Shown: piece by piece, positions 1 to 64,000 of the stretch
Layout: every line of letters begins with the position of its first letter
Position numbering within the stretch: position 1 is the stretch's first letter
DNA from: Nitrospira sp.
GTDB taxonomy: Bacteria > Nitrospirota > Nitrospiria > Nitrospirales > Nitrospiraceae
Direction of reading: 5' to 3'
Assembly: GCA_005116835.1 (NCBI GenBank)
Contig: SWDM01000004.1
Span: 152,749-216,748, forward strand
Length of the DNA stretch: 64,000 nucleotides
The notes under the pieces: model-generated
Databases searched by the model: none
What the model saw: only the letters and a program-made list of their open reading frames with translations
Told to the model about the DNA's origin: nothing
Made by a program: the position numbers and the translations under genes

Positions 1-312
1 GCCGTGGCTTCGACCGAGCTTCTCGATTGTGCCATTGATCTGCAAGGCCAATTCGCGTGTGGGTGCGAGAATCAATGCGTGCGGCTGGCCTTTTGGCAGG
101 GCTGCCAGCCGTTCGATCATGGGGATAACGAACGCGGCTGTCTTCCCCGTACCAGTCTGGGCACAGCCGATAACGTCCCTACCCTCCAGGGCCGGTGGAA
201 TAGCTTGAGCTTGAATGGGAGTGGGAACCATTAGTCCTGCTGCAGTCAAGTCCTTCAAGAGGGGCTCAGACAAACCGAGGGAGTGAAAACTCGTGTGAAC
301 AGAGGTATGCAA
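1..312 (-). CDS. DEAD-box ATP-dependent RNA helicase, N-terminal part (runs off window)
   Basis: The minus strand encodes the first 104 residues of a superfamily 2 RNA helicase; the rest lies outside the window. Visible in order are the Q motif (PTPIQAQ), Walker A/motif I (AQTGTGKT) and motif Ia (PTRELA), the usual order for DEAD-box proteins of the RhlE/DeaD type that unwind short RNA duplexes. No ATG lies before the conserved region; I chose TTG at 312 because AAAGGA sits 7 nt upstream and an in-frame TGA closes the frame just before it. The DEAD motif itself is not in view, so the subfamily cannot be named. Confidence 0.9.
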   Translation of the reverse strand, partial: MHTSVHTSFHSLGLSEPLLKDLTAAGLMVPTPIQAQAIPPALEGRDVIGCAQTGTGKTAAFVIPMIERLAALPKGQPHALILAPTRELALQINGTIEKLGRSHG

Positions 313-1452
313 TGCACTATCCTTTCACTATGATCGCATTAAGACGGGATCAGAGAACCGAGGGGAGACAAACCAGGAAGGCTCAACTCCGACAGGACCT
401 GGTCGCGATGCGATCGCGAAGTCCGTTATGGTGTATACAGCCGTGCCACCGGACTACTGCGGCTACGATGTGAAGACCATCGTACAGTAAGCATCCTTCG
501 GCGTCAACTCACTTGCGGCAACGAACGGCTCGATACTGTCGTGGAAACGCATCGCCCGTGGTAATGGGGGAGGGCGAAGCTGTACGTGTTAGTACTTGAT
601 CTGACAGTCCGGTCAAGTCATCTCTTCACGAAAGGAATGAGAACCATGACCACCGAGCAAAAGACCATCAAGGAGAAGGTCGCATATTGGAATTGGCGAA
701 GCAGCTGGACAATATTCCCAAGGCTGGGCAGCTGATGGGCTAGCGCCTGGACAGCTTCTATTGCATCAAAGAACTCTAGATGTGCAGACGACGGATCTCA
801 AATAGTCCGCCAGCGTCGTTCTCGCATCGTTCAGAGGCTTAACGTACCGAATCAGATCCCTAGAGATCAAAGCACTGTAAGTGGGGATTCCGTTCGCCAA
901 GGTTCATCCGATCGGCGAACGGCTCAATCGAAGAATGGCCTCTACTCCCTTGCCTCTTCGCTCACTGTGGCCTCGCTTGTGACAACGCGCGTCTCGGCGC
1001 GCTAGGGTTGGGCGGATGAAAATCCTGGCCCTGTTGAGCATCCTGAGCTATTCTGCAGAAGCGACATTCCGTGAGATTGCAGCGGCATTTCATGATTAAC
1101 CGAGGCTTTCCGCAGCTATCTAAGCCCAGATCAAGATTGATCGATGTGTTCGCTATCTTCGTCTGGCTGTGCTAAGTTAGTGGCATGTGAAGTTCGGTCA
1201 CTACTCTATCCCTCGCGCCCTCACTCCCTCCCCCTAGACTCTGCGCGATCGATGCTCTAGTTTCCGCTCTGTTCCGCACAGAGGCCTCCTCCCTGAGACC
1301 TCCGAACAGTACCAGCCTGTACCGCACTCAACCCTGCCGGCAACATGCTCGGCAGATGCTTAATGACCGTGTGGTTATTGTTTGAAACGAGATATCGCAC
1401 ATGGTGACGGCCTAAAGCCGGCGCTACCAATCCATCGGAAAAAGAGGCCTGA
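313..1452. other. Long spacer with decayed sequence, no intact gene
   Basis: I see no intact gene here. The stretch holds the IS481-like remnant listed separately. Near 425-490 the plus strand carries a short open stretch ending in CGYDVKTIVQ and a stop, which may be another gene relic. Bases 795-845 resemble part of repeat family B (CCAGCGTCGTTCTC, AACGTACC). A minus-strand open frame at 1257-1589 overlaps the desaturase gene and is not credible as a gene. The stretch reads as a site of past insertion and decay. Confidence 0.5.
587..780 (+). pseudogene. Decayed IS481-like transposase start
   Basis: An ATG at 646, preceded by AAAGGAATGAGAACC, opens MTTEQKTIKEKV. After a frame change near 682 the next frame reads ILELAKQLDNIPKAGQLMG, a stop, then RLDSFYCIKEL and a stop. 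This matches the N-terminal helix-turn-helix of IS481-type integrase/transposases (LAKQLGNxxxACxxMGYSRDSFYR is the pattern I remember). The stretch just upstream, starting TGTTAGTACTTGATCTGACAG at 587, looks like an IS481-type terminal repeat. The gene is broken by a frameshift and two stops, and no catalytic DDE part remains. Confidence 0.6.
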
Positions 1453-2376
1453 ATGAGCCAAACAGCCAAACAGCACATGACCCCACTCTCACCAAAATTT
1501 GCCGTCACCCGTAAAGGTGTACCGATCAAAATCAGCAGCCGCCGCGGGATCTGGACCATCATCCTCTTTTGCGCCTTCGCCGTAGGCACTGTGATCGGAG
1601 TCCCTCTGTATGGCTTTATCTATCACTACACCTGGGTCGACTGGTCCATGTTCGCGCTGCTCTATGTCGTCAGCGGCCTGGGCATCACTGTCGGCTACCA
1701 TCGCTTGATGTCTCATCGAAGTTTCGATTGCCCGAACTGGGTCAAAGGCACACTCTTAATCGCGGGGGCCTGGGCGCTTCAAAATTCCGCCATTAAATGG
1801 GCCGCCGATCATCTGCGTCACCACGCCCACTGCGACGAAGAGAAAGACCCGTATAATGCCCAACAAGGATTCTGGCACAGTCACTGTGGATGGCTCTTTG
1901 TCCCAGACCAGCATGCCGACCCCAAATATGCGACGCGCGTCGCGAACGATCCCGTCGCGATTTGGCAACACAAGTACTACCCTCTGCTGCTCCTCGCAGG
2001 CTTAGCGGCCACGTTTCTCATCGGCTTTCTCTATAACGGTATCATGGGTGGCATCGGCTGCTTTCTCCTCGCCGGCGTGGGTCGGACGTTTGCCGTGCTC
2101 AACTCGACGTTCTTCATCAACTCCATCTGTCATCTCTGGGGAGAGCAACCGCACGGCACGTCAGATTCAAGTCGAGACAGCTGGCTGGTGTCCCTCGTAA
2201 CATTCGGCGAGGGATACCATAACTACCATCACATGTATCCAACCGATTACCGAAATGGCCCTCGTTGGTACCACTTCGACCCTTCAAAATGGCTCATCCA
2301 CGGGCTCTACTCCCTGGGACTCGCGAACTCGTTGCGCACAGGCACGTATGTCGAAACTCGCTCGCTCCTCGGATGA
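1453..2376 (+). CDS. Acyl-CoA / fatty acid desaturase
   Basis: This 307-residue membrane di-iron enzyme should introduce a delta-9-type double bond into acyl chains using O2 and reduced electron carriers. The three histidine boxes are complete: HRLMSH at 83-88, HLRHH at 120-124 and HNYHH at 256-260. Hydrophobic segments near 33-57, 66-82 and 175-210 fit the usual hairpin topology of the stearoyl-CoA desaturase family. An AAAGAGG ribosome binding site precedes the ATG. The gene is followed within 20 nt by an RRM protein gene, so the two may be co-transcribed; desaturases and RRM proteins are both cold-response factors in other bacteria, which is suggestive only. Electron donor genes are not adjacent. 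Confidence 0.93.
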   Translation: MSQTAKQHMTPLSPKFAVTRKGVPIKISSRRGIWTIILFCAFAVGTVIGVPLYGFIYHYTWVDWSMFALLYVVSGLGITVGYHRLMSHRSFDCPNWVKGTLLIAGAWALQNSAIKWAADHLRHHAHCDEEKDPYNAQQGFWHSHCGWLFVPDQHADPKYATRVANDPVAIWQHKYYPLLLLAGLAATFLIGFLYNGIMGGIGCFLLAGVGRTFAVLNSTFFINSICHLWGEQPHGTSDSSRDSWLVSLVTFGEGYHNYHHMYPTDYRNGPRWYHFDPSKWLIHGLYSLGLANSLRTGTYVETRSLLG

Positions 2377-2395
2377 ACTGACGGCCAGGAAAGGG

Positions 2396-2665
2396 ATGTC
2401 GATGGGGAAGCGGGTCCTGTATGTGGGAGGACTCCCGGACAAAGTTTCGGACTGCGAGCTACGGGGTATTTTCACCTCCTACGGCTTGGTCGCCAGAGCC
2501 TATGTCGTCAGGTTCAAACATACAGGAAAGTCCGCTGGGTATGGATTCGTCGAAATGGGATCCGGCGAACAGGCAATGAATGCCGTGGTCGCCCTTGAAG
2601 GAACTGAATGGGAGGGACATCTCCTCAGACTCTATGTCACTCCCTACGCAAACCAGGCCGTATAA
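2396..2665 (+). CDS. RRM-domain RNA-binding protein, short
   Basis: An 89-residue protein consisting almost entirely of one RNA recognition motif. RNP2 is LYVGGLP and RNP1 is AGYGFVEM (consensus K/R-G-F/Y-G-F-V-E), so the aromatic RNA-binding residues are present. I start at ATG 2396, or possibly ATG 2402, because AGGAAAGGG lies directly upstream; a longer frame from 2255 only reads through the desaturase end. It lies 19 nt after the desaturase stop and probably shares its transcript. Bacterial single-RRM proteins of this type bind mRNA and are often cold-induced; no target can be read from the sequence. Confidence 0.9.
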   Translation: MSMGKRVLYVGGLPDKVSDCELRGIFTSYGLVARAYVVRFKHTGKSAGYGFVEMGSGEQAMNAVVALEGTEWEGHLLRLYVTPYANQAV

Positions 2666-2695
2666 GATCACCAACGTCACGAACGAGGAGTGCGC

Positions 2696-2998
2696 ATGAG
2701 CCGTACCAACCTAGACCCGATCATGACATTTCCTGATGGATCGCACCTTGTTATCAGCACCGCCTGTTCAAAAGAGGGAAACTTTTCCTGTGCCCTCTAT
2801 ATGGCGACCATCGCAGCAGATGACCGAGGAGACTTCCGTGTCGTATCCAACCATCTCGCCGCAGCGACCTGTTTAATAGCCCAAGAAGATGCGTATGGTT
2901 ATGCGCAACGCCTCTATCCGCGGTCGGCTGAGTCAATGAAGAAGCCCCCTTACCTCATCTGGCCAGGTCCTGGTCCCACTGGCAATGCGGATGTGTAG
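2696..2998 (+). CDS. Small protein of unknown function
   Basis: A 100-residue product I do not recognise. The start is ATG 2696 because GAGGAG lies 5 nt upstream; a GTG six bases earlier is less likely. No signal peptide, membrane segment or known motif is visible. It has three cysteines (in TACS, FSCA and ATCL) and a Pro/Gly-rich C-terminal end. It lies 30 nt after the RRM gene in the same direction and may belong to the same transcript. Coding is supported by the ribosome binding site and position only. Confidence 0.65.
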   Translation: MSRTNLDPIMTFPDGSHLVISTACSKEGNFSCALYMATIAADDRGDFRVVSNHLAAATCLIAQEDAYGYAQRLYPRSAESMKKPPYLIWPGPGPTGNADV

Positions 2999-3260
2999 AA
3001 TGAGTGCGGCGCTTAAAAAATTAGAAAATCAGAAGCTATAGCTTTTCACCAGCACCTCTGTTAGGATGTCGCTGTGTTGTGCGGTGGGCCTCGCATAACA
3101 CAGCTAGTAAAACGGCCCATCACCGATATTGTTTGTACCGAGAAGCTGATCGGAAGCTCGACCCAAGCCGCCCCATTGTTCGCGTCTTCGGCCCGTTCCT
3201 TCCCCTCTTGTATACGTTCTCGAGTCTCACACAATATCAATTTCAGAAGGAGGAACCCCC
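2999..3260 (+). promoter_or_regulatory. Leader region of the second RRM gene
   Basis: No gene is visible in this 262 bp spacer. It ends in a strong AGAAGGAGG ribosome binding site for the ATG at 3261. Open frames here are short and lack ribosome binding sites. Glycine-rich RRM genes of cyanobacteria have long cold-regulated leaders; whether this one behaves the same cannot be read from sequence. Confidence 0.3.
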
Positions 3261-3602
3261 ATGGGTTCAAAACTTTATGTCGGCGGGTTGCCCTATGCGG
3301 CAACTGAATCACAGCTCACCACCCTCTTCGCCGCGCATGGCACCGTCGAGTCTGCGCGTGTGATCACGGACAAGTTCACCGGGCAATCACGCGGCTTCGG
3401 CTTCGTCGAGATGGCCACACAGGAAGAAGCCAAGGCCGCGATTACCGCGTTGAATGGCTCACAGATGGATGGACGTCCCCTGACTGTCAACGAAGCCAAG
3501 CCACAAGAACCACGTACCGGCGGCGGTGGTGGCGGCGGCGGACGGTTTGGCGGCGGTGGCGGCGGCGGTGGTGGCGATCGCGGCGGACGCGGACGCTTCT
3601 AA
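3261..3602 (+). CDS. Glycine-rich RRM RNA-binding protein
   Basis: A 113-residue protein with one RRM at about residues 4-76 followed by a glycine/arginine tail. RNP2 is LYVGGLP and RNP1 is RGFGFVEM. The tail at 87-113 has runs of eight and nine glycines broken by RF and ends in DRGGRGRF, an RGG-like composition that adds non-specific RNA binding. This is the architecture of plant GRPs and cyanobacterial Rbp proteins, which act as RNA chaperones under cold or other stress. AGAAGGAGG precedes the ATG, and a near-perfect rho-independent terminator follows, so the gene is probably a highly expressed single-gene unit. Confidence 0.95.
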   Translation: MGSKLYVGGLPYAATESQLTTLFAAHGTVESARVITDKFTGQSRGFGFVEMATQEEAKAAITALNGSQMDGRPLTVNEAKPQEPRTGGGGGGGGRFGGGGGGGGGDRGGRGRF

Positions 3603-3627
3603 CAAAGCACCCACCAATATCTGCTCT

Positions 3628-3664
3628 AGAAGGGGCGCTTCACGTGAAGCGCCCCTTCTTTTTA
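3628..3664 (+). terminator. Rho-independent terminator after the glycine-rich RRM gene
   Basis: A perfect 32-nt palindrome: AGAAGGGGCGCTTCAC at 3628-3643 pairs with 3644-3659, and a T-rich tract follows. The hairpin begins 25 nt after the stop codon. Confidence 0.9.
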
Positions 3665-3901
3665 TAATCCATGCCACAGTCCCCTATGTAATCTGCCTTG
3701 TAAACGGCACACTCTTTCTCCTGCGGATCTCAGACTCAGACTGCTACCTCACATATTTCTCGAACTGGGCAACTGTTCCACACAATAACTCCTGCGACCC
3801 GGCGACAAAAGAGCAAAAATGTGATGCTCCGATATCGCCACGCCGGAGCTCATACGTGACACACAAACTGTTTGGAAATGCGTGAACAATTGGAGATACA
3901 G

Positions 3902-4519
3902 ATGAACCATGGCACACTACGTATCATCACCGTGAGGCCGCAGATGCGCTGCTACCGACGTCCCTACCTTTTGCCACTGTTACTCGCTCTAGGTCTTTCC
4001 TCAACAATCTGCACAACCACCTTTGCAGGAGAAGTGGCTCTCTTGAGCATAGGCCCTCGCGTTGGATTCGGTGAAAAAGCTCCCCTCATGGGAAAAGAAC
4101 AACTGTATTACTTTCACCTACACGACATCGCAGCGCTCATCAAACTCCCCTGGTCCTGGCCGATCGGTGAAAGCACATGGAGTCTGGACACAAGGCTGAT
4201 CGCGAGCGCGGGGCTACTGACAGGGGCCAATGAGAGCAGTCTGATGATAACGACCGTGCCGGTTCTCGCGCTGAGCGGCTGGAAAGAACTGGTCACCTTC
4301 GACACAGGAATGGGAGCAGGATTCTTTACCAATCATGAGTTCGGCATGCAAGACTTCGGGGGTCCGGTTCAAATAATTGCAACCATGGGAGCTCGCGTCA
4401 ATCCGATTGCTCACGCCTATGCCGGCGTTCGCGTTCAACACTTCTCAGATGCGGGCCTGTACGGACCATCTAGTCTCGGTGTGGACATGTACATCGCAGA
4501 GCTTGGATATAAATTTTAG
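3902..4519 (+). CDS. PagL-like lipid A 3-O-deacylase family outer-membrane protein
   Basis: A 205-residue exported beta-barrel protein. Residues 21-43 form a signal peptide ending near TTFAG, and the C-terminus ends in aromatic F, as outer-membrane barrels do. The C-terminal block VQHFSDAGLYGP aligns with the catalytic block of PagL (HYSNAGL), giving His180 and Ser182. PagL's third catalytic residue is Glu; here the matching GIE position reads GVD (Asp195) with one extra residue before it. It may deacylate lipid A or be a structural relative. I prefer ATG 3902 because GGAG lies 7 nt upstream; TTG 3872 and ATG 3878 are in frame. It stands alone between two spacers. Confidence 0.75.
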   Translation: MNHGTLRIITVRPQMRCYRRPYLLPLLLALGLSSTICTTTFAGEVALLSIGPRVGFGEKAPLMGKEQLYYFHLHDIAALIKLPWSWPIGESTWSLDTRLIASAGLLTGANESSLMITTVPVLALSGWKELVTFDTGMGAGFFTNHEFGMQDFGGPVQIIATMGARVNPIAHAYAGVRVQHFSDAGLYGPSSLGVDMYIAELGYKF

Positions 4520-4687
4520 TCGGAATATCGCCGAACCGGCTATTCTGTGGCAACTTAACAACGGGGTGCCACAGAAATTCGACAACCTGTTTCAGTGGCA
4601 AACTTAGAAACTTGCCAGGACGGAGGCTCACATGACCGCTCCAGTAATCCCCCCGCAGTTACAGTAGGACGACGTGCTTCTAAGCTA

Positions 4688-4806
4688 ACGCAGACCATAC
4701 CGTTGACGGCAATGGTCTGCGTCCTGCTAGCCCGCATATTCATGACGGTTCGTCGTAGCAGCGGATCGGCGATGCAGCAGAAGTGCTCATGAATAACGCG
4801 GGCTAG
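4688..4806. repeat. Two inverted repeats next to the methyltransferase stop, possible MITE-like element
   Basis: ACGCAGACCAT at 4688-4698 pairs perfectly with 4712-4722. A second, longer pair has CTAGCCCGCATATTCATGA at 4727-4745 matching TCATGAATAACGCGGGCTAG at 4787-4806 with one inserted base. The outer end of the second pair contains the stop codon of the minus-strand methyltransferase gene. Matching terminal arms 40 nt apart fit a short non-autonomous mobile element or a large terminator hairpin. I do not recognise the element. Confidence 0.5.
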
Positions 4807-5603
4807 AGCTTCCACCCTGACAACACACACCGTTGAGCAATCAGCGGGCTGAAACTCTCGACATCGTCAGACACCCTAGTCATCACTTCATCCGCCAACC
4901 TCTGATCATCGAAACACTCGTAGGCATCATCGAGAAACCCACCTCGAAGCAACGGATGGTGGAGAAACGCCTGGCCTGTGCCAGTCGCCACCTCCAATGG
5001 GTACTCGGCCACGACAATGCGTGAGAGCTGAAGTTTGTCCAGCCATCCACGCACCTCGTCTGCCGACGGCCGTTCGGCAAGGTAGGCCTCCAGCCGCCGA
5101 CGTTCTACCAATAGACCGCGAACCGCCATTTCCTGATCGATCCGACGCCAGAGTGAGTCAAACGTGCCAAGCGAAGGAAAGGTCAGAACCAGTTGGCCGC
5201 CTGGCTTGAGATGTTCTACCAACCCCAGGACCGCCTCGAAGCGATTGGGGCGGAGAAACATGACGGAGAGATTACCGGTGATGCGGTCGAAACAGGGCAG
5301 GTGCGGAGGCAATGCGCGCATGTCTAGACACTCAAACTGTAAGCAAGGGAGATTCGTGCCTTGGATCATTCGAGCGCTCTCGACCTGGCGCTGGCTCAGA
5401 TCGACGGCCAGAACCTGTCCGGTTGTCCCCACCTGTTCTGCCAGGTAGAAAGCCGGTATCCCATGGCCCGAGGCGATATCGAGGATAGAATCTCCAGGAG
5501 AAAGAACCAGATGCTGCAGCAACGATTCGGCAAAGGGAGTAGACCAATAGTCATGGGCTGGGAGCGGCCACCGAAGCTTCGTGTCGTTCGTGCGTTCAGT
5601 CAT
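4803..5603 (-). CDS. Class I SAM-dependent methyltransferase
   Basis: A 266-residue soluble protein of the UbiE/Methyltransf_11 type. Motif I is DIASGHGIP at about 42-50, the SAM-ribose acidic residue follows in VLAVDLS, and motif III is LKPGGQLVLTF. It should transfer a methyl group from S-adenosylmethionine, but nothing in sequence or context fixes the substrate. The gene is monocistronic by spacing. Its stop codon lies inside an inverted-repeat arm, so the last residues may derive from an inserted element. Confidence 0.85.
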   Translation of the reverse strand: MTERTNDTKLRWPLPAHDYWSTPFAESLLQHLVLSPGDSILDIASGHGIPAFYLAEQVGTTGQVLAVDLSQRQVESARMIQGTNLPCLQFECLDMRALPPHLPCFDRITGNLSVMFLRPNRFEAVLGLVEHLKPGGQLVLTFPSLGTFDSLWRRIDQEMAVRGLLVERRRLEAYLAERPSADEVRGWLDKLQLSRIVVAEYPLEVATGTGQAFLHHPLLRGGFLDDAYECFDDQRLADEVMTRVSDDVESFSPLIAQRCVLSGWKL

Positions 5604-5824
5604 ATGGCTGCTCTACTGTTGCGCTCGCAGCGCAGGTTGTTCCGCAGCACGAATGGTCATGATCAAGCGTTTCAAAAACCGTCAATGCCGGCTATCGCGA
5701 GCAAACGGGGCGAGCCAGAAAACCACTCACTGTACGTTTTCTTCCTGGGTCGCAGAGAAGAAGAAGAAGATATTGAAGATTCGTCAAGCCTGCTAAAGCA
5801 GACCTCACCCAAGACTGCTTATCG

Positions 5825-6025
5825 TTACCGCGAAAGCTTCGGCTGGCGTTTCGGAAGCAAACCCTTGTCGCTTTTGCTCATAGGCCTACTGGACTCACCT
5901 TCAGAAAGAATGTCCTCCATCTGGGACTCGCTGCAGGTAAGATCACCATCGGCTGCTTTCCGTGGTTGAGCACTGGCTGGCTTGGCTGCGCCATGAACCT
6001 TCTTATCTTCTTTATCGTCCTGCAT
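5825..6025 (-). CDS. Possible small charged protein, unknown
   Basis: A 66-residue open frame rich in Lys, Glu, Ser and Pro with no recognisable domain, signal peptide or membrane segment. It lies downstream of two better supported small genes on the same strand. The ribosome binding site is weak (AGAGTAG well upstream). It could be a real low-complexity protein or a chance frame. Confidence 0.35.
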   Translation of the reverse strand: MQDDKEDKKVHGAAKPASAQPRKAADGDLTCSESQMEDILSEGESSRPMSKSDKGLLPKRQPKLSR

Positions 6026-6085
6026 GATGGTTCTACTCTATCTTGGTGAGAGGTTCCGCCGACAACGGCGCCTACTGCTGGCACT

Positions 6086-6304
6086 CTAGCGAGAGCGATT
6101 AATGGAATATGATCCACCCCTTGCCAGCACACTGATGGTACGCTGCAAATCATCCACATGTTGCTGCATCTCCGCCAACGTACGGTCAATCTTCTTGCTA
6201 GAGCAATGTCTCAACGAATGGAGACTCGTTCCGGTCCAGAGCCGAACGGTCTTTTTTGACGGCGTATTTAACGTCAACACATAGACTTGCGGAGTATTCT
6301 TCAT
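6086..6304 (-). CDS. Small protein of unknown function (72 aa)
   Basis: A basic 72-residue frame preceded by a strong AGAGGAGA ribosome binding site. The middle, KKIDRTLAEMQQHVDDLQRT, has heptad-like spacing and may form a short coiled coil. No family recognised. It lies 85 nt after another small gene with an equally strong site, on the same strand, so the two may form a short operon. Confidence 0.6.
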   Translation of the reverse strand: MKNTPQVYVLTLNTPSKKTVRLWTGTSLHSLRHCSSKKIDRTLAEMQQHVDDLQRTISVLARGGSYSINRSR

Positions 6305-6389
6305 ACATTCTCCTCTTGATGCTGATTACCCATGGCGTAAACCACAGATGGCAGAGCGCATAGACTCGCCAGCGGCCAGCTTTCGGCCA

Positions 6390-6584
6390 CTAGACCCCGA
6401 CGGTCTCAGCTGCCGCGCCAGGAGAAGGCTGCGGCGCAGATACTGGAGCCGTCAGCATGGATGACTTCAATTCAGCAATAGCCCGGTCAACATCTCCTTC
6501 TGTCGATCCAAACCGATCTCCCATCACTTTGATGGCCTGTGTGATTGCCTTCTTCATCTTTGCGATCTGCTCTTCCGACGTCAT
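6390..6584 (-). CDS. Small protein of unknown function (64 aa)
   Basis: A 64-residue frame with a GGAGGAGA ribosome binding site 7 nt before ATG. The N-terminal 45 residues look helical and amphipathic (EEQIAKMKKAITQAIKVMG); the rest is Ala/Pro-rich. No catalytic motif or membrane segment. It is the first of up to three small same-strand genes. Function unknown. Confidence 0.65.
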   Translation of the reverse strand: MTSEEQIAKMKKAITQAIKVMGDRFGSTEGDVDRAIAELKSSMLTAPVSAPQPSPGAAAETVGV

Positions 6585-7002
6585 CGAGTTTCTCCTCCAA
6601 GATTGGGGCTGTCAAAAAAACCCTACACTTGCTTGCAGACTAGACTGTGACCAAGGAACCGACCGCTTCCGGCATGAAGGTCATGACCCATGATCACAAG
6701 GCGTTGGAAAAAATCTGGCCTTGAAACGGCGGAGACTGCGGAATCAAACGCGCAGGAAGGAGTCAGTACGCGCGAGGGATAGGACAGCCTGCGAGGCTCA
6801 GTACAACGCAGCCCTATGCTAGACGCCAGCAAAGGTCCGGTCAAGCGGTATTAATGGGGGGGGGCGACGTCGCGTTTGTTATGGCAGAAAGCCAGACAGG
6901 TACAGCAGCCAACACATTTTCTCCCCTTCTGTGCCTGAACTGGAAACCTACGCAGTTAGGAGAAGGAGTCTCCTGCCACTCAATGAAAGCAGACGTTGGC
7001 CT
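6585..7002. other. Spacer without recognisable genes
   Basis: No credible gene. The only striking feature is a run of nine G residues at about 6854-6862 on the plus strand, which could vary in length by slippage. Short frames here lack ribosome binding sites. Confidence 0.4.
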
Positions 7003-7152
7003 TCACGCTTCTTCCTCCTCAATGTCCTCAATCGACTGTTTAAGCGCCGAGACGAAGGCCTCCGGCTGAGCCAACGCGTTTTCCGTCAATTGAAACTCAG
7101 AGACCAGCACACCTGCCTTGTCGACAATGATCAACCGATAACCCTGCTTCAC
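7003..7152 (-). CDS. Very small conserved-looking protein (49 aa)
   Basis: A 49-codon minus-strand frame starting at GTG 7152 behind a GGGAGGGG ribosome binding site and ending in TGA at 7003. The product opens MKQGYRLIIVDKAGVLVSEF, a beta-hairpin-like pattern, followed by an amphipathic helix and an acidic tail (IEDIEEEEA). Codon use looks like the housekeeping genes nearby and the frame has no rare-codon clutter. I do not recognise the family. Its small size would make most gene finders miss it. Confidence 0.6.
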   Translation of the reverse strand: MKQGYRLIIVDKAGVLVSEFQLTENALAQPEAFVSALKQSIEDIEEEEA

Positions 7153-7253
7153 AACCCCTCCCTATGTGCAGTCACCCAACAGCCATGAGGCTAATACAAT
7201 CAGGCACAGCCTTCGGAGAAGGCGCATCGAGAAAGCTCTCACTTCCAAACGGC

Positions 7254-7330
7254 GACGTTCTAGCAGGGCGCTGAAAAAGTCCGCAAGCGGCATTTTGGTA
7301 TAACCCGAGTTTTTCCGAACCCTGCTAGCG
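7254..7330. repeat. Short palindromic element downstream of plsY (family B variant)
   Basis: CTAGCAGGG at about 7259-7267 pairs with CCCTGCTAG, and an inner GAAAAA pairs with TTTTTC, closing a roughly 70-nt stem. The ends and A/T runs resemble the outer stem of family B elements, but the internal family B core is missing. It lies about 50 nt after the plsY stop and may serve as its terminator. Confidence 0.5.
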
Positions 7331-7377
7331 GTAACGGGGAGTCGGAGCACCCACTTGCGGGATTCACAACTCTCCTC

Positions 7378-7998
7378 CTACTCTTCCAATTCCTGCTGCT
7401 TCTTTTTCCCCATTTTGCTCTCTGTTCCCTGCCACAGTCTGACAATATTATCCTTATGCTTGATCCAGATCATGGCGCTGACGAGCAGAGAAAAAATAAA
7501 GAATTCCTGACGCTGTTCATTCACGATCGCCACGACCGGTAAGCAACTGAAAGCTGCCAGAGCGCCACCGGACGAGTAACGCCAGATCGCAACGGCCCCC
7601 AGCCAGATCAACAACAAAAGGAGTCCGATAGAGGGAGAGAGACCCAGCACTGCTCCCAGGGCCGTCGCCACGCCCTTCCCTCCTTTGAACCCAAGAAACG
7701 GAGAAAAGAGGTGTCCGAGGATAGGGGCAATCGCCACGATCATGATGAAGGTTTCGACGGTGAGCCACTGCATCGCCACCCAGCTCAGCAGCCACCCCTT
7801 GCCCATGTCGCCAAGAAGCGTCAGGATGCCCGGCGTTTTGCCGGACACTCGCAGCACGTTGGTGAAGCCGACGTTCTTGCTCCCGACCGTTCGCGGATCG
7901 GGTAATCCCATCGCCTTCGACACCACGATACCAAAGGGAACGGCCCCCAGCAGATAGCCGAGCACCGTCATCACTGCACAGAGGAGTCCTTCGTTCAT
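7378..7998 (-). CDS. plsY: Acyl-phosphate:glycerol-3-phosphate acyltransferase
   Basis: A 206-residue inner-membrane enzyme that transfers the acyl group from acyl-phosphate to glycerol-3-phosphate, the first step of phospholipid synthesis. PlsY signatures are clear: GSKNVGFTNVLR (the phosphate-binding GSGNxGATN-like motif) at about 39-50 and FKGGKGVAT in the second cytosolic loop. Hydrophobic segments fit the five-helix fold. It follows pgsA on the same strand, separated by a 157-nt spacer with a family C palindrome. The C-terminal tail (MGKKKQQELEE) is charged and likely cytosolic. Confidence 0.95.
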   Translation of the reverse strand: MNEGLLCAVMTVLGYLLGAVPFGIVVSKAMGLPDPRTVGSKNVGFTNVLRVSGKTPGILTLLGDMGKGWLLSWVAMQWLTVETFIMIVAIAPILGHLFSPFLGFKGGKGVATALGAVLGLSPSIGLLLLLIWLGAVAIWRYSSGGALAAFSCLPVVAIVNEQRQEFFIFSLLVSAMIWIKHKDNIVRLWQGTESKMGKKKQQELEE

Positions 7999-8035
7999 GG
8001 ATCAGAGGGACAGCGATGGGAGGTGCGCACAACAA

Positions 8036-8155
8036 CGAACTCGGTTTCTTTGGTTCATTTGGTTTCTTTGGTTTGTTTTGTTCTTTTGGTTTGTCCGGTA
8101 CGAGAACCAGACAAACCAAATAAACCAGATAAACGAGATAGACCAGAGAAACGAG
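8036..8155. repeat. Family C word-palindrome (TTTGGT / ACCAAA) between pgsA and plsY
   Basis: The left half repeats words such as TTTGGTTCATTTGGTTTCTT; the right half repeats ACAAACCAAATAAACCAG and continues to the pgsA stop. The two halves are imperfect reverse complements of about 50 nt with a short GC loop near 8095-8105. Copies with the same words occur at 54605-54690 and 63913-64000. Confidence 0.75.
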
Positions 8156-8752
8156 CTAAAGGCCCTTGGCGACCACTTGCCTCCAGAAACTCCACACATA
8201 TTGACCGCCTGAGACATAGCCGAGCACCAGCGATATATAGAGCGTGACGATTCCAGCAAGGTGGAGGTTACCGAAGTCAGATAAGAACGTACCTTCAAGG
8301 ATCAATAGTACGATGGCCACGACTTGCAGGGCCATCTTATACTTACCAGTGGTTTCAGCAGCCATCACCATGCCTTCTCCTGCGGCAATGGCGCGAATAC
8401 CTGTGACCGCAACTTCGCGCGCAATGATCAGTATCGCGACCAATGCACTCACGCGATCGACATTCACCAGAAGGATCAAGGCGGAGAGGACCAGCAGCTT
8501 ATCGGCAATGGGGTCGAGAAGCTTTCCCAGCGACGTGACTTGGCTGTTACGGCGCGCCAGATAACCATCCAACAAGTCGGTTACCGCCGCGACGACAAAG
8601 ACGATGGCGGCGCTGATGGATCGGTCCGAAGTGGGTGTAGCGAACAGCACCACGAAAACAGGGATCAAGAGGATGCGTGTGAGCGTTATGAAGTTCGGCA
8701 GGTTGAGGGACTCCTGCCCGACCGATCTCCATGCCGCCAATACACGATTCAT
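8156..8752 (-). CDS. pgsA: CDP-diacylglycerol-glycerol-3-phosphate 3-phosphatidyltransferase
   Basis: A 198-residue membrane enzyme that makes phosphatidylglycerol-phosphate from CDP-diacylglycerol. The CDP-alcohol phosphatidyltransferase motif D-x2-DG-x2-AR-x8-G-x3-D-x3-D is complete: Asp59, Asp62-Gly63, Ala66-Arg67, Gly76, Asp80 and Asp84. The N-terminal NLPNFITLTRILLIPVF is typical of PgsA. It lies 127 nt after kdsD and upstream of plsY on the same strand, giving a phospholipid synthesis pair. The stop codon abuts a family C palindrome. Confidence 0.95.
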   Translation of the reverse strand: MNRVLAAWRSVGQESLNLPNFITLTRILLIPVFVVLFATPTSDRSISAAIVFVVAAVTDLLDGYLARRNSQVTSLGKLLDPIADKLLVLSALILLVNVDRVSALVAILIIAREVAVTGIRAIAAGEGMVMAAETTGKYKMALQVVAIVLLILEGTFLSDFGNLHLAGIVTLYISLVLGYVSGGQYVWSFWRQVVAKGL

Positions 8753-8879
8753 CGTTAACCTACTCCATGAGACGAAGACTACAACCGAGAGTACAGTTGA
8801 GCGCCTATCTGGATTCCTTAACCTTGGCCTTAGCCGGAACTATCGAACTACTAAGCTGGCAGATTCTATCAGTATTTGG

Positions 8880-9908
8880 TTATACAATCCCATGTTTCAG
8901 TATATCATGCAGATGCACGATACCGACAATTCGCTTGGCATCGTCCGCAACAACGAGTGTGGTGATGGTAAAGCGCTCCATCATTTCAACCGCTTTGGCC
9001 GCGAGTTCATCCGGTCCGATCAGTTTCGGTTGGTGCGAAGCCAAGGATCCGGCTGTCACCTTGGAAAAATCCCCACCCTGCTGGAGAAACCGCCGCAGAT
9101 CGCCATCGGTAATCACCCCGAGGAGTGTGCCGGATTGATCAACCACCGTGGTCATGCCGAGTTTCTTTGCCGACATTTCAAGAATGGCCACAGAGCCTAT
9201 AACCGTCTCTCTAACTTGAGGAACGTTCGATCCCTTGTGCATAACATCCCGCACCTTCACCAGTAATCGGCGTCCCAATGTCCCGCCAGGATGAAACTGC
9301 GCGAAGTCCTGCTCCTTGAACCCTCGCTTCTCTAGTAGCGCGACGGCTAAGGCATCGCCCATTGCGAGTGTCGCAGTTGTGCTTGCCGTTGGAGCCAGTC
9401 CCATCGGACAGGCTTCTTCTGCCACAGAAATATCCAACATGACCGCGCTGTTCTTGGCCAAGGTCGAACCCTTTCGTCCGACAATGGCCATAACAGGAAT
9501 GCCCATGCGCTCCATGAACGGCAACAGCTTCAAAATTTCCTGCGTCTCTCCGCTATTCGAAATCGCGATGAACACATCGCGGCGCGCTAACATACCGAGG
9601 TCTCCGTGGAGCCCTTCGGCTGGATGGAGAAAAAACGATGGAGTTCCGGTACTGGCCATCGTGGCCGCGATCTTCTGCCCGATTAAACCGGACTTGCCCA
9701 TGCCGGAGACAACAACTTTTCCCTTGCATCGATAGAGCAGATCCACCGCATCAGAAAAGCCGTCGTCGAGCCGTTGGATGAGAGCCTGGACTGCACGAGC
9801 CTCAATATCCAGCACACGCCGGCCTACATCAAGGCTGGTCAGCTTCTTCGGCGCCGCCGATCGAGCCCCAATCGGCTTGGTTACTTTCGAGGTTGTGACG
9901 CGTCGCAT
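8880..9908 (-). CDS. kdsD: D-arabinose-5-phosphate isomerase (SIS plus two CBS domains)
   Basis: A 342-residue cytosolic enzyme converting ribulose-5-phosphate to arabinose-5-phosphate, the first step of Kdo synthesis. The SIS domain occupies about residues 40-180, with [12 protein letters not shown] and [10 protein letters not shown]; two CBS motifs follow (about 215-340). Length matches E. coli KdsD. It overlaps the end of kdsA by 28 nt, so translation is probably coupled. kdsC (Kdo-8-phosphate phosphatase), often next in this cluster, is absent; pgsA follows instead. Confidence 0.95.
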
Positions 9909-10708
9909 ATTCGTATGACCCGTTCAAGTAGCGCTTTGAGTTGATGGAGCGGCACCATATTGGGCCCGTCTGATAAGGCCTCGTCGGGATTGGGATGCAC
10001 TTCCATGAAGAATCCATCGACCCCGACACCAGCAGCAGCGCAGGCCAATGGTTCGACGAATTCACGCTGGCCGCTGGACTTGGTTCCCCCACCGCCAGGC
10101 AACTGGACGCTATGTGTGGCGTCGAAGACTACGGGATAACCGTAGCTTCGAAGGACCGGGAAGGACCGCATATCGACGACAAGGTTGTTGTAACCGAACG
10201 ACGATCCCCGCTCCGTCAGGACAATCCGCTTATTCCCTGAATCCTCCACTTTCTTCACCGCATTGCCCATTTCTTGCGGCGAGAGGAACTGCCCCTTCTT
10301 CACATTCACCACTTTGCCTGTCTTCGCTGCCGCAATGAGTAAGTCGGTCTGGCGGCAGAGAAACGCGGGAATCTGGAGGACGTCCACGATCTTCCCCGCC
10401 TCGGTCGCCTGTTCTTCCGTATGGACATCCGTCAAGACAGGCAGCCCCAGCTGATCTTTCACCTTCTGCAACACAGCCAAGCCCCGTTCAAGGCCAGGCC
10501 CACGATAGGAGTTGATCGACGTCCGGTTCGCTTTGTCGAAAGACGACTTGAAGATATAGGGCATGCCCAGAGCTGCGGCAATTTCAGCAATCCGCGCCGC
10601 CGTCTCCAGCACAAGCTGTTCGCTCTCGATGACACAGGGCCCGGCGATCAGAAAAGGCCGATGGCCTGCCCCGACTGTGAAAGAACCGATTTGGACTTCG
10701 TGTGCCAT
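9881..10708 (-). CDS. kdsA: 3-deoxy-D-manno-octulosonate 8-phosphate synthase
   Basis: A 275-residue aldolase condensing arabinose-5-phosphate with phosphoenolpyruvate. Typical KdsA blocks are [13 protein letters not shown] at the N-terminus, [11 protein letters not shown], and [13 protein letters not shown] toward the C-terminus. I start at ATG 10708; an in-frame TTG nine bases upstream is less likely. It is separated from pyrG by a degenerate family B repeat and overlaps kdsD by 28 nt. Together with kdsB, kdsD and rfaE1 it supplies LPS inner-core sugars. Confidence 0.96.
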
Positions 10709-10741
10709 AGGTTTCAAATCTATCTGTTTTCGTTGCGAGGT

Positions 10742-10905
10742 TCAAACTGACTTTCCAACAAGGCCGCAGGCGAATCGAAACCAGAGGCGTATCTTTCTCA
10801 CCCGCCCGCCACCGAGCTGCCAAGACAGCTCATCCCCCAAGTGGGCTACGTTGAGGATCTTGTCGAGCCGAGAACAAAGTTGGGAGCCGGTTTCAGCATC
10901 TCACC
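10742..10905. repeat. Family B element with internal insertion, at the pyrG stop
   Basis: CCAACAAGGCCGCAGGCGA at about 10755 and TACGTTGAGGAT with CGAGAACAAAGTTGGGAGCC toward 10889 match the two halves of the 49481-49605 element. The central GTACCC..GGGTAC hairpin is replaced by about 60 nt containing its own inverted repeat (GAGCTGCC..AAGACAGCTC). The copy ends immediately at the pyrG stop codon. Confidence 0.65.
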
Positions 10906-12507
<1,602 letters not shown>

Positions 12508-12556
12508 CGTAGCCCCCATCTTGTCGGATCGTATAATTCTGACACGCATGCCACCC

Positions 12557-13357
12557 TTACCTGGAAGGGGCTGCTTTCAGTGCGCCTAATTCCCGCTTGA
12601 TGGCGTCAAACTGTTGAAGCTTCTCCGCTACCGGCTCGACATCTTCCGGTGTATCCACCCGCAAGGAAGCATGTTTGGTTTCCCAGACCCTGATCGGAAT
12701 GCCATGCTCCAGCGCGCGCAACTGCTCAAGCTTCTCCGCATCTTCCAGCCGCCCGGTGGGAAGGGACGTCAGCTTCAACAGAGTATCGCGCCGATACATG
12801 TACAGACCAAGATGAATGTAATGCAATCCTCCGACCGCTTGCCGAGTGGTGTCGTCCCGCACCAATGGGATAGGCGCGCGTGAGAAATACAGGGCATTGC
12901 CGAGATGGTCCGTGACCACTTTCACCACCGAGCGATTGTGCATATCCTCCGTCGAATCAATTGTACGCTTCAATGTGCCCATTCCTGCGCCGCTCGTGAT
13001 GAAAGGCTCGATGAGGTCCGTCAGCAATTCCGGCTGCAGCGGGATCTCATCACCTTGCAGATTCACAAAATAGTCTCCGCCGAACATGCGCGCCACGCCG
13101 GCAACTCGATCGGTGCCTGTCCGATAATCTCCGGTGACCATCACGACACGCCCGCCGAATCCTTCCACGGCTTGTTTGATCCGTTGATCGTCGGTGGCGA
13201 TAAGGACATCCGCCACCACGCGGCAAGCCGCTGCCTGTTCATATATATGCTGAATCATGGGCTTCCGGCCAAGCATAACGAGGGGTTTCCCTGGGAAACG
13301 CGAGGACCCGAATCGGGCCGGAATCACCACCATGACGGACGGTGTGGCCTTAGTCAT
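12557..13357 (-). CDS. kdsB: 3-deoxy-manno-octulosonate cytidylyltransferase (CMP-Kdo synthetase)
   Basis: A 266-residue enzyme activating Kdo with CTP. The N-terminal [14 protein letters not shown] loop binds the nucleotide, and [10 protein letters not shown] and RVDTPEDVE are family blocks. I start at ATG 13357, where the ATG overlaps the rfaE1 stop by 8 nt with GGAGG 10 nt upstream; the frame extends to 13483 only as antisense-like arginine-rich sequence inside rfaE1. Its product feeds Kdo transfer to lipid A. Confidence 0.96.
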
Positions 13358-14420
13358 GGCCGAGCGCCTCCGAGAGCTGCTGCGCCGAGAGGGTCGCCGT
13401 GCCGACCATACCGACCACGACACCTGCAGCATAGTTCGCCAACGTCGCCGCATCTCTTGTCGAGGCGCCGGTCGATAACGCAAGGGCCAACGTCCCGATC
13501 ACCGTATCACCCGCGCCCGTGACATCATAGACCTGTTGGGCCTGAGTAGGAATATGCCAGGACGCATCTTCTCCTTCGTACAAACTCATCCCCTTTTCGC
13601 CGCGCGTGATAAGTACGGCCCGGCATCCCAAACGTTGTCGGATGATCGCGCCTGCCTCGTTGCAGGCCTGATTGTCATCGCCGTGGACCCCGGCAGCTTG
13701 CGTCGCTTCCAGATGGTTCGGCGTAATGACCGTGACTCCCTTGTAATAACTGAAGTGTTCGACTTTCGGATCGACGACCAGGGGTATTCCGCGTCCAGTG
13801 GCCAGCCTTGTGAGTTCGGACATCAGCGACGCGCTCACGACTCCCTTGGCATAGTCGGACACCACGAGACAGGACAGTTCCTTTAATCGCGACTCCACGT
13901 AACGGAGAATCCGCCGTTGCATCGCCGGCTTCAGTTCCGCTCGGCGCTCCACGTCGTACCGCACGATTTGCTGATTATGCGCAATGACACGGGACTTTCT
14001 GGTGGTCGGGCGGTCCTGGTCGATGACGACCCCGCCGCGCCCGGAACGGGTCGGCCCCAACTCCTTGAGGAGCATCCGGCCGCTTTCATCCGAACCGATG
14101 ACACCGCAGATGTCCGCCTTCCCCCCCAACGCAACGATGTTATTGAACACGTTGGCGGCGCCACCGAGCTTCAAGGACTCCGAATCGACATGGACCACCG
14201 GGACCGGGGCTTCCGGCGAAATCCGACTCACACGGCCCCATATATAATGGTCGAGAATGAGGTCGCCGATCACGAGCACAGAGGCTTGGGAAAACCGTGC
14301 GATGTATTGACGAAGCTCTTGGGGAGTGGCTGCGCCTCCGCTGCCTTTGGCCTCGCCTGCCGCAACCTGGCGCGCAACTTTCCCTTTACCTATTGAATGG
14401 CTTTGCCGAATCGATCCCAT
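13350..14420 (-). CDS. rfaE1: D-glycero-beta-D-manno-heptose-7-phosphate kinase (RfaE domain I)
   Basis: A 356-residue ribokinase-family protein that phosphorylates heptose-7-phosphate for ADP-heptose synthesis. GDLILDHYIWGRV, KLGGAANVFNNI and the anion-hole/catalytic-base motif DVTGAGDTVIG are all present. Only the kinase domain is encoded; the adenylyltransferase domain that E. coli HldE carries is missing, so a separate rfaE2 is needed elsewhere. I start at ATG 14420, with GGAGTGGG upstream; it overlaps lepB by 31 nt. About 50 extra N-terminal residues precede the fold. Confidence 0.93.
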   Translation of the reverse strand: MGSIRQSHSIGKGKVARQVAAGEAKGSGGAATPQELRQYIARFSQASVLVIGDLILDHYIWGRVSRISPEAPVPVVHVDSESLKLGGAANVFNNIVALGGKADICGVIGSDESGRMLLKELGPTRSGRGGVVIDQDRPTTRKSRVIAHNQQIVRYDVERRAELKPAMQRRILRYVESRLKELSCLVVSDYAKGVVSASLMSELTRLATGRGIPLVVDPKVEHFSYYKGVTVITPNHLEATQAAGVHGDDNQACNEAGAIIRQRLGCRAVLITRGEKGMSLYEGEDASWHIPTQAQQVYDVTGAGDTVIGTLALALSTGASTRDAATLANYAAGVVVGMVGTATLSAQQLSEALGHD

Positions 14421-15169
14421 CGTACCCACTCCGTCATTTGACCTTGTCCACTCCACGACCAATAAATACGGAACGCTTTCCCACGGATTTTTTCCTCGCG
14501 CACGAAACCCCAAAACCGGCTATCTAAACTTTGGTCGCGATTGTCCCCCATCACAAAATAGGAGCCTTCCGGGACTGTCACTGGGCCGAAGTTATCGCGT
14601 GAATTGATTGTGCCGTCAATAACCCCCGGATCGATCCGTTGCGTAAACGATTTATCGTCGAGCACGGCCCCGTTCACCAACACGGCTTTATTACGAAGTT
14701 GGATGGTATCGCCCGGCGTTCCCACAACCCGTTTGATGAAATCCTTTTCCTCGTCTTCGGGAAACCGGAAAACAATGATGTCTCCCCGCTGCGGCTTGCC
14801 GAATTCAATGAGCGCCTGCGACGCGTAGCAATTGATGGGAGGAAAGCCTGCTTGAAATTTACACTGGCTGGGCCATTGCAGGCCATATGAAAGCTTGCTG
14901 ACCAGAATATGGTCTCCAATCAACAGGGTTGGAATCATCGAGCCGGAGGGAATCTTGAAGGCCTGGACGACAAATACCCGAATGGCAAAGGCCAGGAGCA
15001 TCGCCACAATAATGGCCTCCGCGTACTCGCGAAACAGCGACTTCCGGCCCGGCTGCTCCACTGCCGCCGGCTCGCTGTATACCGCCGGCGCTCCTGCGGC
15101 ATCGGTCCGCCCCTGTGGGGCTGCAGACCTGAGGTCGTCCGATGGGGGAAGCTTCGAGTCCCCGCTCAT
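14390..15169 (-). CDS. lepB: Signal peptidase I
   Basis: A 259-residue membrane serine protease removing signal peptides from exported proteins. After an acidic, Pro/Ala-rich N-terminal stretch, a membrane segment covers about 50-70. The catalytic Ser is Ser77 in [10 protein letters not shown] and the general base Lys146 in DFIKRVVG; the C-terminal [15 protein letters not shown] box is intact. There is one membrane segment rather than E. coli's two. Its ATG overlaps the lepA stop by 4 nt (ATGA), indicating coupled translation, as in the classical lepA-lepB operon. Confidence 0.97.
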
Positions 15170-16977
15170 TCCTCACCGACTTTCAAAATAGCGAGGAAGG
15201 CCTCTTGCGGCACTTCCACACTCCCCACAGATTTCATGCGCTTCTTGCCTTCCTTCTGCTTCTCGAGAAGCTTGCGTTTCCGAGTAATATCGCCGCCGTA
15301 GCATTTCGCCAGCACGTTCTTCTTCATGGCCCCGATCGTCTCCCGCGCGATGATCTTGCTGCCGATCGCCGCCTGAATCGCGATTTCGTACATCTGCCGT
15401 GGTATCAGCTCCTTCATCTTCTCGGCCAGCTGACGGCCACGCTGAATGGAGCGCTCTTTATGGGTGATAAACGACAGGGCATCGACCGCTTCGCCGTTCA
15501 AGAGAATATCGAGTCTCACAAGATCGGATTCGCGATAGCCGAGCAGCTCGTAATCGAGCGAGGCATAACCCTGCGTACGCGACTTAAGCTTATCGTAAAA
15601 ATCGAGAATGACCTCGTTGAGCGGCATTTCATAACTGATCGTCACCCGCGTCGGATCGAGAAAGTGAATGCTGCGCTGAATGCCGCGGCGCTCCTGACAG
15701 AGCTTGAGGATGGCCCCCATGTACCGTTCCGGCGTAATGACCGACGCCAGAATAAAGGGCTCCTCAAACGAGTCGATACTGCTGGGGGGCGGGAGCTGCG
15801 ACGGGTTATTCACCTCCAGCACCTCGCCCTTCGTCGTCAACACACGATAGACGACGGTCGGCGCGGTGGTCAGGAGCGTCAGATTATATTCCCGCTCCAG
15901 CCGCTCCTGAATGATTTCCATATGCAGGAGGCCAAGAAAGCCGCAGCGAAACCCAAACCCCAGTGCGAGGGACGTTTCCGGCTCATAGACGAAGGAGGAG
16001 TCGTTCAACCGCAGTTTCACCAGCGCATCGCGCAGATCTTCGTATCGACCCGTGTCGGTGGGGTAGAGACCGCAAAACACCAGCGGCTTGACTTCTTTAT
16101 ACCCTGGAAAGGGGGCGCTCGTCGGGTTCACCGCATCCGTCAGCGTATCGCCGATCTTGACGTCCGCCACTTCTCGCATGTTCGCGCAAAGGTACCCGAC
16201 CTCGCCGGTCAACAGCTCAGTCTTTTTGGTCCTCTTCGGGGTAAATTGGCCGACCTCCATGACCTCAAACATCCGGTCGTTCGACATGACTTTGATCTTC
16301 ATCCCGGGCCGCAGGGCTCCATCCACCACTCTCGTCAACACAATCACTCCCTGATAATTATCGAACCAGGAATCGAAAATCAGCGACTTGAGCGGCGCAT
16401 CGGGATTGCCGGATGGAGGAGGAATCCTGGCGATGACCGCCTCCAATACCTCCGACACACCCTTTCCCTCTTTTGCGCTAATCGGCAAGGCATCGGTCGC
16501 ATCCAGCATCAGGATATCGGTAATCGATTGCTTCGTGCCTTCCGGATCGGCGCTCGCAAGATCGATCTTGTTGATAACCGGAATGATCGTGAGGTTATTG
16601 GCCATTGCCAGATTCACATTGGCAATCGTCTGGGCTTGGACCCCCTGGGTGGCATCGACCAGCAAGAGCGCCCCCTCGCAAGCAGCCAAACTGCGCGACA
16701 CTTCATAAGTAAAATCGACGTGACCCGGTGTATCGATCAAATGCAACGCATAGGTCTTCCCGTCCTTAGCCTTATACCGAACCGCGACTGCATGGGCCTT
16801 GATCGTGATGCCACGCTCACGCTCCAAGTCCATTGCGTCGAGAATCTGGTCTTTCGATTCTCGGGCCGTCACTGCGCCCGTGGCTTCCAGGAACCGGTCA
16901 GCGAGAGTTGATTTGCCGTGATCGATATGAGCAATAATCGAAAAATTGCGTATGAGGCTTTGCAAATCCTGGCTCAT
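15166..16977 (-). CDS. lepA: Elongation factor 4 (ribosomal back-translocase GTPase)
   Basis: A 603-residue translational GTPase. G1 is [11 protein letters not shown]3 is DTPGHVDF, and G4 is [10 protein letters not shown]; the C-terminal LepA-specific domain ends after [17 protein letters not shown] start at ATG 16977 (MSQDLQ), since upstream codons up to 17088 show no homology. It heads the minus-strand run lepA-lepB-rfaE1-kdsB-pyrG-kdsA-kdsD. A large plus-strand frame opposite this gene is a shadow. Confidence 0.97.
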
Positions 16978-17084
16978 TTCCCAATAAAATCGGTTTATTA
17001 TAGTTACTGCCCCCAAGGTTGTCAAAGCAACGGCCCCGCTCGTATACTCGGCATCGCATCGGCGCTCCCTGCGCCCGTTAACCG

Positions 17085-17165
17085 TCATTCGTTATCCGTC
17101 AATCGAATAAAAGACTCTTGTTGGCACCGACGATTAACGGTTGACGATTAACCAATAACGTTCCA
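17085..17165. repeat. Word-palindrome (AACGGTTGACG type) between lepA and bioA
   Basis: The spacer between the divergent lepA and bioA genes contains GTTAACCGTCATTCGTTATC on the left and ACGATTAACGGTTGACGATT on the right, which are imperfect reverse complements built from short related words. It follows the same design as the other palindromic spacers, with a different word set. Confidence 0.55.
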
Positions 17166-17175
17166 CCCAACCGCT

Positions 17176-18564
17176 ATGGCTCGACCACCTTCGACAAAAC
17201 AATTGCGCGACTGGGATCGACAGTACCTCTGGCATCCCTTTACCCAAATGCAGGAATGGGAACAGGAGGAGCCGCTCATTATCGAGAAGGGAAAAGGCAC
17301 CTACCTGATCGATACGGAAGGGAAAAAGTATCTCGATGGCACCTCCTCCATCTGGGTCAATCTGCATGGCCATCGCCATCCGACCCTCGACCGTGCGATC
17401 AAGAAACAGCTGGATAAGATTGCCCATTCCTCGCTATTCGGAATTTCCAATCCACCGGCGGTTGAACTTGCGCGCGCCTTGATCAGGATCGTACCCAAAG
17501 GCCTGACACGGGTATTTTACTCCGACGATGGATCGACCGCGGTCGAGATCGCGCTCAAAATGGCGGTGCAGTACTGGCAGCTACGACGCCCCGATGCCGG
17601 TCCCAAGAATACCTTTCTCCATCTGAAGCTGGCCTACCACGGCGATACCGTCGGCGCCGTCAGCGTGGGCAACATCGACCTCTTCCATGGGCGATTCAAA
17701 TCACTGCTCTTCCCCACAGCCGAGGCAGATCCTCCCTATTGCTATCGATGCCCGTTGAGCCTGACATTTCCTTCATGTCAGATGGCCTGCCTCGACCCAA
17801 TTGAGCAAATCCTCAAAGACCGGCACCGCGAACTGGCCGGCTTCATCATCGAGCCGCTCGTGCAGGCAGCAGCAGGCATGTTGACCTCCCCTCCTGGCTA
17901 TCTAAAGCGGATTCGTGAGCTCTGCACCAAATACAATGTCCTCTTGATTGCCGATGAAGTCGCTACGGGATTCGGCCGCACCGGCAAAATGTTCGCTTGC
18001 CAGCATGAGGGGGTCACGCCGGACTTGATGGCGATCAGCAAGGGCTTAACCGGCGGCTACATGCCGCTGGCCGCGACGCTCACCACGGACGAAATCTACC
18101 GGGCCTTTCTCGGCACATACGCAGATTTCAAGACCTTCTTCCACGGACATAGCTACACCGGCAATCCGCTCGGCTGCGCGGTCGCGCTGGCCAACATCGA
18201 CATCTTCCAGAAAGAAAAGACGCTCTCCAAACTGCAACCGAAGATCAAGACGCTCGCGCAATTGTTATTGCCTCTCAAACAACTACCCCATGTCGGCGAG
18301 ATCAGGCAGCGGGGATTCATCGTGGCGATCGAGTTGGTGGAGGATAGGCAGACGAAGAAACCCTATCAGCTCGAAGAGCGGGTCGGCCATCGAGTAGCCA
18401 TGGAGGCGCGCAGCAGAGGGCTCTTACTGCGCCCCATCGGCAACGTGATGGTCCTCATGCCACCCCTCAGCACGTCACTTCCGGAACTCAGGCGGATGGT
18501 CGAGATTCTGAGGGAGGCCATCGAGGCCGTTACACAACTGCCTGAGTCTGACCCAGGGTCGTAA
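17176..18564 (+). CDS. bioA: Adenosylmethionine-8-amino-7-oxononanoate aminotransferase
   Basis: A 462-residue PLP enzyme of biotin synthesis, transferring an amino group from S-adenosylmethionine to KAPA. The PLP lysine is Lys289 in AISKGLTGGY, with LIADEVATGFGRTG binding the cofactor ring. A cysteine cluster, C189-x2-C192-x8-C201-x3-C205, matches the insert I recall in Aquifex/Bacillus-type BioA. No other bio genes are adjacent. The region before ATG lacks a clear ribosome binding site. Family A repeats follow the stop codon. Confidence 0.93.
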   Translation: MARPPSTKQLRDWDRQYLWHPFTQMQEWEQEEPLIIEKGKGTYLIDTEGKKYLDGTSSIWVNLHGHRHPTLDRAIKKQLDKIAHSSLFGISNPPAVELARALIRIVPKGLTRVFYSDDGSTAVEIALKMAVQYWQLRRPDAGPKNTFLHLKLAYHGDTVGAVSVGNIDLFHGRFKSLLFPTAEADPPYCYRCPLSLTFPSCQMACLDPIEQILKDRHRELAGFIIEPLVQAAAGMLTSPPGYLKRIRELCTKYNVLLIADEVATGFGRTGKMFACQHEGVTPDLMAISKGLTGGYMPLAATLTTDEIYRAFLGTYADFKTFFHGHSYTGNPLGCAVALANIDIFQKEKTLSKLQPKIKTLAQLLLPLKQLPHVGEIRQRGFIVAIELVEDRQTKKPYQLEERVGHRVAMEARSRGLLLRPIGNVMVLMPPLSTSLPELRRMVEILREAIEAVTQLPESDPGS

Positions 18565-18568
18565 GATA

Positions 18569-18671
18569 GGAGGAGGGAGCGGCCAGGTGCCCTCTTTGCT
18601 CGCAGAACGCGCACGATCAGAATGTGCTCGTTCGATGCGCGCAGTAGAAGGCAACCTTGGCCACTCCCTCC
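18569..18671. repeat. Family A structured repeat, copy 1
   Basis: Left arm (18569-18594, GGAGCGGCCAGGTGCCCTC) and right arm (18647-18671, GGCAACCTTGGCCACTCC) are imperfect reverse complements. Between them lies the family core, with TGCTCGCAGAACGCGCACGA at its start, a GCAC..GTGC inner hairpin, and GATGCGCGCAGT at its end. It begins about 5 nt after the bioA stop. Confidence 0.8.
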
Positions 18672-18697
18672 AAATACTGGAGAAAATGAATGAAAAA

Positions 18698-18806
18698 AGA
18701 GGGACAGGTGCGGCTTGATGACTCCCTGTGCTCGCGCAACGCGCGGTCGAAAACTCCCCTCGTTGGACGCGCGCACGATGGAAAAACGCCAGGTCGCCCT
18801 TCCTGA
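18698..18806. repeat. Family A structured repeat, copy 2 (degenerate arms)
   Basis: The core (TGTGCTCGCGCAACGCGCGG, then CTCGTTGGACGCGCGCA) is well kept. The arms, around GAGGGACAGGTGCGGC and GCCAGGTCGCCCTTCC, pair only partly. It is directly downstream of copy 1. The 145 nt that follow, up to the ATPase gene, hold no recognisable feature except GGAG 8 nt before the next start. Confidence 0.65.
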
Positions 18807-18951
18807 CTACTGAGAGAAAAGGAACGGCACTATGGCGCACGAAGAGTCGTAGACCAAGATGCCCTCGAAAAAGTACAATGTGTCTGTTCCATCACCCAGT
18901 ATCTGAGGCACTTCGCCGTCCAAGTTTTGAATCGTAGGGAGACCACACTTC

Positions 18952-20052
18952 ATGAAATTCACTGAGATACGGCCGTTGGAAGAAATCTCCCTCTCCGGAT
19001 ACAAATCGTTCCGAGAACTCAATTCCTTCCGAATGCATTCCGGTCTAAACGTACTGATCGGAGCTAACGGATCAGGAAAAACCAACTTCATTCGGTTCTT
19101 TGAATTGCTTGGCAACATCATGGATGCCAATAAAGGCTTACAGAACTACGTCAGCAGCCGCGGTCGCGCTGATGCGTTTCTTTTCCAAGGCATGAAGGTA
19201 ACACCAGAGTTCACGGCGCACCTGAAGTTTGGTCTCAACGAATACAAGTTCACCTTGCGAGCGGCTGACGATAGGTCACTCTTTTTTGCACAGGAATCTG
19301 CACCATTCGCAGGCCCTTACTTTGGTTCCATTAAAAACGACCAAGGCAGCGGGCACCTCGAAAGCCCCTTGGCTCGATCAACCAATCTCAGCAGCTCGCA
19401 GCAGTGGGTGGTAAACACTATCCGAGATTGGCGAGTCTATCACTTCCATGATACCTCTCCATCAGCCCCCGTCATGGCCAGGTGCAACATCGTGGACAAC
19501 GACGTGCTGCACAGCAACGCCGCGAATATCGCTGCATTTCTTCTGCGTCTGTCTAGCCGCTATCCAGAACATTATGAACAAATTCTTGAGACTGTACGTC
19601 AGGTCGCGCCATTCTTTGGCACATTTGTCCTCAAGGAGGTAGGATCTGAACAAACCCAGCTGCTTTGGAAGGACCGATACTCCGACTTGCTATACTACCC
19701 TCATCAACTCTCCGACGGAACGGTGCGATATATCTGTCTCGCTACGCTTCTCCTGCAACCTGACCCACCTGCGACGATTCTTATAGACGAGCCCGAACTC
19801 GGGCTACACCCTCAAGCCATAAAACTCTTAGCCAGTCTCCTCCATGAAGCAGCTGATCGAGCTCAGTTGATCGTCTCGACACAATCATCGGTCTTGCTTG
19901 ATGAATTTGAGGCTAACCAGGTGATTGTGGCAAACCATCGAGACGGCGAAACGGTTCTAGCTCGTCAAAATCAGGATCGGCTTGAAGAATGGCTCAAAGA
20001 ATACACCTTAGGTCAGCTATGGGAAAAAAATGAATTGGGAGGTCAGCCCTAA
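18952..20052 (+). CDS. AAA (AAA_21-type, ABC-like) ATPase of a two-gene module
   Basis: A 366-residue SMC/ABC-like ATPase. Walker A is GANGSGKT at 37-44, the divergent signature is LSDGT at 253-257, Walker B is ILIDEPELGLHP at 276-287, and the switch motif STQS is at 309-312. This is the OLD/AbiL/PARIS-style ATPase half without a fused nuclease. The next gene starts within its stop codon (TAATG) and encodes a DUF4276 protein, so the two are translated together. Such pairs are widely found as phage-defence or toxin-like systems; the role here is inference from architecture. The context is accessory (repeats, toxin-antitoxin genes). Confidence 0.9.
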   Translation: MKFTEIRPLEEISLSGYKSFRELNSFRMHSGLNVLIGANGSGKTNFIRFFELLGNIMDANKGLQNYVSSRGRADAFLFQGMKVTPEFTAHLKFGLNEYKFTLRAADDRSLFFAQESAPFAGPYFGSIKNDQGSGHLESPLARSTNLSSSQQWVVNTIRDWRVYHFHDTSPSAPVMARCNIVDNDVLHSNAANIAAFLLRLSSRYPEHYEQILETVRQVAPFFGTFVLKEVGSEQTQLLWKDRYSDLLYYPHQLSDGTVRYICLATLLLQPDPPATILIDEPELGLHPQAIKLLASLLHEAADRAQLIVSTQSSVLLDEFEANQVIVANHRDGETVLARQNQDRLEEWLKEYTLGQLWEKNELGGQP

Positions 20053-20732
20053 TGAAATGGGTTCGACTTTACGTCACAACTGAGGGGCAAACAGAGCGAA
20101 AATTTGCCGAAGAGGTATTAGGCCCACATCTGGCGAACTACAATATTGAAGTGAAAGCACGAGTTGTTCTAACCAACCGCAAACTTGGGAAACGGGGCGG
20201 CATCATGGATTACGACAAGATTCGCGGAGACCTTCACCGCCTTATGCTGGAAGACCAGCATGAAGAAGCACGATTCACGACCATGATCGATCTGTATGCT
20301 TTACCAATTAAATTCCCAGGTTGGACTGAAGCAAGGCAACCAACTCACTCGCAGAATCGCATAACGATACTGGAAAGCTCACTTAAAGCCGACATTGAGG
20401 ATCAACGCTTTCTGCCATATATCCAACTTCACGAATTCGAGGCGCTACTTTACTGCGATCTCTCGCAACTTCAAAAACGCATCGCAGGATCAGCGCCTGG
20501 GTTGACCAAGCTTACTAAGGAAGTCAGAGGTATTCCCCCAGAGGAAATCAACGATGGCACAACCACAGCCCCCAGCAAACGGATTATTCGCCATGTGCCC
20601 ATTTACGAAAGAAGCAAGGTACGTGTTGGAGTAGCCGCTGCGGCTGCAATCGGCCTTCCTGCATTGAGAAATAAATGCCCTCACTTTAATTCCTGGGTTA
20701 ATCGACTGGAACTTCTCACCCCCAATGCCTGA
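20052..20732 (+). CDS. DUF4276 family protein, TOPRIM-like partner of the ATPase
   Basis: A 226-residue protein whose start TEGQTERKF resembles the VEGxTE motif of TOPRIM nucleases of the OLD/RloB type: Glu11 and Glu15. Asp80 in MIDLYALPIKFPG and the block LHEFEALLY (His127-Glu128) are DUF4276 family marks. This suggests a metal-dependent nuclease domain fed by the upstream ATPase. The C-terminal part, RIIRHVPIYERSK and ALRNKCPHFNSW, is typical of the family. It overlaps the ATPase stop by 1 nt. Catalytic activity is inferred from the motif, not shown. Confidence 0.85.
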   Translation: MKWVRLYVTTEGQTERKFAEEVLGPHLANYNIEVKARVVLTNRKLGKRGGIMDYDKIRGDLHRLMLEDQHEEARFTTMIDLYALPIKFPGWTEARQPTHSQNRITILESSLKADIEDQRFLPYIQLHEFEALLYCDLSQLQKRIAGSAPGLTKLTKEVRGIPPEEINDGTTTAPSKRIIRHVPIYERSKVRVGVAAAAAIGLPALRNKCPHFNSWVNRLELLTPNA

Positions 20733-20950
20733 TACCAGGGGAAACAACGGCGGGGAAAATGGGGTCATGCTGAATTTCGTCGAATAAATAATCCTCTCGA
20801 AACCATTACGCGGTGTGTGGTGGGCCGTCTCCTTCGACTGGGCACTTGTCGCTTGTATATCGTCGCTTGTCCCCCGGCTCTGTATTAAGCTACACCTTTG
20901 CGCGGTTCACGGTGCAGAGCCTCGGCCACTGTGCGCAGAACGGAGATACC

Positions 20951-21271
20951 ATGGCGCTCACGAAGGAATTCAAAAACACGGTTGCGGCACGGGCGCAACG
21001 AGATCCTCGATTTCGCGAAGCCCTCTTCACCGAGGCGCTCAATGCCTATTTCGCTGGCGATACCGCCGTGGGCAAAACAATCCTGAGGGATCTCGTCAAC
21101 GCCACCATCGGATTTGAAGAGTTAGCTGCAACGCTCAAAAAACCGAGCAAGAGCCTGCACCGAATGCTGGCTCCACGCGGCAACCCAAGTACGGAAAACT
21201 TTTTCAGTATCGTGTGCGCCCTCCAGAAGAAGGCCCACGTGAAACTGCACGTGACCGCGAAAGCCAGCTGA
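20951..21271 (+). CDS. HTH antitoxin-like protein (COG3636 type), apparently orphan
   Basis: A 106-residue helix-turn-helix protein of the addiction-module antidote group (HigA-like). The C-terminal half, FEELAATLKKPSKSLHRMLA, reads as the DNA-binding HTH followed by the usual GNPSTENFF block. The start is ATG 20951 with GGAG 5 nt upstream; the open frame reaches back to 20813 without conserved sequence. These proteins normally pair with a RelE/HigB-like toxin directly upstream; the 218 bp upstream contain no toxin frame. It is either a solitary regulator or the survivor of a broken pair. Confidence 0.8.
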   Translation: MALTKEFKNTVAARAQRDPRFREALFTEALNAYFAGDTAVGKTILRDLVNATIGFEELAATLKKPSKSLHRMLAPRGNPSTENFFSIVCALQKKAHVKLHVTAKAS

Positions 21272-22123
21272 GCCATCGTCAGAACCATCGCACAACTCGA
21301 AACGGAATATTTGGAACCAGGCATGACTGTTAACTTCGTTGGTGGCAAGAGGCGGTCTATTACCATTGAACATTCTGTCCCTTACTCCCCGCTCCCGTTC
21401 AACCCACCCGTTGAACATTCACCATCCAACATTGACCATTCCTCCCCACCGACACCATCAATCAATCAGCGTGATGAATCAATTCAGATTCATCGCCGAA
21501 TCAAAAACGATTCACAGCAGTGTTAAATCCCATCCTGTGAGGCTCTGAAATTCCATATTTAGCGCCATGAATGAATACTTTCAGCCGCGGCCCGCAATTT
21601 GCTTAACTGCGAAATACCGCCCCCTTGAAATAAAATGAAAATATTTCATGAGACCTAACTGTTTGGATAGGAATCTTTAAAGACTTGTGATATTGTCCCG
21701 CGCACCATGGATCATAAAATGGTTCTTGATATCCCTCATGCCCTTCCCCATCCCACGCGACCATCAATCACAACCTTTCGAACATTCCCCGGTGCTGGCA
21801 GTGCCCTACCCAATGTCGAGCCACAACTCACCACCGCGACAGAAATTCTAGCGACGATCGCCAGCTATTTATTTGTCACTCAGACAACTGGTTCGGACAT
21901 TGAACGGAAACCAGACAAGTCGTTCACACGGTAACGGGGGATTACTTGATAAAGGTCCAAAGGGAAAACACCTAACAGGAAAACGTGGAGATATTGGTTC
22001 CTGACACCATTATCCCTCCTCCTCACATGCGACACTCGCAGGACAGTTGCAGGCACATTATTCTGTTACCGGAGGAATGAATGGCTGGTTCCCCATCCAC
22101 AACTCAGCTTGCGGGAGGTATCC
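21272..22123. other. AT-rich spacer without recognisable genes
   Basis: No convincing gene in 852 bp. Bases 21365-21450 contain low-complexity words (TTGAACATT, CCAACATTGACC) like those at 27300 and 29115. A perfect hairpin, GATGAATC-6-GATTCATC, lies at 21473-21494. Bases 21620-21690 are clearly AT-rich. A 75-codon frame from 21707 has no ribosome binding site and no recognisable sequence. The composition change fits a boundary of horizontally acquired DNA. Confidence 0.4.
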
Positions 22124-22798
22124 ATGTTCAATGCAATTAAGCATCGAGTAGGAATTAGCCTATTAAGCATCTGTATCATGTTAATTATCTGCCAGGGAGT
22201 CTCGCCGTTGAGTGCATTCTCACAAGAAGCGCTAGGTCCAAGCTTTGAGTTTAATCCAGAGGAAGTCCTGGATAAATATTACCTGTATCATGATGCTAGC
22301 GGAAACAATAACATTAGGCACGTGATGAGAAAACATCCAGTTCTTGCCCGTGCAAGCGCAGGAGGCTACTTATTTAAGATGGTCAAATTTAAAGGTATAA
22401 CTGCCAAATACGGGGGGAATCTCACTGCCACACTAAACCTCGATGTTGACACGAGCGAGATAAGACGTTTGCCACAATATGCAGGAATGGATTTGAGAGT
22501 TTTGAACTATGAGCCAGACCCTGAAGACTTTGCCTACATTCAATTTTATAATGATATAGGTAAAATCGAGACACTTCCCCTTGAAACGACATCCGACGCG
22601 GCTGGCCAAATATCATTCATGCTTCCCCTCACAGTATCTCAAGCAGAAACGATCTTCCAATCTCGCTCAGGGGCGAACATTCCAGCTACAATCTTCATGA
22701 CAAAGCATGTCCTGACTACCAACAAACGGAACGTGTCAATGAGTTTGGGACACTGGCCGTTGGCATTTAGTGTAGAACCTCGTCTGTCGACGTCGTGA
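22124..22798 (+). CDS. Secreted protein of unknown function, low GC
   Basis: A 224-residue exported protein. ATG 22124 follows GGGAGG by 5 nt. The signal peptide covers about 1-34 (ISLLSICIMLIICQG core, SAFSQ near the cleavage site). The mature part has no motif I recognise; a segment with alternating beta pattern (LTATLNLDVDTSEIRR, IPATIFMTKHVL) suggests an all-beta fold. AT-rich codons are frequent, unlike neighbouring genes, pointing to recent transfer. The stop overlaps a hairpin (CTCGTCTG..CAGACGAG). It ends about 55 bp from the truncated 16S fragment. Confidence 0.7.
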   Translation: MFNAIKHRVGISLLSICIMLIICQGVSPLSAFSQEALGPSFEFNPEEVLDKYYLYHDASGNNNIRHVMRKHPVLARASAGGYLFKMVKFKGITAKYGGNLTATLNLDVDTSEIRRLPQYAGMDLRVLNYEPDPEDFAYIQFYNDIGKIETLPLETTSDAAGQISFMLPLTVSQAETIFQSRSGANIPATIFMTKHVLTTNKRNVSMSLGHWPLAFSVEPRLSTS

Positions 22799-22853
22799 TT
22801 ACGTCAGACGAGACGACCACGGTCTCCGATACCACCCCGAGCCCCTCAACATT

Positions 22854-22908
22854 TGTATTAGGCGCGCCGCCAGCGTTCATTCTGAGCCAGGATCAAACTC
22901 TCATAAAG
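22854..22908 (-). pseudogene. Truncated 5' end of a 16S rRNA gene
   Basis: On the minus strand the sequence reads AGAGTTTGATCCTGGCTCAG followed by AATGAACGCTGGCGGCGCGC and CTAATACA: the universal 16S start (27F primer site and helix 3). The match ends at TAATACA, where a normal gene would read TGCAAGTCG; after that the DNA is unrelated. Only about 55 of roughly 1,540 nt remain. It is preceded by a complete-looking rRNA promoter and leader. Either a rearrangement or duplication left this stub, or the assembly joined two loci here. Confidence 0.9.
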
Positions 22909-23047
22909 GTGTTCTTAGAATTTGGACCAAGGGCCACCACTTCAATACACTTACACCATTGCTCAACATTCTCTATTCAGTTGTCAAAGAACAAAATACT
23001 CGTCACGCGAGCCGAGCACTATACTCCGTGCACGGAAAGCGTGTCAA
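22909..23047 (-). promoter_or_regulatory. Ribosomal RNA operon promoter and boxA leader
   Basis: On the minus strand TTGACA (23042-23047) and TATAGT (23018-23023) are 18 nt apart, a strong sigma-70 promoter with start near 23011. The leader then has TGTTCTTTGACAA at 22981-22993, close to the boxA antitermination element, and continues to the 16S start near 22908. All signals for heavy transcription and antitermination are thus intact, while the rRNA gene they served is truncated. Confidence 0.85.
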
Positions 23048-23204
23048 GGGACCCTTTTACCAATTTATGGCCGGGTATTCCCTAAGAACCGCATGCCCTC
23101 ACCGCACACTTGCACGCGGTCAACAGGCAGGAAGCACGAGCACCATCGAACAGGCGGCAAGATAACAAAGCCACAGTGCAGAGTCAAGGTCATTTACGTG
23201 TATA

Positions 23205-24251
23205 ATGAAAATAATGTCACCGCACGAATCACCACTGTCCATAGGGCGGAGAACCATTCTGAAGGCTCTCGGCTTGGGTTCTCTCGTCGGATTGACCGGC
23301 GGCTGCGACGCAGTGGGGTCGACTTTCGGGCGCATGTTTGCCATTCCAGCGCGCGACACGACCTATTTCACGCCCAATTCAAAATTCTATGTAGTTAATT
23401 ACGCCGACGGGGCCGTGTCGATGTCGCGGGATCTCAATATCGAACAGTGGAAACTCCATGTCAAAGGGGCCGTGAGCGCGCCGATGTCGCTCGGCTGGCG
23501 CGATATTCTCAATCGCGATTCCTACGATCAAGTCTCGACACTCATGTGCATCGACACCTTACCGGGCGGGGATAGCATGGGCAACGCCACCTGGCGCGGC
23601 ATTTCGCTCAAGAAGCTGCTCATAGACGCAGGCGCCGACGAGGACACCGCGCGCGATGTGGTGTTTCGCGGCATCGATGGGTACGACGACAGCATTCCCT
23701 TCAAGCGGGCCATGCAAGACGATGTGATGCTGGCCTTTCTGATGAACGGCGAAAAGCTGCCGAAAGAACACGGCTTCCCGATTCGCCTCATCGTGCCAGG
23801 CCTGTACGGCATAAAGAATGTGAAATGGATCGTCGAGATCGAAGTCTATCCAGGAGACTATCTGGGCTACTGGCAGCGCAAGGGCTGGACCGACGACGGA
23901 ACTATCAAAATCTTCTCACGCATCGACAGTCCAGGCCACTATCAAACACTTCGCGGGCAAGAGCAGCAGTTCCGCGGCATCGCCTTCGGTGGTCCGAACA
24001 GCATCAGTAAAGTGGAACTGAGCTTCGACGCTGGACGTACGTGGAACGAGTGCAACATTGAAAAACCGATGTCGCCCTACTCCTGGGTCATCTGGAACTA
24101 CACCTGGAAGCTGCCTCAGCGAGGAAAATTCCAAACCGTCGTGCGCGCGACGGACACGAAGGGGCAGTTGCAGATTGCTGAGATTGTCCGGCCACAACCA
24201 GCAGGGGCGAGTGGACTGCACACCATTATTGCGGACGTCGAGCAAGTCTAG
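23205..24251 (+). CDS. Tat-exported molybdopterin-dependent oxidoreductase (sulfite oxidase family)
   Basis: A 348-residue protein with an Oxidored_molyb domain (about 55-225) and a C-terminal Mo-co dimerisation-like domain (about 240-345). A twin-arginine signal, GRRTILKALGLGS, is followed by LTGGC, so the precursor is probably a Tat-exported lipoprotein anchored at Cys34. The Mo-ligand cysteine is most likely Cys115 in TLMCIDTLPGGD. Electron acceptor and substrate cannot be told; no cytochrome subunit is adjacent. TATAAT at 23201-23206 overlaps the first ATG, so the ATG at 23214 could be the true start of a leaderless mRNA. Confidence 0.9.
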   Translation: MKIMSPHESPLSIGRRTILKALGLGSLVGLTGGCDAVGSTFGRMFAIPARDTTYFTPNSKFYVVNYADGAVSMSRDLNIEQWKLHVKGAVSAPMSLGWRDILNRDSYDQVSTLMCIDTLPGGDSMGNATWRGISLKKLLIDAGADEDTARDVVFRGIDGYDDSIPFKRAMQDDVMLAFLMNGEKLPKEHGFPIRLIVPGLYGIKNVKWIVEIEVYPGDYLGYWQRKGWTDDGTIKIFSRIDSPGHYQTLRGQEQQFRGIAFGGPNSISKVELSFDAGRTWNECNIEKPMSPYSWVIWNYTWKLPQRGKFQTVVRATDTKGQLQIAEIVRPQPAGASGLHTIIADVEQV

Positions 24252-24325
24252 CTCACCTCACCCCTTCTTGACTTCAACTCTATCAAACCTTACGATGTAG
24301 CCACACTTGGGACTACGGAGGGTAT

Positions 24326-24601
24326 GTGAAATTCACAAATGTTCGAGAACTCAAAGCCAAAACTTCAGAAATGCTGAGAACCGTCGAGATGGGAAATACC
24401 GTCTTGGTCACAAACCATGGACGCCCTGCAGCCATGCTCGTCCCAGTCACGGAAGATGATATTGAGGATGCAATGCTGGCGTATAGCCCGCAACTCCGCA
24501 AGAAAATCGAGGCTGGGCTGAAAGACATTCGGGCAGGGCGAACGATGCCGTTGGCAGAATACATGAACAGGCGCGCGAAGCGGAAAGCAAAGAGAGCGTG
24601 A
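24326..24601 (+). CDS. Phd/YefM-family antitoxin
   Basis: A 91-residue antitoxin. The N-terminal MKFTNVRELKAKTSEMLRTV and VLVTNHGRPAAMLVP are the DNA-binding YefM/Phd fold; the Lys/Arg-rich C-terminal end would wrap the toxin. Its TGA overlaps the GTG of the following RelE-type toxin by 4 nt, the classic antitoxin-first operon. It would neutralise the toxin and repress the operon promoter. Confidence 0.92.
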   Translation: MKFTNVRELKAKTSEMLRTVEMGNTVLVTNHGRPAAMLVPVTEDDIEDAMLAYSPQLRKKIEAGLKDIRAGRTMPLAEYMNRRAKRKAKRA

Positions 24602-24864
24602 CGCTTCAGGTCTTCCTCTCAGAAAAGGCGCAAGACGACCTCGACGAGTTCCCAAGGAAGATCGCTGCCCAAATCGTCGCTGACTGCTCCCGACTCGCAA
24701 ACAATCCAGTCCCAGATGGAAAGCGAATCAAGAAATTGCAAGGCTATAAGGAACGTCTTTATCGTCTGCGAGCGGGAGACTATCGCATCGTCTTTAGACG
24801 GTCTGGCACTCGGATCGACATCGTCAGGATCTTGAGCAAACCAGACTTTCAGCGGCTGTATTGA
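24598..24864 (+). CDS. RelE/ParE-superfamily toxin
   Basis: An 88-residue toxin with the RelE fold pattern: N-terminal FLSEKAQDDLDEFP helix, IKKLQGYKERLYRLRAGDYR core and IVFRRSGTRIDIVRIL strand. The core Arg/Lys set matches mRNA-cleaving RelE proteins more than ParE, but the two are hard to separate by eye. GTG 24598 lies inside the antitoxin stop (GTGA). Together they form a type II toxin-antitoxin module. Confidence 0.92.
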   Translation: MTLQVFLSEKAQDDLDEFPRKIAAQIVADCSRLANNPVPDGKRIKKLQGYKERLYRLRAGDYRIVFRRSGTRIDIVRILSKPDFQRLY

Positions 24865-24901
24865 TCCTGCAAGATCAAACTGTTGCGAAAACGCTCTGAC
24901 A

Positions 24902-25168
24902 ATGAGAAAGCACGCTACCAAGAATCGGTCACGGACGAACTGGGCAAAGATTGACAAGCTCAAGGACAGCGAGATCGATTTCTCCGATATCCCAAAGCTA
25001 GGAAAGACCTTCTTCAAACGTTCAGTGCTCAGGCTTCCCGAGCCAAAGACCGCCATCACCATTCGTCTGGATCGTCAGGTCTTGAATTGGTTCAAGGCCA
25101 AGGGGCCTGGTTATCAGACGCGGATCAATGCCCTCCTCAGGGCTTATATGGAGGCGCACAAAGAATGA
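24902..25168 (+). CDS. BrnA-type antitoxin, apparently without BrnT
   Basis: An 88-residue protein whose C-terminal half, ITIRLDRQVLNWFKAKGPG followed by YQTRINALLRAYMEA, is the BrnA ribbon-helix-helix signature. A BrnT toxin normally lies directly upstream; here the upstream gene is the RelE-type toxin. It is thus an orphan, or a second antitoxin serving the same toxin. Repeat family A begins right after its stop codon. Confidence 0.85.
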   Translation: MRKHATKNRSRTNWAKIDKLKDSEIDFSDIPKLGKTFFKRSVLRLPEPKTAITIRLDRQVLNWFKAKGPGYQTRINALLRAYMEAHKE

Positions 25169-25326
25169 GGAGGGATGGAGCCTGATGATCTTCTGTGCTC
25201 GCGCAACGCGCGGCCTCAGAAGGATGGGGGAGGAGCGGCCCGGTGCCCTCCTTGCTCGCAGAACGCGCACGATGAAACGGTGCTCGTCCGATGCGCGCAG
25301 TCGAGGGCAGCCTCGGCCACTCCCCC
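25169..25326. repeat. Family A repeats, truncated copy 3 followed by full copy 4
   Basis: Copy 3 (25169-25222) has the left arm GGATGGAGCCTGATGATCTT and the first half of the core, then stops. Copy 4 has arms at 25226-25250 (GGAGCGGCCCGGTGCCCTC) and 25303-25326 (GAGGGCAGCCTCGGCCAC) around the core with a GCAC..GTGC-like inner hairpin (GCACGATGAAACGGTGC). Copy 3 starts directly at the BrnA stop codon. Confidence 0.8.
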
Positions 25327-25417
25327 TAAAGAGATGTATAGCGATCGGGATGGTCGCGCACCGTGAACCACACCGCTACCCCTCACTGAGGCGAGACAAT
25401 GACCGGCCAAGTCGGTC

Positions 25418-25517
25418 TCAACGGTGGTGGCTAATCTGATCGCCCTGCTCGCAGAGGCCGCACGATCAGAATGTGCTCCCTCGATGCGCGCAGTGAACGA
25501 CAATCAGACCACCCTTG
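25418..25517. repeat. Family A repeat, copy 5, upstream of the HEPN-like gene
   Basis: The core CTGCTCGCAGAGGCCGCACG continues through GATGCGCGCAGTGAA. The flanking GGTGGCTAATCTGATC and CAATCAGACCACC pair imperfectly. This element lies in the stretch where the following gene's frame appears to extend upstream, so that extension is spurious. Confidence 0.6.
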
Positions 25518-25540
25518 TGGAAGTGAATGAAGAAGAGAGC

Positions 25541-26143
25541 ATGTTAGGGAGCTTGTCCGTGAACGAATGGCTGAACTTTTATCTTCAATATTTCCCAACA
25601 AAGACCGAAGCCAGAGATTTTATCGAGGCCTGCGAGCAGCAAGTACCACCAAACAACACTGCCAAAATCCTTATGCACCAGGCACAGAGACTGATCTCTC
25701 TTTCCGATGACATCTTAGAGATACGCCCTCATACAGATTCGCTTAGGCTGCTGTTCCTTTTGATGTGTGCGGAAAACATCGCGAAGCTCCACGATGGATT
25801 CACAGGAGAAGGACATTCACGGAATTACGTGCGCAAGTTTTTCAAGGATTTCTTAAGCGACAATGACAAGCAAGGACTCGGAGCCGGATTTCGTGACAAC
25901 TCAGCCTCAGCCCATCTACTACCGACGCTCGGCCTTGACAGGGCAGTCGACATGCTCTACGAGATCCGCTGTGATGTCGTCCATGAGGGTGAATTTTGGA
26001 GCTTTGCTTTCCACGACGGGACGATGTCCATGGTGAACACTGATCCCGATGTAATCGCCGATATCACTTTCGACAGCTTGCGCGATATCGTTGTCCGGGG
26101 ATCAATCAATGCAACTAGGAGCAAATTGACTGCCTCAAAATAG
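25541..26143 (+). CDS. HEPN-like protein of unknown function
   Basis: A 200-residue all-helical protein I do not recognise as a named family. Near residue 150 it reads LYEIRCDVVHEGEFW, in which R-C-D-V-V-H fits the R-x4-H motif of HEPN RNases, and the order (long helices, then R-x4-H, then a beta end) resembles Apea-like HEPN proteins. I start at ATG 25541, since the frame upstream is a family A repeat. It lies among toxin-antitoxin genes, where HEPN toxins are common, but no MNT-type antitoxin partner is adjacent. Confidence 0.65.
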   Translation: MLGSLSVNEWLNFYLQYFPTKTEARDFIEACEQQVPPNNTAKILMHQAQRLISLSDDILEIRPHTDSLRLLFLLMCAENIAKLHDGFTGEGHSRNYVRKFFKDFLSDNDKQGLGAGFRDNSASAHLLPTLGLDRAVDMLYEIRCDVVHEGEFWSFAFHDGTMSMVNTDPDVIADITFDSLRDIVVRGSINATRSKLTASK

Positions 26144-26214
26144 GGTCACTACGGGCGGCCTGTTCAGTGTTGGACATAGCATCGATTCACTGAGGCCTTC
26201 AGGAGCTAATCGTT

Positions 26215-26454
26215 TCACAAGCCTGCGACAGTGCAATTCTCACTCTTACCATCAATGATCTGTCGTCCAAAAGCGAAACAGTACTTAATCGCTTCCTGCC
26301 TAGTTTTCAACGTATTGGAAGTGCTGAACTGCCTGCTGGTGACCTTATCGCTGCGATGCATGAGGATGACAATGTTGCCCGTCCACTCCCCCGAGTCAGC
26401 CAGTTGATGAGGCACGGCCCTGATCTCATAACCGTTGTAAGTCATACCATCCAT
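26215..26454 (-). CDS. Small conserved-looking protein (79 aa)
   Basis: A 79-residue product opening MDGMTYNGYEIRAVPHQL with WTGNIVILMH and a C-terminal AIKYCFAFGRQIIDGK. The alternating beta-beta-helix pattern looks like a compact single domain; similar small proteins occur in many proteobacteria as unknown-function genes. No membrane segment. It lies 20 nt after the CsgG-like lipoprotein gene on the same strand and could be co-transcribed with it. Confidence 0.75.
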   Translation of the reverse strand: MDGMTYNGYEIRAVPHQLADSGEWTGNIVILMHRSDKVTSRQFSTSNTLKTRQEAIKYCFAFGRQIIDGKSENCTVAGL

Positions 26455-26473
26455 CTCACGACGTGCCCCTTAT

Positions 26474-27091
26474 TCAGTCCTTCAATGGAATATTCCTCTC
26501 ACCAGCTTGGCACATTGCTTGTGAGGCGAACTCGTGCTGACCAGGAGGGCGGAATCCCCATGCGGTCGCAAGGGCTTGGCAGGTCAACTTTGCAAGGGCA
26601 TCCTCGATTCCACCGACGGGGTTAGGGTATCTAGCCGTTCCGCTCCACGCTACCTCGCTTGTTCCAACGTTTACCCCCCGTATAGAAACACTAGCGCTGT
26701 ATTCGGTGTGCATGCCTCCCTCTGCCTTATTTGCGTCTGCGTAATAGCTACTTCGCAGCTCCTTTTGGAAAGACGTATCAACGAATATCACCATTTCAGC
26801 CCCTAACAACTTTCCGACACGGAGCACCTGCGCTTCATCATCAGGTGTGTGAGTAAGTCTGATCTGTTGTTCATTAAAAACTTGCTGTAGCCTGGCTCGT
26901 TCCACAATCGTGAGCCCTCGCTTCTGAAGCCATATTGTCGCGGTTCCTGCGGTAGCTGGATGGTCAGCCCAGACAACTGCGCGGGTGTTCTGCTGTGGCA
27001 GTGTTTTATGGAAGCCATCTGTCACTGGATACAGATTGGTGCATCCAACAGTGAGTGAGATTAGCCAGAGACCTACGTGCGTCATTCGCAT
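26474..27091 (-). CDS. CsgG-like lipoprotein
   Basis: A 205-residue exported lipoprotein. The lipobox is SLTVGC near residue 17. The mature part resembles the CsgG/FlgO-type fold: TIWLQKRGLTIVERARLQQV matches the helix-strand block with VVERxxLxxI that recurs in this group, then LGAEMVIFVD and SASVSIRGVNVGTSEVAWSG. Such proteins act at the outer membrane in secretion or as periplasmic accessory factors; curli genes are not nearby. I start at ATG 27091, behind GGAGAAAAGG. Confidence 0.7.
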   Translation of the reverse strand: MRMTHVGLWLISLTVGCTNLYPVTDGFHKTLPQQNTRAVVWADHPATAGTATIWLQKRGLTIVERARLQQVFNEQQIRLTHTPDDEAQVLRVGKLLGAEMVIFVDTSFQKELRSSYYADANKAEGGMHTEYSASVSIRGVNVGTSEVAWSGTARYPNPVGGIEDALAKLTCQALATAWGFRPPGQHEFASQAMCQAGERNIPLKD

Positions 27092-27466
27092 AAATAACCT
27101 TTTCTCCAACAAAGTCAGTGCAAATTAAGATGGAAGACAGGCCTTTGGGTAGGAGTATATCCTGAATTGTTGCGAGGACAAACTATTCCAGGATCATAGG
27201 AGAGTGCAGCAACCTTTGTCTGGTTTGAAATCGTTCCAGACTCACGGGCAGGGATGCTCTCCCCTACCAAAAAGAAGATTCGGGGCCAAGTCTCGCGGTC
27301 CAACATTGACCAACCGTCTGCTCAGGACTCTCCGTCAATGTTTGGATTGAAGCAGGCACCTTATTGGTCAGACCCCCACCCAGAAATTCGCCTCTCCCGC
27401 CTTGATTTCGCCTGCGCCTCCGTCTACAGTCCTTTTCCTTCACAGAACAGACTCACGGAGTGATAC
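27092..27466. other. Divergent spacer without recognisable genes
   Basis: Spacer between the CsgG-like gene (minus) and the GHKL ATPase gene (plus), likely holding both promoters. CCAACATTGACC near 27300 repeats a word seen at 21425. A short plus frame at 27254-27463 has no ribosome binding site and is not credible. Confidence 0.35.
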
Positions 27467-29065
27467 ATGGGTGAGACCCGCGTCGATCTTGAACATCTGT
27501 TGGAAGACCTGCGGGATGCCTATCCCTACAGCATCGGGGAAACGATCCTCACCGAAATCATTGCCAACTCTCTGGACTCAGGGGCCAGCCGAATCACCAT
27601 GACGGCTGACCCAGCGCAGTCCACGCTGACCGTCGTCGACAATGGGTCCGGCATGCAGCGGAAGGCGATGCGACAGTATCACGACATCGCCGCCAGCACG
27701 AAAGTGCGCGGCCAAGGCATTGGGTTTGCCGGAGTGGGCATCAAGCTCGGACTCCTAGTATGCGAAGAAGTGCTCACGGAAACCAAGCGCGGCAGCACGC
27801 ATGTGGCGACGCGATGGCACTTGGCTTCGCGCCATCGTGCACCGTGGCAATGGGTACCTCCGATTGGACTGGTCGGCGAGCAGGGCACTGCAGTGCAGCT
27901 GAAGTTGCAAACCCCTCTGTCTCCTCTTCTAGACCCTGGGTTTCTCGAAGGAGTGATGCGTCGGCATTTTCAGCCGTTACTCGAATCCCCCTTCGACTCC
28001 TTTCTGACCGGCCACTACCCAGCCGGGATTACGTTCGAGGTCAATGGGCGACCGTTAGAACGGCATCCCCTGTCGGCGCCTGACCAAGCTCCGTTAACCA
28101 TTCGATTGGCCCGGCGGCGCAAGCTTTCGGCCTTGGGGTATTTGTCCCGCCATACCGCGCCATTACCGGAGGATCAGCGAGGCGTCGCAATCAGCACCTT
28201 GGGCAAAGTCATCAAACGTGGATGGGACTGGTTAGGTGTAACGTCATTACAGTCTGACCGAATCAACGGTTTGATCGAAGTCCCAGATCTGGCCGCCTCG
28301 CTCACGCTCAATAAAGGGGATTTTATCCGAACTGGCAATCGAGGGGCAGCCTACCTTGCATACAGAAAGGCGATTCAGGAGGCTGTCTCTCGACAACTGG
28401 AAGCCTGGGGCGATACGCGTACAGGAACTCCAGACGCCTCATCACGGGTAATGCGCCCACTGGAACGAGATCTGGATCGAGTGTTGGAAGAATTATCCGA
28501 CGACTTTCCGCTACTTGCCTCACTCGTCGAACGACGAGCCGGCGGCCAAAAACGATTGCCGATCGATGGCAAGGCCAACGATAAAGCGACAGGGACAGAT
28601 GCCCTTACAATATTGGCAGTCCAATCGACGGCTGAGCCTGAGCCAAATGAGACCGAGCCAGCTCAGCCACAAACACAACCTCCCCCTAAAGACCGGGACA
28701 CCGCAGAAGCTGAGCCAACGACAACCACAATTCCTGCTCCAGCATCAGCGATGCTCCCAGGTCATGGACGTTCCCGCGCTCCAATGCGATATGGACTGGG
28801 GGTTCAGTTCGAGGACCGACCAGATGATTCGGAACTGGGTAGGCTCGTGGAATCCACCGTCTGGATCAACCAAGCCCATCCCGCCTATCGGCGCGCACTG
28901 GCGTCCCGCTCCGTGGGTTATCACATTTCGCTCACCGTCGCGCTCGCACTGGCCCCCTTGGCCGTGGAACCGGATCAGGAGCACACCTTTATCACCAAGT
29001 TTCTGTCCCATTGGGGCCAAGCACTTGATAAGCCCAAAAAGCACGGTCGCCGCCCGCGAAAGTGA
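27467..29065 (+). CDS. GHKL-type (HSP90/MutL/MORC-like) ATPase, unknown role
   Basis: A 532-residue protein with an N-terminal Bergerat ATP-binding fold: ILTEIIANSLDSGA (N box, about 26-39), VVDNGSGMQ (G1, about 55-63) and GFAGVGIKLG (G2, about 85-94). A transducer-like region follows to about 310. A Pro/Thr/Glu-rich linker, about 385-440, leads to a C-terminal domain of about 85 residues I do not recognise. No kinase, protease or nuclease motif is evident. Stand-alone GHKL ATPases of MORC/MutL type work in DNA transactions, chaperoning or defence; the accessory location makes a defence role possible but unproven. Confidence 0.8.
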   Translation: MGETRVDLEHLLEDLRDAYPYSIGETILTEIIANSLDSGASRITMTADPAQSTLTVVDNGSGMQRKAMRQYHDIAASTKVRGQGIGFAGVGIKLGLLVCEEVLTETKRGSTHVATRWHLASRHRAPWQWVPPIGLVGEQGTAVQLKLQTPLSPLLDPGFLEGVMRRHFQPLLESPFDSFLTGHYPAGITFEVNGRPLERHPLSAPDQAPLTIRLARRRKLSALGYLSRHTAPLPEDQRGVAISTLGKVIKRGWDWLGVTSLQSDRINGLIEVPDLAASLTLNKGDFIRTGNRGAAYLAYRKAIQEAVSRQLEAWGDTRTGTPDASSRVMRPLERDLDRVLEELSDDFPLLASLVERRAGGQKRLPIDGKANDKATGTDALTILAVQSTAEPEPNETEPAQPQTQPPPKDRDTAEAEPTTTTIPAPASAMLPGHGRSRAPMRYGLGVQFEDRPDDSELGRLVESTVWINQAHPAYRRALASRSVGYHISLTVALALAPLAVEPDQEHTFITKFLSHWGQALDKPKKHGRRPRK

Positions 29066-29171
29066 TTGAACGACAATTCGTCGCGAAGTCGCCCCAAAAC
29101 GCCTTCCTGATATTTAATTGAACATTCAACATTACACATTGAGTATTACGGTTACTGCGGACGGCTTACTC

Positions 29172-30320
29172 CTACCACAACCGCTGAACAGGTGCCTTCA
29201 GTCTTGCCAAGCAGGGCTCCAGTTCTGGTTTTAAGGCTCTAGTCACCACAAACGCTGCCGGCACATGCTCCCAATGCCGTAGGTCCGGCTGTAACGCGCC
29301 TTCCATCACCGCAGGCGCGGTACGCATCAAGGCCGCTCCCCCGACCACCGAAACCTGACAGAGCGCCCCGTTACCTTTGGCTGCCGCATCGAGCATGCAG
29401 CCCCCGACCATGACTCCGGCTCCTGCCGCCAACGGAACCAGACTGTAGGTCAGACCAATCGGTAGTCGGACCCAGGCCTGCACGTTCAAGAGCGGGTGAT
29501 ACCCATGGCTATGGCGAATCGCGACCTTCTCGAACCAGCTTCGCGTAGACAGCCGCACACCTGTGTCGGATCGGCAGGCAGGAAGAAAATCCTCTTTCGC
29601 CTTCACGGAGAAATACCCGCTCGTGGATCCAAAGAATTCCAGATCCCATGTCAATTCAGGAAACCGACCGATACCGTAAACCTGCCACGGTCCGCTGTCG
29701 CTTTGTCCCTCATCAATCTGAGCCACCCGTCCTGCTGCAAACACACGAACAGCATCTTGCTTCCCCTTCCACATCACGTCCAGATCTCTCAGTCTGAGCC
29801 AATCGACGCGTGCCTCGTTCACCTCCCCTACCCGCTCCCACAACACTGCGGACAGCAACAGATTGATCGGGTCTTCGCCATAATTGTAGAGCGGCGTAAA
29901 TAACTCATGGTCCAGCTGCCTGAGTTCAACCTTTGCCTCCTCCATTTTCTGCACATTGGCATAACTCGCCGCCAGTAACAGGCTGAGATACCCGCGCTCA
30001 TAACTTTCCAGGACATAGTCGATAAAAGAGCCCTCTGGAATGAAGACGTTGGTGGTCTCCTTTAAGAGGGAAAAGTTCTTATGCCGAAATTCTGAACGGG
30101 CCTTCTCGCCATGAGTTATCAATGTGTCATAACACCGACCCGCAAAAGCATCGGCCAGTCGGTTGAGGGTATCGATTCTGTCTGAAAGATCGATCCCCCG
30201 TTCAATCTCCGAACAAGAAAGCCCTTGCATGGTCCGCCCGCCACTGGTCTGACAGCCGACAAGACCAATCAACAGTCCTAGGGCTACTGCTGCGATAGAG
30301 CGAATGTGGCGTCGAATCAT
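29172..30320 (-). CDS. Exported lipoprotein, COG3014-like
   Basis: A 382-residue lipoprotein: signal peptide 1-22 and lipobox LIGLVGC. The region about 45-190 is helical with TPR-like spacing (YERGYLSLLLAASYANVQK, then MEEAKVELRQLDHEL), as in the COG3014 lipoproteins. A glycine-rich hydrophobic stretch at about 290-335 (SLVPLAAGAGVMVGGCMLD) may insert in or lie on the membrane. Role unknown. It stands alone. Confidence 0.7.
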   Translation of the reverse strand: MIRRHIRSIAAVALGLLIGLVGCQTSGGRTMQGLSCSEIERGIDLSDRIDTLNRLADAFAGRCYDTLITHGEKARSEFRHKNFSLLKETTNVFIPEGSFIDYVLESYERGYLSLLLAASYANVQKMEEAKVELRQLDHELFTPLYNYGEDPINLLLSAVLWERVGEVNEARVDWLRLRDLDVMWKGKQDAVRVFAAGRVAQIDEGQSDSGPWQVYGIGRFPELTWDLEFFGSTSGYFSVKAKEDFLPACRSDTGVRLSTRSWFEKVAIRHSHGYHPLLNVQAWVRLPIGLTYSLVPLAAGAGVMVGGCMLDAAAKGNGALCQVSVVGGAALMRTAPAVMEGALQPDLRHWEHVPAAFVVTRALKPELEPCLARLKAPVQRLW

Positions 30321-30368
30321 CAGACTTGCACCAGAGTCAACGGTAAGGCATCGAAGATGCTTAGAAAT

Positions 30369-30959
30369 TTATTTACGAACAGCGGAATAGATCTGCTCAA
30401 TCTCACTACTTGTTAAATCTCGCCACTCACCTGGCTGGATGCCACCAAGCACAATCGGCCCGACCGCCACTCGCACCAGCCGCAATGTCGGATGCCCTAC
30501 AGAAGCGGTCATACGCCGGACCTGTCGGTTCAGTCCTTCACGCAACGTCATCTCCACCCAAGCAGTCGGCACATTTTTTCGAAAACGGATAGGCACAGGG
30601 CGATCAGGCAACTGAGGATCGTCCGGCAGCAAACGTACTTCAGCAGGCTTGGTTATCTTGCCGTTCAGCATCACTCCCTCTCGCAACTGCCTCAAGACCT
30701 CCTCTTTCGGGACTCGTTCAATTTGTACGAGATAGACTTTCGCCAGCTTATGCTGCGGATCTGTAATGTAATGGGCCAGCCGCCCGTCCGAGGTCAGAAG
30801 CAGCAGCCCTTCACTATCCAAATCGAGACGACCCGCTGCATAGACGCCAGGCAGATCGATATAGTCAGCCAACGTCTTCCGCCCATCTGGATCGGTAAAG
30901 CTTGGCAAGACCCCATGGGGTTTATTGAACGCGATCGTGCGAAGAGGGGGCATCAGCAT
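30369..30959 (-). CDS. 23S rRNA pseudouridine synthase, RluE type
   Basis: A 196-residue RsuA-family pseudouridine synthase without the N-terminal S4 domain, matching RluE/RluF-C size. The catalytic aspartate is in AGRLDLDSEGLLLLTSDG. KVYLVQI, LREGLNRQVRRM and LRLVRVAVGPI are the other family blocks. It isomerises one uridine in 23S rRNA (U2457 in E. coli RluE); target identity is inferred from length and absence of S4. Confidence 0.88.
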   Translation of the reverse strand: MLMPPLRTIAFNKPHGVLPSFTDPDGRKTLADYIDLPGVYAAGRLDLDSEGLLLLTSDGRLAHYITDPQHKLAKVYLVQIERVPKEEVLRQLREGVMLNGKITKPAEVRLLPDDPQLPDRPVPIRFRKNVPTAWVEMTLREGLNRQVRRMTASVGHPTLRLVRVAVGPIVLGGIQPGEWRDLTSSEIEQIYSAVRK

Positions 30960-31314
30960 GCGACTACTATATCCAACCCCTTCCGGCAGAACAACGAACG
31001 AACCCCGCCCCGCAGTCAGCCGTTCTCTCCCTCAAACCCTCGCTGTATAGATGCAGGCATCCCCCTTCAGGCGAGAATCCCTGCAGAGGGCTGGCGTTTC
31101 ATTCAGTTCCTCACTCATATACTGTATGTCAAACCCTACAGTGCCTGTAGCGCCATGCTCCAGTGCTTCTACAGACCATGAGCGACAAGCCGCTATTTAC
31201 TTTACAACTCACGGAGAAATAAGTAGTTCTGTGCATATGAGCTTTCTACTTATTAGGCATCGAGCTTGCTCCACTGCACCATGTTCCAGTCATCTTCATT
31301 TACAGGAGGAACCT
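30960..31314. other. Spacer upstream of the OmpA-family gene, with hairpin
   Basis: No gene seen. A perfect 9-bp inverted repeat, AATAAGTAG at 31218-31226 and CTACTTATT at 31246-31254, has a 19-nt loop and could be an operator. CAGTGCCTGTAGCGCCATGC with CTCCAGTGCTTCTACAG just upstream is a rough direct repeat. AGGAGGA precedes the ATG at 31315. Confidence 0.4.
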
Positions 31315-32382
31315 ATGAAGAAAATTTCGATCGATCGAACCACGCCCTTCCGGGGCCCAGCATTGGCCATACTCTGTGCCATGGCAGTAGTGGGTTGCGT
31401 GAGCACGGAAACCCACACGAAAACGCTTGCTGAACTCGAAACTGCAAAAAAAACTTCCGCCCAGCTCCAACAGCAGTTAGACGGGCTCAAACAGAACCTG
31501 AGCCAAGAAGCCACTCAACGGAAAGCCGCCGAACAGGAAGCGGCAACGTTGACCAAAGAACGTGAAGCGCTCGCAGCTCGCTCGAACGAGCTGCAGTCCC
31601 ACCTGAGCGGTCTGGAGAAAGAAAAGGGGCAACTGAACAACGAGCTGGGCAATGTGCGCGGGCAAATCACCGATCTTGAGCAGAAGCTCACAAGCGGAAA
31701 TGCCTCTTCGCAGGAAGAAATCACCAAGTTACAGAAACAAGCCTCTGAACTGGCGGAGAACGCTGCTCGGATCGCGAAGGAGCGCGAGCAACTTCAACTG
31801 GAACAGGCGCAACTTGCCGCAACGTTGGAACAGGAACGGCTGGCCAAGTTGGCAAAAGAAGAAGAGATCAATCGCCTGACCCGCACACAGGAAGAGTTAT
31901 CCAAATCCCTGCAAGACGAAATTTCCAAGGGCAATGTCACCATACAGCAAGTACGTGACCGCCTGACCATCAACATGGTGGACCGAGTCTTGTTCGATTC
32001 CGGACAGGCCCAAGTGAAACCGGCCGGTGTAAAAGTCTTGAAACCGGTCAGCGACGTGCTCAACAAGATCTCAGACAAACAGATTCGTATCGAAGGCCAC
32101 ACAGACAACGTCAACATCAGCCCGAAGCTTCAAGACCGCTTCAAGACAAACTGGGAACTCTCGACCGCGCGAGCCACAACCGTCGTGCGTTTTCTGATCG
32201 ATCAGGGTGGTGTGGACCGCCAACACCTCTCTGCAGTCGGCTATGCCGATACCAAGCCCCTCGCCCCGAACGATACTGAACAAGGCAGGGCTTCAAATCG
32301 GCGAATCGAGATCGTGCTGTACCCCAAAGACCTTAAACGGATTGCCGGCCAACTGGATCCCGCCACCTCAGAAACGAAATAG
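31315..32382 (+). CDS. OmpA-family peptidoglycan-associated lipoprotein with coiled coil
   Basis: A 355-residue exported lipoprotein. The signal peptide ends at VVGC (about 27). Residues 38-210 form a long coiled coil (repeats such as LEKEKGQLNNELGNVRGQIT). The C-terminal OmpA domain (about 228-340) has VLFDSGQAQVKPAG, IRIEGHTDNV and ASNRRIEIVL, including the Asp/Arg pair that binds diaminopimelate in peptidoglycan. This YiaD/MotB-like layout would tether the outer membrane to the wall. I start at ATG 31315, 4 nt after AGGAGGA. Confidence 0.92.
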   Translation: MKKISIDRTTPFRGPALAILCAMAVVGCVSTETHTKTLAELETAKKTSAQLQQQLDGLKQNLSQEATQRKAAEQEAATLTKEREALAARSNELQSHLSGLEKEKGQLNNELGNVRGQITDLEQKLTSGNASSQEEITKLQKQASELAENAARIAKEREQLQLEQAQLAATLEQERLAKLAKEEEINRLTRTQEELSKSLQDEISKGNVTIQQVRDRLTINMVDRVLFDSGQAQVKPAGVKVLKPVSDVLNKISDKQIRIEGHTDNVNISPKLQDRFKTNWELSTARATTVVRFLIDQGGVDRQHLSAVGYADTKPLAPNDTEQGRASNRRIEIVLYPKDLKRIAGQLDPATSETK

Positions 32383-32395
32383 CCATCCGTTTTCC

Positions 32396-32427
32396 GGAGG
32401 TGCTCACCCAACAGGGTGGGCACCTCC
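32396..32427. terminator. Hairpin between convergent genes
   Basis: GGAGGTGCTCACCC at 32396-32409 pairs with 32414-32427 with a single G-U position. It lies between the convergent OmpA-family gene and the Sm-like small gene. No long T tract on either side, so it is a bidirectional hairpin with moderate support as a terminator. Confidence 0.6.
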
Positions 32428-32463
32428 CTATCCGTCAATCGCCAAGATCTCACCGCACATGCG

Positions 32464-32787
32464 TCACTTCGTCCGAGCCCGCACGATTACTGCGCTGACA
32501 TGATCGAGCCTGACCATAGCATCGAAAAACTCCGCCCCTGTCAGTTGCGTGAGCTGCACAGTTTGCGCCGTCACACTTGCTACGATTCCTTCTATATCCT
32601 GCCCCGATGCCAGCTTAAGCTTCGCACGTTTCCCAATCAGTTGATCCAACGCCTGCTTCAGGTTTTCGGAAACCGCCTGTTCCGCAAGTCTCTCCTCAGC
32701 CCAAATATCCGAACCCACTGCCCCGGCACTCAACACCAGGCTCCCAACCAACAGGCTGATACAGAGACCAGAGATATTTTTAGCCAT
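32464..32787 (-). CDS. Exported small Sm-like protein, unknown function
   Basis: A 107-residue secreted protein: signal peptide 1-27 (ISGLCISLLVGSLVLSAGAVG). The mature part reads GKRAKLKLASGQDIEGIVAS then VTAQTVQLTQLTG, the strand pattern of an Sm/LSM-like small beta-barrel. Export of such a fold is uncommon but known in unknown-function periplasmic proteins. The start is ATG 32787, with GGAGGAG 4 nt upstream. No close partner is visible. Confidence 0.7.
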   Translation of the reverse strand: MAKNISGLCISLLVGSLVLSAGAVGSDIWAEERLAEQAVSENLKQALDQLIGKRAKLKLASGQDIEGIVASVTAQTVQLTQLTGAEFFDAMVRLDHVSAVIVRARTK

Positions 32788-32964
32788 ACGCTCCTCCTTG
32801 TTCATCAAAGCCAGCGCAGCTATATCAGGTCTGCATTCTCCAATCAATATGAGTGACAGGAGCCTTCCCCCGCTTCCCTGCTTCGGTTATGATGCACTAC
32901 ATACTTGGCGTTCGATATCACTGCTCAGAAATTGATCCCACTTCACGAACTGAGGTATCTATCA

Positions 32965-33621
32965 ATGCTGCGATTCATGCTGATGATGACGTTCCTCACA
33001 ATATCCCTCGGACTGTCCGCCTGTGACACCGTCTATATTGCCACGATGGAAAAGGTTGGCTACGCCAAGCGAGACATCCTGAGCAGCCGTGTCAAGTCAG
33101 CGCGCGACGCGCAGGAAGATGCCAAAAAAGAAATCCAAAGCGCCTTGGATCAATTTGGGAAAGTCGTGGCCTATCAAGGCGGAGACCTGGAAGACACGTA
33201 TAAGAAACTCAACGGCGAGCTGCAAAGCAGCGAAGACAGTGCCGAGACAGTGCGGAAACGCATCAAAGACGTCGAAAGTGTGGCCGACGCGCTTTTCTCG
33301 GAATGGGAGAACGAACTCAATCAATATTCCAGCGCGGACCTGCGCCGGAAGAGCGAATCGAAGCTCGCCCAAACCAAAGGCCGCTACAAAGACATGCTCG
33401 GCGCCATGAATCGGGCGGAACAGCGCATCGATCCAGTCCTGAGGCCGCTCCGCGATCAAGTGCTCTACCTGAAACACAACCTCAATGCGCGCGCGCTGGC
33501 CGCCATGAAAGGTGAGCTGGTGAAAGTCGACGCGCAGGTCGATCGGCTGGTCCGAGAGATGAACCGCTCTATTGCCGAAGCCGACAAGTTCATTCAAGCT
33601 ATGGAGAAAGAGCCGGCCTGA
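32965..33621 (+). CDS. DUF2959 family lipoprotein
   Basis: A 218-residue helical lipoprotein. LGLSAC near residue 20 is the lipobox; ATMEKVGYAKRDILSSRV and SARDAQEDAKKEI are the DUF2959 signature. The remainder is long amphipathic helix. Members of this family are envelope proteins of unknown role. I start at ATG 32965 behind GAGG rather than the longer frame from 32905. Confidence 0.88.
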   Translation: MLRFMLMMTFLTISLGLSACDTVYIATMEKVGYAKRDILSSRVKSARDAQEDAKKEIQSALDQFGKVVAYQGGDLEDTYKKLNGELQSSEDSAETVRKRIKDVESVADALFSEWENELNQYSSADLRRKSESKLAQTKGRYKDMLGAMNRAEQRIDPVLRPLRDQVLYLKHNLNARALAAMKGELVKVDAQVDRLVREMNRSIAEADKFIQAMEKEPA

Positions 33622-33660
33622 TCCGCCATTCGAGACAGCACGTCCTGTCAGGAGGTCCTC

Positions 33661-34533
33661 ATGCGCTGGGAAGGGCAACGAGAAAGCGACAATGTTGAAG
33701 ATCGTCGTGGCATGGGACCAGCCAGGGTCGGAGGCGTGGGAGGACTGGGACTCGGCGGCATCGTGCTGGTACTGGCCGTCAGCTATTTCACCGGCATCAA
33801 TCCTGTGACTCTACTCAACATGCTCAACGGCGTACAGGAGATCACCGACTCATCGGCACCATCCGAGCCCACTCCGACCGCACCAGCCGGATCGCCTACT
33901 GACAAACTGGGAAAGTTCGCAGGGGTTGTCCTTGCCGACACGGAAACCACCTGGAGACAACTCTTTGGGCCGCAGTATGAAGAGCCTCGACTCGTACTCT
34001 TCACTGGAGCAGTCCAATCTGCTTGCGGGACCACATCGTCCGCCGTCGGCCCCTTCTACTGCCCCAGGGATCACAAAGTGTATTTGGACCTCTCCTTCTT
34101 CAACGAAATGTCCCAACGCTTGGGTGCGCCAGGTGACTTCGCGCAGGCCTATGTGATCGCGCATGAAGTGGGCCATCACGTGCAGAATCTCATGGGCATT
34201 GCAGAAAAAGTCACGCGCCTCCAGCGTCAGGCCTCTGAACGAGAGGGGAATGCCCTGTCGGTAAGAATGGAACTGCAGGCAGATTGTTTCGCCGGCGTCT
34301 GGGGTCACCATGCCAAGCGTGAGCGGAACCTGATCGAGCCTGGCGATTTCGAAGAAGGATTACGAGCCGCGTCAGCCATCGGCGATGACCGGCTCCAAAA
34401 AATGTCTCGCGGCTCTGTTCAGCCGGAAAGCTGGACTCACGGCTCCTCCGAGCAACGCATGACGTGGCTCCGCAAAGGATTGGAGACGGGCGATCCCAAG
34501 GCTTGTGATACCTTCGCAAACAACCGGCTCTAA
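33661..34533 (+). CDS. Neutral zinc metallopeptidase (YpfJ/KPN_02809 family)
   Basis: A 290-residue membrane-anchored peptidase. A single membrane segment covers about 27-45 after a charged N-terminus (MRWEGQRESDNVEDRRG is the usual opening of this family). The zinc motif is HEVGHHVQN, with the downstream MELQADCFAGVW supplying the third ligand. Substrate unknown. It lies 39 nt after the DUF2959 gene, and TCAGGAGGTCCTC supplies the ribosome binding site. Confidence 0.93.
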   Translation: MRWEGQRESDNVEDRRGMGPARVGGVGGLGLGGIVLVLAVSYFTGINPVTLLNMLNGVQEITDSSAPSEPTPTAPAGSPTDKLGKFAGVVLADTETTWRQLFGPQYEEPRLVLFTGAVQSACGTTSSAVGPFYCPRDHKVYLDLSFFNEMSQRLGAPGDFAQAYVIAHEVGHHVQNLMGIAEKVTRLQRQASEREGNALSVRMELQADCFAGVWGHHAKRERNLIEPGDFEEGLRAASAIGDDRLQKMSRGSVQPESWTHGSSEQRMTWLRKGLETGDPKACDTFANNRL

Positions 34534-34536
34534 CAA

Positions 34537-34620
34537 TCCGTGAGACGTGAAACGTTAAACGAGGGAACGTATCCGAGACGTTGAGGCCTTTTGAAACGTG
34601 TGACGTTTCACGTTTTTCGA
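34537..34620. repeat. Family D word-palindrome (ACGTGAAACG) after the metallopeptidase gene
   Basis: GTGAGACGTGAAACGTTAAA at 34541 and GTGTGACGTTTCACGTTTTT near 34600 are imperfect reverse complements, sharing the word ACGTGAAACGT. It starts directly after the peptidase stop and ends in a T run, so it can act as terminator. Related copies are at 40250-40320 and 52497-52595. Confidence 0.7.
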
Positions 34621-34653
34621 GAGCGACATTTTCAGCAGCCTGTCCCACATTTT

Positions 34654-35106
34654 ATGGATATCGACCACTATCAGGAGCCGCCACACGAATCAGCCTCCCA
34701 GGGAATATGGGCGGCGCTTCTAGCCGACGCGCCCTGGAATGCCAAATCCGTCATCGCCGCTGGTATCGCAACTGCCGGAGGTCTCACATCATGGGCAGCG
34801 AACTTCTCCTCACCTGCTGTGGCAGGAATCGGCGGCAGCTATCTGGCAGGATTCTTCATGGGCTGGGCATCCCGGAGATTTCTGAGAATGGCTGCCCTGA
34901 TCACCGGCGGACTGCTGGCCGGCGTCGCTGTCCTGGATGAGACCGGTTGGATCGATCTTGACTGGAAGTCAGTGGAAGCACAGATCAGCCACGCTATCGC
35001 GGCGACACAACAGGGTGCTCAAGGGCTCAAACACATCCTCTCCGGGTATCTCCCGTCAACCGGAGCAGCAGCGGTCGGAATGTTCTTCGGATTTCGCAAA
35101 AAATAG
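34654..35106 (+). CDS. FUN14-domain membrane protein
   Basis: A 150-residue protein with FUN14-type features: a glycine-rich hydrophobic pair of segments (AGIGGSYLAGFFMGWASRRF and ALITGGLLAGVAVLDETG), an ID(L)DW block, and a C-terminal FGFRKK. Bacterial FUN14 proteins are small inner-membrane proteins of unknown role. The start at ATG 34654 lacks a good ribosome binding site; upstream codons derive from the family D repeat. Confidence 0.8.
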   Translation: MDIDHYQEPPHESASQGIWAALLADAPWNAKSVIAAGIATAGGLTSWAANFSSPAVAGIGGSYLAGFFMGWASRRFLRMAALITGGLLAGVAVLDETGWIDLDWKSVEAQISHAIAATQQGAQGLKHILSGYLPSTGAAAVGMFFGFRKK

Positions 35107-35115
35107 TAAGACGAG

Positions 35116-36393
35116 TCAGTGCGCGATGCTGTGTCCTGGCAACGCTTGATACCACCCGTTGGCTTGGGCCAATGATACGGGACAGTCGAATACCTGACTG
35201 AGACTGGCTTCTGTGAGGATAGAGCGCTTTTCTCCGTCCTGAAGTATCTTCCCTTGCTTCAAGAGCACCACACGTTCAATTTCCGGAGGAATCTCGTGAA
35301 TGTGATGCGTCACGAGTAGCACTGTCTTCCCCTTCTTCATATAGGCCCGCACCAGATCCAGATAGTGAAACGTGGCCGTGAGGTCGAGTCCGCTGGTGGG
35401 CTCATCAAGGACCAACACCCTCGGATCATGCACCAACGCACGGCCTAGCAGGCAGCGCCGTTGTTCGCCGGTCGACATCTCACCATATCTTCGGTCCGTC
35501 AGGAAGCCGATACCAAGCTCCTCCAGCACGATATGGGCACGACCGATCTGGGCATCGATAAAGTCTTGGTGATCGTATGTCCCAATGCTCGCGTAGTAGC
35601 CTGACAACACAACATTCAACCCGGTCACCTTCTCCATGTATAGATGCTGAAGGTCGTGCGAGACCATACCCAGTCGTTTGCGGACATCCCAGACATTCCA
35701 CTGTTCTTCCCCGAAAAGCCGGATATGCGTCTCATCGTTCGGGACTGGGTGAACTTCGCCTGCCAGCAATTTCAGAAAGGTCGATTTCCCGGCGCCATTG
35801 GGACCGAGGATCGCGACATGTTCCCCCTCGTGGAGCGACAGTGAAAAGTCACTGAAGACACAGGTGTCCCCCCGATAGACAGTGGCATGTTGGACATCGA
35901 GGATTGGATGGGAAACAGTCGCACGGACCGCCTGCACGATGATCCCGCCGACCGCCTGACCGGCACGCCGCGACTGTTCGAGGCCAGTTCGAGCCAGTGA
36001 GTCTACTCGCTCGTTGTCGGGGTGGCCGGAATGTCCTTTGACCCAGCGCCACTTCAGCGTATGACCGGATGCCAGCTTATCGAGACGGCGCCACAAATCC
36101 TCATTCTTCACCGGCTCTTTGCTGGCAGTTTTCCAGTCACGTTGCTTCCAGTTATGGATCCATTCACTGATGCCTTTTTGCACATACTGCGAATCGGTGT
36201 AGACATGCGCTTCCACCGGCTGCGTGAGCGACTGCAACGCCTCAATCACCGCGAGTAGCTCCATGCGGTTATTCGTCGTGGCCGGCTCGCCCCCGCACAT
36301 TTCCGTTTCGGTAGCGCCGTTACGCAGCAAGGCGCCCCAGCCGCCAGGCCCGGGATTCCCGCTACAGGCACCATCCGTATAGATTTCGATCAT
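35116..36393 (-). CDS. Fusion protein: RNase HI followed by ABC ATPase
   Basis: A single 425-codon frame encoding two complete enzymes. Residues 1-140 are RNase HI, with all four acidic residues (Asp7 in YTDGACSG, Glu45, Asp67 in VYTDSQY, Asp131). Residues 160-415 are a soluble ABC ATPase of the ModF/ZnuC-like group: Walker [10 protein letters not shown] (197-205), signature MSTGEQ (306-311), Walker [13 protein letters not shown] (Asp330, Glu331) and H-loop VTHH (His363). No permease gene is near. RNase HI removes RNA from RNA-DNA hybrids; what the ATPase contributes is unknown. The linker of about 20 residues has no stop or frame change. Confidence 0.93.
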
Positions 36394-36438
36394 TTGTCCA
36401 CGCTCCGCGTGAGGTGTAACAGCGCCTTGAGGGAGACC

Positions 36439-36456
36439 CTGTTCCCCTGGGAACAG
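36439..36456 (-). terminator. Short palindrome between aroC and the fusion gene
   Basis: CTGTTCCC at 36439-36446 and GGGAACAG at 36449-36456 form a perfect 8-bp stem with a tight loop, between the aroC stop and the fusion gene start on the same strand. There is no T tract, so terminator function is tentative. Confidence 0.4.
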
Positions 36457-36479
36457 ACACTCGTTGCTTCACACCGAGA

Positions 36480-37643
36480 TTATGCTTCGTCAGGATCGGG
36501 GTTTATCTTTGAGGCAGGCTTCTTTTCCCCGGATTTGGCGGCCCGCTTCAGCGAGCCCGCTATCTTTGGAGTTTTCGTCATCACATCGGCGTTCTGCGCG
36601 CGATGGAGCAAGGCGTGGTCCATCAGCACGAGCGCCATCATGGCTTCGGCGATCGGCGTCGCTCTGATGCCGACGCAGGGATCGTGGCGTCCATTGGTTT
36701 CGACCGTCACCGGCTTGCCTTGCTTGTCGATCGAACGACGTGGAACTCGGATGCTCGACGTCGGCTTAATGCCGATCGTGACAACGATGTCTTGCCCGGT
36801 CGAGATCCCACCGAGAATCCCTCCCGCATGATTCGTCACAAAACCATCCGGGGTCAGCTCGTCTCCATGTTCTGATCCGCGCTGCGTCACAGAACCAAAG
36901 CCAGATCCGATCTCGACAGCTTTGACCGCATTGATGCTCATCATGGCCCCGGCCAAATCGGCATCGAGCTTGGCGTACACAGGCCCGCCCCATCCCACCG
37001 GTACCGATTCAGCTACCGTGGTGATCCTCGCCCCGACCGAATCGCCGGCTTTCCGCAGCTCATCCATAAAGGATTCGAGTTTCGGCACAATCTCGGCATT
37101 TGCGGAGAAGAATGGATTCTTGCTGACCTCCGACCAATTCTTAAACGGCGCCTCAATCGGACCAAGCTGACTCAGGTATCCACGGATCACGACAGCATAC
37201 TTTTCTTTGAGCCATTTCCTCGCAATTGCCGCCGCCGCCACTCGCACGGCTGTCTCACGCGCAGACGCGCGCCCGCCGCCGCGGTGGTCGCGAATGCCGT
37301 ACTTCTGCCAATAGGTATAGTCAGCGTGGCCGGGACGGAAGGTATCGATCAAATTGCCGTAATCCCTGCTGCGGGCGTCTTCGTTTCTGATGAGCAGGGC
37401 AATGGGCGTCCCGGTGGTCTTGCCTTCAAAAACACCGGAGAGGATTTCGACAGTGTCTGATTCCTGCCGTTGCGTCACATGGCGGGAAGTGCCGGGCTTG
37501 CGCCGATCGAGATCCTGCTGAATATCCTCGGTGGAAAGGGTCAGACCCGGCGGGCAGCCATCCACGACACAGCCGATCGCAGGTCCGTGACTCTCGCCGA
37601 ACGACGTGATCGTGAATATGTGGCCGAACGAATTGCCTGCCAT
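36480..37643 (-). CDS. aroC: Chorismate synthase
   Basis: A 387-residue FMN-dependent enzyme making chorismate from EPSP, the last common step to aromatic amino acids. [20 protein letters not shown] is the N-terminal signature; the [14 protein letters not shown] block and the [18 protein letters not shown] signature are intact. A Lys-rich tail (GEKKPASK) extends the usual length by about 25. It starts 18 nt after aspS on the same strand, giving the unit rlu-aspS-aroC. Confidence 0.97.
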
Positions 37644-37661
37644 GGGGCGGATGACTCCTCC

Positions 37662-39425
37662 CTATTCCACGAGATCGAGCTTGATGCGCAATTCTTTTAA
37701 TTGATCGGCTCCTACGGAAGACGGCGCATCGGTCAGCGGACATTGTGCCCGTTGCGTTTTGGGGAACGCGATCACATCACGGATCGAGTCAGCCGCTCCC
37801 AATAACATGATGAGCCGATCGAGCCCGAAGGCAATACCTCCATGAGGCGGGGCGCCATAATCCAGCGCATCGAGCAAGAACCCAAACTTCGCCTGGGCCT
37901 GCTCCTTATTGATGCCGAGTAGATCGAGAATGCGCAGTTGAATATCGCTCCGGTGGTTCCGGATGCTCCCACCTCCGATTTCACTTCCGTTCAACACCAT
38001 ATCGTAGGCCTTCGCCCGCACTTTGAGCGGCTCCGACCCCAGGAACGTGACATCCTCATCCATCGGCGCAGCAAAAGGATTGTGCATAAAGATGTACCGC
38101 TTTTCTTCCGGCGAATAGTCCAGCAACGGGAACTCAACGACCCAGAGCGGTTTCCACGCGGCAGCATCGATCAACTTCAGCTCTTCACCCAGCATGAGCC
38201 TGATCCGGCCCAGCACATCGTGGACAATGGCAGCCTTGTCGGCGCCGAAGAGCACGAGATCGCCAGGCTTGGCGTCTGGAAGGGCTGCCGCAAAGGCCTT
38301 GGCATCCAGGAACTTGGCGATCACAGACTCAAGCTGCCCCTCCTGGGTAATCTTGAGCCAGGCGAGTCCCTTCGCCCCAAAGCTCTTGGCCGTTTCACCG
38401 AGCGCATCGATCTTGCTTCGCGGCGTGGCTGCTCCACCCTTCACGATCAGCGCCTTGACGATCCCGCCCTTGGTTGCCGCCTCCTTGAACACTTTGAACT
38501 CGCTCGCCGCAGCGAAGGCTGTGACATCGTGCAACGGCATGTCGAAACGCAGATCCGGCTTGTCCGACCCATAGCGGCCCACCGCTTCGGCATAAGTCAT
38601 ACGCGGGAAGGGAATTGGTAGTTGGACGCCTCCTGCCTCCCGGAATACTTTCACGATCATCTGTTCCATCAGACTCATGACCTGTTCACGGTCGGCAAAG
38701 GACATTTCGAGATCGATCTGTGTAAATTCCGGCTGCCGGTCGTTGCGCAGATCCTCATCGCGGAAGCAGCGCGCAATTTGGTAATAGCGATCGACGCCGC
38801 TCACCATGAGCACCTGTTTGAAGAGCTGCGGAGACTGAGGTAGCGCGTAGAATTGTCCCGGATTCACCCGGCTCGGCACCAAATAGTCCCGCGCCCCCTC
38901 CGGTGTGCTCTTGGTCAAAATCGGCGTCTCGACTTCAAGGAACCGTTCCCCATTCAAAAACCCACGGACTGCCTGCATGATGTCATGCCGGATGGTTAAG
39001 AGCCGCTGCATCTTTGGGCGGCGAAGGTCGAGGTAGCGGTACTTCAATCTGATCGACTCTGTGATTTCGGCGTCGTCTTCGATCACGAAGGGCGGTGTCT
39101 TGGATTCATTCAACACCTCAACGGCATCCACAAAGATTTCGATGTCGCCGGTGGGGAGATTGGGATTCTTCGACTCATCTGGACGGGCCATCACCTGGCC
39201 GGTCACAGACACGACACATTCACTCCGCAACGCATGGGAAGCTTGATGCACCGCTGCATTACGTTCGGCATTGAAGACGACCTGCGTGATCCCTGTTCGG
39301 TCCCGCAAATCGATGAACATCACCATGCCATGATCGCGCCGCCGCTGAACCCAGCCGTTCAAGACGACGGTCTGCCCGACTGCTGCTTTCGTGAGTTCGC
39401 CGCACCGATGAGTTCTAACCTTCAT
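37662..39425 (-). CDS. aspS: Aspartyl-tRNA synthetase
   Basis: A 587-residue class II synthetase of the bacterial (GAD-domain) type. The N-terminal OB fold has [20 protein letters not shown]. Motif 2 is [16 protein letters not shown], and motif 3 [13 protein letters not shown] near the C-terminus. It may be discriminating or non-discriminating (Asp/Asn); I did not find the decisive residues by eye. ATG 39425 overlaps the upstream pseudouridine synthase stop (ATGA), with AAGGTGG as ribosome binding site. Confidence 0.97.
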
Positions 39426-40243
39426 ACCACCTTCGCTTTCTTGGAGCGGGCCCATCCGACCCGGCTGATTCGCTTCTTCGGCTTGGGAGTCTGCTGCTCC
39501 GCATCCTCCGCTGAGGCCAGTTTTTGTTCTGCCAGTTCGCGCAATGCGTTCGCTTCACGGTCGGTCAAATACCTGAATTCACCCGGCCCAAGATCTCCCA
39601 GCACCAGAGGACCCATCTTAATTCTCGTCAACTTCAACACCGGATGCCCCACCGCCTCCATCATGCGTTTGACTTGATGTTGCCGCCCTTCACGGATCGT
39701 AATTTCCAACCAAGAATTGAGCTTGGCCTTCTTCACCTTCTTGACGATAGCCGGGCCGGTCATCCCATCGTCCAGCTGCACACCCTGTTCTAACTGCCGG
39801 ATATGGTCATCCGTCAAAACCTGCTTGACCTTGATAAGATAAGTCTTCGGCACATGGTAACGGGGATGGAGCAGGGTCTGGGCCAAGTCACCATGGTTCG
39901 TGAGGAGCATCAACCCTTCGCTATCGAAGTCTAATCGACCGACGGGAAATACCCGCACCGAAATGCCACGAAGAAAATCCTTTACCGTCGGCCTACCGCC
40001 TGGATCGTTCAACGTCGACATCACATTCTTCGGCTTATTCAGCAATAGATAGACGAACGGCTGAGCGGAGCTGATGTGTTTGCCGTCCACCTTGATGTGC
40101 GCGCGATCCGGATCGACCTTGGTGCCGAGTTCCGTCACGACTTTGCCGTTGACCGTGACACGCCCAGCGGCAATCCACTCCTCAGCCTTCCGCCGCGAAG
40201 CCAATCCCGTTCCAGCAATCACTTTTTGAAGTCTAATTTCCAT
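39422..40243 (-). CDS. rRNA pseudouridine synthase, RluB/RsuA type with S4 domain
   Basis: A 273-residue enzyme with an N-terminal S4 RNA-binding domain ([20 protein letters not shown]) and the catalytic domain: [17 protein letters not shown] carries the catalytic Asp, and [19 protein letters not shown] is the RluB-type block. It most resembles RluB (23S U2605 in E. coli). The C-terminal tail is Lys-rich. I start at ATG 40243; the frame upstream is the family D repeat. It overlaps aspS by 4 nt. Confidence 0.93.
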
Positions 40244-40249
40244 ATATTT

Positions 40250-40320
40250 GGACCGTAAAACGTGAAATGTGAAAAGTAAAACGATTGTCCATGTCTCGCC
40301 TTTCACGGTTCACATCTAAC
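40250..40320. repeat. Family D word-palindrome at the guaA stop
   Basis: CCGTAAAACGTGAAATGTGA on the left and CCTTTCACGGTTCACATCTA then ACGTCTTAC on the right are imperfect reverse complements. It lies between the guaA stop and the pseudouridine synthase start. Confidence 0.65.
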
Positions 40321-40323
40321 GTC

Positions 40324-41883
40324 TTACTCCCATTCGATTGTGGCCGGCGGCTTCGAGCTGATGTCGTAGACCACCCGGTTCACACCTTTGACTTCATTGA
40401 TGATCCGATTCGAGATCTTACCCAACACATCGTTCGGAATCTTGGCCCAATCTGCCGTCATGCCGTCGAGGCTCGTCACGGCGCGAAGCGCAATGACATG
40501 TTCGTACGTCCGTTGATCGCCCATGACGCCCACGGTCCTGATCGGCAACAGCACAGCGAGCGATTGCCAAATCTCTCGATATAAACCGGCGGCGCGAATC
40601 TCCTGGTCGAGAATGGACTCGGCTGCCCGCAAGATGACCAGTCGTTCCTTCGTGACCGCTCCCAGCACCCGAATGGCCAAGCCAGGCCCTGGAAATGGCT
40701 GCCGCCACACAATCTCATCCGGCAGACCCAGCTCCTTGCCCAGCACCCGCACCTCATCTTTAAATAGCTCGCGCAAGGGCTCGATCAATTTCAACTTCAT
40801 GCGAGCCGGCAATCCGCCAACGTTGTGATGTGTCTTGATCGTGGCCGATGGCCCCTTAAAGCTTACACTCTCAATCACATCTGGGTAGAGCGTGCCCTGA
40901 ACCAGAAACGTTGCGCCACCGGACTTCTTTTTTGCTTCAGTCTCGAATTGTTCGATGAACTGCTTCCCGATAATTTTCCGTTTTCGTTCCGGATCGATCA
41001 CCCCTTTGAGCTTGGCAAGGAACGAATCGGACGCATCGAGGATTCGCAAGTTCAGATGGAGCTGCTGGGCAAATGTCTGTTTAACTTGTTCCTTCTCTCC
41101 ACTTCGAAGCAATCCGTTGTCGACGAAGATACAGGTCAGCTGGTCACCGATGGCCCGATGGGTCAAGGCGGCAGCGACCGACGAGTCTACTCCTCCGCTT
41201 AAGGCACAGATCACTCGCTCCTTACCGACCTTTTCTCGGATATCACGGATCGCAGTCTCCACATAGGACTGCATCGTCCAGGTCGGCTTGCAGCCGCAGA
41301 TGTCGTAGACAAAATTCCTGAGGATCTGGGTTCCTTCCGGCGTATGCGCGACTTCCGGATGAAACTGGAGGCAATAGATCCGACGCTTATGGTCGTCTCG
41401 TTTCATCGCCGCGATCGGTGAATTGGCCGTATGAGCAATGGATCGGAAACCCGGCGGCATCCGTTCAATGCGGTCCCCATGCGACATCCAGACGACTGTC
41501 GACCCGCCTTCGCCAATTCCCTTAAAGAGATTGCTGCGGTCATCGATCGTCAGATCAGAGCGGCCATATTCCCGGTGCTTGGATTTAGCCACCTCCCCAC
41601 CAGAGAGATGGGTCACCAGCTGCATCCCGTAACAGATACCGAGAATGGGGATTCCCAGATCGAAAAGTTCCTTGGGAACGCTCGGCGCCTTCTTCTCGTA
41701 CACGCTAGATGGGCCACCGGACAACACAATACCCTGCGGACGATAGGCGAGAATGCTCGCTAAAGGAACGGTGCAGGGAAGAATTTGCGAATAGACGTGG
41801 GCTTCGCGAATGCGGCGCGCAATCAGCTGGGTGTATTGCGATCCGAAGTCGAGAACCAGGATTCTATTGTGCCAAAGTTCCAT
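40324..41883 (-). CDS. guaA: GMP synthase (glutamine-hydrolysing)
   Basis: A 519-residue enzyme aminating XMP to GMP. The N-terminal amidotransferase has GICYGMQL (Cys nucleophile) and QFHPEVAHT (His, Glu); the ATP-pyrophosphatase P-loop is [12 protein letters not shown]; the C-terminal dimerisation domain ends PPATIEWE. It follows guaB on the same strand, separated by 146 nt containing a word-palindrome, so the two may form an operon for guanine nucleotide synthesis. Confidence 0.98.
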
Positions 41884-41886
41884 GCA

Positions 41887-42026
41887 GTTAGCTTTCAGCT
41901 GTCAGCACTCAGCCATCAGTAACCAATCAGATAGGATAACCGTACTTGTGCTTGTGACAAGATGTGAACCGAGGTGGGAATGACTCGTGTCTTGCTGAAA
42001 GCTGACGGCTGAGAGCTGATAGCTTT
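41887..42026. repeat. Family E word-palindrome (TCAGC) between guaB and guaA
   Basis: The left end (AGCTTTCAGCTGTCAGCACT) and right end (CTGAAAGCTGACGGCTGAGA, continuing GCTGATAGCT) are reverse complements at about 25 of 30 positions. The inside holds AACCAATCAG and no gene. The element fills the spacer nearly from the guaB stop to the guaA start. Confidence 0.75.
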
Positions 42027-42029
42027 CGC

Positions 42030-43496
42030 TCACTCCCAATCCATCCGGTAATTCGGCGCTTCTTTCGTGATGATCACATCGTGCACGTGGCTTTCACGGA
42101 GGCCGGCGACCGTCTGCCGGATAAACCTGGCCTTCTGCTGTAAATCCGAGATCGTCCTGCAGCCGCAATAGCCCATGCCCGACTTCACACCGCCGATCAA
42201 TTGATAGATGACGGCCGAGAGTTTCCCCTTGTATGGCACGCGGCCTTCGATGCCCTCCGGAACCAGCTTCTGCGCCGGACGCCCCGCCTGTCCGTAGCGA
42301 TCTCCGCCTCCTCGCTCCATCGCGCCAATCGAGCCCATGCCGCGGTACACCTTATAGGTTCTGGCTTGATACAGCTCGGTTTCCCCCGGCGATTCTTCCG
42401 TCCCTGCCAAAAGCCCACCCAGCATGACCGAGGAGGCTCCTGCCGCCAAGGCCTTCGTGATATCGCCGGAATACTTGATTCCGCCGTCTGCAATGACTGG
42501 AACTCCGCTGCCGGCGAGGACCTTTGCACAGTCGGCGATTGCCGTCAGCTGCGGCATTCCGGCTCCCGATACGATGCGGGTTGTGCAAATCGAACCAGGG
42601 CCTACACCCACCTTCACGGCATCGACACCGGCCTTGAGGAGATCCCTTGCCGCCTCGGCCGTGCCGATGTTCCCGGCTATCAGTTCAAGATCCGGAAAAC
42701 GTTTCTTGATCATCTTGACCGTATCCAATACCGCTTGAGAATGCCCGTGGGCCGTATCGACCACGACAAGATCCACCCCGGCCTTCTTGAGTCGAGCCAC
42801 TCGATCCTCTGTCTCAGGCCCCACCCCGACAGCCGCCCCCACGCAAAGCCTGCCATGGCTGTCCTTGCAGGCGTTGGGATACATGATTCGTTTCTCAATA
42901 TCCTTGATCGTAATGAGCCCCTTGAGTTCGAAGTTCTTGTTCACGACCGGCAGCTTCTCGATCCGATGTTCATGCAACACCTCGCGAGCCTTTTCCAGGC
43001 TGGTCCCTTCCGGCGCCGTGATCAACTTGTCCCGCTTCATGATCTGCGAAACTTTCAAATCCATTCTGGTTTCAAACCGCAAATCGCGATTCGTGAGAAT
43101 ACCGACCAGCTTCTTGTCTTTTGTCACGGGAATCCCAGAGATTCTGAACTTCGTCATCAACTCATGGGCATCGCGAATCGTTTGATCCGGCGAGATCGTG
43201 ATCGGGTCGAGAATCATGCCGCTTTCCGATTTCTTCACCCGGTCCACTTCTGTCGCTTGATCCTCCGGCGACAGGACTCGATGAATAATCCCGATGCCGC
43301 CCTCACGTGCAATGGCGACGGCCAAACGGGATTCGGTGACGGTATCCATGGCCGAACTGATGATCGGAATGTTGATCTTGATGTTGCGAGTCAGTCTTGT
43401 GCGTGTGTCGACTTCACTCGGCAAGATCTGAGACTTCGCCGGAACCAACACAACGTCGTCGTAGGTCAGTCCTAAACGCGGCTCTTTATCCAACAT
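42030..43496 (-). CDS. guaB: Inosine-5'-monophosphate dehydrogenase
   Basis: A 488-residue enzyme oxidising IMP to XMP with NAD. The catalytic cysteine lies in [20 protein letters not shown]; two CBS domains (about 95-215) interrupt the barrel; the flap block is [13 protein letters not shown]. Length and the [19 protein letters not shown] opening match bacterial GuaB. It probably heads a guaB-guaA unit. Confidence 0.98.
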
Positions 43497-43557
43497 AATT
43501 ACTCCATCCGAATATCTACATGTCTGAAAGTCTTCCGACCTTATAGACCTGACGACT

Positions 43558-46527
43558 TTACGACTTTGGACTGTCCGACTCCGGTGTCAACTCTTCCACA
43601 GACTGCGCAGTTTCTTGGAGCCGTTCGCTCCCCTCGTCAGCCGGCATGAACTGTTCAACCCTGGTGTTTCCGCTATCGACGACGAACACACTCCCCTTGA
43701 CATCGACGGCAATACCATACGGGAAATTGAATTGCCCTTTCCCGTTCCCGAACCCGCCCCATTGGGTGATGAAATTGCCTTCTTTATCGAACTTCTCGAC
43801 CCGATGGTTGCCGGTATCCGACACATACACATCGCCGGCCCCGTCGACAGTAATGCCCCAGGGAGAGCGCAACTGACCTGCCTCCTGCGCAAGTGGACTG
43901 CTAGCGTGGCCCGGTTCGGCGCTGCCGCCCCATTTGGCCAGCAACTGCGGAAGCACGTTGGTGCTGGTGTCGAACTTCTGAATCCGGTGATTCCCCATGT
44001 CGACAACGTACACAAACCCGTCCGTCTGATCGACGGCCACGCCGCGCGGAAAATAAAACTGGCCGTCGCCGTTTCCGAAGCTGCCCCAGGACATGATGAA
44101 CTCCCCGTTCATATCGAATTTCTGCACGCGGAAGTTCGCGCTATCAACCACATAGACATACCCGCGCACCCGATCGACCGCGATGCCCCAGGGTGAGTTG
44201 AATTGCCCTTCGCCATTTCCACGAGATCCGAACTTCATGAGATAGCCGCCGAGCTTGCCGTCAAATTTCTGGACGCGGTGATTGTTCGTATCGACGACCC
44301 AGACATCGCCCTTACCGTCGCAGGCAATCCCGGTGGGGTTATGGAAGTTCGAATTGGCCGACCCGAAGTTTCCCCAGAGAATGATAAAGTTTCCGGCATT
44401 GTCGAATTTCTGAACTCGATTGTTGCCGTTATCGACCACGAACAACGCCCCCTGCTGATCGACACACAATCCGTAGATCGGCGCCATGAACTCGCCTCCG
44501 TGGAGCAACGATGCGCCGCGGCCCGTGCGGCCCCATTCGGCCACGCAGAGATACCCCGACGTATTGACCAGTATCGTTGAGCCCGCAGGGGTGGAGACGT
44601 TCCCTCCCACATCCTTAAACCAGACGTAGATCGACTTCTGTCCATCTCCCGGCGACAAAATATAGGGAATCGTCGCGCCGAACTTGGTAGCCGGTGTCAC
44701 ATCCACCCATCCCGGCGTCCCCGCCGTGGGCGTCATCGGCGCCTCGGAAATAAAGTAGGCCGCCACTCCGGTATCCACATCGTTGGCTGAGACCGTGACA
44801 ATGACTTCCGGCGTGTTCGTCATGAACGCGCCGTGATTGATCACAGCATAGGGATTTTGCGGCGCGGTAATGTCGATGAGGACCGGCGTCGCCAGGACCT
44901 CATTCGATAATTCACTTTCGGCGCCGGTCTCGAACACGGCAGTTACGGCATAGTGATAGACGGTATCGTTCGAGAGACCGGTATGCACATAGGGATTGGT
45001 CACCCCTTCGATTTTCGTCGCCGTTTGGGTTGTGAGCTTCGGGACGGTATTGAAATAGAGGTTATAGGACTGGGCGCCGGGCACTTCCATCCAACTCAGG
45101 AAGGCCTCAGTATCGCCGGCTTTGACCGCCACGCTGCGGGGCGCAGGAGTCTCGGTCGGCGCCTGGCTGGTCGACGTCTCATCCTTCCCGCGATTGAGTT
45201 CTTCTTCCGTCGGCACATACTTGAGGATGCGGCCATTGCCGCTGTCCACCACATAAACCGCGCCTTCTTTGTCGACTGCGATCCCGTAAGGGTAATTGAG
45301 CTGTCCTTCCGACTTTCCACGGTTTCCCCAGGCACAGAGAAACGTCCCGTTGCCGTCGAACTTTTGGATGCGGTGGTTCCCGGTATCGACCACATAGACG
45401 TTGCCGAGCGCATCGCAGGCAATCCCCCAGGGAGACTTGAATTGGCCTGGACCGGCCCCCTCGCGACCCCACTTGGCAAGGAAACTTCCACGGGCATCGA
45501 ATTTCTGGATCCGATTGTTGCTTTCATCGGCGACAAAGATATTGCCCACAAAATCGACGGCCACGCCGCGGGGGAAAAAGAAAGCGCCGTCAAAGCTCCC
45601 GTCGCGGCCCCACTTGAGCAAGGCCTGCCCGTCGGATGTAAACTTCTGAATCCGCGCGTTGCTCGTGTCGGAAATATAGAGATTCCCTTCTGCGTCCGTC
45701 GCCAGCCCCCAGGGCACATCGAACTTGCCCAGATCGGCTCCGCGCCAGGCAAACCCAAATTTGCCCCAGGCCTGCATGACATTGCCGTTCAGATCGAACT
45801 TCTGGATGCGATTGTTGCCGCTGTCCGCAATGTACAACACGTCATTCGGCCCGACCGCCAATCCCCTCGGATAGTAGAAACTCCCCTCCTGCGAAGAAGG
45901 ATCGCCACCCCACCGCGCGAGAAACTTCCCGGACTTGTCGAGCTTCTGAATCGAATGGTTATCGGTATCGGCAATGTAGATATTGCCTTCCTTATCGAGC
46001 GTGATCCCCGTGGGCGAACTGAACTCCCCGTCGTCCACACCTTCTTGGCCAATAATCATGGCTAATAGGTACGGCGAAGGAATCGCCATGACTTCTTGGG
46101 ACTCAAGACTCTCCCCCTTTTGTGTGACTACCGTCACGACATAGTGGTAGCAGGTTCCGTTGGCCAAATCGTCATGGACAAAGGGACTTTGAACCCCTTC
46201 CACACAGGTGCCTTTTTCTTTTTTTACCCCAATGACGGCTTTGAAATCATCACTGCCGGCAATCGGACGCGTGAGATCGGAGGGCTTGATCATCACACCC
46301 TTGGTGGTCTGGAAGTACAGATTGTAATACATGGCATCGGGAACCGGATCCCACGTAATGGTGGCCTGGCCATTTCCCGATTTCGCGGCCACATTGGCCG
46401 GTGGTGCGGGAAGTTCTTCTTCAGCGGCAATTGAATCGCCGGCACCCCATTCGCCCAGCGTGCCATCGATGGTCAGAGACCTGCGATCACGCCGAAACAT
46501 TTCGTCGAGTAGCCAAGCTTTGATCAT
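43558..46527 (-). CDS. Double NHL-repeat beta-propeller protein with Fn3-like domains
   Basis: A 989-residue protein. A fibronectin-III-like segment (about 40-150) precedes six NHL repeats (about 155-445; each ends like NRIQKFD), a second Fn3-like segment (about 460-550), a CHU_C/beta-sandwich-like stretch (about 555-655) and six more NHL repeats (about 660-960). This gives two six-bladed propellers, probably for binding protein or glycan. The N-terminus ([16 protein letters not shown]) has no signal peptide and no upstream alternative, unusual for a domain set normally exported. It follows guaB, with a 61-nt spacer. Confidence 0.88.
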
Positions 46528-46640
46528 AGAGTGGTGCTTCCCGTGTTACGAACGCCGCCAGAAAATGAGGGATCTTTCAATGACTTAGAATTGGATTGAG
46601 AAGTCTAGCAAAGGGGCGGAAAGAGAGTCAACGGGGGAGC
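46528..46640. other. Upstream spacer of the NHL gene
   Basis: Holds the presumptive promoter region of the minus-strand NHL gene. No conserved promoter hexamers stand out. From 46622 the DNA passes into repeat family A. Confidence 0.3.
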
Positions 46641-46737
46641 GGGAACGGCACCCGCGTGGTCCCGTGCTCCCGGAACGCGCACGATCGGAATGTGCTCGTT
46701 CGACGGGCGCAGTTGGACCACTACGGATGCCATTCCC
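46641..46737. repeat. Family A structured repeat, copy 6
   Basis: Arms GGGAACGGCACCCGCGTGGT at 46641 and ACCACTACGGATGCCATTCC ending at 46737 are reverse complements except for a few C/T exchanges that keep G-U pairing. The core CGTGCTCCCGGAACGCGCAC with inner GCAC..GTGC hairpin lies between. The arms differ in sequence from those of other copies. Confidence 0.85.
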
Positions 46738-46816
46738 AGAGAGAGAGGCAAGCGAGCTTGGAAAGATGATTTAGAGATGTGGCCTCGTCCAATGCGCACA
46801 GTGACGAGGCGTGGAA

Positions 46817-46913
46817 GGGCTGGAGCCTGATGATCTTCTGTGCTCGCGCAACGCGCGGCCTCAGAAGGCCCTCGTTGGACGCGCGCAATGGAAGATCAAT
46901 CAGGCCCCATCCC
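46817..46913. repeat. Family A structured repeat, copy 7
   Basis: Arms GGCTGGAGCCTGATGATCTT and AAGATCAATCAGGCCCCATC pair almost fully. The core is TGTGCTCGCGCAACGCGCGG, with inner hairpin GGCCTCAGAAGGCC and CTCGTTGGACGCGCGCA. A tail, GAGCGAACGAGCGAGCTTGG, follows and is shared with other copies. Confidence 0.88.
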
Positions 46914-46948
46914 TGAGGAGCGAACGAGCGAGCTTGGAGGGAGCATGC

Positions 46949-47044
46949 GAGGGCGGACTAGATGGTCTCCTGTGCTCGTGCAACGCGCGGTCTCAGAAGA
47001 CCCTCGTTGGACACGCGCAGTGGGAAACCATCTAGCCCGCCCTC
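46949..47044. repeat. Family A structured repeat, copy 8
   Basis: Arms GAGGGCGGACTAGATGGTCT and AAACCATCTAGCCCGCCCTC pair over 22 nt with only G-U exceptions. The core keeps TGTGCTCGTGCAACGCGCGG, but the inner hairpin is now GGTCTCAGAAGACC instead of GGCCTCAGAAGGCC in copy 7: a compensated base change. This is the clearest covariation in the window. Confidence 0.9.
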
Positions 47045-47160
47045 AAGGGAAGAGATAAACGAGCGGTGCTTCGCTTGATGCGCGCAGTGAAGAACAATCT
47101 GCCTACTCCTTCTGGGCAAGTCGAGGAATCAGAAGGCACTAGTTGAACGCGTGCGACTCA
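47045..47160. repeat. Degenerate family A fragments
   Basis: Pieces such as AAACGAGCGGTGCTTCGCTT, GATGCGCGCAGTGAA and GAACGCGTGCGAC are recognisable parts of the core and tail without paired arms. From 47160 to the PEP-CTERM gene terminator nothing further is seen. Confidence 0.55.
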
Positions 47161-47301
47161 AGAAACGACTCAGACGATGGTGCGATCCAAAGTCAAGTAA
47201 CGACCCCGCTCTTTCTCCTTTGTGCGTCGCAACGAAGCTCGGCTGGTTCAAGGAGCGACGGTAGGTCACAGATCGAGGTCTGTCACGTCTTGCCATACTC
47301 A

Positions 47302-47337
47302 AACGAAAACGGCGGCCCCATTGCTGGAACCGCCGTC
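47302..47337 (-). terminator. Rho-independent terminator of the PEP-CTERM gene
   Basis: On the minus strand ACGGCGG (47330-47336) pairs with CCGCCGT (47309-47315), with a 14-nt loop, followed by TTTTCGTTT. It lies 26 nt after the stop codon. Confidence 0.8.
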
Positions 47338-47362
47338 CGTGATGACACGATGTGAGTGTCGC

Positions 47363-48052
47363 TTACGCTGTGCGCTTCCACCGCCACGCTGCGAGGCCCA
47401 GGAGACCTGCACCGAGCAAGAGCAGAGAAGAGGGTTCGGGCACAGAACCATTCTCACCAATCTGCTTAACCAAGAATGTTTGTGAACCACTGCTAAGACG
47501 AAAGTCGTCCAACGCCAATGGCGATTTCCAGATGGCACCAGCGAAGACGTTCCCAACTTTGCAATCATTATATGCATAGCTGAAATACGGGGCAGCACAT
47601 GACGCCGGCACAGTAAATCGGTCAGGGGTAAACACGCTAATCAGAGTTTCTCGCCTGGCCTCATTGTCGAGATCGGTGAGAGCGGTGCCAGGGGTGGGAT
47701 CGGGAAAGCTCTTGTTCCAGTCGTCATCGGTGGCAATGCCAAAGCCATGATGCAGATACACTAAAGGGTCAGGTTTAGGGTCAGCCTGGCCGAGAGGCAG
47801 TACATAATCTGAACCGCAACTCTTCTCTAATGCGCTAGTATCATGCGTCCCAGCACAGGGGCTTGCCCACACCCATTGGTAAAGATTATTGTCAGTGCCA
47901 CGGACATTGACGATGAGATTCGTGGGAACCTCATGACCAAGCAACGGTCGATTAGTAAAAAGAGGAACGATATTATCGGCCTGCACTGGCAGGGCCGTCA
48001 CGACTACGAGTAGCGACGCTGCGCCAAGTCCAAGAAGTATATGCTTCAACAT
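47363..48052 (-). CDS. PEP-CTERM sorting-domain protein
   Basis: A 229-residue exported protein. The N-terminal signal peptide (about 1-25, LLVVVTALPVQA) and the C-terminal VPEPSSLLLLGAGLLGLAAW then RWKR form the PEP-CTERM tripartite signal, recognised by an exosortase in bacteria making exopolysaccharide. The central part contains Cys pairs (ASPCAG, EKSCGS; ASCAAP, YNDCKV) and no enzyme motif. No exosortase gene is in the window. Upstream are a candidate sigma-54 promoter and TGTAAA sites, consistent with PrsK/PrsR-type control known for other PEP-CTERM genes. Confidence 0.93.
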   Translation of the reverse strand: MLKHILLGLGAASLLVVVTALPVQADNIVPLFTNRPLLGHEVPTNLIVNVRGTDNNLYQWVWASPCAGTHDTSALEKSCGSDYVLPLGQADPKPDPLVYLHHGFGIATDDDWNKSFPDPTPGTALTDLDNEARRETLISVFTPDRFTVPASCAAPYFSYAYNDCKVGNVFAGAIWKSPLALDDFRLSSGSQTFLVKQIGENGSVPEPSSLLLLGAGLLGLAAWRWKRTA

Positions 48053-48154
48053 TTCACACCCTCTGTATTGTGGCTAACGACATGTATGTCTATCGAGTTG
48101 ACTCCACAGCATCTTGGACTGTTCTATTGACTTCAGACGCGTGCCTCGAACGAC

Positions 48155-48169
48155 GCACAAGGCGTGCCA
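48155..48169 (-). promoter_or_regulatory. Candidate sigma-54 promoter for the PEP-CTERM gene
   Basis: On the minus strand TGGCACGCCTTGTGC has GG-N10-GC spacing and six of six bases of the -24 element (TGGCAC); the -12 element reads GTGC against TTGC. Transcription would start near 48143, leaving a leader of about 90 nt. CGCACAAGGCGT, which includes part of it, is repeated at 48181-48192. Confidence 0.55.
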
Positions 48170-48241
48170 TTTTCGTTAATCGCACAAGGCGTTAATATGT
48201 ATAAAGATATATTGCGAATAGTCAGAAATAGTCAGAAACGT

Positions 48242-48376
48242 TGTAAAACCTTTTTACAGCAGAAACAGCGCGCTATCTCTCTTGGAACGTCACAACACTA
48301 ACTTATCAATCACTTGTATAAGTTCTTCTCTGTAAAGTTTTCTGACAATGCTCCTGGCGTGTAAAAATACGGTCAG
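48242..48376. promoter_or_regulatory. Three TGTAAA-type sites, candidate activator binding sites
   Basis: TGTAAAACCTTTTTACA at 48242-48258, TGTAAAGTTTTCTGACA at 48331-48347 and TGTAAAAATACGGTCAG at 48360-48376 are 17-nt sites with TGTAAA at one end and a T(N)ACA-like partner at the other. They lie about 100, 190 and 220 bp upstream of the predicted sigma-54 start, the usual position of enhancer-binding protein sites. Tandem TAGTCAGAAA words lie near 48219. The rest of the spacer is AT-rich and holds no gene. Confidence 0.4.
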
Positions 48377-48499
48377 AGAAAGGGAAGTGGATGCTGAAGC
48401 CGAGGCAAAATTGATTTGACCGATCACGGAAGATTATTCGCGTTGAGGTTTCAGGTCAAACACTGACCACGTGCCCCCAACTCTTCCCTAATCGTGCGA

Positions 48500-48910
48500 T
48501 CACAAATCCCCGATCTGGACCCACGGAACCCGGGCGAAGTGCTTGCGATCATAGGTGAGAATCTGTGTGAGTCCCTGCTCTTTCATAAGGAAGGCATTAT
48601 ACGCGTCTATGAAATCAATGTTGGCATGTACATAGAGATCGAGAGCCCTATAGAGCAGCGAGGCTTCGGGACAGTCTAGATTGGGCGTATTCAGGATCTT
48701 CTCGACTTTTGCGGCGATATCCGGCTTCTCCAGTTTGTAAAAGGATTCCAACGTCCAGATGATCTCGGCAATGACCAGCAAACTCGTCGCCAATTTGATC
48801 TTGCCGTGCAGCGCATCGCGAAACAACGTCTCGGCTCGCTTGGCTTTTGCCGGGTCGTCGTTGGTCAGAAAACGGAGGAACACATTCGTGTCCACGAAGA
48901 GACTACCCAT
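48500..48910 (-). CDS. vapC: PIN-domain toxin (VapC type)
   Basis: A 136-residue PIN-domain RNase. Acidic residues Asp7 (FVDTNV), Glu49 (IAEI), Asp99/Asp102 (NIDFIDAY) and Asp121 (YDRKHF) form the metal site. It starts inside the antitoxin stop region, with an 8-nt overlap, so the pair is co-translated. Target RNA unknown (tRNA cleavage in characterised VapCs). Confidence 0.92.
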   Translation of the reverse strand: MGSLFVDTNVFLRFLTNDDPAKAKRAETLFRDALHGKIKLATSLLVIAEIIWTLESFYKLEKPDIAAKVEKILNTPNLDCPEASLLYRALDLYVHANIDFIDAYNAFLMKEQGLTQILTYDRKHFARVPWVQIGDL

Positions 48911-49154
48911 GCCCGGCCACCTTCTTTGCCACGCTGCGCTTCACGGACTGACGAATCTTCTCAAAATCTTCAGGATATGCAGACGGCTGAACCGAGCCCC
49001 TGAGATCAAGAATGGTCCCCTTGACGACCTTCAAGACGACCTCCTCACCTCTCATCACAAAGAGGACCTTCTCGCCCTCCTTCACTCCAAGACGGTCGCG
49101 AATCGCCTTGGGAATCGTGACTTGGCCTTTCCTGGTCATTGTAGATTCCAGCAT
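48903..49154 (-). CDS. vapB: AbrB/MazE-fold antitoxin (VapB type)
   Basis: An 83-residue antitoxin. MTRKGQVTIPKAIRDRLGVK followed by EGEKVLFVM is the SpoVT/AbrB swapped-hairpin DNA-binding domain; the basic C-terminal tail would bind the PIN toxin. The start is ATG 49154, close behind GGAGGTAGGA. It precedes vapC, as usual. Confidence 0.92.
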   Translation of the reverse strand: MLESTMTRKGQVTIPKAIRDRLGVKEGEKVLFVMRGEEVVLKVVKGTILDLRGSVQPSAYPEDFEKIRQSVKRSVAKKVAGHG

Positions 49155-49174
49155 TCCTACCTCCACCTGTTTGG

Positions 49175-49200
49175 TAATACCTAATAATATTAGTACTACA
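49175..49200 (-). promoter_or_regulatory. Candidate vapBC operator/promoter
   Basis: CTAATAATATTAG at 49181-49193 is a perfect 13-nt palindrome flanked by GTAATAC and GTACTAC, about 25 nt upstream of vapB. AT-rich palindromes in this position are usual autoregulation sites for AbrB-type antitoxins; the -10 hexamer probably overlaps it. From 49201 to 49480 I see no gene. Confidence 0.5.
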
Positions 49201-49480
49201 TTTTGAGTGAGTCAATCTTGGCTTTGTATTTGTCCATGGCCATCGTGCCGCACCATGACCCGACCCTTTCCGTCAAAGGCTGCGGTTCAGGCATAACTAT
49301 TGACTCATTTCTGAAAGCAGAAGAACCAGAGCCCACTTGGCGACACCTGGCAGAAACTGGTTCGTCTGGTCTTTCCGGTCTGTGGGTGAGAAAGAGGTGA
49401 GATCGTTGCTTGACGTTGAACTATCTCAACTTCTTTGGATGTTGAAGTCGAGCAAAGTTGATTTGATCAATTTCCGAGCG

Positions 49481-49605
49481 CAGGCTGCTCAAAAAGGCCA
49501 TCCAACAAGGCCGCAGGCGAGTCATAACCGGAGGAGTACCCTCAGGGGTACGTTGAGGATTATGACGAACCGAGAACGAAGTTAGGGGCCTTTTTCAGCA
49601 GCCTG
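49481..49605. repeat. Family B structured repeat, best copy, at the scpB stop
   Basis: The outer arms CAGGCTGCTCAAAAAGGCC (49481-49499) and GGCCTTTTTCAGCAGCCTG (49587-49605) pair with one mismatch. Inner arms GAGTCATAACC and GGATTATGAC pair partly, and the centre is the hairpin GTACCC-TCAG-GGGTAC (49536-49551). The stem ends directly at the scpB stop codon. Confidence 0.85.
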
Positions 49606-50445
49606 TTAAGATTGTTCGACCGGTTCGTGGTGCATCGCCCCGTTGGCTTCTGCTTCGAAAACCATCCCAGCCTCACCTTCTGCAAGATCACCTGTGAGGG
49701 GGAGGTTCCTGGTGTCGGAAGGGTTGGGAGTCTTGAACATCACCATTGACTCTTCTTCGATCGGCAGGAGGGCTTGTTCGGACTCGCCAAGTTCTTTGAA
49801 CTCACGCAATGGCGGGAGTTGGCTCAGATCTTGTAATCCGAAATGCTCGAGAAAGAACTTGGTCGTTCCATACATAATCGGCCGGCCAGGCACGTCTTTC
49901 CGTCCGACAATCCGCACCAGCTTACGCTCGCACAACGTGCGCAGAACACCGGATGTTTCAACGCCACGGATCTCTTCGATCTCCGCCCGCACGAGCGGCT
50001 GTTTGTACGCAATAATGGCAAGGGATTCAAGCGCGGAACGCGAAAGCTTTTGCGCCGTCTTAGCCTTATCGATCCGTTTCAGCCAAGGCCCATACTCCTG
50101 TTTGGTCACCAGCCGATAGCCGCCTGCGACCTGCACCAGTTGAATCCCTCGCCCTTCCCGGTCTAAATCGTGCGCGAGTACTCCCAGTGCCTGAACGACT
50201 TCGGCTTTTGAGACCGTCCCCAAGATGGACATCAGCCGAGCAACCGGCACCGGTTCTGGCGATACGAACAAGACGGCTTCAAGAATGGCTTTCAATTCCC
50301 GTGCGTCGATGGCTTCGGCTTGGCCGCTCATTGTCTCAACGTCGGCATCCTTCCCCATATCGCCCAGTACCTCATTGCTCTCAACTGCAGGCTCGGTTTC
50401 TGCGAGAACGATGTCATCTATTTCTTGTTCCACTGTCGAGTTCAT
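49606..50445 (-). CDS. scpB: Segregation and condensation protein B
   Basis: A 279-residue kleisin-associated protein that, with ScpA and SMC, compacts and separates chromosomes. Core blocks are LKAILEAVLFVSPEPVPVAR, SLESLAIIAYKQPL-like SALESLAIIAYKQPLVRAEI and RGVETSGVLRTLCERKLVRI; two winged-helix domains are expected. N- and C-terminal acidic extensions (about 45 and 60 residues) lengthen it beyond the usual 190-200. ATG 50445 overlaps the scpA stop (ATGA). Confidence 0.95.
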   Translation of the reverse strand: MNSTVEQEIDDIVLAETEPAVESNEVLGDMGKDADVETMSGQAEAIDARELKAILEAVLFVSPEPVPVARLMSILGTVSKAEVVQALGVLAHDLDREGRGIQLVQVAGGYRLVTKQEYGPWLKRIDKAKTAQKLSRSALESLAIIAYKQPLVRAEIEEIRGVETSGVLRTLCERKLVRIVGRKDVPGRPIMYGTTKFFLEHFGLQDLSQLPPLREFKELGESEQALLPIEEESMVMFKTPNPSDTRNLPLTGDLAEGEAGMVFEAEANGAMHHEPVEQS

Positions 50446-51242
50446 GCTCCCCTCCATTCTGCCTCATCCAATTCCGCCGGGTCCGGTACGAGTGAAAAAC
50501 AGCGCGACACAAGGATCGGCCCAAAATGTTCTGCCTGAAATACCCGCGCTGTTCGAAGCCGCATCAGTTCCAGCAAGGCCAAGAACGTGACGATGATGAC
50601 AAGCCTGTGGCAGGACGGCTCGAACAGCTCGACGAAATTCACCGACTCCCGCCCCTCCAACGTCTCCAAAATCGCGTTCATCCGTTCGCGAACCGTCAAG
50701 TTGTCCGGCAGGATCTCCATCAGTTTTTTGCCGGGATTGCGATCGAGAATTTCCTGCAAGACATCTACTAATTCAAACAGGCTGACATTCTCCAACAAGG
50801 TCTCATCAGACTCCAGTTCGACCTCTTGGCTCTGCTCACGACTGTAGATCTCACGCCATAACCGTTCATGTTCGTCCAACTGACGGGCAGCCTCTTTGAA
50901 CTGCTTGTACTCGAGCAGCCTGCGCACCAATTCTTCACGGGGATCAGGCCCATCTTCCTCATCAGCAACCGATTCATCGGACGGAAGCAGCATCTTGGAC
51001 TTGATCTGGAGCAGCGTGGCCGCCATCACGAGAAATTCCCCAGCAACAGCGAGGTTTAGCCCCTCCATCGCTTCTATGTAGGTGAGATATTGCTGGGCAA
51101 TCAGATGGATGGGAATGTCGTAGATGTTGATCTCGCTCTTCTTAATCAGATGGAGCAAAAGGTCGAGCGGCCCTTCAAAGTTCTCAATACGAACTTGATA
51201 GGGCAATTCGGTTTGTTCTGGGAGGTCGGAATGGTCGTCCAC
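50442..51242 (-). CDS. scpA: Segregation and condensation protein A (kleisin)
   Basis: A 266-residue kleisin. VRIENFEGPLDLLLHLIKKS then EINIYDIPIHLIAQQYL is the N-terminal SMC-binding signature; the C-terminal winged helix (FVELFEPSCHRLVIIVTFLA, LLELMRLRT) binds the other SMC head. It starts with GTG. scpA and scpB overlap by 4 nt, keeping their stoichiometry coupled. smc is not in the window. Confidence 0.96.
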   Translation of the reverse strand: MDDHSDLPEQTELPYQVRIENFEGPLDLLLHLIKKSEINIYDIPIHLIAQQYLTYIEAMEGLNLAVAGEFLVMAATLLQIKSKMLLPSDESVADEEDGPDPREELVRRLLEYKQFKEAARQLDEHERLWREIYSREQSQEVELESDETLLENVSLFELVDVLQEILDRNPGKKLMEILPDNLTVRERMNAILETLEGRESVNFVELFEPSCHRLVIIVTFLALLELMRLRTARVFQAEHFGPILVSRCFSLVPDPAELDEAEWRGA

Positions 51243-51316
51243 GGGTTGGCTTATACCAGACTTGGGGGAGACAGGGCAAGCCTCTATCTATTACTGGTGG
51301 TGCAAGGGGGACTGGC

Positions 51317-52405
51317 TCAGCCGTCGGCGGCGGTGCCTGTCCCCCTGCTTCTCCGCCGAACCCGGTAGATAATGAGCAGCGCGCCAAAGGTCAGGAAAAT
51401 GAAGACAGCGGTGTACTGTAGGGTCTCATTGTCGCGCTCTGGGGGAGCCTGTACGGGGGCCGATCTAGTCGCGTTGGTGAACTGCGAGCCCTGCTTGAAT
51501 GAAGATGCAGAGAAGTCGTCCTGCCCTTTGAACTGGGCACTGGAAAAGTCTGCCGTCGATCGAAACGTAGCTCGGCGAAAATCCGCGTTCCCCTCGAACA
51601 GACTAAAGGTAAAAAAGGCCTGACCGTCGAACAATGCGTCGGAGAAATCCCCCAAGCCTTGAAAGCGGCTTCCGGAAAACCCTGTGCCTAATTTGAAGTA
51701 GGCATGCGACAGATTGACATCTTTCTCGAACACCACCTCCAAAAACTCAGCCAGCCCGTTGAACTTTGCTTGAGAGAATGTGGCTGGACCATTGAAGACC
51801 GAACGATGGAACCTCGTATGGGGGCCGAACGATGTTTTTTCGGCATCCATACCCCGCAGGAACCGCCCCTGGACAAAATAACTTTCTCGCAGGAACCGCG
51901 CGCCTGATAACGTCACCGGCTGAATGAATACCGTCCGAGAGAGGTCCACCAGCTCTTCAAACCTGGTTCCACTGAACGTGACAGGCCCCTTCACCACCAG
52001 CAGCCCTTGTCCCGATCGATGTGTGATCGCTCCGCGCACCACCGAATCGACAATCCTCAAGGAGCCGGGGATCACTCGTACCTCGCGCCCATCGAGTTCC
52101 TTCACCCCCTCAAGCTCAGACGGCAGGGAACCCACAGGCAGGGTATCCAGAGTCAGGTCGCCGCGAACGACAACCCCGGAAAGATCGATCCCCTTCCCAT
52201 CTCGGAAGGCCTGCAGCAGCTGCGCTGCATCCACCGCTCGCGCCTCTCGCTCTTGCTCTGTACAATCGGCGCTCAAATGCAGCGTCCATGCGGATCCCGG
52301 CCCAGAATGTGTCTCCACCTGACAATTCGACGCAGCTACGCCGAGCGGCATCCCCAGCAGGGCCAGCCCACCCACCAGAAGCCAGATGTACATTCGATTC
52401 AGCAT
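51317..52405 (-). CDS. Exported pentapeptide-repeat-like protein with C-terminal membrane anchor
   Basis: A 362-residue protein: signal peptide 1-24 (WLLVGGLALLGMPLGVAAS), a variable N-terminal part, then about 150 residues of five-residue periodicity with central Phe (VTFSGTRFEELVDLSRTVF, FNGPATFSQAKFNGLAEF), the pattern of right-handed quadrilateral beta-helices. The C-terminal segment TAVFIFLTFGALLIIYRV followed by RRRSR is a stop-transfer anchor. It should display a helix-shaped rod outside the inner membrane. Function unknown. The start could also be ATG 52393. Confidence 0.8.
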   Translation of the reverse strand: MLNRMYIWLLVGGLALLGMPLGVAASNCQVETHSGPGSAWTLHLSADCTEQEREARAVDAAQLLQAFRDGKGIDLSGVVVRGDLTLDTLPVGSLPSELEGVKELDGREVRVIPGSLRIVDSVVRGAITHRSGQGLLVVKGPVTFSGTRFEELVDLSRTVFIQPVTLSGARFLRESYFVQGRFLRGMDAEKTSFGPHTRFHRSVFNGPATFSQAKFNGLAEFLEVVFEKDVNLSHAYFKLGTGFSGSRFQGLGDFSDALFDGQAFFTFSLFEGNADFRRATFRSTADFSSAQFKGQDDFSASSFKQGSQFTNATRSAPVQAPPERDNETLQYTAVFIFLTFGALLIIYRVRRRSRGTGTAADG

Positions 52406-52496
52406 GCACGCCCTTATACGAAATGCCCTGGCCCAACGCAAGGCAAGAACCACTCACTCGCTTTACTGCCTATCTGGATTTGCTACACTTTCGAAA

Positions 52497-52595
52497 GCCG
52501 TGAGATGTAAAACGTTAAACGTGAAAGGGTTAGGAGAAAGAGCATTCGACAGTCCTGCCTTTCACCTTTCACATTTTACGTTTCACGTTTTTCGA
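52497..52595. repeat. Family D word-palindrome upstream of the Lon-like gene
   Basis: GTGAGATGTAAAACGTTAAA and CGTGAAAGG on the left pair with CCTTTCACCTTTCACATTTT and ACGTTTCACG on the right. The element lies between divergent genes rather than after a stop codon, so it cannot be only a terminator. Confidence 0.7.
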
Positions 52596-52610
52596 GATGG
52601 GAGGCCCCCA

Positions 52611-53249
52611 ATGTCACGCCACTTTGCCGCCGCTTGCGCATTAGTTGTCGTCCTTCTTTGGCAAACCCCTGTATCAGCGGACACGGTCATCGAACTCCCC
52701 GTCCTAGCAGCCATTCGCCAAAATAATCTGGGCGTGTTCGAAATTCTGATGATGTGGTGGGACAAGAAACCGGAGCCGAATCCTATTCAGCTCCAATGGC
52801 TACTCGCAGGTGTACGATTGGGGAACGATCATTTGGGCGCCATGGCTCAAGCCTTTCAATATGCGGTCGAACGCACACCGGCGGTCCAACACAACGGGAC
52901 CGTCTCTGTACAGGGAGTGGCCTATCGACCAGTAGGCAGCGATGGACCAAGCGCCGGCGCGGCAATGGCTGTGGGATTCATCGCCCTGTTCAAAGGCGAC
53001 CATATTCAACGCGGCATTGCCCTGACCGGAACCATTGAATCGGGAGGACAGATCGGCCCGGTGGGCAGCATCCCGGATAAGATTCGCGCCGCCGCACGCG
53101 AAGGCTATCGCACGGTGTTAGTCCCGCGAGGGCAGATGCACACCTCACAGTGGAACTTGATCGAGTTGGCCTTTCAGCTCAATATGACGGTGAAAGAAGT
53201 CGATACGATCGACGATGCGTATCTGCTGATGACAGGCCAACGAATCTAG
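52611..53249 (+). CDS. Exported Lon-type (S16) serine protease domain protein
   Basis: A 212-residue secreted protein. Signal peptide 1-23 (ACALVVVLLWQTPVSA). Residues 100-205 are the Lon proteolytic domain: Ser114 in SDGPSAGAAMA is the nucleophile, and Lys157 in GSIPDKIRAA the partner, with GTIESGGQIGPVGSIP between. The AAA and LAN domains of Lon are absent, so it must work without ATP. Substrate and partner unknown. The start is ATG 52611, 6 nt after GGGAGG. Confidence 0.87.
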   Translation: MSRHFAAACALVVVLLWQTPVSADTVIELPVLAAIRQNNLGVFEILMMWWDKKPEPNPIQLQWLLAGVRLGNDHLGAMAQAFQYAVERTPAVQHNGTVSVQGVAYRPVGSDGPSAGAAMAVGFIALFKGDHIQRGIALTGTIESGGQIGPVGSIPDKIRAAAREGYRTVLVPRGQMHTSQWNLIELAFQLNMTVKEVDTIDDAYLLMTGQRI

Positions 53250-53376
53250 CAGGAAGCCCAAAATGACCCCCAGCGTCGTTCTCAGTCGCTCGTCTCCCTG
53301 CAACGTACCCCAAGGGTACGCTTCGGTCGCCGAACTCCCTGCGGCCTTGCCGGGATGTCATTTTGAGCATCCTGCT
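53248..53376. repeat. Family B structured repeat, inverted copy, at the Lon-like stop
   Basis: The outer arms AGCAGGAAGCCCAAAATGAC (53248-53267) and GTCATTTTGAGCATCCTGCT (53357-53376) pair with two mismatches. The central hairpin is GTACCCCAAGGGTAC. Read on the minus strand it aligns with the 49481 copy (CAAGGCCGCAGG, GAGAACGACGCTGG), but the arm bases AAAAAGGCC there are CAAAATGAC here, with the complementary changes on the other side. Confidence 0.85.
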
Positions 53377-53413
53377 TACCTACCAACACTCTGAAAGGTT
53401 GACCCTCCGCCTT

Positions 53414-53860
53414 CTAAGCCGTAGCCCCCCTGACGATCGCGTCATACTCCGCTTGTGTCAACCGATGCATGCCCAGCCTCAATCGCCGAGCGAGTTCGGC
53501 CTGATCAGCAATCTGCAATACGCTGAGCAATAGCGCCTGACTCGCTGTGGACGAGCAGGTAAACCGTTGTACCTCGGCGATTCGCACGAAGCCAAACCTG
53601 GCCTCTGTTCTCAGTTCATCGCTCAGGAACGCGTCCAGTTCTGAAAAGTCTCTCACCGGCGATACGATCTGAAACTCGGCACAGAGCCCGGCTTTCAGCA
53701 CATACAGAACCCCTCGTGATTCCGCATCGAGGTAGGACTGTAGATTTGTCCGAATTAGCCCCGTGCAGAGTCCCCAGAGGCCGTGATCGAGCTGTAGCTC
53801 GGCGCTTTCCTCCGAAGTGCGCTCACGTAAGGCACCGGCTACGAATAGAAAATGACTCAT
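53414..53860 (-). CDS. Protein of unknown function (148 aa)
   Basis: A 148-residue soluble protein I do not recognise. MSHFLFVAGALRERTSEESA opens it; the first half has alternating strand pattern (GLWGLCTGLIRTNLQSYLDA, GVLYVLKAGLCAEFQI), the second is helical. It contains four cysteines without CxxC spacing. It stands alone between repeat element B and the histone-like gene. It could be a structural or regulatory domain; no catalytic motif is visible. Confidence 0.7.
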   Translation of the reverse strand: MSHFLFVAGALRERTSEESAELQLDHGLWGLCTGLIRTNLQSYLDAESRGVLYVLKAGLCAEFQIVSPVRDFSELDAFLSDELRTEARFGFVRIAEVQRFTCSSTASQALLLSVLQIADQAELARRLRLGMHRLTQAEYDAIVRGATA

Positions 53861-53987
53861 AATAGGAGCGAGACGAACAGCGAGGGTCGCAGACGCCTTC
53901 GTATATTGCGTGTATTGTGCTGTTTAAGCTGGAAGGTCAAACACAGAGGGAATATGCGCCATGAAACGGGAGCAGACTCATGACACG

Positions 53988-54023
53988 CCCACCCGGACGA
54001 CTCGATGGAGTCGCCCGGATGGG
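53988..54023 (-). terminator. Long hairpin after the histone-like gene
   Basis: CCCACCCGGACGACTC (53988-54003) pairs with GAGTCGCCCGGATGGG (54008-54023) over 16 bp with two mismatches and a GATG loop, 19 nt after the stop codon. The T tract is poor, but position and strength fit a terminator. Confidence 0.65.
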
Positions 54024-54041
54024 TTATCCTCTGCAAGTCTA

Positions 54042-54521
54042 TTAGTGCGTATGGTAGTCGTCTGCGTCGTCTAACAAGCCCTCTCGTTTTTCAGGGAAGC
54101 CCGTGTCTTCGTCTTCCCCGTCCAAGGTGAGCTCTTCCTCTACATCCTCATCGGCTTCGACGGCGATGTCCACATCGTCGTCGCCCAATTCTTCGTCAAG
54201 ATCGACCTCTTTAGGCAGCGAGGCTCCCAAGGGCTTCCTAGGTTCTTCTCCCATAAATGACTTCGCGGGCCTTTTATCCGGGGCTGCAGCTACCGGCTTG
54301 GATACAGCCGTTGCGCTCGTCATTGCCACCGGTTTTTTCGAGGCAGCCTTGGATGCTGCTCCGGTAGTCTTTTTAGCAGCCTTCTTGGCTACTTTCTTGG
54401 CGGCAGGTTTCTTGCCGACCTTCCGGGGAGCCTTCTTGGAAGTCTTCTTGGCTGCGGGTTTTGACTTGGCTTTCGCCTTCACAGTTGCCTTCTTTGCCAG
54501 CTTCTTCTTGGTCTTTGCCAT
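54042..54521 (-). CDS. Histone H1-like Lys/Ala-rich protein with acidic tail
   Basis: A 159-residue intrinsically disordered-looking protein. Residues 1-70 are Lys/Ala/Pro repeats (AKKVAKKAAKKTTG, KAPRKVGKKPAAKK), as in bacterial histone H1-like DNA compactors (HctA, AlgP). Residues 105-159 are strongly acidic (DLDEELGDDDVDIAVEADED). The two halves have opposite charge, so the tail may regulate DNA binding by folding back. A GAGAGGAGAAATTCG ribosome binding site precedes ATG. A nucleoid role is inferred from composition only. Confidence 0.78.
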   Translation of the reverse strand: MAKTKKKLAKKATVKAKAKSKPAAKKTSKKAPRKVGKKPAAKKVAKKAAKKTTGAASKAASKKPVAMTSATAVSKPVAAAPDKRPAKSFMGEEPRKPLGASLPKEVDLDEELGDDDVDIAVEADEDVEEELTLDGEDEDTGFPEKREGLLDDADDYHTH

Positions 54522-54604
54522 CGAATTTCTCCTCTCTCATCCGTTGGATGTTAACGCCGCCTCCAATTAGCATAACCTTAAGGATCTTGCAACTCACACT
54601 TCAA

Positions 54605-54690
54605 GTAGGATGGTTCATTTGGTTTGTATGGTTTATTTCGTTTTCTGGCCAGTTTTGTTCAACCAAATACACTAAACAAACCAAATAACA
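54605..54690. repeat. Family C word-palindrome
   Basis: GGTTCATTTGGTTTGTATGG on the left and AACAAACCAAATAACAG on the right are imperfect reverse complements with words shared with the copies at 8036 and 63913. It lies in the divergent spacer between the histone-like and cupredoxin genes; from 54691 to 54872 no gene is seen. Confidence 0.7.
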
Positions 54691-54872
54691 GTCTGCTTAC
54701 GCTGGACGGCCCTTTTGAGTACTCTGGTTACGGGTGGACCACCTTGACTCCCAGTGGGATGGGAGAATCCTACAAACAGACCACGGCGTCAAGGGGAAGA
54801 ATCAAGAATCTTCCAAAATTCACAGTACATTCCTCATTATATGACATGGTAAAATTGACGGAACATACGAGA

Positions 54873-55250
54873 ATGACCATGAGACTACGGATCATCATCG
54901 CCGCCTTATCGCTGGGACTCTTCACCGCCTGGCCAACTACCGCCACGCCACCGTACACCGACATTATCATCGATAGCGGGTCACCCTATTTCGTCCCAAA
55001 GTCAGCCATCGTACCCAGCGGGGCCCCCGTCAGATGGGATAACCCCACAGCCACCGAACACACCATAACCCACGTGGGCTGCTTGGAAGATGGGAAGGCC
55101 TGTGCATTCGATTCCGGAATTGTCCTGCCAAACGGCAGCTTTACACTACAAGGGTTGACTCCCGGTCGCTACCCCTACCTCTGCCGCCTCCATCCCATCA
55201 TGCACGGAATCATTACCGTCACAGACACCTTTGCCCCCTCCCAACTCTAG
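54873..55250 (+). CDS. Periplasmic cupredoxin (plastocyanin-like copper protein)
   Basis: A 125-residue secreted protein; signal peptide about 1-26 (AALSLGLFTAWPTTAT). The type 1 copper site is visible: His in EHTITH, Cys in YPYLCRLHPIMHG, with the following His and Met giving the usual His-Cys-His-Met ligand set. It should shuttle single electrons between periplasmic redox partners. It starts at ATG 54873 or 54879; the frame to 54624 is repeat-derived. It is not operonic with a cytochrome here. Confidence 0.9.
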   Translation: MTMRLRIIIAALSLGLFTAWPTTATPPYTDIIIDSGSPYFVPKSAIVPSGAPVRWDNPTATEHTITHVGCLEDGKACAFDSGIVLPNGSFTLQGLTPGRYPYLCRLHPIMHGIITVTDTFAPSQL

Positions 55251-55267
55251 AATTCGTCGCACTGGTT

Positions 55268-55285
55268 CGTCGTTCGCGAACGACG
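55268..55285 (+). terminator. Perfect 18-bp palindrome after the cupredoxin gene
   Basis: CGTCGTTCGCGAACGACG is fully self-complementary and begins 17 nt after the stop. A weak TTCACG-word stretch follows instead of a T tract, so the terminator call is tentative. Confidence 0.5.
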
Positions 55286-55374
55286 CTTCACGAGATACGC
55301 TTCACGCTTCTTAAGGCCTTGCGAGAATCCCGATCTGCCGTGTAGGCTGCGGGACTTCCACTGGTCTACGAATC

Positions 55375-56865
55375 ATGAAACCAGCTGTCGCCGTTCACGA
55401 ACCGCTCAGCCTTACCGGAGAAACACTCAACCTCCTGGCCTGGCACATTCCCGACCTCGTCGCCTATCAGCACCAGGAAGACGAATGGTGGGTCGCCCCC
55501 CTTGATGATAATTTACCGATCGTACGGCTGAATCGCACGGGCCTGGAGCTGCTGCAAGCGATGAACGGCCACACATCAGTGGGCGCGTTGGCGGAGAAAT
55601 ACGGCGCACGGGTCTGCGGACCGGACGGACAGCCTGGTCAATGGCACCTTGCACATTGGGCTTTGCCGACCTTCTCTCTCTGCTACTACGGGGCGGAACC
55701 TCCGGGTGGCCATCGGCATAAGGCCAAGTGGGATCTGCTCCTCCAGCAAATTCGGGAAGGCTGGTCAGGACAGGAGGGATTTGAAGGAGAAGAGCATCTT
55801 GAAGCTTTTCATCACCACGAACTGACCGACAACGAAGAGGGCGACGGGCACTTCGACCTGATCGAAACCACCGTCTCGCATCTCTTCCGGGAACCGAATG
55901 CCACGCTGAACGGCCTGACCTACGGACGGCTGCTCATGCGTCAATTCCGAAAGCTTGGTTGGTTCACCCCCAAACCCCACATCATTGTGGAAGTGGGAGG
56001 CGGGCTCGGTTACCTCGCCCGAGAGATGGGCATGGAGCTTCTCCCATTTGAAAAGCAGACCATCCGATATATCTCTCTCGATATCACCGAGCCCTTCCTC
56101 AGATTACAAAGGACCCGCGCCAAAGCCGGAGGCTGGGGAGGTATCGGCACCCGCGCCAACGGTGAATGGCTGCCCTTCAAAGACAATTCCGTCGACCTCG
56201 TCATCGACAACGAAAACATGGCCGACATGACACCGGTCAAGTTGACCAGGAAAGAACTCCTCGACGGTATCGGCGATAGGCCGCAGCACCAGGAAGCGTT
56301 GGACTGGATCAGACGGGTGAGGCTGCCGCTGGGCCAGGATCTACCCGAGGACATTATCTTTAACCTCGGGCCCTTTCGGTTCGTGGCAGAACTGTGGCGA
56401 GTCTTAAAGCCAGGGGGCAGGGCCTTCCTTACTGAGTTCGGGATTGAAGAAGGGTGGCCGGCTCCGGTCAAATTGCCTGGCCATACAGAGTATGAAGTCC
56501 AATACAGCCACCTGCGCCAGGCTGTCCGCTGGCTGGGCTTTCAAGAACGCTATCTCTCCTTGCCCCAATTCCTTGCCCTCAAACCAGACACCAAAGTACT
56601 CTGCACCGGCGCAGCCTATACGATTCAGCGGTTCTGTCAGGCCATGAACAAGCCTTTTATTGTGCGGGCCTACCAGGAAAAGGAACTGCAGCAGGCCCTA
56701 GGCGACATGCTCCCCAAGCTCCACGGCTGCCACTACCACGATGTCGCAGATCCTGCCTGGTTCGGACTCATCGACTTCAAAGTTTTGCTACTCGAAAAGC
56801 CAGGCGGAGCCCCGAAAGCCAGTTTCTCGGAGAATAACGGGTATCGGTGGTATTCGCAGAAGTAG
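55375..56865 (+). CDS. PqqD-like domain fused to a SAM methyltransferase
   Basis: A 496-residue protein. Residues about 25-110 (LVAYQHQEDEWWVAPLDDNL then PIVRLNRTGLELLQAM) look like a PqqD-type winged helix, the domain that holds peptide substrates in RiPP pathways. After a His/Glu-rich linker, residues about 175-430 are a class I methyltransferase: motif I is VEVGGGLGYLAREM, with ISLDIT and LKPGGRAFLTEFG following. The C-terminal part is of unknown fold. No precursor peptide, radical SAM or transporter gene is adjacent, so a RiPP role is conjecture. Low-complexity GGGATACAGG words follow its stop up to 56945. Confidence 0.72.
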   Translation: MKPAVAVHEPLSLTGETLNLLAWHIPDLVAYQHQEDEWWVAPLDDNLPIVRLNRTGLELLQAMNGHTSVGALAEKYGARVCGPDGQPGQWHLAHWALPTFSLCYYGAEPPGGHRHKAKWDLLLQQIREGWSGQEGFEGEEHLEAFHHHELTDNEEGDGHFDLIETTVSHLFREPNATLNGLTYGRLLMRQFRKLGWFTPKPHIIVEVGGGLGYLAREMGMELLPFEKQTIRYISLDITEPFLRLQRTRAKAGGWGGIGTRANGEWLPFKDNSVDLVIDNENMADMTPVKLTRKELLDGIGDRPQHQEALDWIRRVRLPLGQDLPEDIIFNLGPFRFVAELWRVLKPGGRAFLTEFGIEEGWPAPVKLPGHTEYEVQYSHLRQAVRWLGFQERYLSLPQFLALKPDTKVLCTGAAYTIQRFCQAMNKPFIVRAYQEKELQQALGDMLPKLHGCHYHDVADPAWFGLIDFKVLLLEKPGGAPKASFSENNGYRWYSQK

Positions 56866-56945
56866 GGGCACAGGGATAGAGGAATACAGGGATACAGGAG
56901 GTGAGGGGGTAACGGGGGTAGAGCCGAGTATCAAAAGTCCATGAG

Positions 56946-58160
56946 CTACGGATTCTTTGCGCAACGGAACCCGGTGCCGAAGCCACGGAACGACGGTACA
57001 TGGACTTCTCGATTCGCGGCACGCAGGTCATCCGTACCGCTCCCCCAGGAGCCGCCACGAACCACTTTGAAATCGCCCTTTCGCGGTCCGGGAGGGTTCT
57101 GCAATGGACCGCTCTTATAATAGTCCTGGTCATACCAATCACCGACCCACTCCCAGACATTCCCGGCCATGTCATAGATGCCATAGGGACTCTTGCCTGC
57201 TTCCAACGTCCCCACCGGCGACGTTGCCGTATGGCTACTCCAGATATCTTTCCCTGAGGTCGCGTAAAGCTTCGTCGGAGGCTCATTCCCCCAGGGATAG
57301 GTCCGGCCATCTGTCCCCCGGGCCGCCTTCTCCCATTCCGCCTCGGTCGGCAAACGCTTACCAGCCCATTTGCAGAACGCGTCCGCTTCCCCCCAATCCA
57401 CATTGACGACCGGGCGACTCTGGTTCGTCTGTTTGTTCATGAGAGTCCATTCCGGCGGGCTGTCCTGGTGTGTGGATTCCAAGAACCTCGCATATTGCGA
57501 CACCGCTACTTGGTGCTTATCCATGAAAAAGGCACCTACATAGACTTTGCGCACCGGTTGTTCGTCTGGATCTCCTCCCACACTCCCCATCGTGAACTCC
57601 CCCGCCGGCACCAGTACCATCGACCGGTCTAGAAGAGGAGCCGCCGCCGGCATCTCGTTACTCTGTTTGTGCCTCTGCTCGATTTTCTCTCGTAACTGCC
57701 GGTAGCGGGCCTCTTGTTCGTCGTCAAGACCCAGCTTGTTCACAATGTCCAAGGTGTCCTCGGCCTGTGCGAGCATATCGGGTGAGGCATTCGGCGTGTT
57801 GATGGCCTGCTTCTCTTCGTCCAGCAGGCGCCAGATTTTGGCCTTGCGCGCTCGTTGTTTGGCCAAAGCGGCCACCGAGGATTTCTCATCGAGCTCCACC
57901 GAGGTCTCGTAATGCTCTTCCGCACAGGCCCAGGCTTTCAGGCCCCGGCAGGCATCGCCGAGATAGAAATGCGCCATGGCATTGGCAGGCTGTTGTTGTA
58001 GACCGACTTCATAGGCCGTGCGCGCCTCCTGGTACTTTTGTTGTTTCAGAAAATTGTACCCAGCGGCAAACTTCTTGGCAGTTTCATCAAGGGGCTCCGC
58101 AGCCATCGTGTGGTGAGCATCGAGACAGAGCAATACGGCGAGTGTAAGGATCGTTCGCAT
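56946..58160 (-). CDS. Exported TPR protein with formylglycine-generating-enzyme-like domain
   Basis: A 404-residue secreted protein. Signal peptide 1-20. TPR-like helices at about 25-110 (AAGYNFLKQQKYQEARTAYE), then the FGE/SUMF1 domain (about 180-404): MVLVPAGEFTMGS, LPTEAEWEKAARGT, YDMAGNVWEWVGDWY and VVRGGSW, GFRCAK. FGE-type domains either convert Cys to formylglycine or act as binding modules; the two active-site cysteines of true FGE are not evident, so a binding role is more likely. The start ATG 58160 has GAGGAGAGGG upstream. It is near the second family A cluster. Confidence 0.85.
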   Translation of the reverse strand: MRTILTLAVLLCLDAHHTMAAEPLDETAKKFAAGYNFLKQQKYQEARTAYEVGLQQQPANAMAHFYLGDACRGLKAWACAEEHYETSVELDEKSSVAALAKQRARKAKIWRLLDEEKQAINTPNASPDMLAQAEDTLDIVNKLGLDDEQEARYRQLREKIEQRHKQSNEMPAAAPLLDRSMVLVPAGEFTMGSVGGDPDEQPVRKVYVGAFFMDKHQVAVSQYARFLESTHQDSPPEWTLMNKQTNQSRPVVNVDWGEADAFCKWAGKRLPTEAEWEKAARGTDGRTYPWGNEPPTKLYATSGKDIWSSHTATSPVGTLEAGKSPYGIYDMAGNVWEWVGDWYDQDYYKSGPLQNPPGPRKGDFKVVRGGSWGSGTDDLRAANREVHVPSFRGFGTGFRCAKNP

Positions 58161-58275
58161 GGACCCTCTCCTCATTTGGCAGAAGAACCGATTAATACCT
58201 GGCCTCATAATAATGTGATAGATAGAAAATATATGCTTCTCGTATCAGAAACACAAATGCACAGAGGGGAAGGAA

Positions 58276-58372
58276 GGGATGGAGCCTGATGATCTTCTGT
58301 GCTCGTGCAACGCGCGGTCTCGGAAGACCCTCGTTGGACACGCGCAGTAGAAGATCAATCAGGCCCCATCCC
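58276..58372. repeat. Family A structured repeat, copy 10
   Basis: Arms GGGATGGAGCCTGATGATCT and AGATCAATCAGGCCCCATCC match copy 7 closely. The core inner hairpin is GGTCTCGGAAGACC, differing from copy 7 at paired positions. The shared tail GAGAACGAGTAAGTTTGGAG follows. Confidence 0.88.
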
Positions 58373-58404
58373 TGAGGAGAGAACGAGTAAGTTTGGAGGG
58401 ATCA

Positions 58405-58696
58405 TATAGATGAATGGTTCTCGCTCGATGCGCGCAGTGAAAGCCGGACTGGCTCCTCCCTTCTTGGGGCGGGGAGAAGAAGTCTTGAAGGAGAGCGGGC
58501 CTCGTTGGACGCGCGCAATGGGAGATCAATCAGCCCCCATCCCTGAAGAGGGAACGAGCGAGCTTGGGGGGACCATTTTAGGTGCCTGGTCACCCTACTT
58601 AGAGCGTAACGGGGAGAGCACGGAAAGGAATCGTTCGCGTGGAAGACAAGATGTACGATTGCAGAACCCGCCTCTGAATAGGCTAGCGGGCTGCAA
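58405..58696. repeat. Disrupted family A copies; otherwise empty spacer
   Basis: Half cores are seen at about 58418-58440 (CTCGATGCGCGCAGTGAAAG) and 58500-58520 (CTCGTTGGACGCGCGCAATG), the latter followed by an arm GGAGATCAATCAGCCCCCAT and the tail GAACGAGCGAGCTTGG. Their left partners are lost or rearranged. From 58600 to the HEPN-like gene nothing further is recognised. Confidence 0.6.
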
Positions 58697-59914
58697 TCAG
58701 ACTGTTGGAGGACTCTTTAGCCAATTGCGCAGAGCGATTTGCGTCAAACTCCAAAGCTCCCAATGAAGTTCTATCTCGTTCAGCGAAGGGGGCTCCCTCC
58801 CGAAATCAATATCTTGATCGAGTTGCATCAACTCGCTTCCATGAGAGATGTCTGACCGAAGCTTGTACATATCGTCGCGTCGTTTAGCCAGGCCAGCACC
58901 CGGAGCGTAGGTGTCCAAAAAATCCTTAAATCGTCGAGTTACACTCGGCACTTCATGCTCAGCACGTTCGCCGCAAGTTGGGCAATTGAATGGATGTCGC
59001 GCTCCGCGTTCTGTCAGTGACTCGATTGCCGAGACTAGCGCCGCGAAGGATACAGACACAGATGTGTCCCATTGGCGCGACGCCATGCCCATCCAGAAAG
59101 TAGCCCTGTCGAACTTCTTCCGATTCCCCACTGATAAGCGCATGTAGCAACAGATCGACTGGTCGAGATTGGCAGGGACGCGCAAACCCTTTCCATCATG
59201 GCCAACCTTGGTGTAGTACTCTTCTGGCTCCATTTCTTCTAGCTGTTCGTCTGCAGATGGCGAAAGTTCCGAGGTCACAGCTTCCCATCCCTCCACATTA
59301 AAAAATTGTTTAACCCATTTGAATTCATGGCGGCCATCGTCAAGAGGCACGCTTGCCCAGAAGTGTGCGGACCTCTTCGACTGAAAGCTTGTATGACCCG
59401 CAAGTAAAACGTTGAGAAGAAGGGTCAAGTTGCGATGCTCCCTCATTCTTCGGTGATTGGTAACCGGCCAAGAATTGGTTGCCTTTATCGGAAACTCAAG
59501 GATGAAAGGGTGATCAGCCATTTCGACATTGGCGCGCGGCACATGCTCGGGCGGCGGAAGAATCTGCACCCCTGAATGTTCCCCTCGCCACGAACCCGTC
59601 ACGCGAAAGCTATTGAAACTGTAATCCCGTCCCACCTTCAGTGGCCCTGCAAGAATCGACCCCTCGATCTCTTTGCTAATCTTCATCCATTCAACAGCAT
59701 CGAACGCTTCGCCCGACTCTATTGCGACAATTTTTTTATCGCGAAAGGTGAGTGAAACTCGGCAAGAGGAACCTGCGGACGGAAGATGAAACTTATTGGG
59801 GTTACTTGAACTATCATCATATTGGCCAGATCTCCCAATTCGCTCGTATAGAAGGAGCATCAATTCGGCTGAGTCGAGATCCCTCCACTCAACTCTAAGA
59901 AGGTTATCAGACAT
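58697..59914 (-). CDS. HEPN-like protein with CxxC, unknown function
   Basis: A 405-residue protein of no family I can name. The C-terminal third has a zinc-ribbon-like CPTCG and then helices with KLRSDISHGSELM, where R-S-D-I-S-H fits the R-x4-H HEPN RNase motif, as in Apea-like proteins. The N-terminal two-thirds may be a beta-rich sensor. The start is ATG 59914; longer frames overlap ppx. It is close to repeat copies and on the same strand as ppx-recG genes, but a 61-nt gap separates it from ppx. Confidence 0.65.
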   Translation of the reverse strand: MSDNLLRVEWRDLDSAELMLLLYERIGRSGQYDDSSSNPNKFHLPSAGSSCRVSLTFRDKKIVAIESGEAFDAVEWMKISKEIEGSILAGPLKVGRDYSFNSFRVTGSWRGEHSGVQILPPPEHVPRANVEMADHPFILEFPIKATNSWPVTNHRRMREHRNLTLLLNVLLAGHTSFQSKRSAHFWASVPLDDGRHEFKWVKQFFNVEGWEAVTSELSPSADEQLEEMEPEEYYTKVGHDGKGLRVPANLDQSICCYMRLSVGNRKKFDRATFWMGMASRQWDTSVSVSFAALVSAIESLTERGARHPFNCPTCGERAEHEVPSVTRRFKDFLDTYAPGAGLAKRRDDMYKLRSDISHGSELMQLDQDIDFGREPPSLNEIELHWELWSLTQIALRNWLKSPPTV

Positions 59915-59975
59915 GTTTCTGTCTTCCGTAAACGCCAAACCGTCTGACATGTATGTGGCGGACAGTCTATGTGCC

Positions 59976-60923
59976 CTACCCCGCCTGGAGAGCAAGATGA
60001 ATAAGCACTCCCTCTCGCAATCCGAGATCACTGACAAGCACGCTCGATATCCCCAACGTCTCCATGATCGTCCGGATGATGATCGCGCCGGCGGCTATGA
60101 CTTCTTCTCGCCCCTTCTCCAAGCCAGGAAGGCCGGTTCGGTCGGTTTTCTTACGGCTCAATAACGTCTGCTCGAGTTCTTGAATGGCATCGAGCTGCAG
60201 TCTGTAGTTGTGGATTCTTGACGGTTCGTAGGTAGGGAGTTTCTGGGCCATAGCGGCGAGACTGGTGACGGTGCCGGCGGTGCCGACGAAGGTCGCTGTC
60301 TGATAGTTTTCCATACCGGAGACTGCTGCTGTGGTTTCTTTCGCGACCCACTCCCGCGCTTGGCGCAACTCCTCGTCTGTCGGAGGGTCGTGGTGCAGGA
60401 GCCGTTCACAAAGCCGGACGACGCCGACATCGATCGATTGTACGACCGGGTCTTCGCCAGGCCTGTTTAGAATAAACTCGGTGCTGCCGCCGCCGATGTC
60501 GAGGGCCAGCACGTCGGTGACGCCGTGGGGTAAGCCGGAGCGGATGCCCAGCATGGTCCGTCTGGCTTCTTCTTCTCCTGAGATCAGTTCAACTTCAAAG
60601 CCTGCTTCACGCTTGACCAGACCAAGAAACTCATCGCGGTTTACCGCATCACGTACCGCGCTCGTCGCGACGGCAGCGGTGGCGTCGACATGAGCAGCTT
60701 CGATCAGCTCTCGCCACTCCGTGAGACACTGCAACACACGATCTATTGCTGCAACACTCAATCGTTTAGTCTGATCGACACCTTCCCCTAGCCGAAGGAT
60801 TCGTCGTTCGGAACGTACTTCTCTCAGCTGGCCACCAGGCGACAGATCGGCAATCAACAGCCGACAGGTCAACGTGCCGATATCTACGCCGGCAAGACGC
60901 ATTGATCGTGACTGGTTCTTCAT
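59976..60923 (-). CDS. ppx: Exopolyphosphatase / GppA-family phosphatase
   Basis: A 315-residue ASKHA-fold enzyme releasing phosphate from polyphosphate or pppGpp. VDIGTLTCRLLIAD is the phosphate 1 motif, LALDIGGGSTEFIL phosphate 2, and VGTAGTVTSLAAM a further nucleotide block. It is the short, two-domain form without the C-terminal HD-like domain of E. coli Ppx. ATG 60923 overlaps the stop of the upstream coiled-coil gene (ATGA). Confidence 0.92.
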   Translation of the reverse strand: MKNQSRSMRLAGVDIGTLTCRLLIADLSPGGQLREVRSERRILRLGEGVDQTKRLSVAAIDRVLQCLTEWRELIEAAHVDATAAVATSAVRDAVNRDEFLGLVKREAGFEVELISGEEEARRTMLGIRSGLPHGVTDVLALDIGGGSTEFILNRPGEDPVVQSIDVGVVRLCERLLHHDPPTDEELRQAREWVAKETTAAVSGMENYQTATFVGTAGTVTSLAAMAQKLPTYEPSRIHNYRLQLDAIQELEQTLLSRKKTDRTGLPGLEKGREEVIAAGAIIIRTIMETLGISSVLVSDLGLREGVLIHLALQAG

Positions 60924-61243
60924 ATGCCGGTTCGAATCTCCGCTATCTCCGACTCCAGCTTCGCTCGTGTGTCCTTGAGTTCCTGAATCTCTTTGACGAG
61001 TCGAGCGACTTCCGTGTCGTACAAAACCCGCTCAACCGGTTCTCCTCCCTCGCGAAGATGAACCCCCCGCTCTCCGACATCCCGATACAGCTCGGCCAAT
61101 TGTTGGTCGAGCTTGCGGATTTCGAGCCGGATCCGCAGCATTTCCGTTTCTTCCAGCGCGCGGATCGCCGCCTGCGCCGTACCATGGCGCAACGTCGCCA
61201 ACCCCGCCAGCAAATCATGTTTTAGCCGTTGCAGTAAGCCCAC
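60920..61243 (-). CDS. Coiled-coil protein of unknown function
   Basis: A 107-residue protein, almost entirely coiled coil (EETEMLRIRLEIRKLDQQLA, VKEIQELKDTRAKLESEIAE), with a short hydrophobic N-terminal helix (LKHDLLAGLATLRHG). No catalytic motif. It is translationally coupled to ppx by an ATGA overlap. It may be a scaffold or a partner of Ppx; evidence is only the overlap. It follows recG by 94 nt. Confidence 0.8.
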   Translation of the reverse strand: MGLLQRLKHDLLAGLATLRHGTAQAAIRALEETEMLRIRLEIRKLDQQLAELYRDVGERGVHLREGGEPVERVLYDTEVARLVKEIQELKDTRAKLESEIAEIRTGI

Positions 61244-61244
61244 A

Positions 61245-61333
61245 ATAACTAACTCCCGGCTGACAAGCCTGCAGGTTTCAAGCTGACATCCAGACTCTAT
61301 TCTGTCAGCTTGTATTCCTGTCAGCTTGTCATC
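61245..61333. repeat. Family E word-palindrome (CAGCTTG / CAAGCTG) after recG
   Basis: GGCTGACAAGCCTGCAGG and TCAAGCTGACATCC on the left pair with GTCAGCTTGTATTCCTGTCA and GCTTGTCATCG on the right. The words resemble those of the guaB-guaA spacer. It ends 3 nt before the recG stop on the minus strand. Confidence 0.65.
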
Positions 61334-61336
61334 GTA

Positions 61337-63871
61337 TTAACTGACCGATCCCAGCTCCAACTTCTTTTCCCACTTTCGCAACATCGCATCCCGCAACCCT
61401 TGATGCCCCAGCGCCTTTAAACTGGGATCCTGCTTTAAGAGCGCAAAGGCCTCCTGCCTCGCCTGCTGAAGCAGATCGGTATCCCGCACCAGATTCGCAG
61501 CGCGAAACTCCGGCATGCCCCACTGCCTGAATCCAAAAAACTCTCCTGGCCCACGGATACGAAGATCTTCTTCGGCAATCACAAACCCGTCGGTCGACCG
61601 TACGAGCGCCTCCAGCCGCTCCCGGGCCGCCGACGGCCCTTCGCCGGATGCTTTGGGTTTCGCCGATCGGGCCAACACTCCACCCGACGCCATCAGTAGA
61701 CAGTAGGACTGCTGGCTGCTTCGTCCGACCCGTCCTCGCAGTTGATGCAATTGCGCCAGCCCGAACCGCTCGGCATGTTCGATCATCATGACTGTGGCAT
61801 TGGACACATCGACCCCGACCTCCACCACCGTCGTTGAGACCAGTACTTGAATCTCCCCCTTCTTATACGATGCCATGACCTGTTCTTTCTCTTCCGATTT
61901 CATCCGGCCATGCACAAGCCCGACGCGAAACTCAGCCAACTCGTCCGTTTGCAATTGCTCTGCCCCCTGGATCGCAGCCTGCAAATCGGTTTTCTCCGAT
62001 TCCTCGACGAGCGGATACACCACATAGGCCTGTCGGCCACTCCGTAGCTCATCGCGAAGAATCTGATAGGCCCGCCCGCGCTGACTGTCGCTCATGAGAA
62101 ACGTCCGTACCGGCTTACGCCCTGGCGGCATCTGGTCGATCACCGATACATCTAAATCCCCATAGACCGTCATGGCCAACGTGCGTGGAATCGGGGTCGC
62201 AGTCAGCACCAACACATCGGGCTTATACCCCTTCTCTATGAGCGTCTTCCGTTGGAGCACACCGAATCGATGTTGCTCATCGATCACGGCAAGCCCAAGT
62301 TTCGCGAAGGTCACGCCCTGTTGGATAATCGCATGGGTTCCGATCACGACCTGCGCGGCCCCGGAAGCCACCTGTTCGCGAACGGCTTTACGCGCTGCTG
62401 CGCGGCCACCGCCGCTCACAAGCACCACGGAAAGCCCCAGCGGTTCCAAGAGCCCCTTCATGGTCCGGTAGTGTTGCTCGGCAAGAATTTCCGTCGGCGC
62501 CATCAATGTTGCCTGGTAGCCCGATCCACAGGCCAGCACCATCGCCTGCACCGCCACGACGGTTTTGCCGGACCCGACATCGCCCTGCACCAAGCGATTC
62601 ATCGGTTTGCGCGAAGCCATGTCCGACAGAATCTCTCGGACTACCCGCTTTTGCGCATCGGTCAACTCGTAGGGCAGTGCCCGACCCAGCTTGCCCAGGA
62701 GCGGCGTTTTTGGATCGAACGACACTTGCTTGACCTCCGCCTTCGTCACTCGTTGCCGCGAGGCCAAGGCCAGTTGGAGCACAAACAGTTCTTCGAATGC
62801 CAAGCGGCGATGCGCCGGGGTCAGACCACGATCGAGCTGCTCTCCATCCGTCCCCGGCTGAGGGAAATGCACGTCCTGAATGGCTTGTTGAATGGGTAAC
62901 AATCGATAGCGGGCACGAAGCGGAACCGGCAACACCTCCTGCGCCTCGGCGGCATGCGCTTCCAGCAAGCCTTTTACGAGCGCCCGCATCTGACGAGATG
63001 TCCACCCCTTGGTTTCGTGGTACACAGGAACAATACGTCCCACGTGCAGCGGCGCTTCAGATTCCGCCCCCACCACTTCGTATTGCGCCACGTCCATCTT
63101 CAATGCCACCCACCCCTGGGCGCCGGCTACCATCCGGCCGGTCAACATCACGCTCGTCCCGACGGTGAACAGCTGTTCGAGAAACGGCTGGTTAAAGAAC
63201 ACCGCCTGGAGGCGCCCGCTTGAATCCTCCACCACAATGTCGAGGATGGCGAGGCGGCGACTGCGGGCTCGTTTCGCTTCGCTTCGGACGATCGTGCCGC
63301 AGATTGAGGCCTGGACACCAGGGACCAATTGCCCTATCGGGGTCATGACCGAGCGATCTTCATAGCGCCAGGGCAGCGTCCACAGGGCATCCTCAACCGT
63401 CTCGATTCCGAACCGCTGCAGCATCAACGTGCGTTTCGGGCCGACGCCCTTCGCAAAACGGATGGGTTGTTCCCACCATGCTCGCGATGGGGCGTCCGCC
63501 TTTATAGGCTCACCCAGCGCGAGCGCCACCGATTCGTGCCACACCCGGGCCGGGTCGCGAGCAACCTTGCGCAAGCCTCCAAGAATAATCATGGCTTCCT
63601 GCAGCCGCTGCTGCTGATCAGCAGCCGGTAGATGCTGCTGATCTTCGAGGAACAGTTCTCGCAGCCGAAGCAACGATGCTTCAATCGCCCGCGGATAGAT
63701 GTGATTGGATAGGGCCTGCATCACCTGTGAGGAGACAAACCGATTCAGGTTCTTGACCGTGGGCAAATGCGCGAAGGCATCGCGTGTCGCGAATTCAATC
63801 GGACGCGCAACACGATCCAGCCATCGCTGAAACTGTTCGGGGGGATTGGGCTCGGAAGAGCGCCGTATCAC
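61337..63871 (-). CDS. recG: ATP-dependent DNA helicase RecG
   Basis: An 844-residue branch-migration helicase that regresses stalled forks. The wedge domain with its OB fold lies at about 145-290; helicase motifs are GDVGSGKT (Walker A), APTEILAEQH, the family-typical DEQH (VIDEQHRFG) and GRVGRSSQQSYC. The N-terminal extension of about 100 residues is found in several non-enteric RecGs. Start choice is uncertain: GTG 63871 keeps the PEQFQRWL start region, while TTG 63916 is possible. A micro-frame ATGATACGATCCACCCTGTG has a strong ribosome binding site and its TGA overlaps the GTG, suggesting coupling. Confidence 0.95.
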   Translation of the reverse strand: MIRRSSEPNPPEQFQRWLDRVARPIEFATRDAFAHLPTVKNLNRFVSSQVMQALSNHIYPRAIEASLLRLRELFLEDQQHLPAADQQQRLQEAMIILGGLRKVARDPARVWHESVALALGEPIKADAPSRAWWEQPIRFAKGVGPKRTLMLQRFGIETVEDALWTLPWRYEDRSVMTPIGQLVPGVQASICGTIVRSEAKRARSRRLAILDIVVEDSSGRLQAVFFNQPFLEQLFTVGTSVMLTGRMVAGAQGWVALKMDVAQYEVVGAESEAPLHVGRIVPVYHETKGWTSRQMRALVKGLLEAHAAEAQEVLPVPLRARYRLLPIQQAIQDVHFPQPGTDGEQLDRGLTPAHRRLAFEELFVLQLALASRQRVTKAEVKQVSFDPKTPLLGKLGRALPYELTDAQKRVVREILSDMASRKPMNRLVQGDVGSGKTVVAVQAMVLACGSGYQATLMAPTEILAEQHYRTMKGLLEPLGLSVVLVSGGGRAAARKAVREQVASGAAQVVIGTHAIIQQGVTFAKLGLAVIDEQHRFGVLQRKTLIEKGYKPDVLVLTATPIPRTLAMTVYGDLDVSVIDQMPPGRKPVRTFLMSDSQRGRAYQILRDELRSGRQAYVVYPLVEESEKTDLQAAIQGAEQLQTDELAEFRVGLVHGRMKSEEKEQVMASYKKGEIQVLVSTTVVEVGVDVSNATVMMIEHAERFGLAQLHQLRGRVGRSSQQSYCLLMASGGVLARSAKPKASGEGPSAARERLEALVRSTDGFVIAEEDLRIRGPGEFFGFRQWGMPEFRAANLVRDTDLLQQARQEAFALLKQDPSLKALGHQGLRDAMLRKWEKKLELGSVS

Positions 63872-63912
63872 AGGGTGGATCGTATCATAGCCTCGCCTCC
63901 GCCTCAACGACC

Positions 63913-64000
63913 ACAACTGGTTGATCTGGTTTATTTGGTCTATTTGGTTTGTTTGGTTGAACTAAGACTAACCAGATGAACAAAACAAACCAAATGAACC
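63913..64000. repeat. Family C word-palindrome upstream of recG (continues off window)
   Basis: TGGTTGATCTGGTTTATTTG and GTTTGTTTGGTTGA on the left pair with TAACCAGATGAACAAAACAA and ACCAAATGAACC on the right. The third copy of the TTTGGT word family in the window. Confidence 0.75.

Follow-up and report, generated by a model that had tools for sequence, protein, structure and literature searches.

The integron attC site is conserved in structure rather than in sequence and forms an imperfect hairpin with protruding bases on one side. Rickettsia palindromic elements (RPE) are structured repeats of ~100–150 nt that have spread within one bacterial group, and we know of no mover for them; the GC clusters of yeast mitochondria are known to insert into one another. 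Together with the repetitive hairpin elements of sponges, these GC clusters have been described as short mobile hairpins (PMC4478555, PMC2800124), RPE have a CGTC end (PMC3733652), and the REP/BIME sequences are GTAG/CGTC-tagged palindromes that work with RAYT (PMC2817692, PMC3733652), REP palindromes also being used by IS elements as sites of insertion (PMC1525189).

The hairpin family found in the window (the whole 64,000-nt stretch analysed, positions 152,749–216,748 of contig SWDM01000004.1 from a Nitrospira genome) can be compared with each of these systems. Like REP/BIME, it is high-copy, intergenic and palindromic and forms mosaic clusters, and some REP also carry complementary changes; unlike REP/BIME, its units are ~100 nt long with arms of ~23 bp, without a tag or a flanking transposase, the arms vary around a fixed centre, the clusters are co-oriented, and the insert in a hairpin tip is another family member. 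RPE are largely located inside genes and end in CGTC, whereas this family is mostly intergenic and its members are nested in one another. The GC clusters and the sponge hairpins are likewise short hairpins with signs of mobility and no known mover, but they are organellar and shorter and have no fixed core with mismatches flanked by paired variable arms. Finally, in attC sites the outer boxes are conserved and the tip varies, in contrast to the variable outer arms, conserved middle and lack of gene cassettes seen here. The family is characterized by a conserved irregular core, pairing-constrained arms, co-oriented nesting of members in hairpin tips, and one locus whose hairpin is kept between genera; new here are the ortholog at that locus, situated between ligase genes and rewritten by compensatory change, and a ~134-nt unit nested in unrelated hairpin tips. 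Nitrospira rank among the major nitrifiers, and their genomes carry these repeats as a conserved component that lacks an Rfam entry. The explanation that we favor, with a probability of roughly 0.55, is a Nitrospiraceae-specific hairpin that is recognized by its structure, was formerly or is still mobile, and has been fixed in part by selection.

The family unit is an imperfect hairpin of ~100 nt, with a nearly constant centre and arms mutating in matched pairs. In the orientation of the initial annotation, the 5′ side consists of a ~23-nt arm, TGC, a mismatched T, four pairs (some variable), the five pairs of CAACG/GAACG and the tip stem-loop, after which the 3′ side carries the partner CGTTG/CGTTC, an unpaired GA, four pairs, a mismatched C, GCA and the second arm. 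The core length of ~50 nt given in that annotation is correct, and the core includes a fixed mismatch, a 2-nt bulge and a second mismatch; these irregularities are invariant in a 28-copy alignment (read on the reverse strand, the invariant columns are TGCG, the bulge TC of two bases, and GAG with GCGCG) and are found again in other genera, and the alignments of this analysis contained no core-repaired copy. The window contains eight copies and several half copies, all in the same orientation (Table 1). The six full copies first listed (18569, 25226, 46641, 46817, 46949 and 58276) are all present within a few bases of those positions, and two further copies, at 18704–18805 and 25423–25519, and the half copies of Table 1 have been added. 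Five of the window copies fold with z scores of −5.2 to −8.5 relative to dinucleotide shuffles, none of which folds equally well. The hairpin at 18572–18671 starts 8 nt past the stop of the ORF at 17176–18564, and the unit at 46633–46763 recurs in relatives with an identical 3′ end.

Table 1. Hairpin copies, half copies and associated segments in the window.
Feature	Position	Strand	Evidence
Intact hairpin, arm type 2 (GGAGCGGCCAGGTGCCC)	18572..18671	+	CM 91.6 bits, fold z −8.4
Copy, core intact but arms worn	18704..18805	+	CM 66.7 bits, fold z −2.0
5′ half of arm-type-1 hairpin, loop (CTCAGAAG) broken by next unit	25171..25223	+	98% identical to 46816–46868; junction
Hairpin, arm type 2, within tip of broken hairpin on left	25228..25327	+	CM 73.7 bits
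Diverged hairpin copy	25423..25519	+	CM 53.6 bits
Outermost 5′ arm remnant (AACGGGG), same site kept in relatives	46630..46637	+	orthologous sites L177–L195
Hairpin, arm type 4-like (GGGAACGGCACCCGCGTGGTCC)	46640..46739	+	CM 86.1 bits, fold z −5.2
Tail (..AGCGAGCTTGGAAAGATGAT) of unit holding hairpin 46640..46739	46740..46763	+	query 634–764; relatives' alignments end at query 763–764
3′ half of interrupted hairpin (TCGTCCAATGCGCACAGTGACGAGG)	46780..46812	+	sequence
Recurrent 134-nt unit: hairpin 46816–46915 (arm type 1) and tail GAGGAGCGAACGAGCGAGCTTGGAGGGAGCAT	46813..46946	+	dozens of copies with ends at query 814 and 947, many genus genomes
Hairpin, arm type 3 (GAGGGCGGACTAGATGGTCTCC)	46948..47047	+	CM 96.3 bits, fold z −8.5
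3′ half of interrupted hairpin (TCGCTTGATGCGCGCAGTGAAGAACAATCTGCCTACTCC)	47068..47110	+	sequence comparison
Outermost 3′ arm remnant (AATCAGAAGGCACTAGTTGAACGCGTGCGACTCAAG), matches intact outer arms in relatives	47121..47170	+	orthologous sites
Hairpin, arm type 1, type-3-like core; tail to ~58406	58275..58374	+	CM 111.7 bits, fold z −8.1
3′ half of interrupted hairpin	58418..58460	+	
3′ half of arm-type-1 hairpin	58501..58548	+	exact 3′ core

The sharp-ended ~134-nt unit of the window (46813–46946) recurs in many genomes of the genus and is found in the tips of unrelated family hairpins. A systematic search across the loci returned 40 candidate nests in which outer and inner arms both pair; ~35 of these, judged by eye, are convincing and comprise several combinations of inner and outer arms, and a few (e.g., at L278, L143 and L373) are clearly chance. 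The commonest inner unit has the junctions GGAAC^ and ^CGTTCG regardless of the outer arms. On a single contig (L246), nearly the same outer hairpin is present both empty, as GGAAC-GCGCGGCCTGGGAAGGCCCT-CGTTCG, and filled, as GGAAC-[~148 nt]-CGTTCG, a paralogous pair in which ~148 nt stand in place of a 20-nt tip. In the genome from which the window comes, 23 of the 35 type-1 units adjoin half a core of the host hairpin, as against 3.6% for random positions in the same loci. At one orthologous intergenic site, ~18 relatives carry hairpins that differ from one another and are single, double or, apparently, triple nested, and the window cluster at 46630–47170 is a worn version of this site (L177–L195). 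Close neighbours are co-oriented 27:0, the unit ends vary between subfamilies, and the search for target-site duplications yielded short loop repeats, read by eye, at L188 and L179 only. The identical junctions in unrelated hosts could also stem, not from insertion, but from gene conversion through the 12–15 nt that the cores share. Of the initial proposal that the element is moved or bound by a structure-recognizing enzyme, signs of movement are seen in the nesting and the empty/filled pair; no candidate enzyme or partner was found.

In the mechanism proposed for the mobile hairpin, the ~100-nt unit would act when folded from a single strand, of either DNA or RNA, and its fixed mismatched core would be read by a putative structure-specific partner. 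Copies may arise as a MITE-like non-autonomous mobile unit, with a putative trans-acting host enzyme, or one now lost, recognizing the core and moving or copying the unit; insertion would take place by replacement of the tip in older family hairpins, and many copies may later have been retained by selection for host use of the hairpin. It is a tentative and rather unlikely further step that dedicated Nitrospiraceae machinery reads the mismatched single-stranded core and inserts units by tip swap, the hairpins having been adopted for a genome-wide function at fixed loci. If a structure-reading enzyme does move the units, this would be a novel way for DNA or RNA to move, with hairpin tips as its target.

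The covariance-model search of the genome and its relatives, proposed together with a comparison with Rfam in the initial annotation, was performed with a model built from 37 copies, and gave 130 matches in the 3.94-Mb genome of origin (copy counts, which do not equal independent events), mostly between genes according to crude ORF calls. All of the 31 other genomes of the genus searched carry the family, with 15 to at least 67 matches each, and other genera of Nitrospiraceae have 2 to ~35 each; the rest of the order is mostly without matches, G049 and G055 having one weak match each. A phylum-wide sample of 198 genomes gave matches in 43 of the 46 from the same family and in none of the 152 from outside it. 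The family is near-universal in Nitrospiraceae, with none found outside except the weak single matches in the order, and its early designation as a Nitrospira-type intergenic element is borne out. Among the matches listed in a pattern scan are records named Nitrospira, Nitrospiraceae, Nitrospirae and Nitrospirota, the complete chromosome of Ca. Nitrospira defluvii and one CMX bin labelled Nitrosospira; the collections of viral contigs, phages and plasmids contained no match. Rfam 15, at gathering and permissive thresholds, gave nothing over a gathering score (the best being weak microRNA-like matches and one sRNA, all far under their gathering scores), and the hairpin family is not described in the accessible parts of the open-licence literature that names Nitrospira with REP-like terms.

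At one locus (L119) of the genome of origin, a hairpin (C12:30311–30410) lies between two genes with succinyl-CoA-ligase domains (ATP-grasp_2/Ligase_CoA and CoA_binding/Ligase_CoA). A hairpin is present in this spacer in no fewer than 16 genomes (species) of the genus, and also in G036, which belongs to another genus; the hairpin is worn in G020, a 1.8-Mb genome with few copies, four members of the genus have a different sequence in the spacer, and the portion of it examined in order-level relatives contains no hairpin. Among 13 orthologs, double changes are seen in 16 pairs, and the covariation score is 0.357 as compared with 0.154 ± 0.015 for shuffled controls (reached in 0 of 500 shuffles) and at most 0.10 with the partner slid, one measure, that of further pair types, being not above the shuffles. 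The core occurs in the variants GTCCAACG/CGTTGCGCG, ATCGAACG/CGTTCTGCG, ATCGACCG/CGGTCTGCG and GTCGAGCG/CGCTCCGGG; the hairpin is kept between genera, with arms and core rewritten by compensatory change. This persistence in 16 or more species and also in a second genus, even though the copy is worn in the small genome G020, together with the near-universality in the family and the absence of matches outside it and in phages, viruses and plasmids, would also suit a host-functional structured RNA or DNA site (e.g., a protein-binding or chromosome-organizing hairpin) multiplied by ordinary duplication and gene conversion only. We regard this as possible but doubtful, because a sharp-ended unit in dozens of unrelated places looks like movement, and because tips are replaced in unrelated hosts and hairpins are present or absent at one orthologous site. 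Should the hairpins be host elements, the ligase-locus ortholog with its fully rewritten arms offers a clean natural experiment on which structural part is read.

Covariation among copies was tested on 28 with distinct arms, using shuffled and partner-slid controls. Pairing is found in 83.5% of the cells (66.9% after shuffling), double changes in 29 of the 38 pairs, and the covariation score is 0.466, compared with 0.184 ± 0.013 for shuffled controls and at most 0.167 with the partner slid. Clustering of the arms in the genome of origin gives 37 groups with less than 75% identity to one another, all of which still pair around one mismatched core. The early claims that the arms differ between copies and yet pair, and that the inner stems change in pairs, are thereby confirmed, and the covariation among both paralogs and orthologs supports the view of selection or propagation as a folded nucleic acid. 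Paired arm changes in unrelated copies, and the perfect pairing of some, could be explained without selection or a partner if template switching during replication kept the arms complementary (palindrome correction). Such correction should, however, repair the core mismatches and the bulge as well, which are invariant in the 28 copies and recur in other genera, and it leaves the family restriction and the nesting unexplained, so that we consider it very unlikely.

Membership of the REP type under RAYT (Y1) transposases, one of the classes considered at the outset, might be suggested by the high number (about 130) of palindromic copies, intergenic by crude ORF calls and arranged in mosaic clusters, and by Y1 transposase matches in 33 of 61 genomes. 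Nevertheless, the expected end tags are at about chance level or rare (GTAG in 14/121, GTGG in 12/121 and CGTC in 1/121 copies; chance ~10% each), the loci surrounding the three Y1 genes of the genome of origin contain no family hairpin, G001, G009 and G018 (99% complete, at least 66 copies each) have no Y1 match, and close neighbours are never inverted; this membership was rejected and is highly improbable. A reverse transcriptase was likewise discarded as a universal mover, with no RVT_1 match in the copy-bearing genomes G001, G005, G012, G018, G020 and G023. As in MITEs, there is a repeated unit with defined ends (the 134-nt unit at 46813–46946); conserved terminal inverted repeats shared with an autonomous element are not seen, as the arms differ between copies, and the loci searched contained no gene-bearing autonomous copy, a strict search giving essentially cross-pairing of separate copies.

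Integron attC sites under an integron integrase, also among the initial candidates, are scarcely credible and were rejected: the copies are imperfect structured hairpins, GTTRRRY occurs in 51/121 cores, and a true integrase lies ~0.5–1.6 kb from family hairpins in the genome of origin (cluster ~1.6 kb off) and in G017 (G017:C280, within ~0.6 kb), but the partner box RYYYAAC occurs in 0/121 cores, the variable part lies on the outside and not on the inside, 3/61 genomes, among them that of origin, have an integrase over the cut-off, the integron of the genome of origin has its own, different repeat, and the copies stand alone or nested and do not flank gene cassettes. Another of these three genomes, G044, of the same order, has three integron integrase matches over the cut-off and zero family hairpins. 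The integrase of the genome of origin is bona fide (464 bits; L369:3847–5373, G000:C10:192882–193826), and two 95-nt repeats at L369:5392 and 6261, which are 88% alike, look like the attC sites of this integron. Since each of RAYT, reverse transcriptase and integron integrase is absent from well-covered, copy-rich genomes, none is a universal mover today, although any of them may have been active in the past. With universal movers excluded, the integron repeat distinct and gene conversion possible, a non-autonomous, structure-recognized mobile hairpin partly fixed by host use remains our favored reading.

For 96 of 123 copies of the genome of origin, the reverse complement has the better fold as RNA, a difference in fold energy that comes in part from the core mismatches alone. 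Among the distinct arms of the genus, with relatives removed, A·C exceed G·T mismatches 68:40 in the given orientation, favoring the reverse strand, and the in-register ligase-locus orthologs, read by eye, have ~14 G·T versus 3 A·C on that strand; in other genera the ratio is 49:63, in the opposite direction, and because the signal fails there we claim no functional strand. Judged from crude ORF calls, 32 copies have their better-folding strand antisense to the two neighbouring genes and 18 have it sense to the two, and with orientation relative to genes thus mixed, a transcript-level element of the neighbouring gene was discarded. Orientation relative to replication in the genome of origin is 23 versus 16 by local GC skew, which is not significant (p 0.10), and lagging-strand insertion was dropped for this reason; in N. 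defluvii a bias of ~14 versus 3, read by eye, rests on small counts and an origin assumed at position 1.

Other sequences have also entered family hairpins, namely, a hairpin of ~47–52 nt (GGCACGTCTCGGCGTGCC and relatives) and a GGTTTATTTGG repeat. The former belongs to a second family of ~50 nt (CTCG..GGCACGTCTCGGCGTGCC..GGTGGGCGGGTGAGAA), inserted 3′ of the core at L022:1726, L029:480–626 and L246:2630–2693 and 3985–4048, and several model matches of 146–148 nt in the genome of origin are apparently copies carrying it. A degenerate 9-nt repeat (GGTTTATTT / AACCAAATA) forms three arrays in the window (8034–8146, 54603–54690 and 63910–64000), whose inverted halves are able to form large hairpins, and stands in place of the tip of a family hairpin at L022:2808–3009. 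The window further contains a dispersed repeat, with short blocks 80–82% alike (..CCAACAAGGCCGCAGGCGA.., GGGnTACGTTGAGGAT..) at 10742–10898 and 49489–49600 and an inverted partner at 53338, and, on the minus strand at 43558–46527, a 989-codon ORF with repeated blocks of ~60 nt, which, as an impression only, recall a repeat protein of, e.g., the NHL beta-propeller kind.
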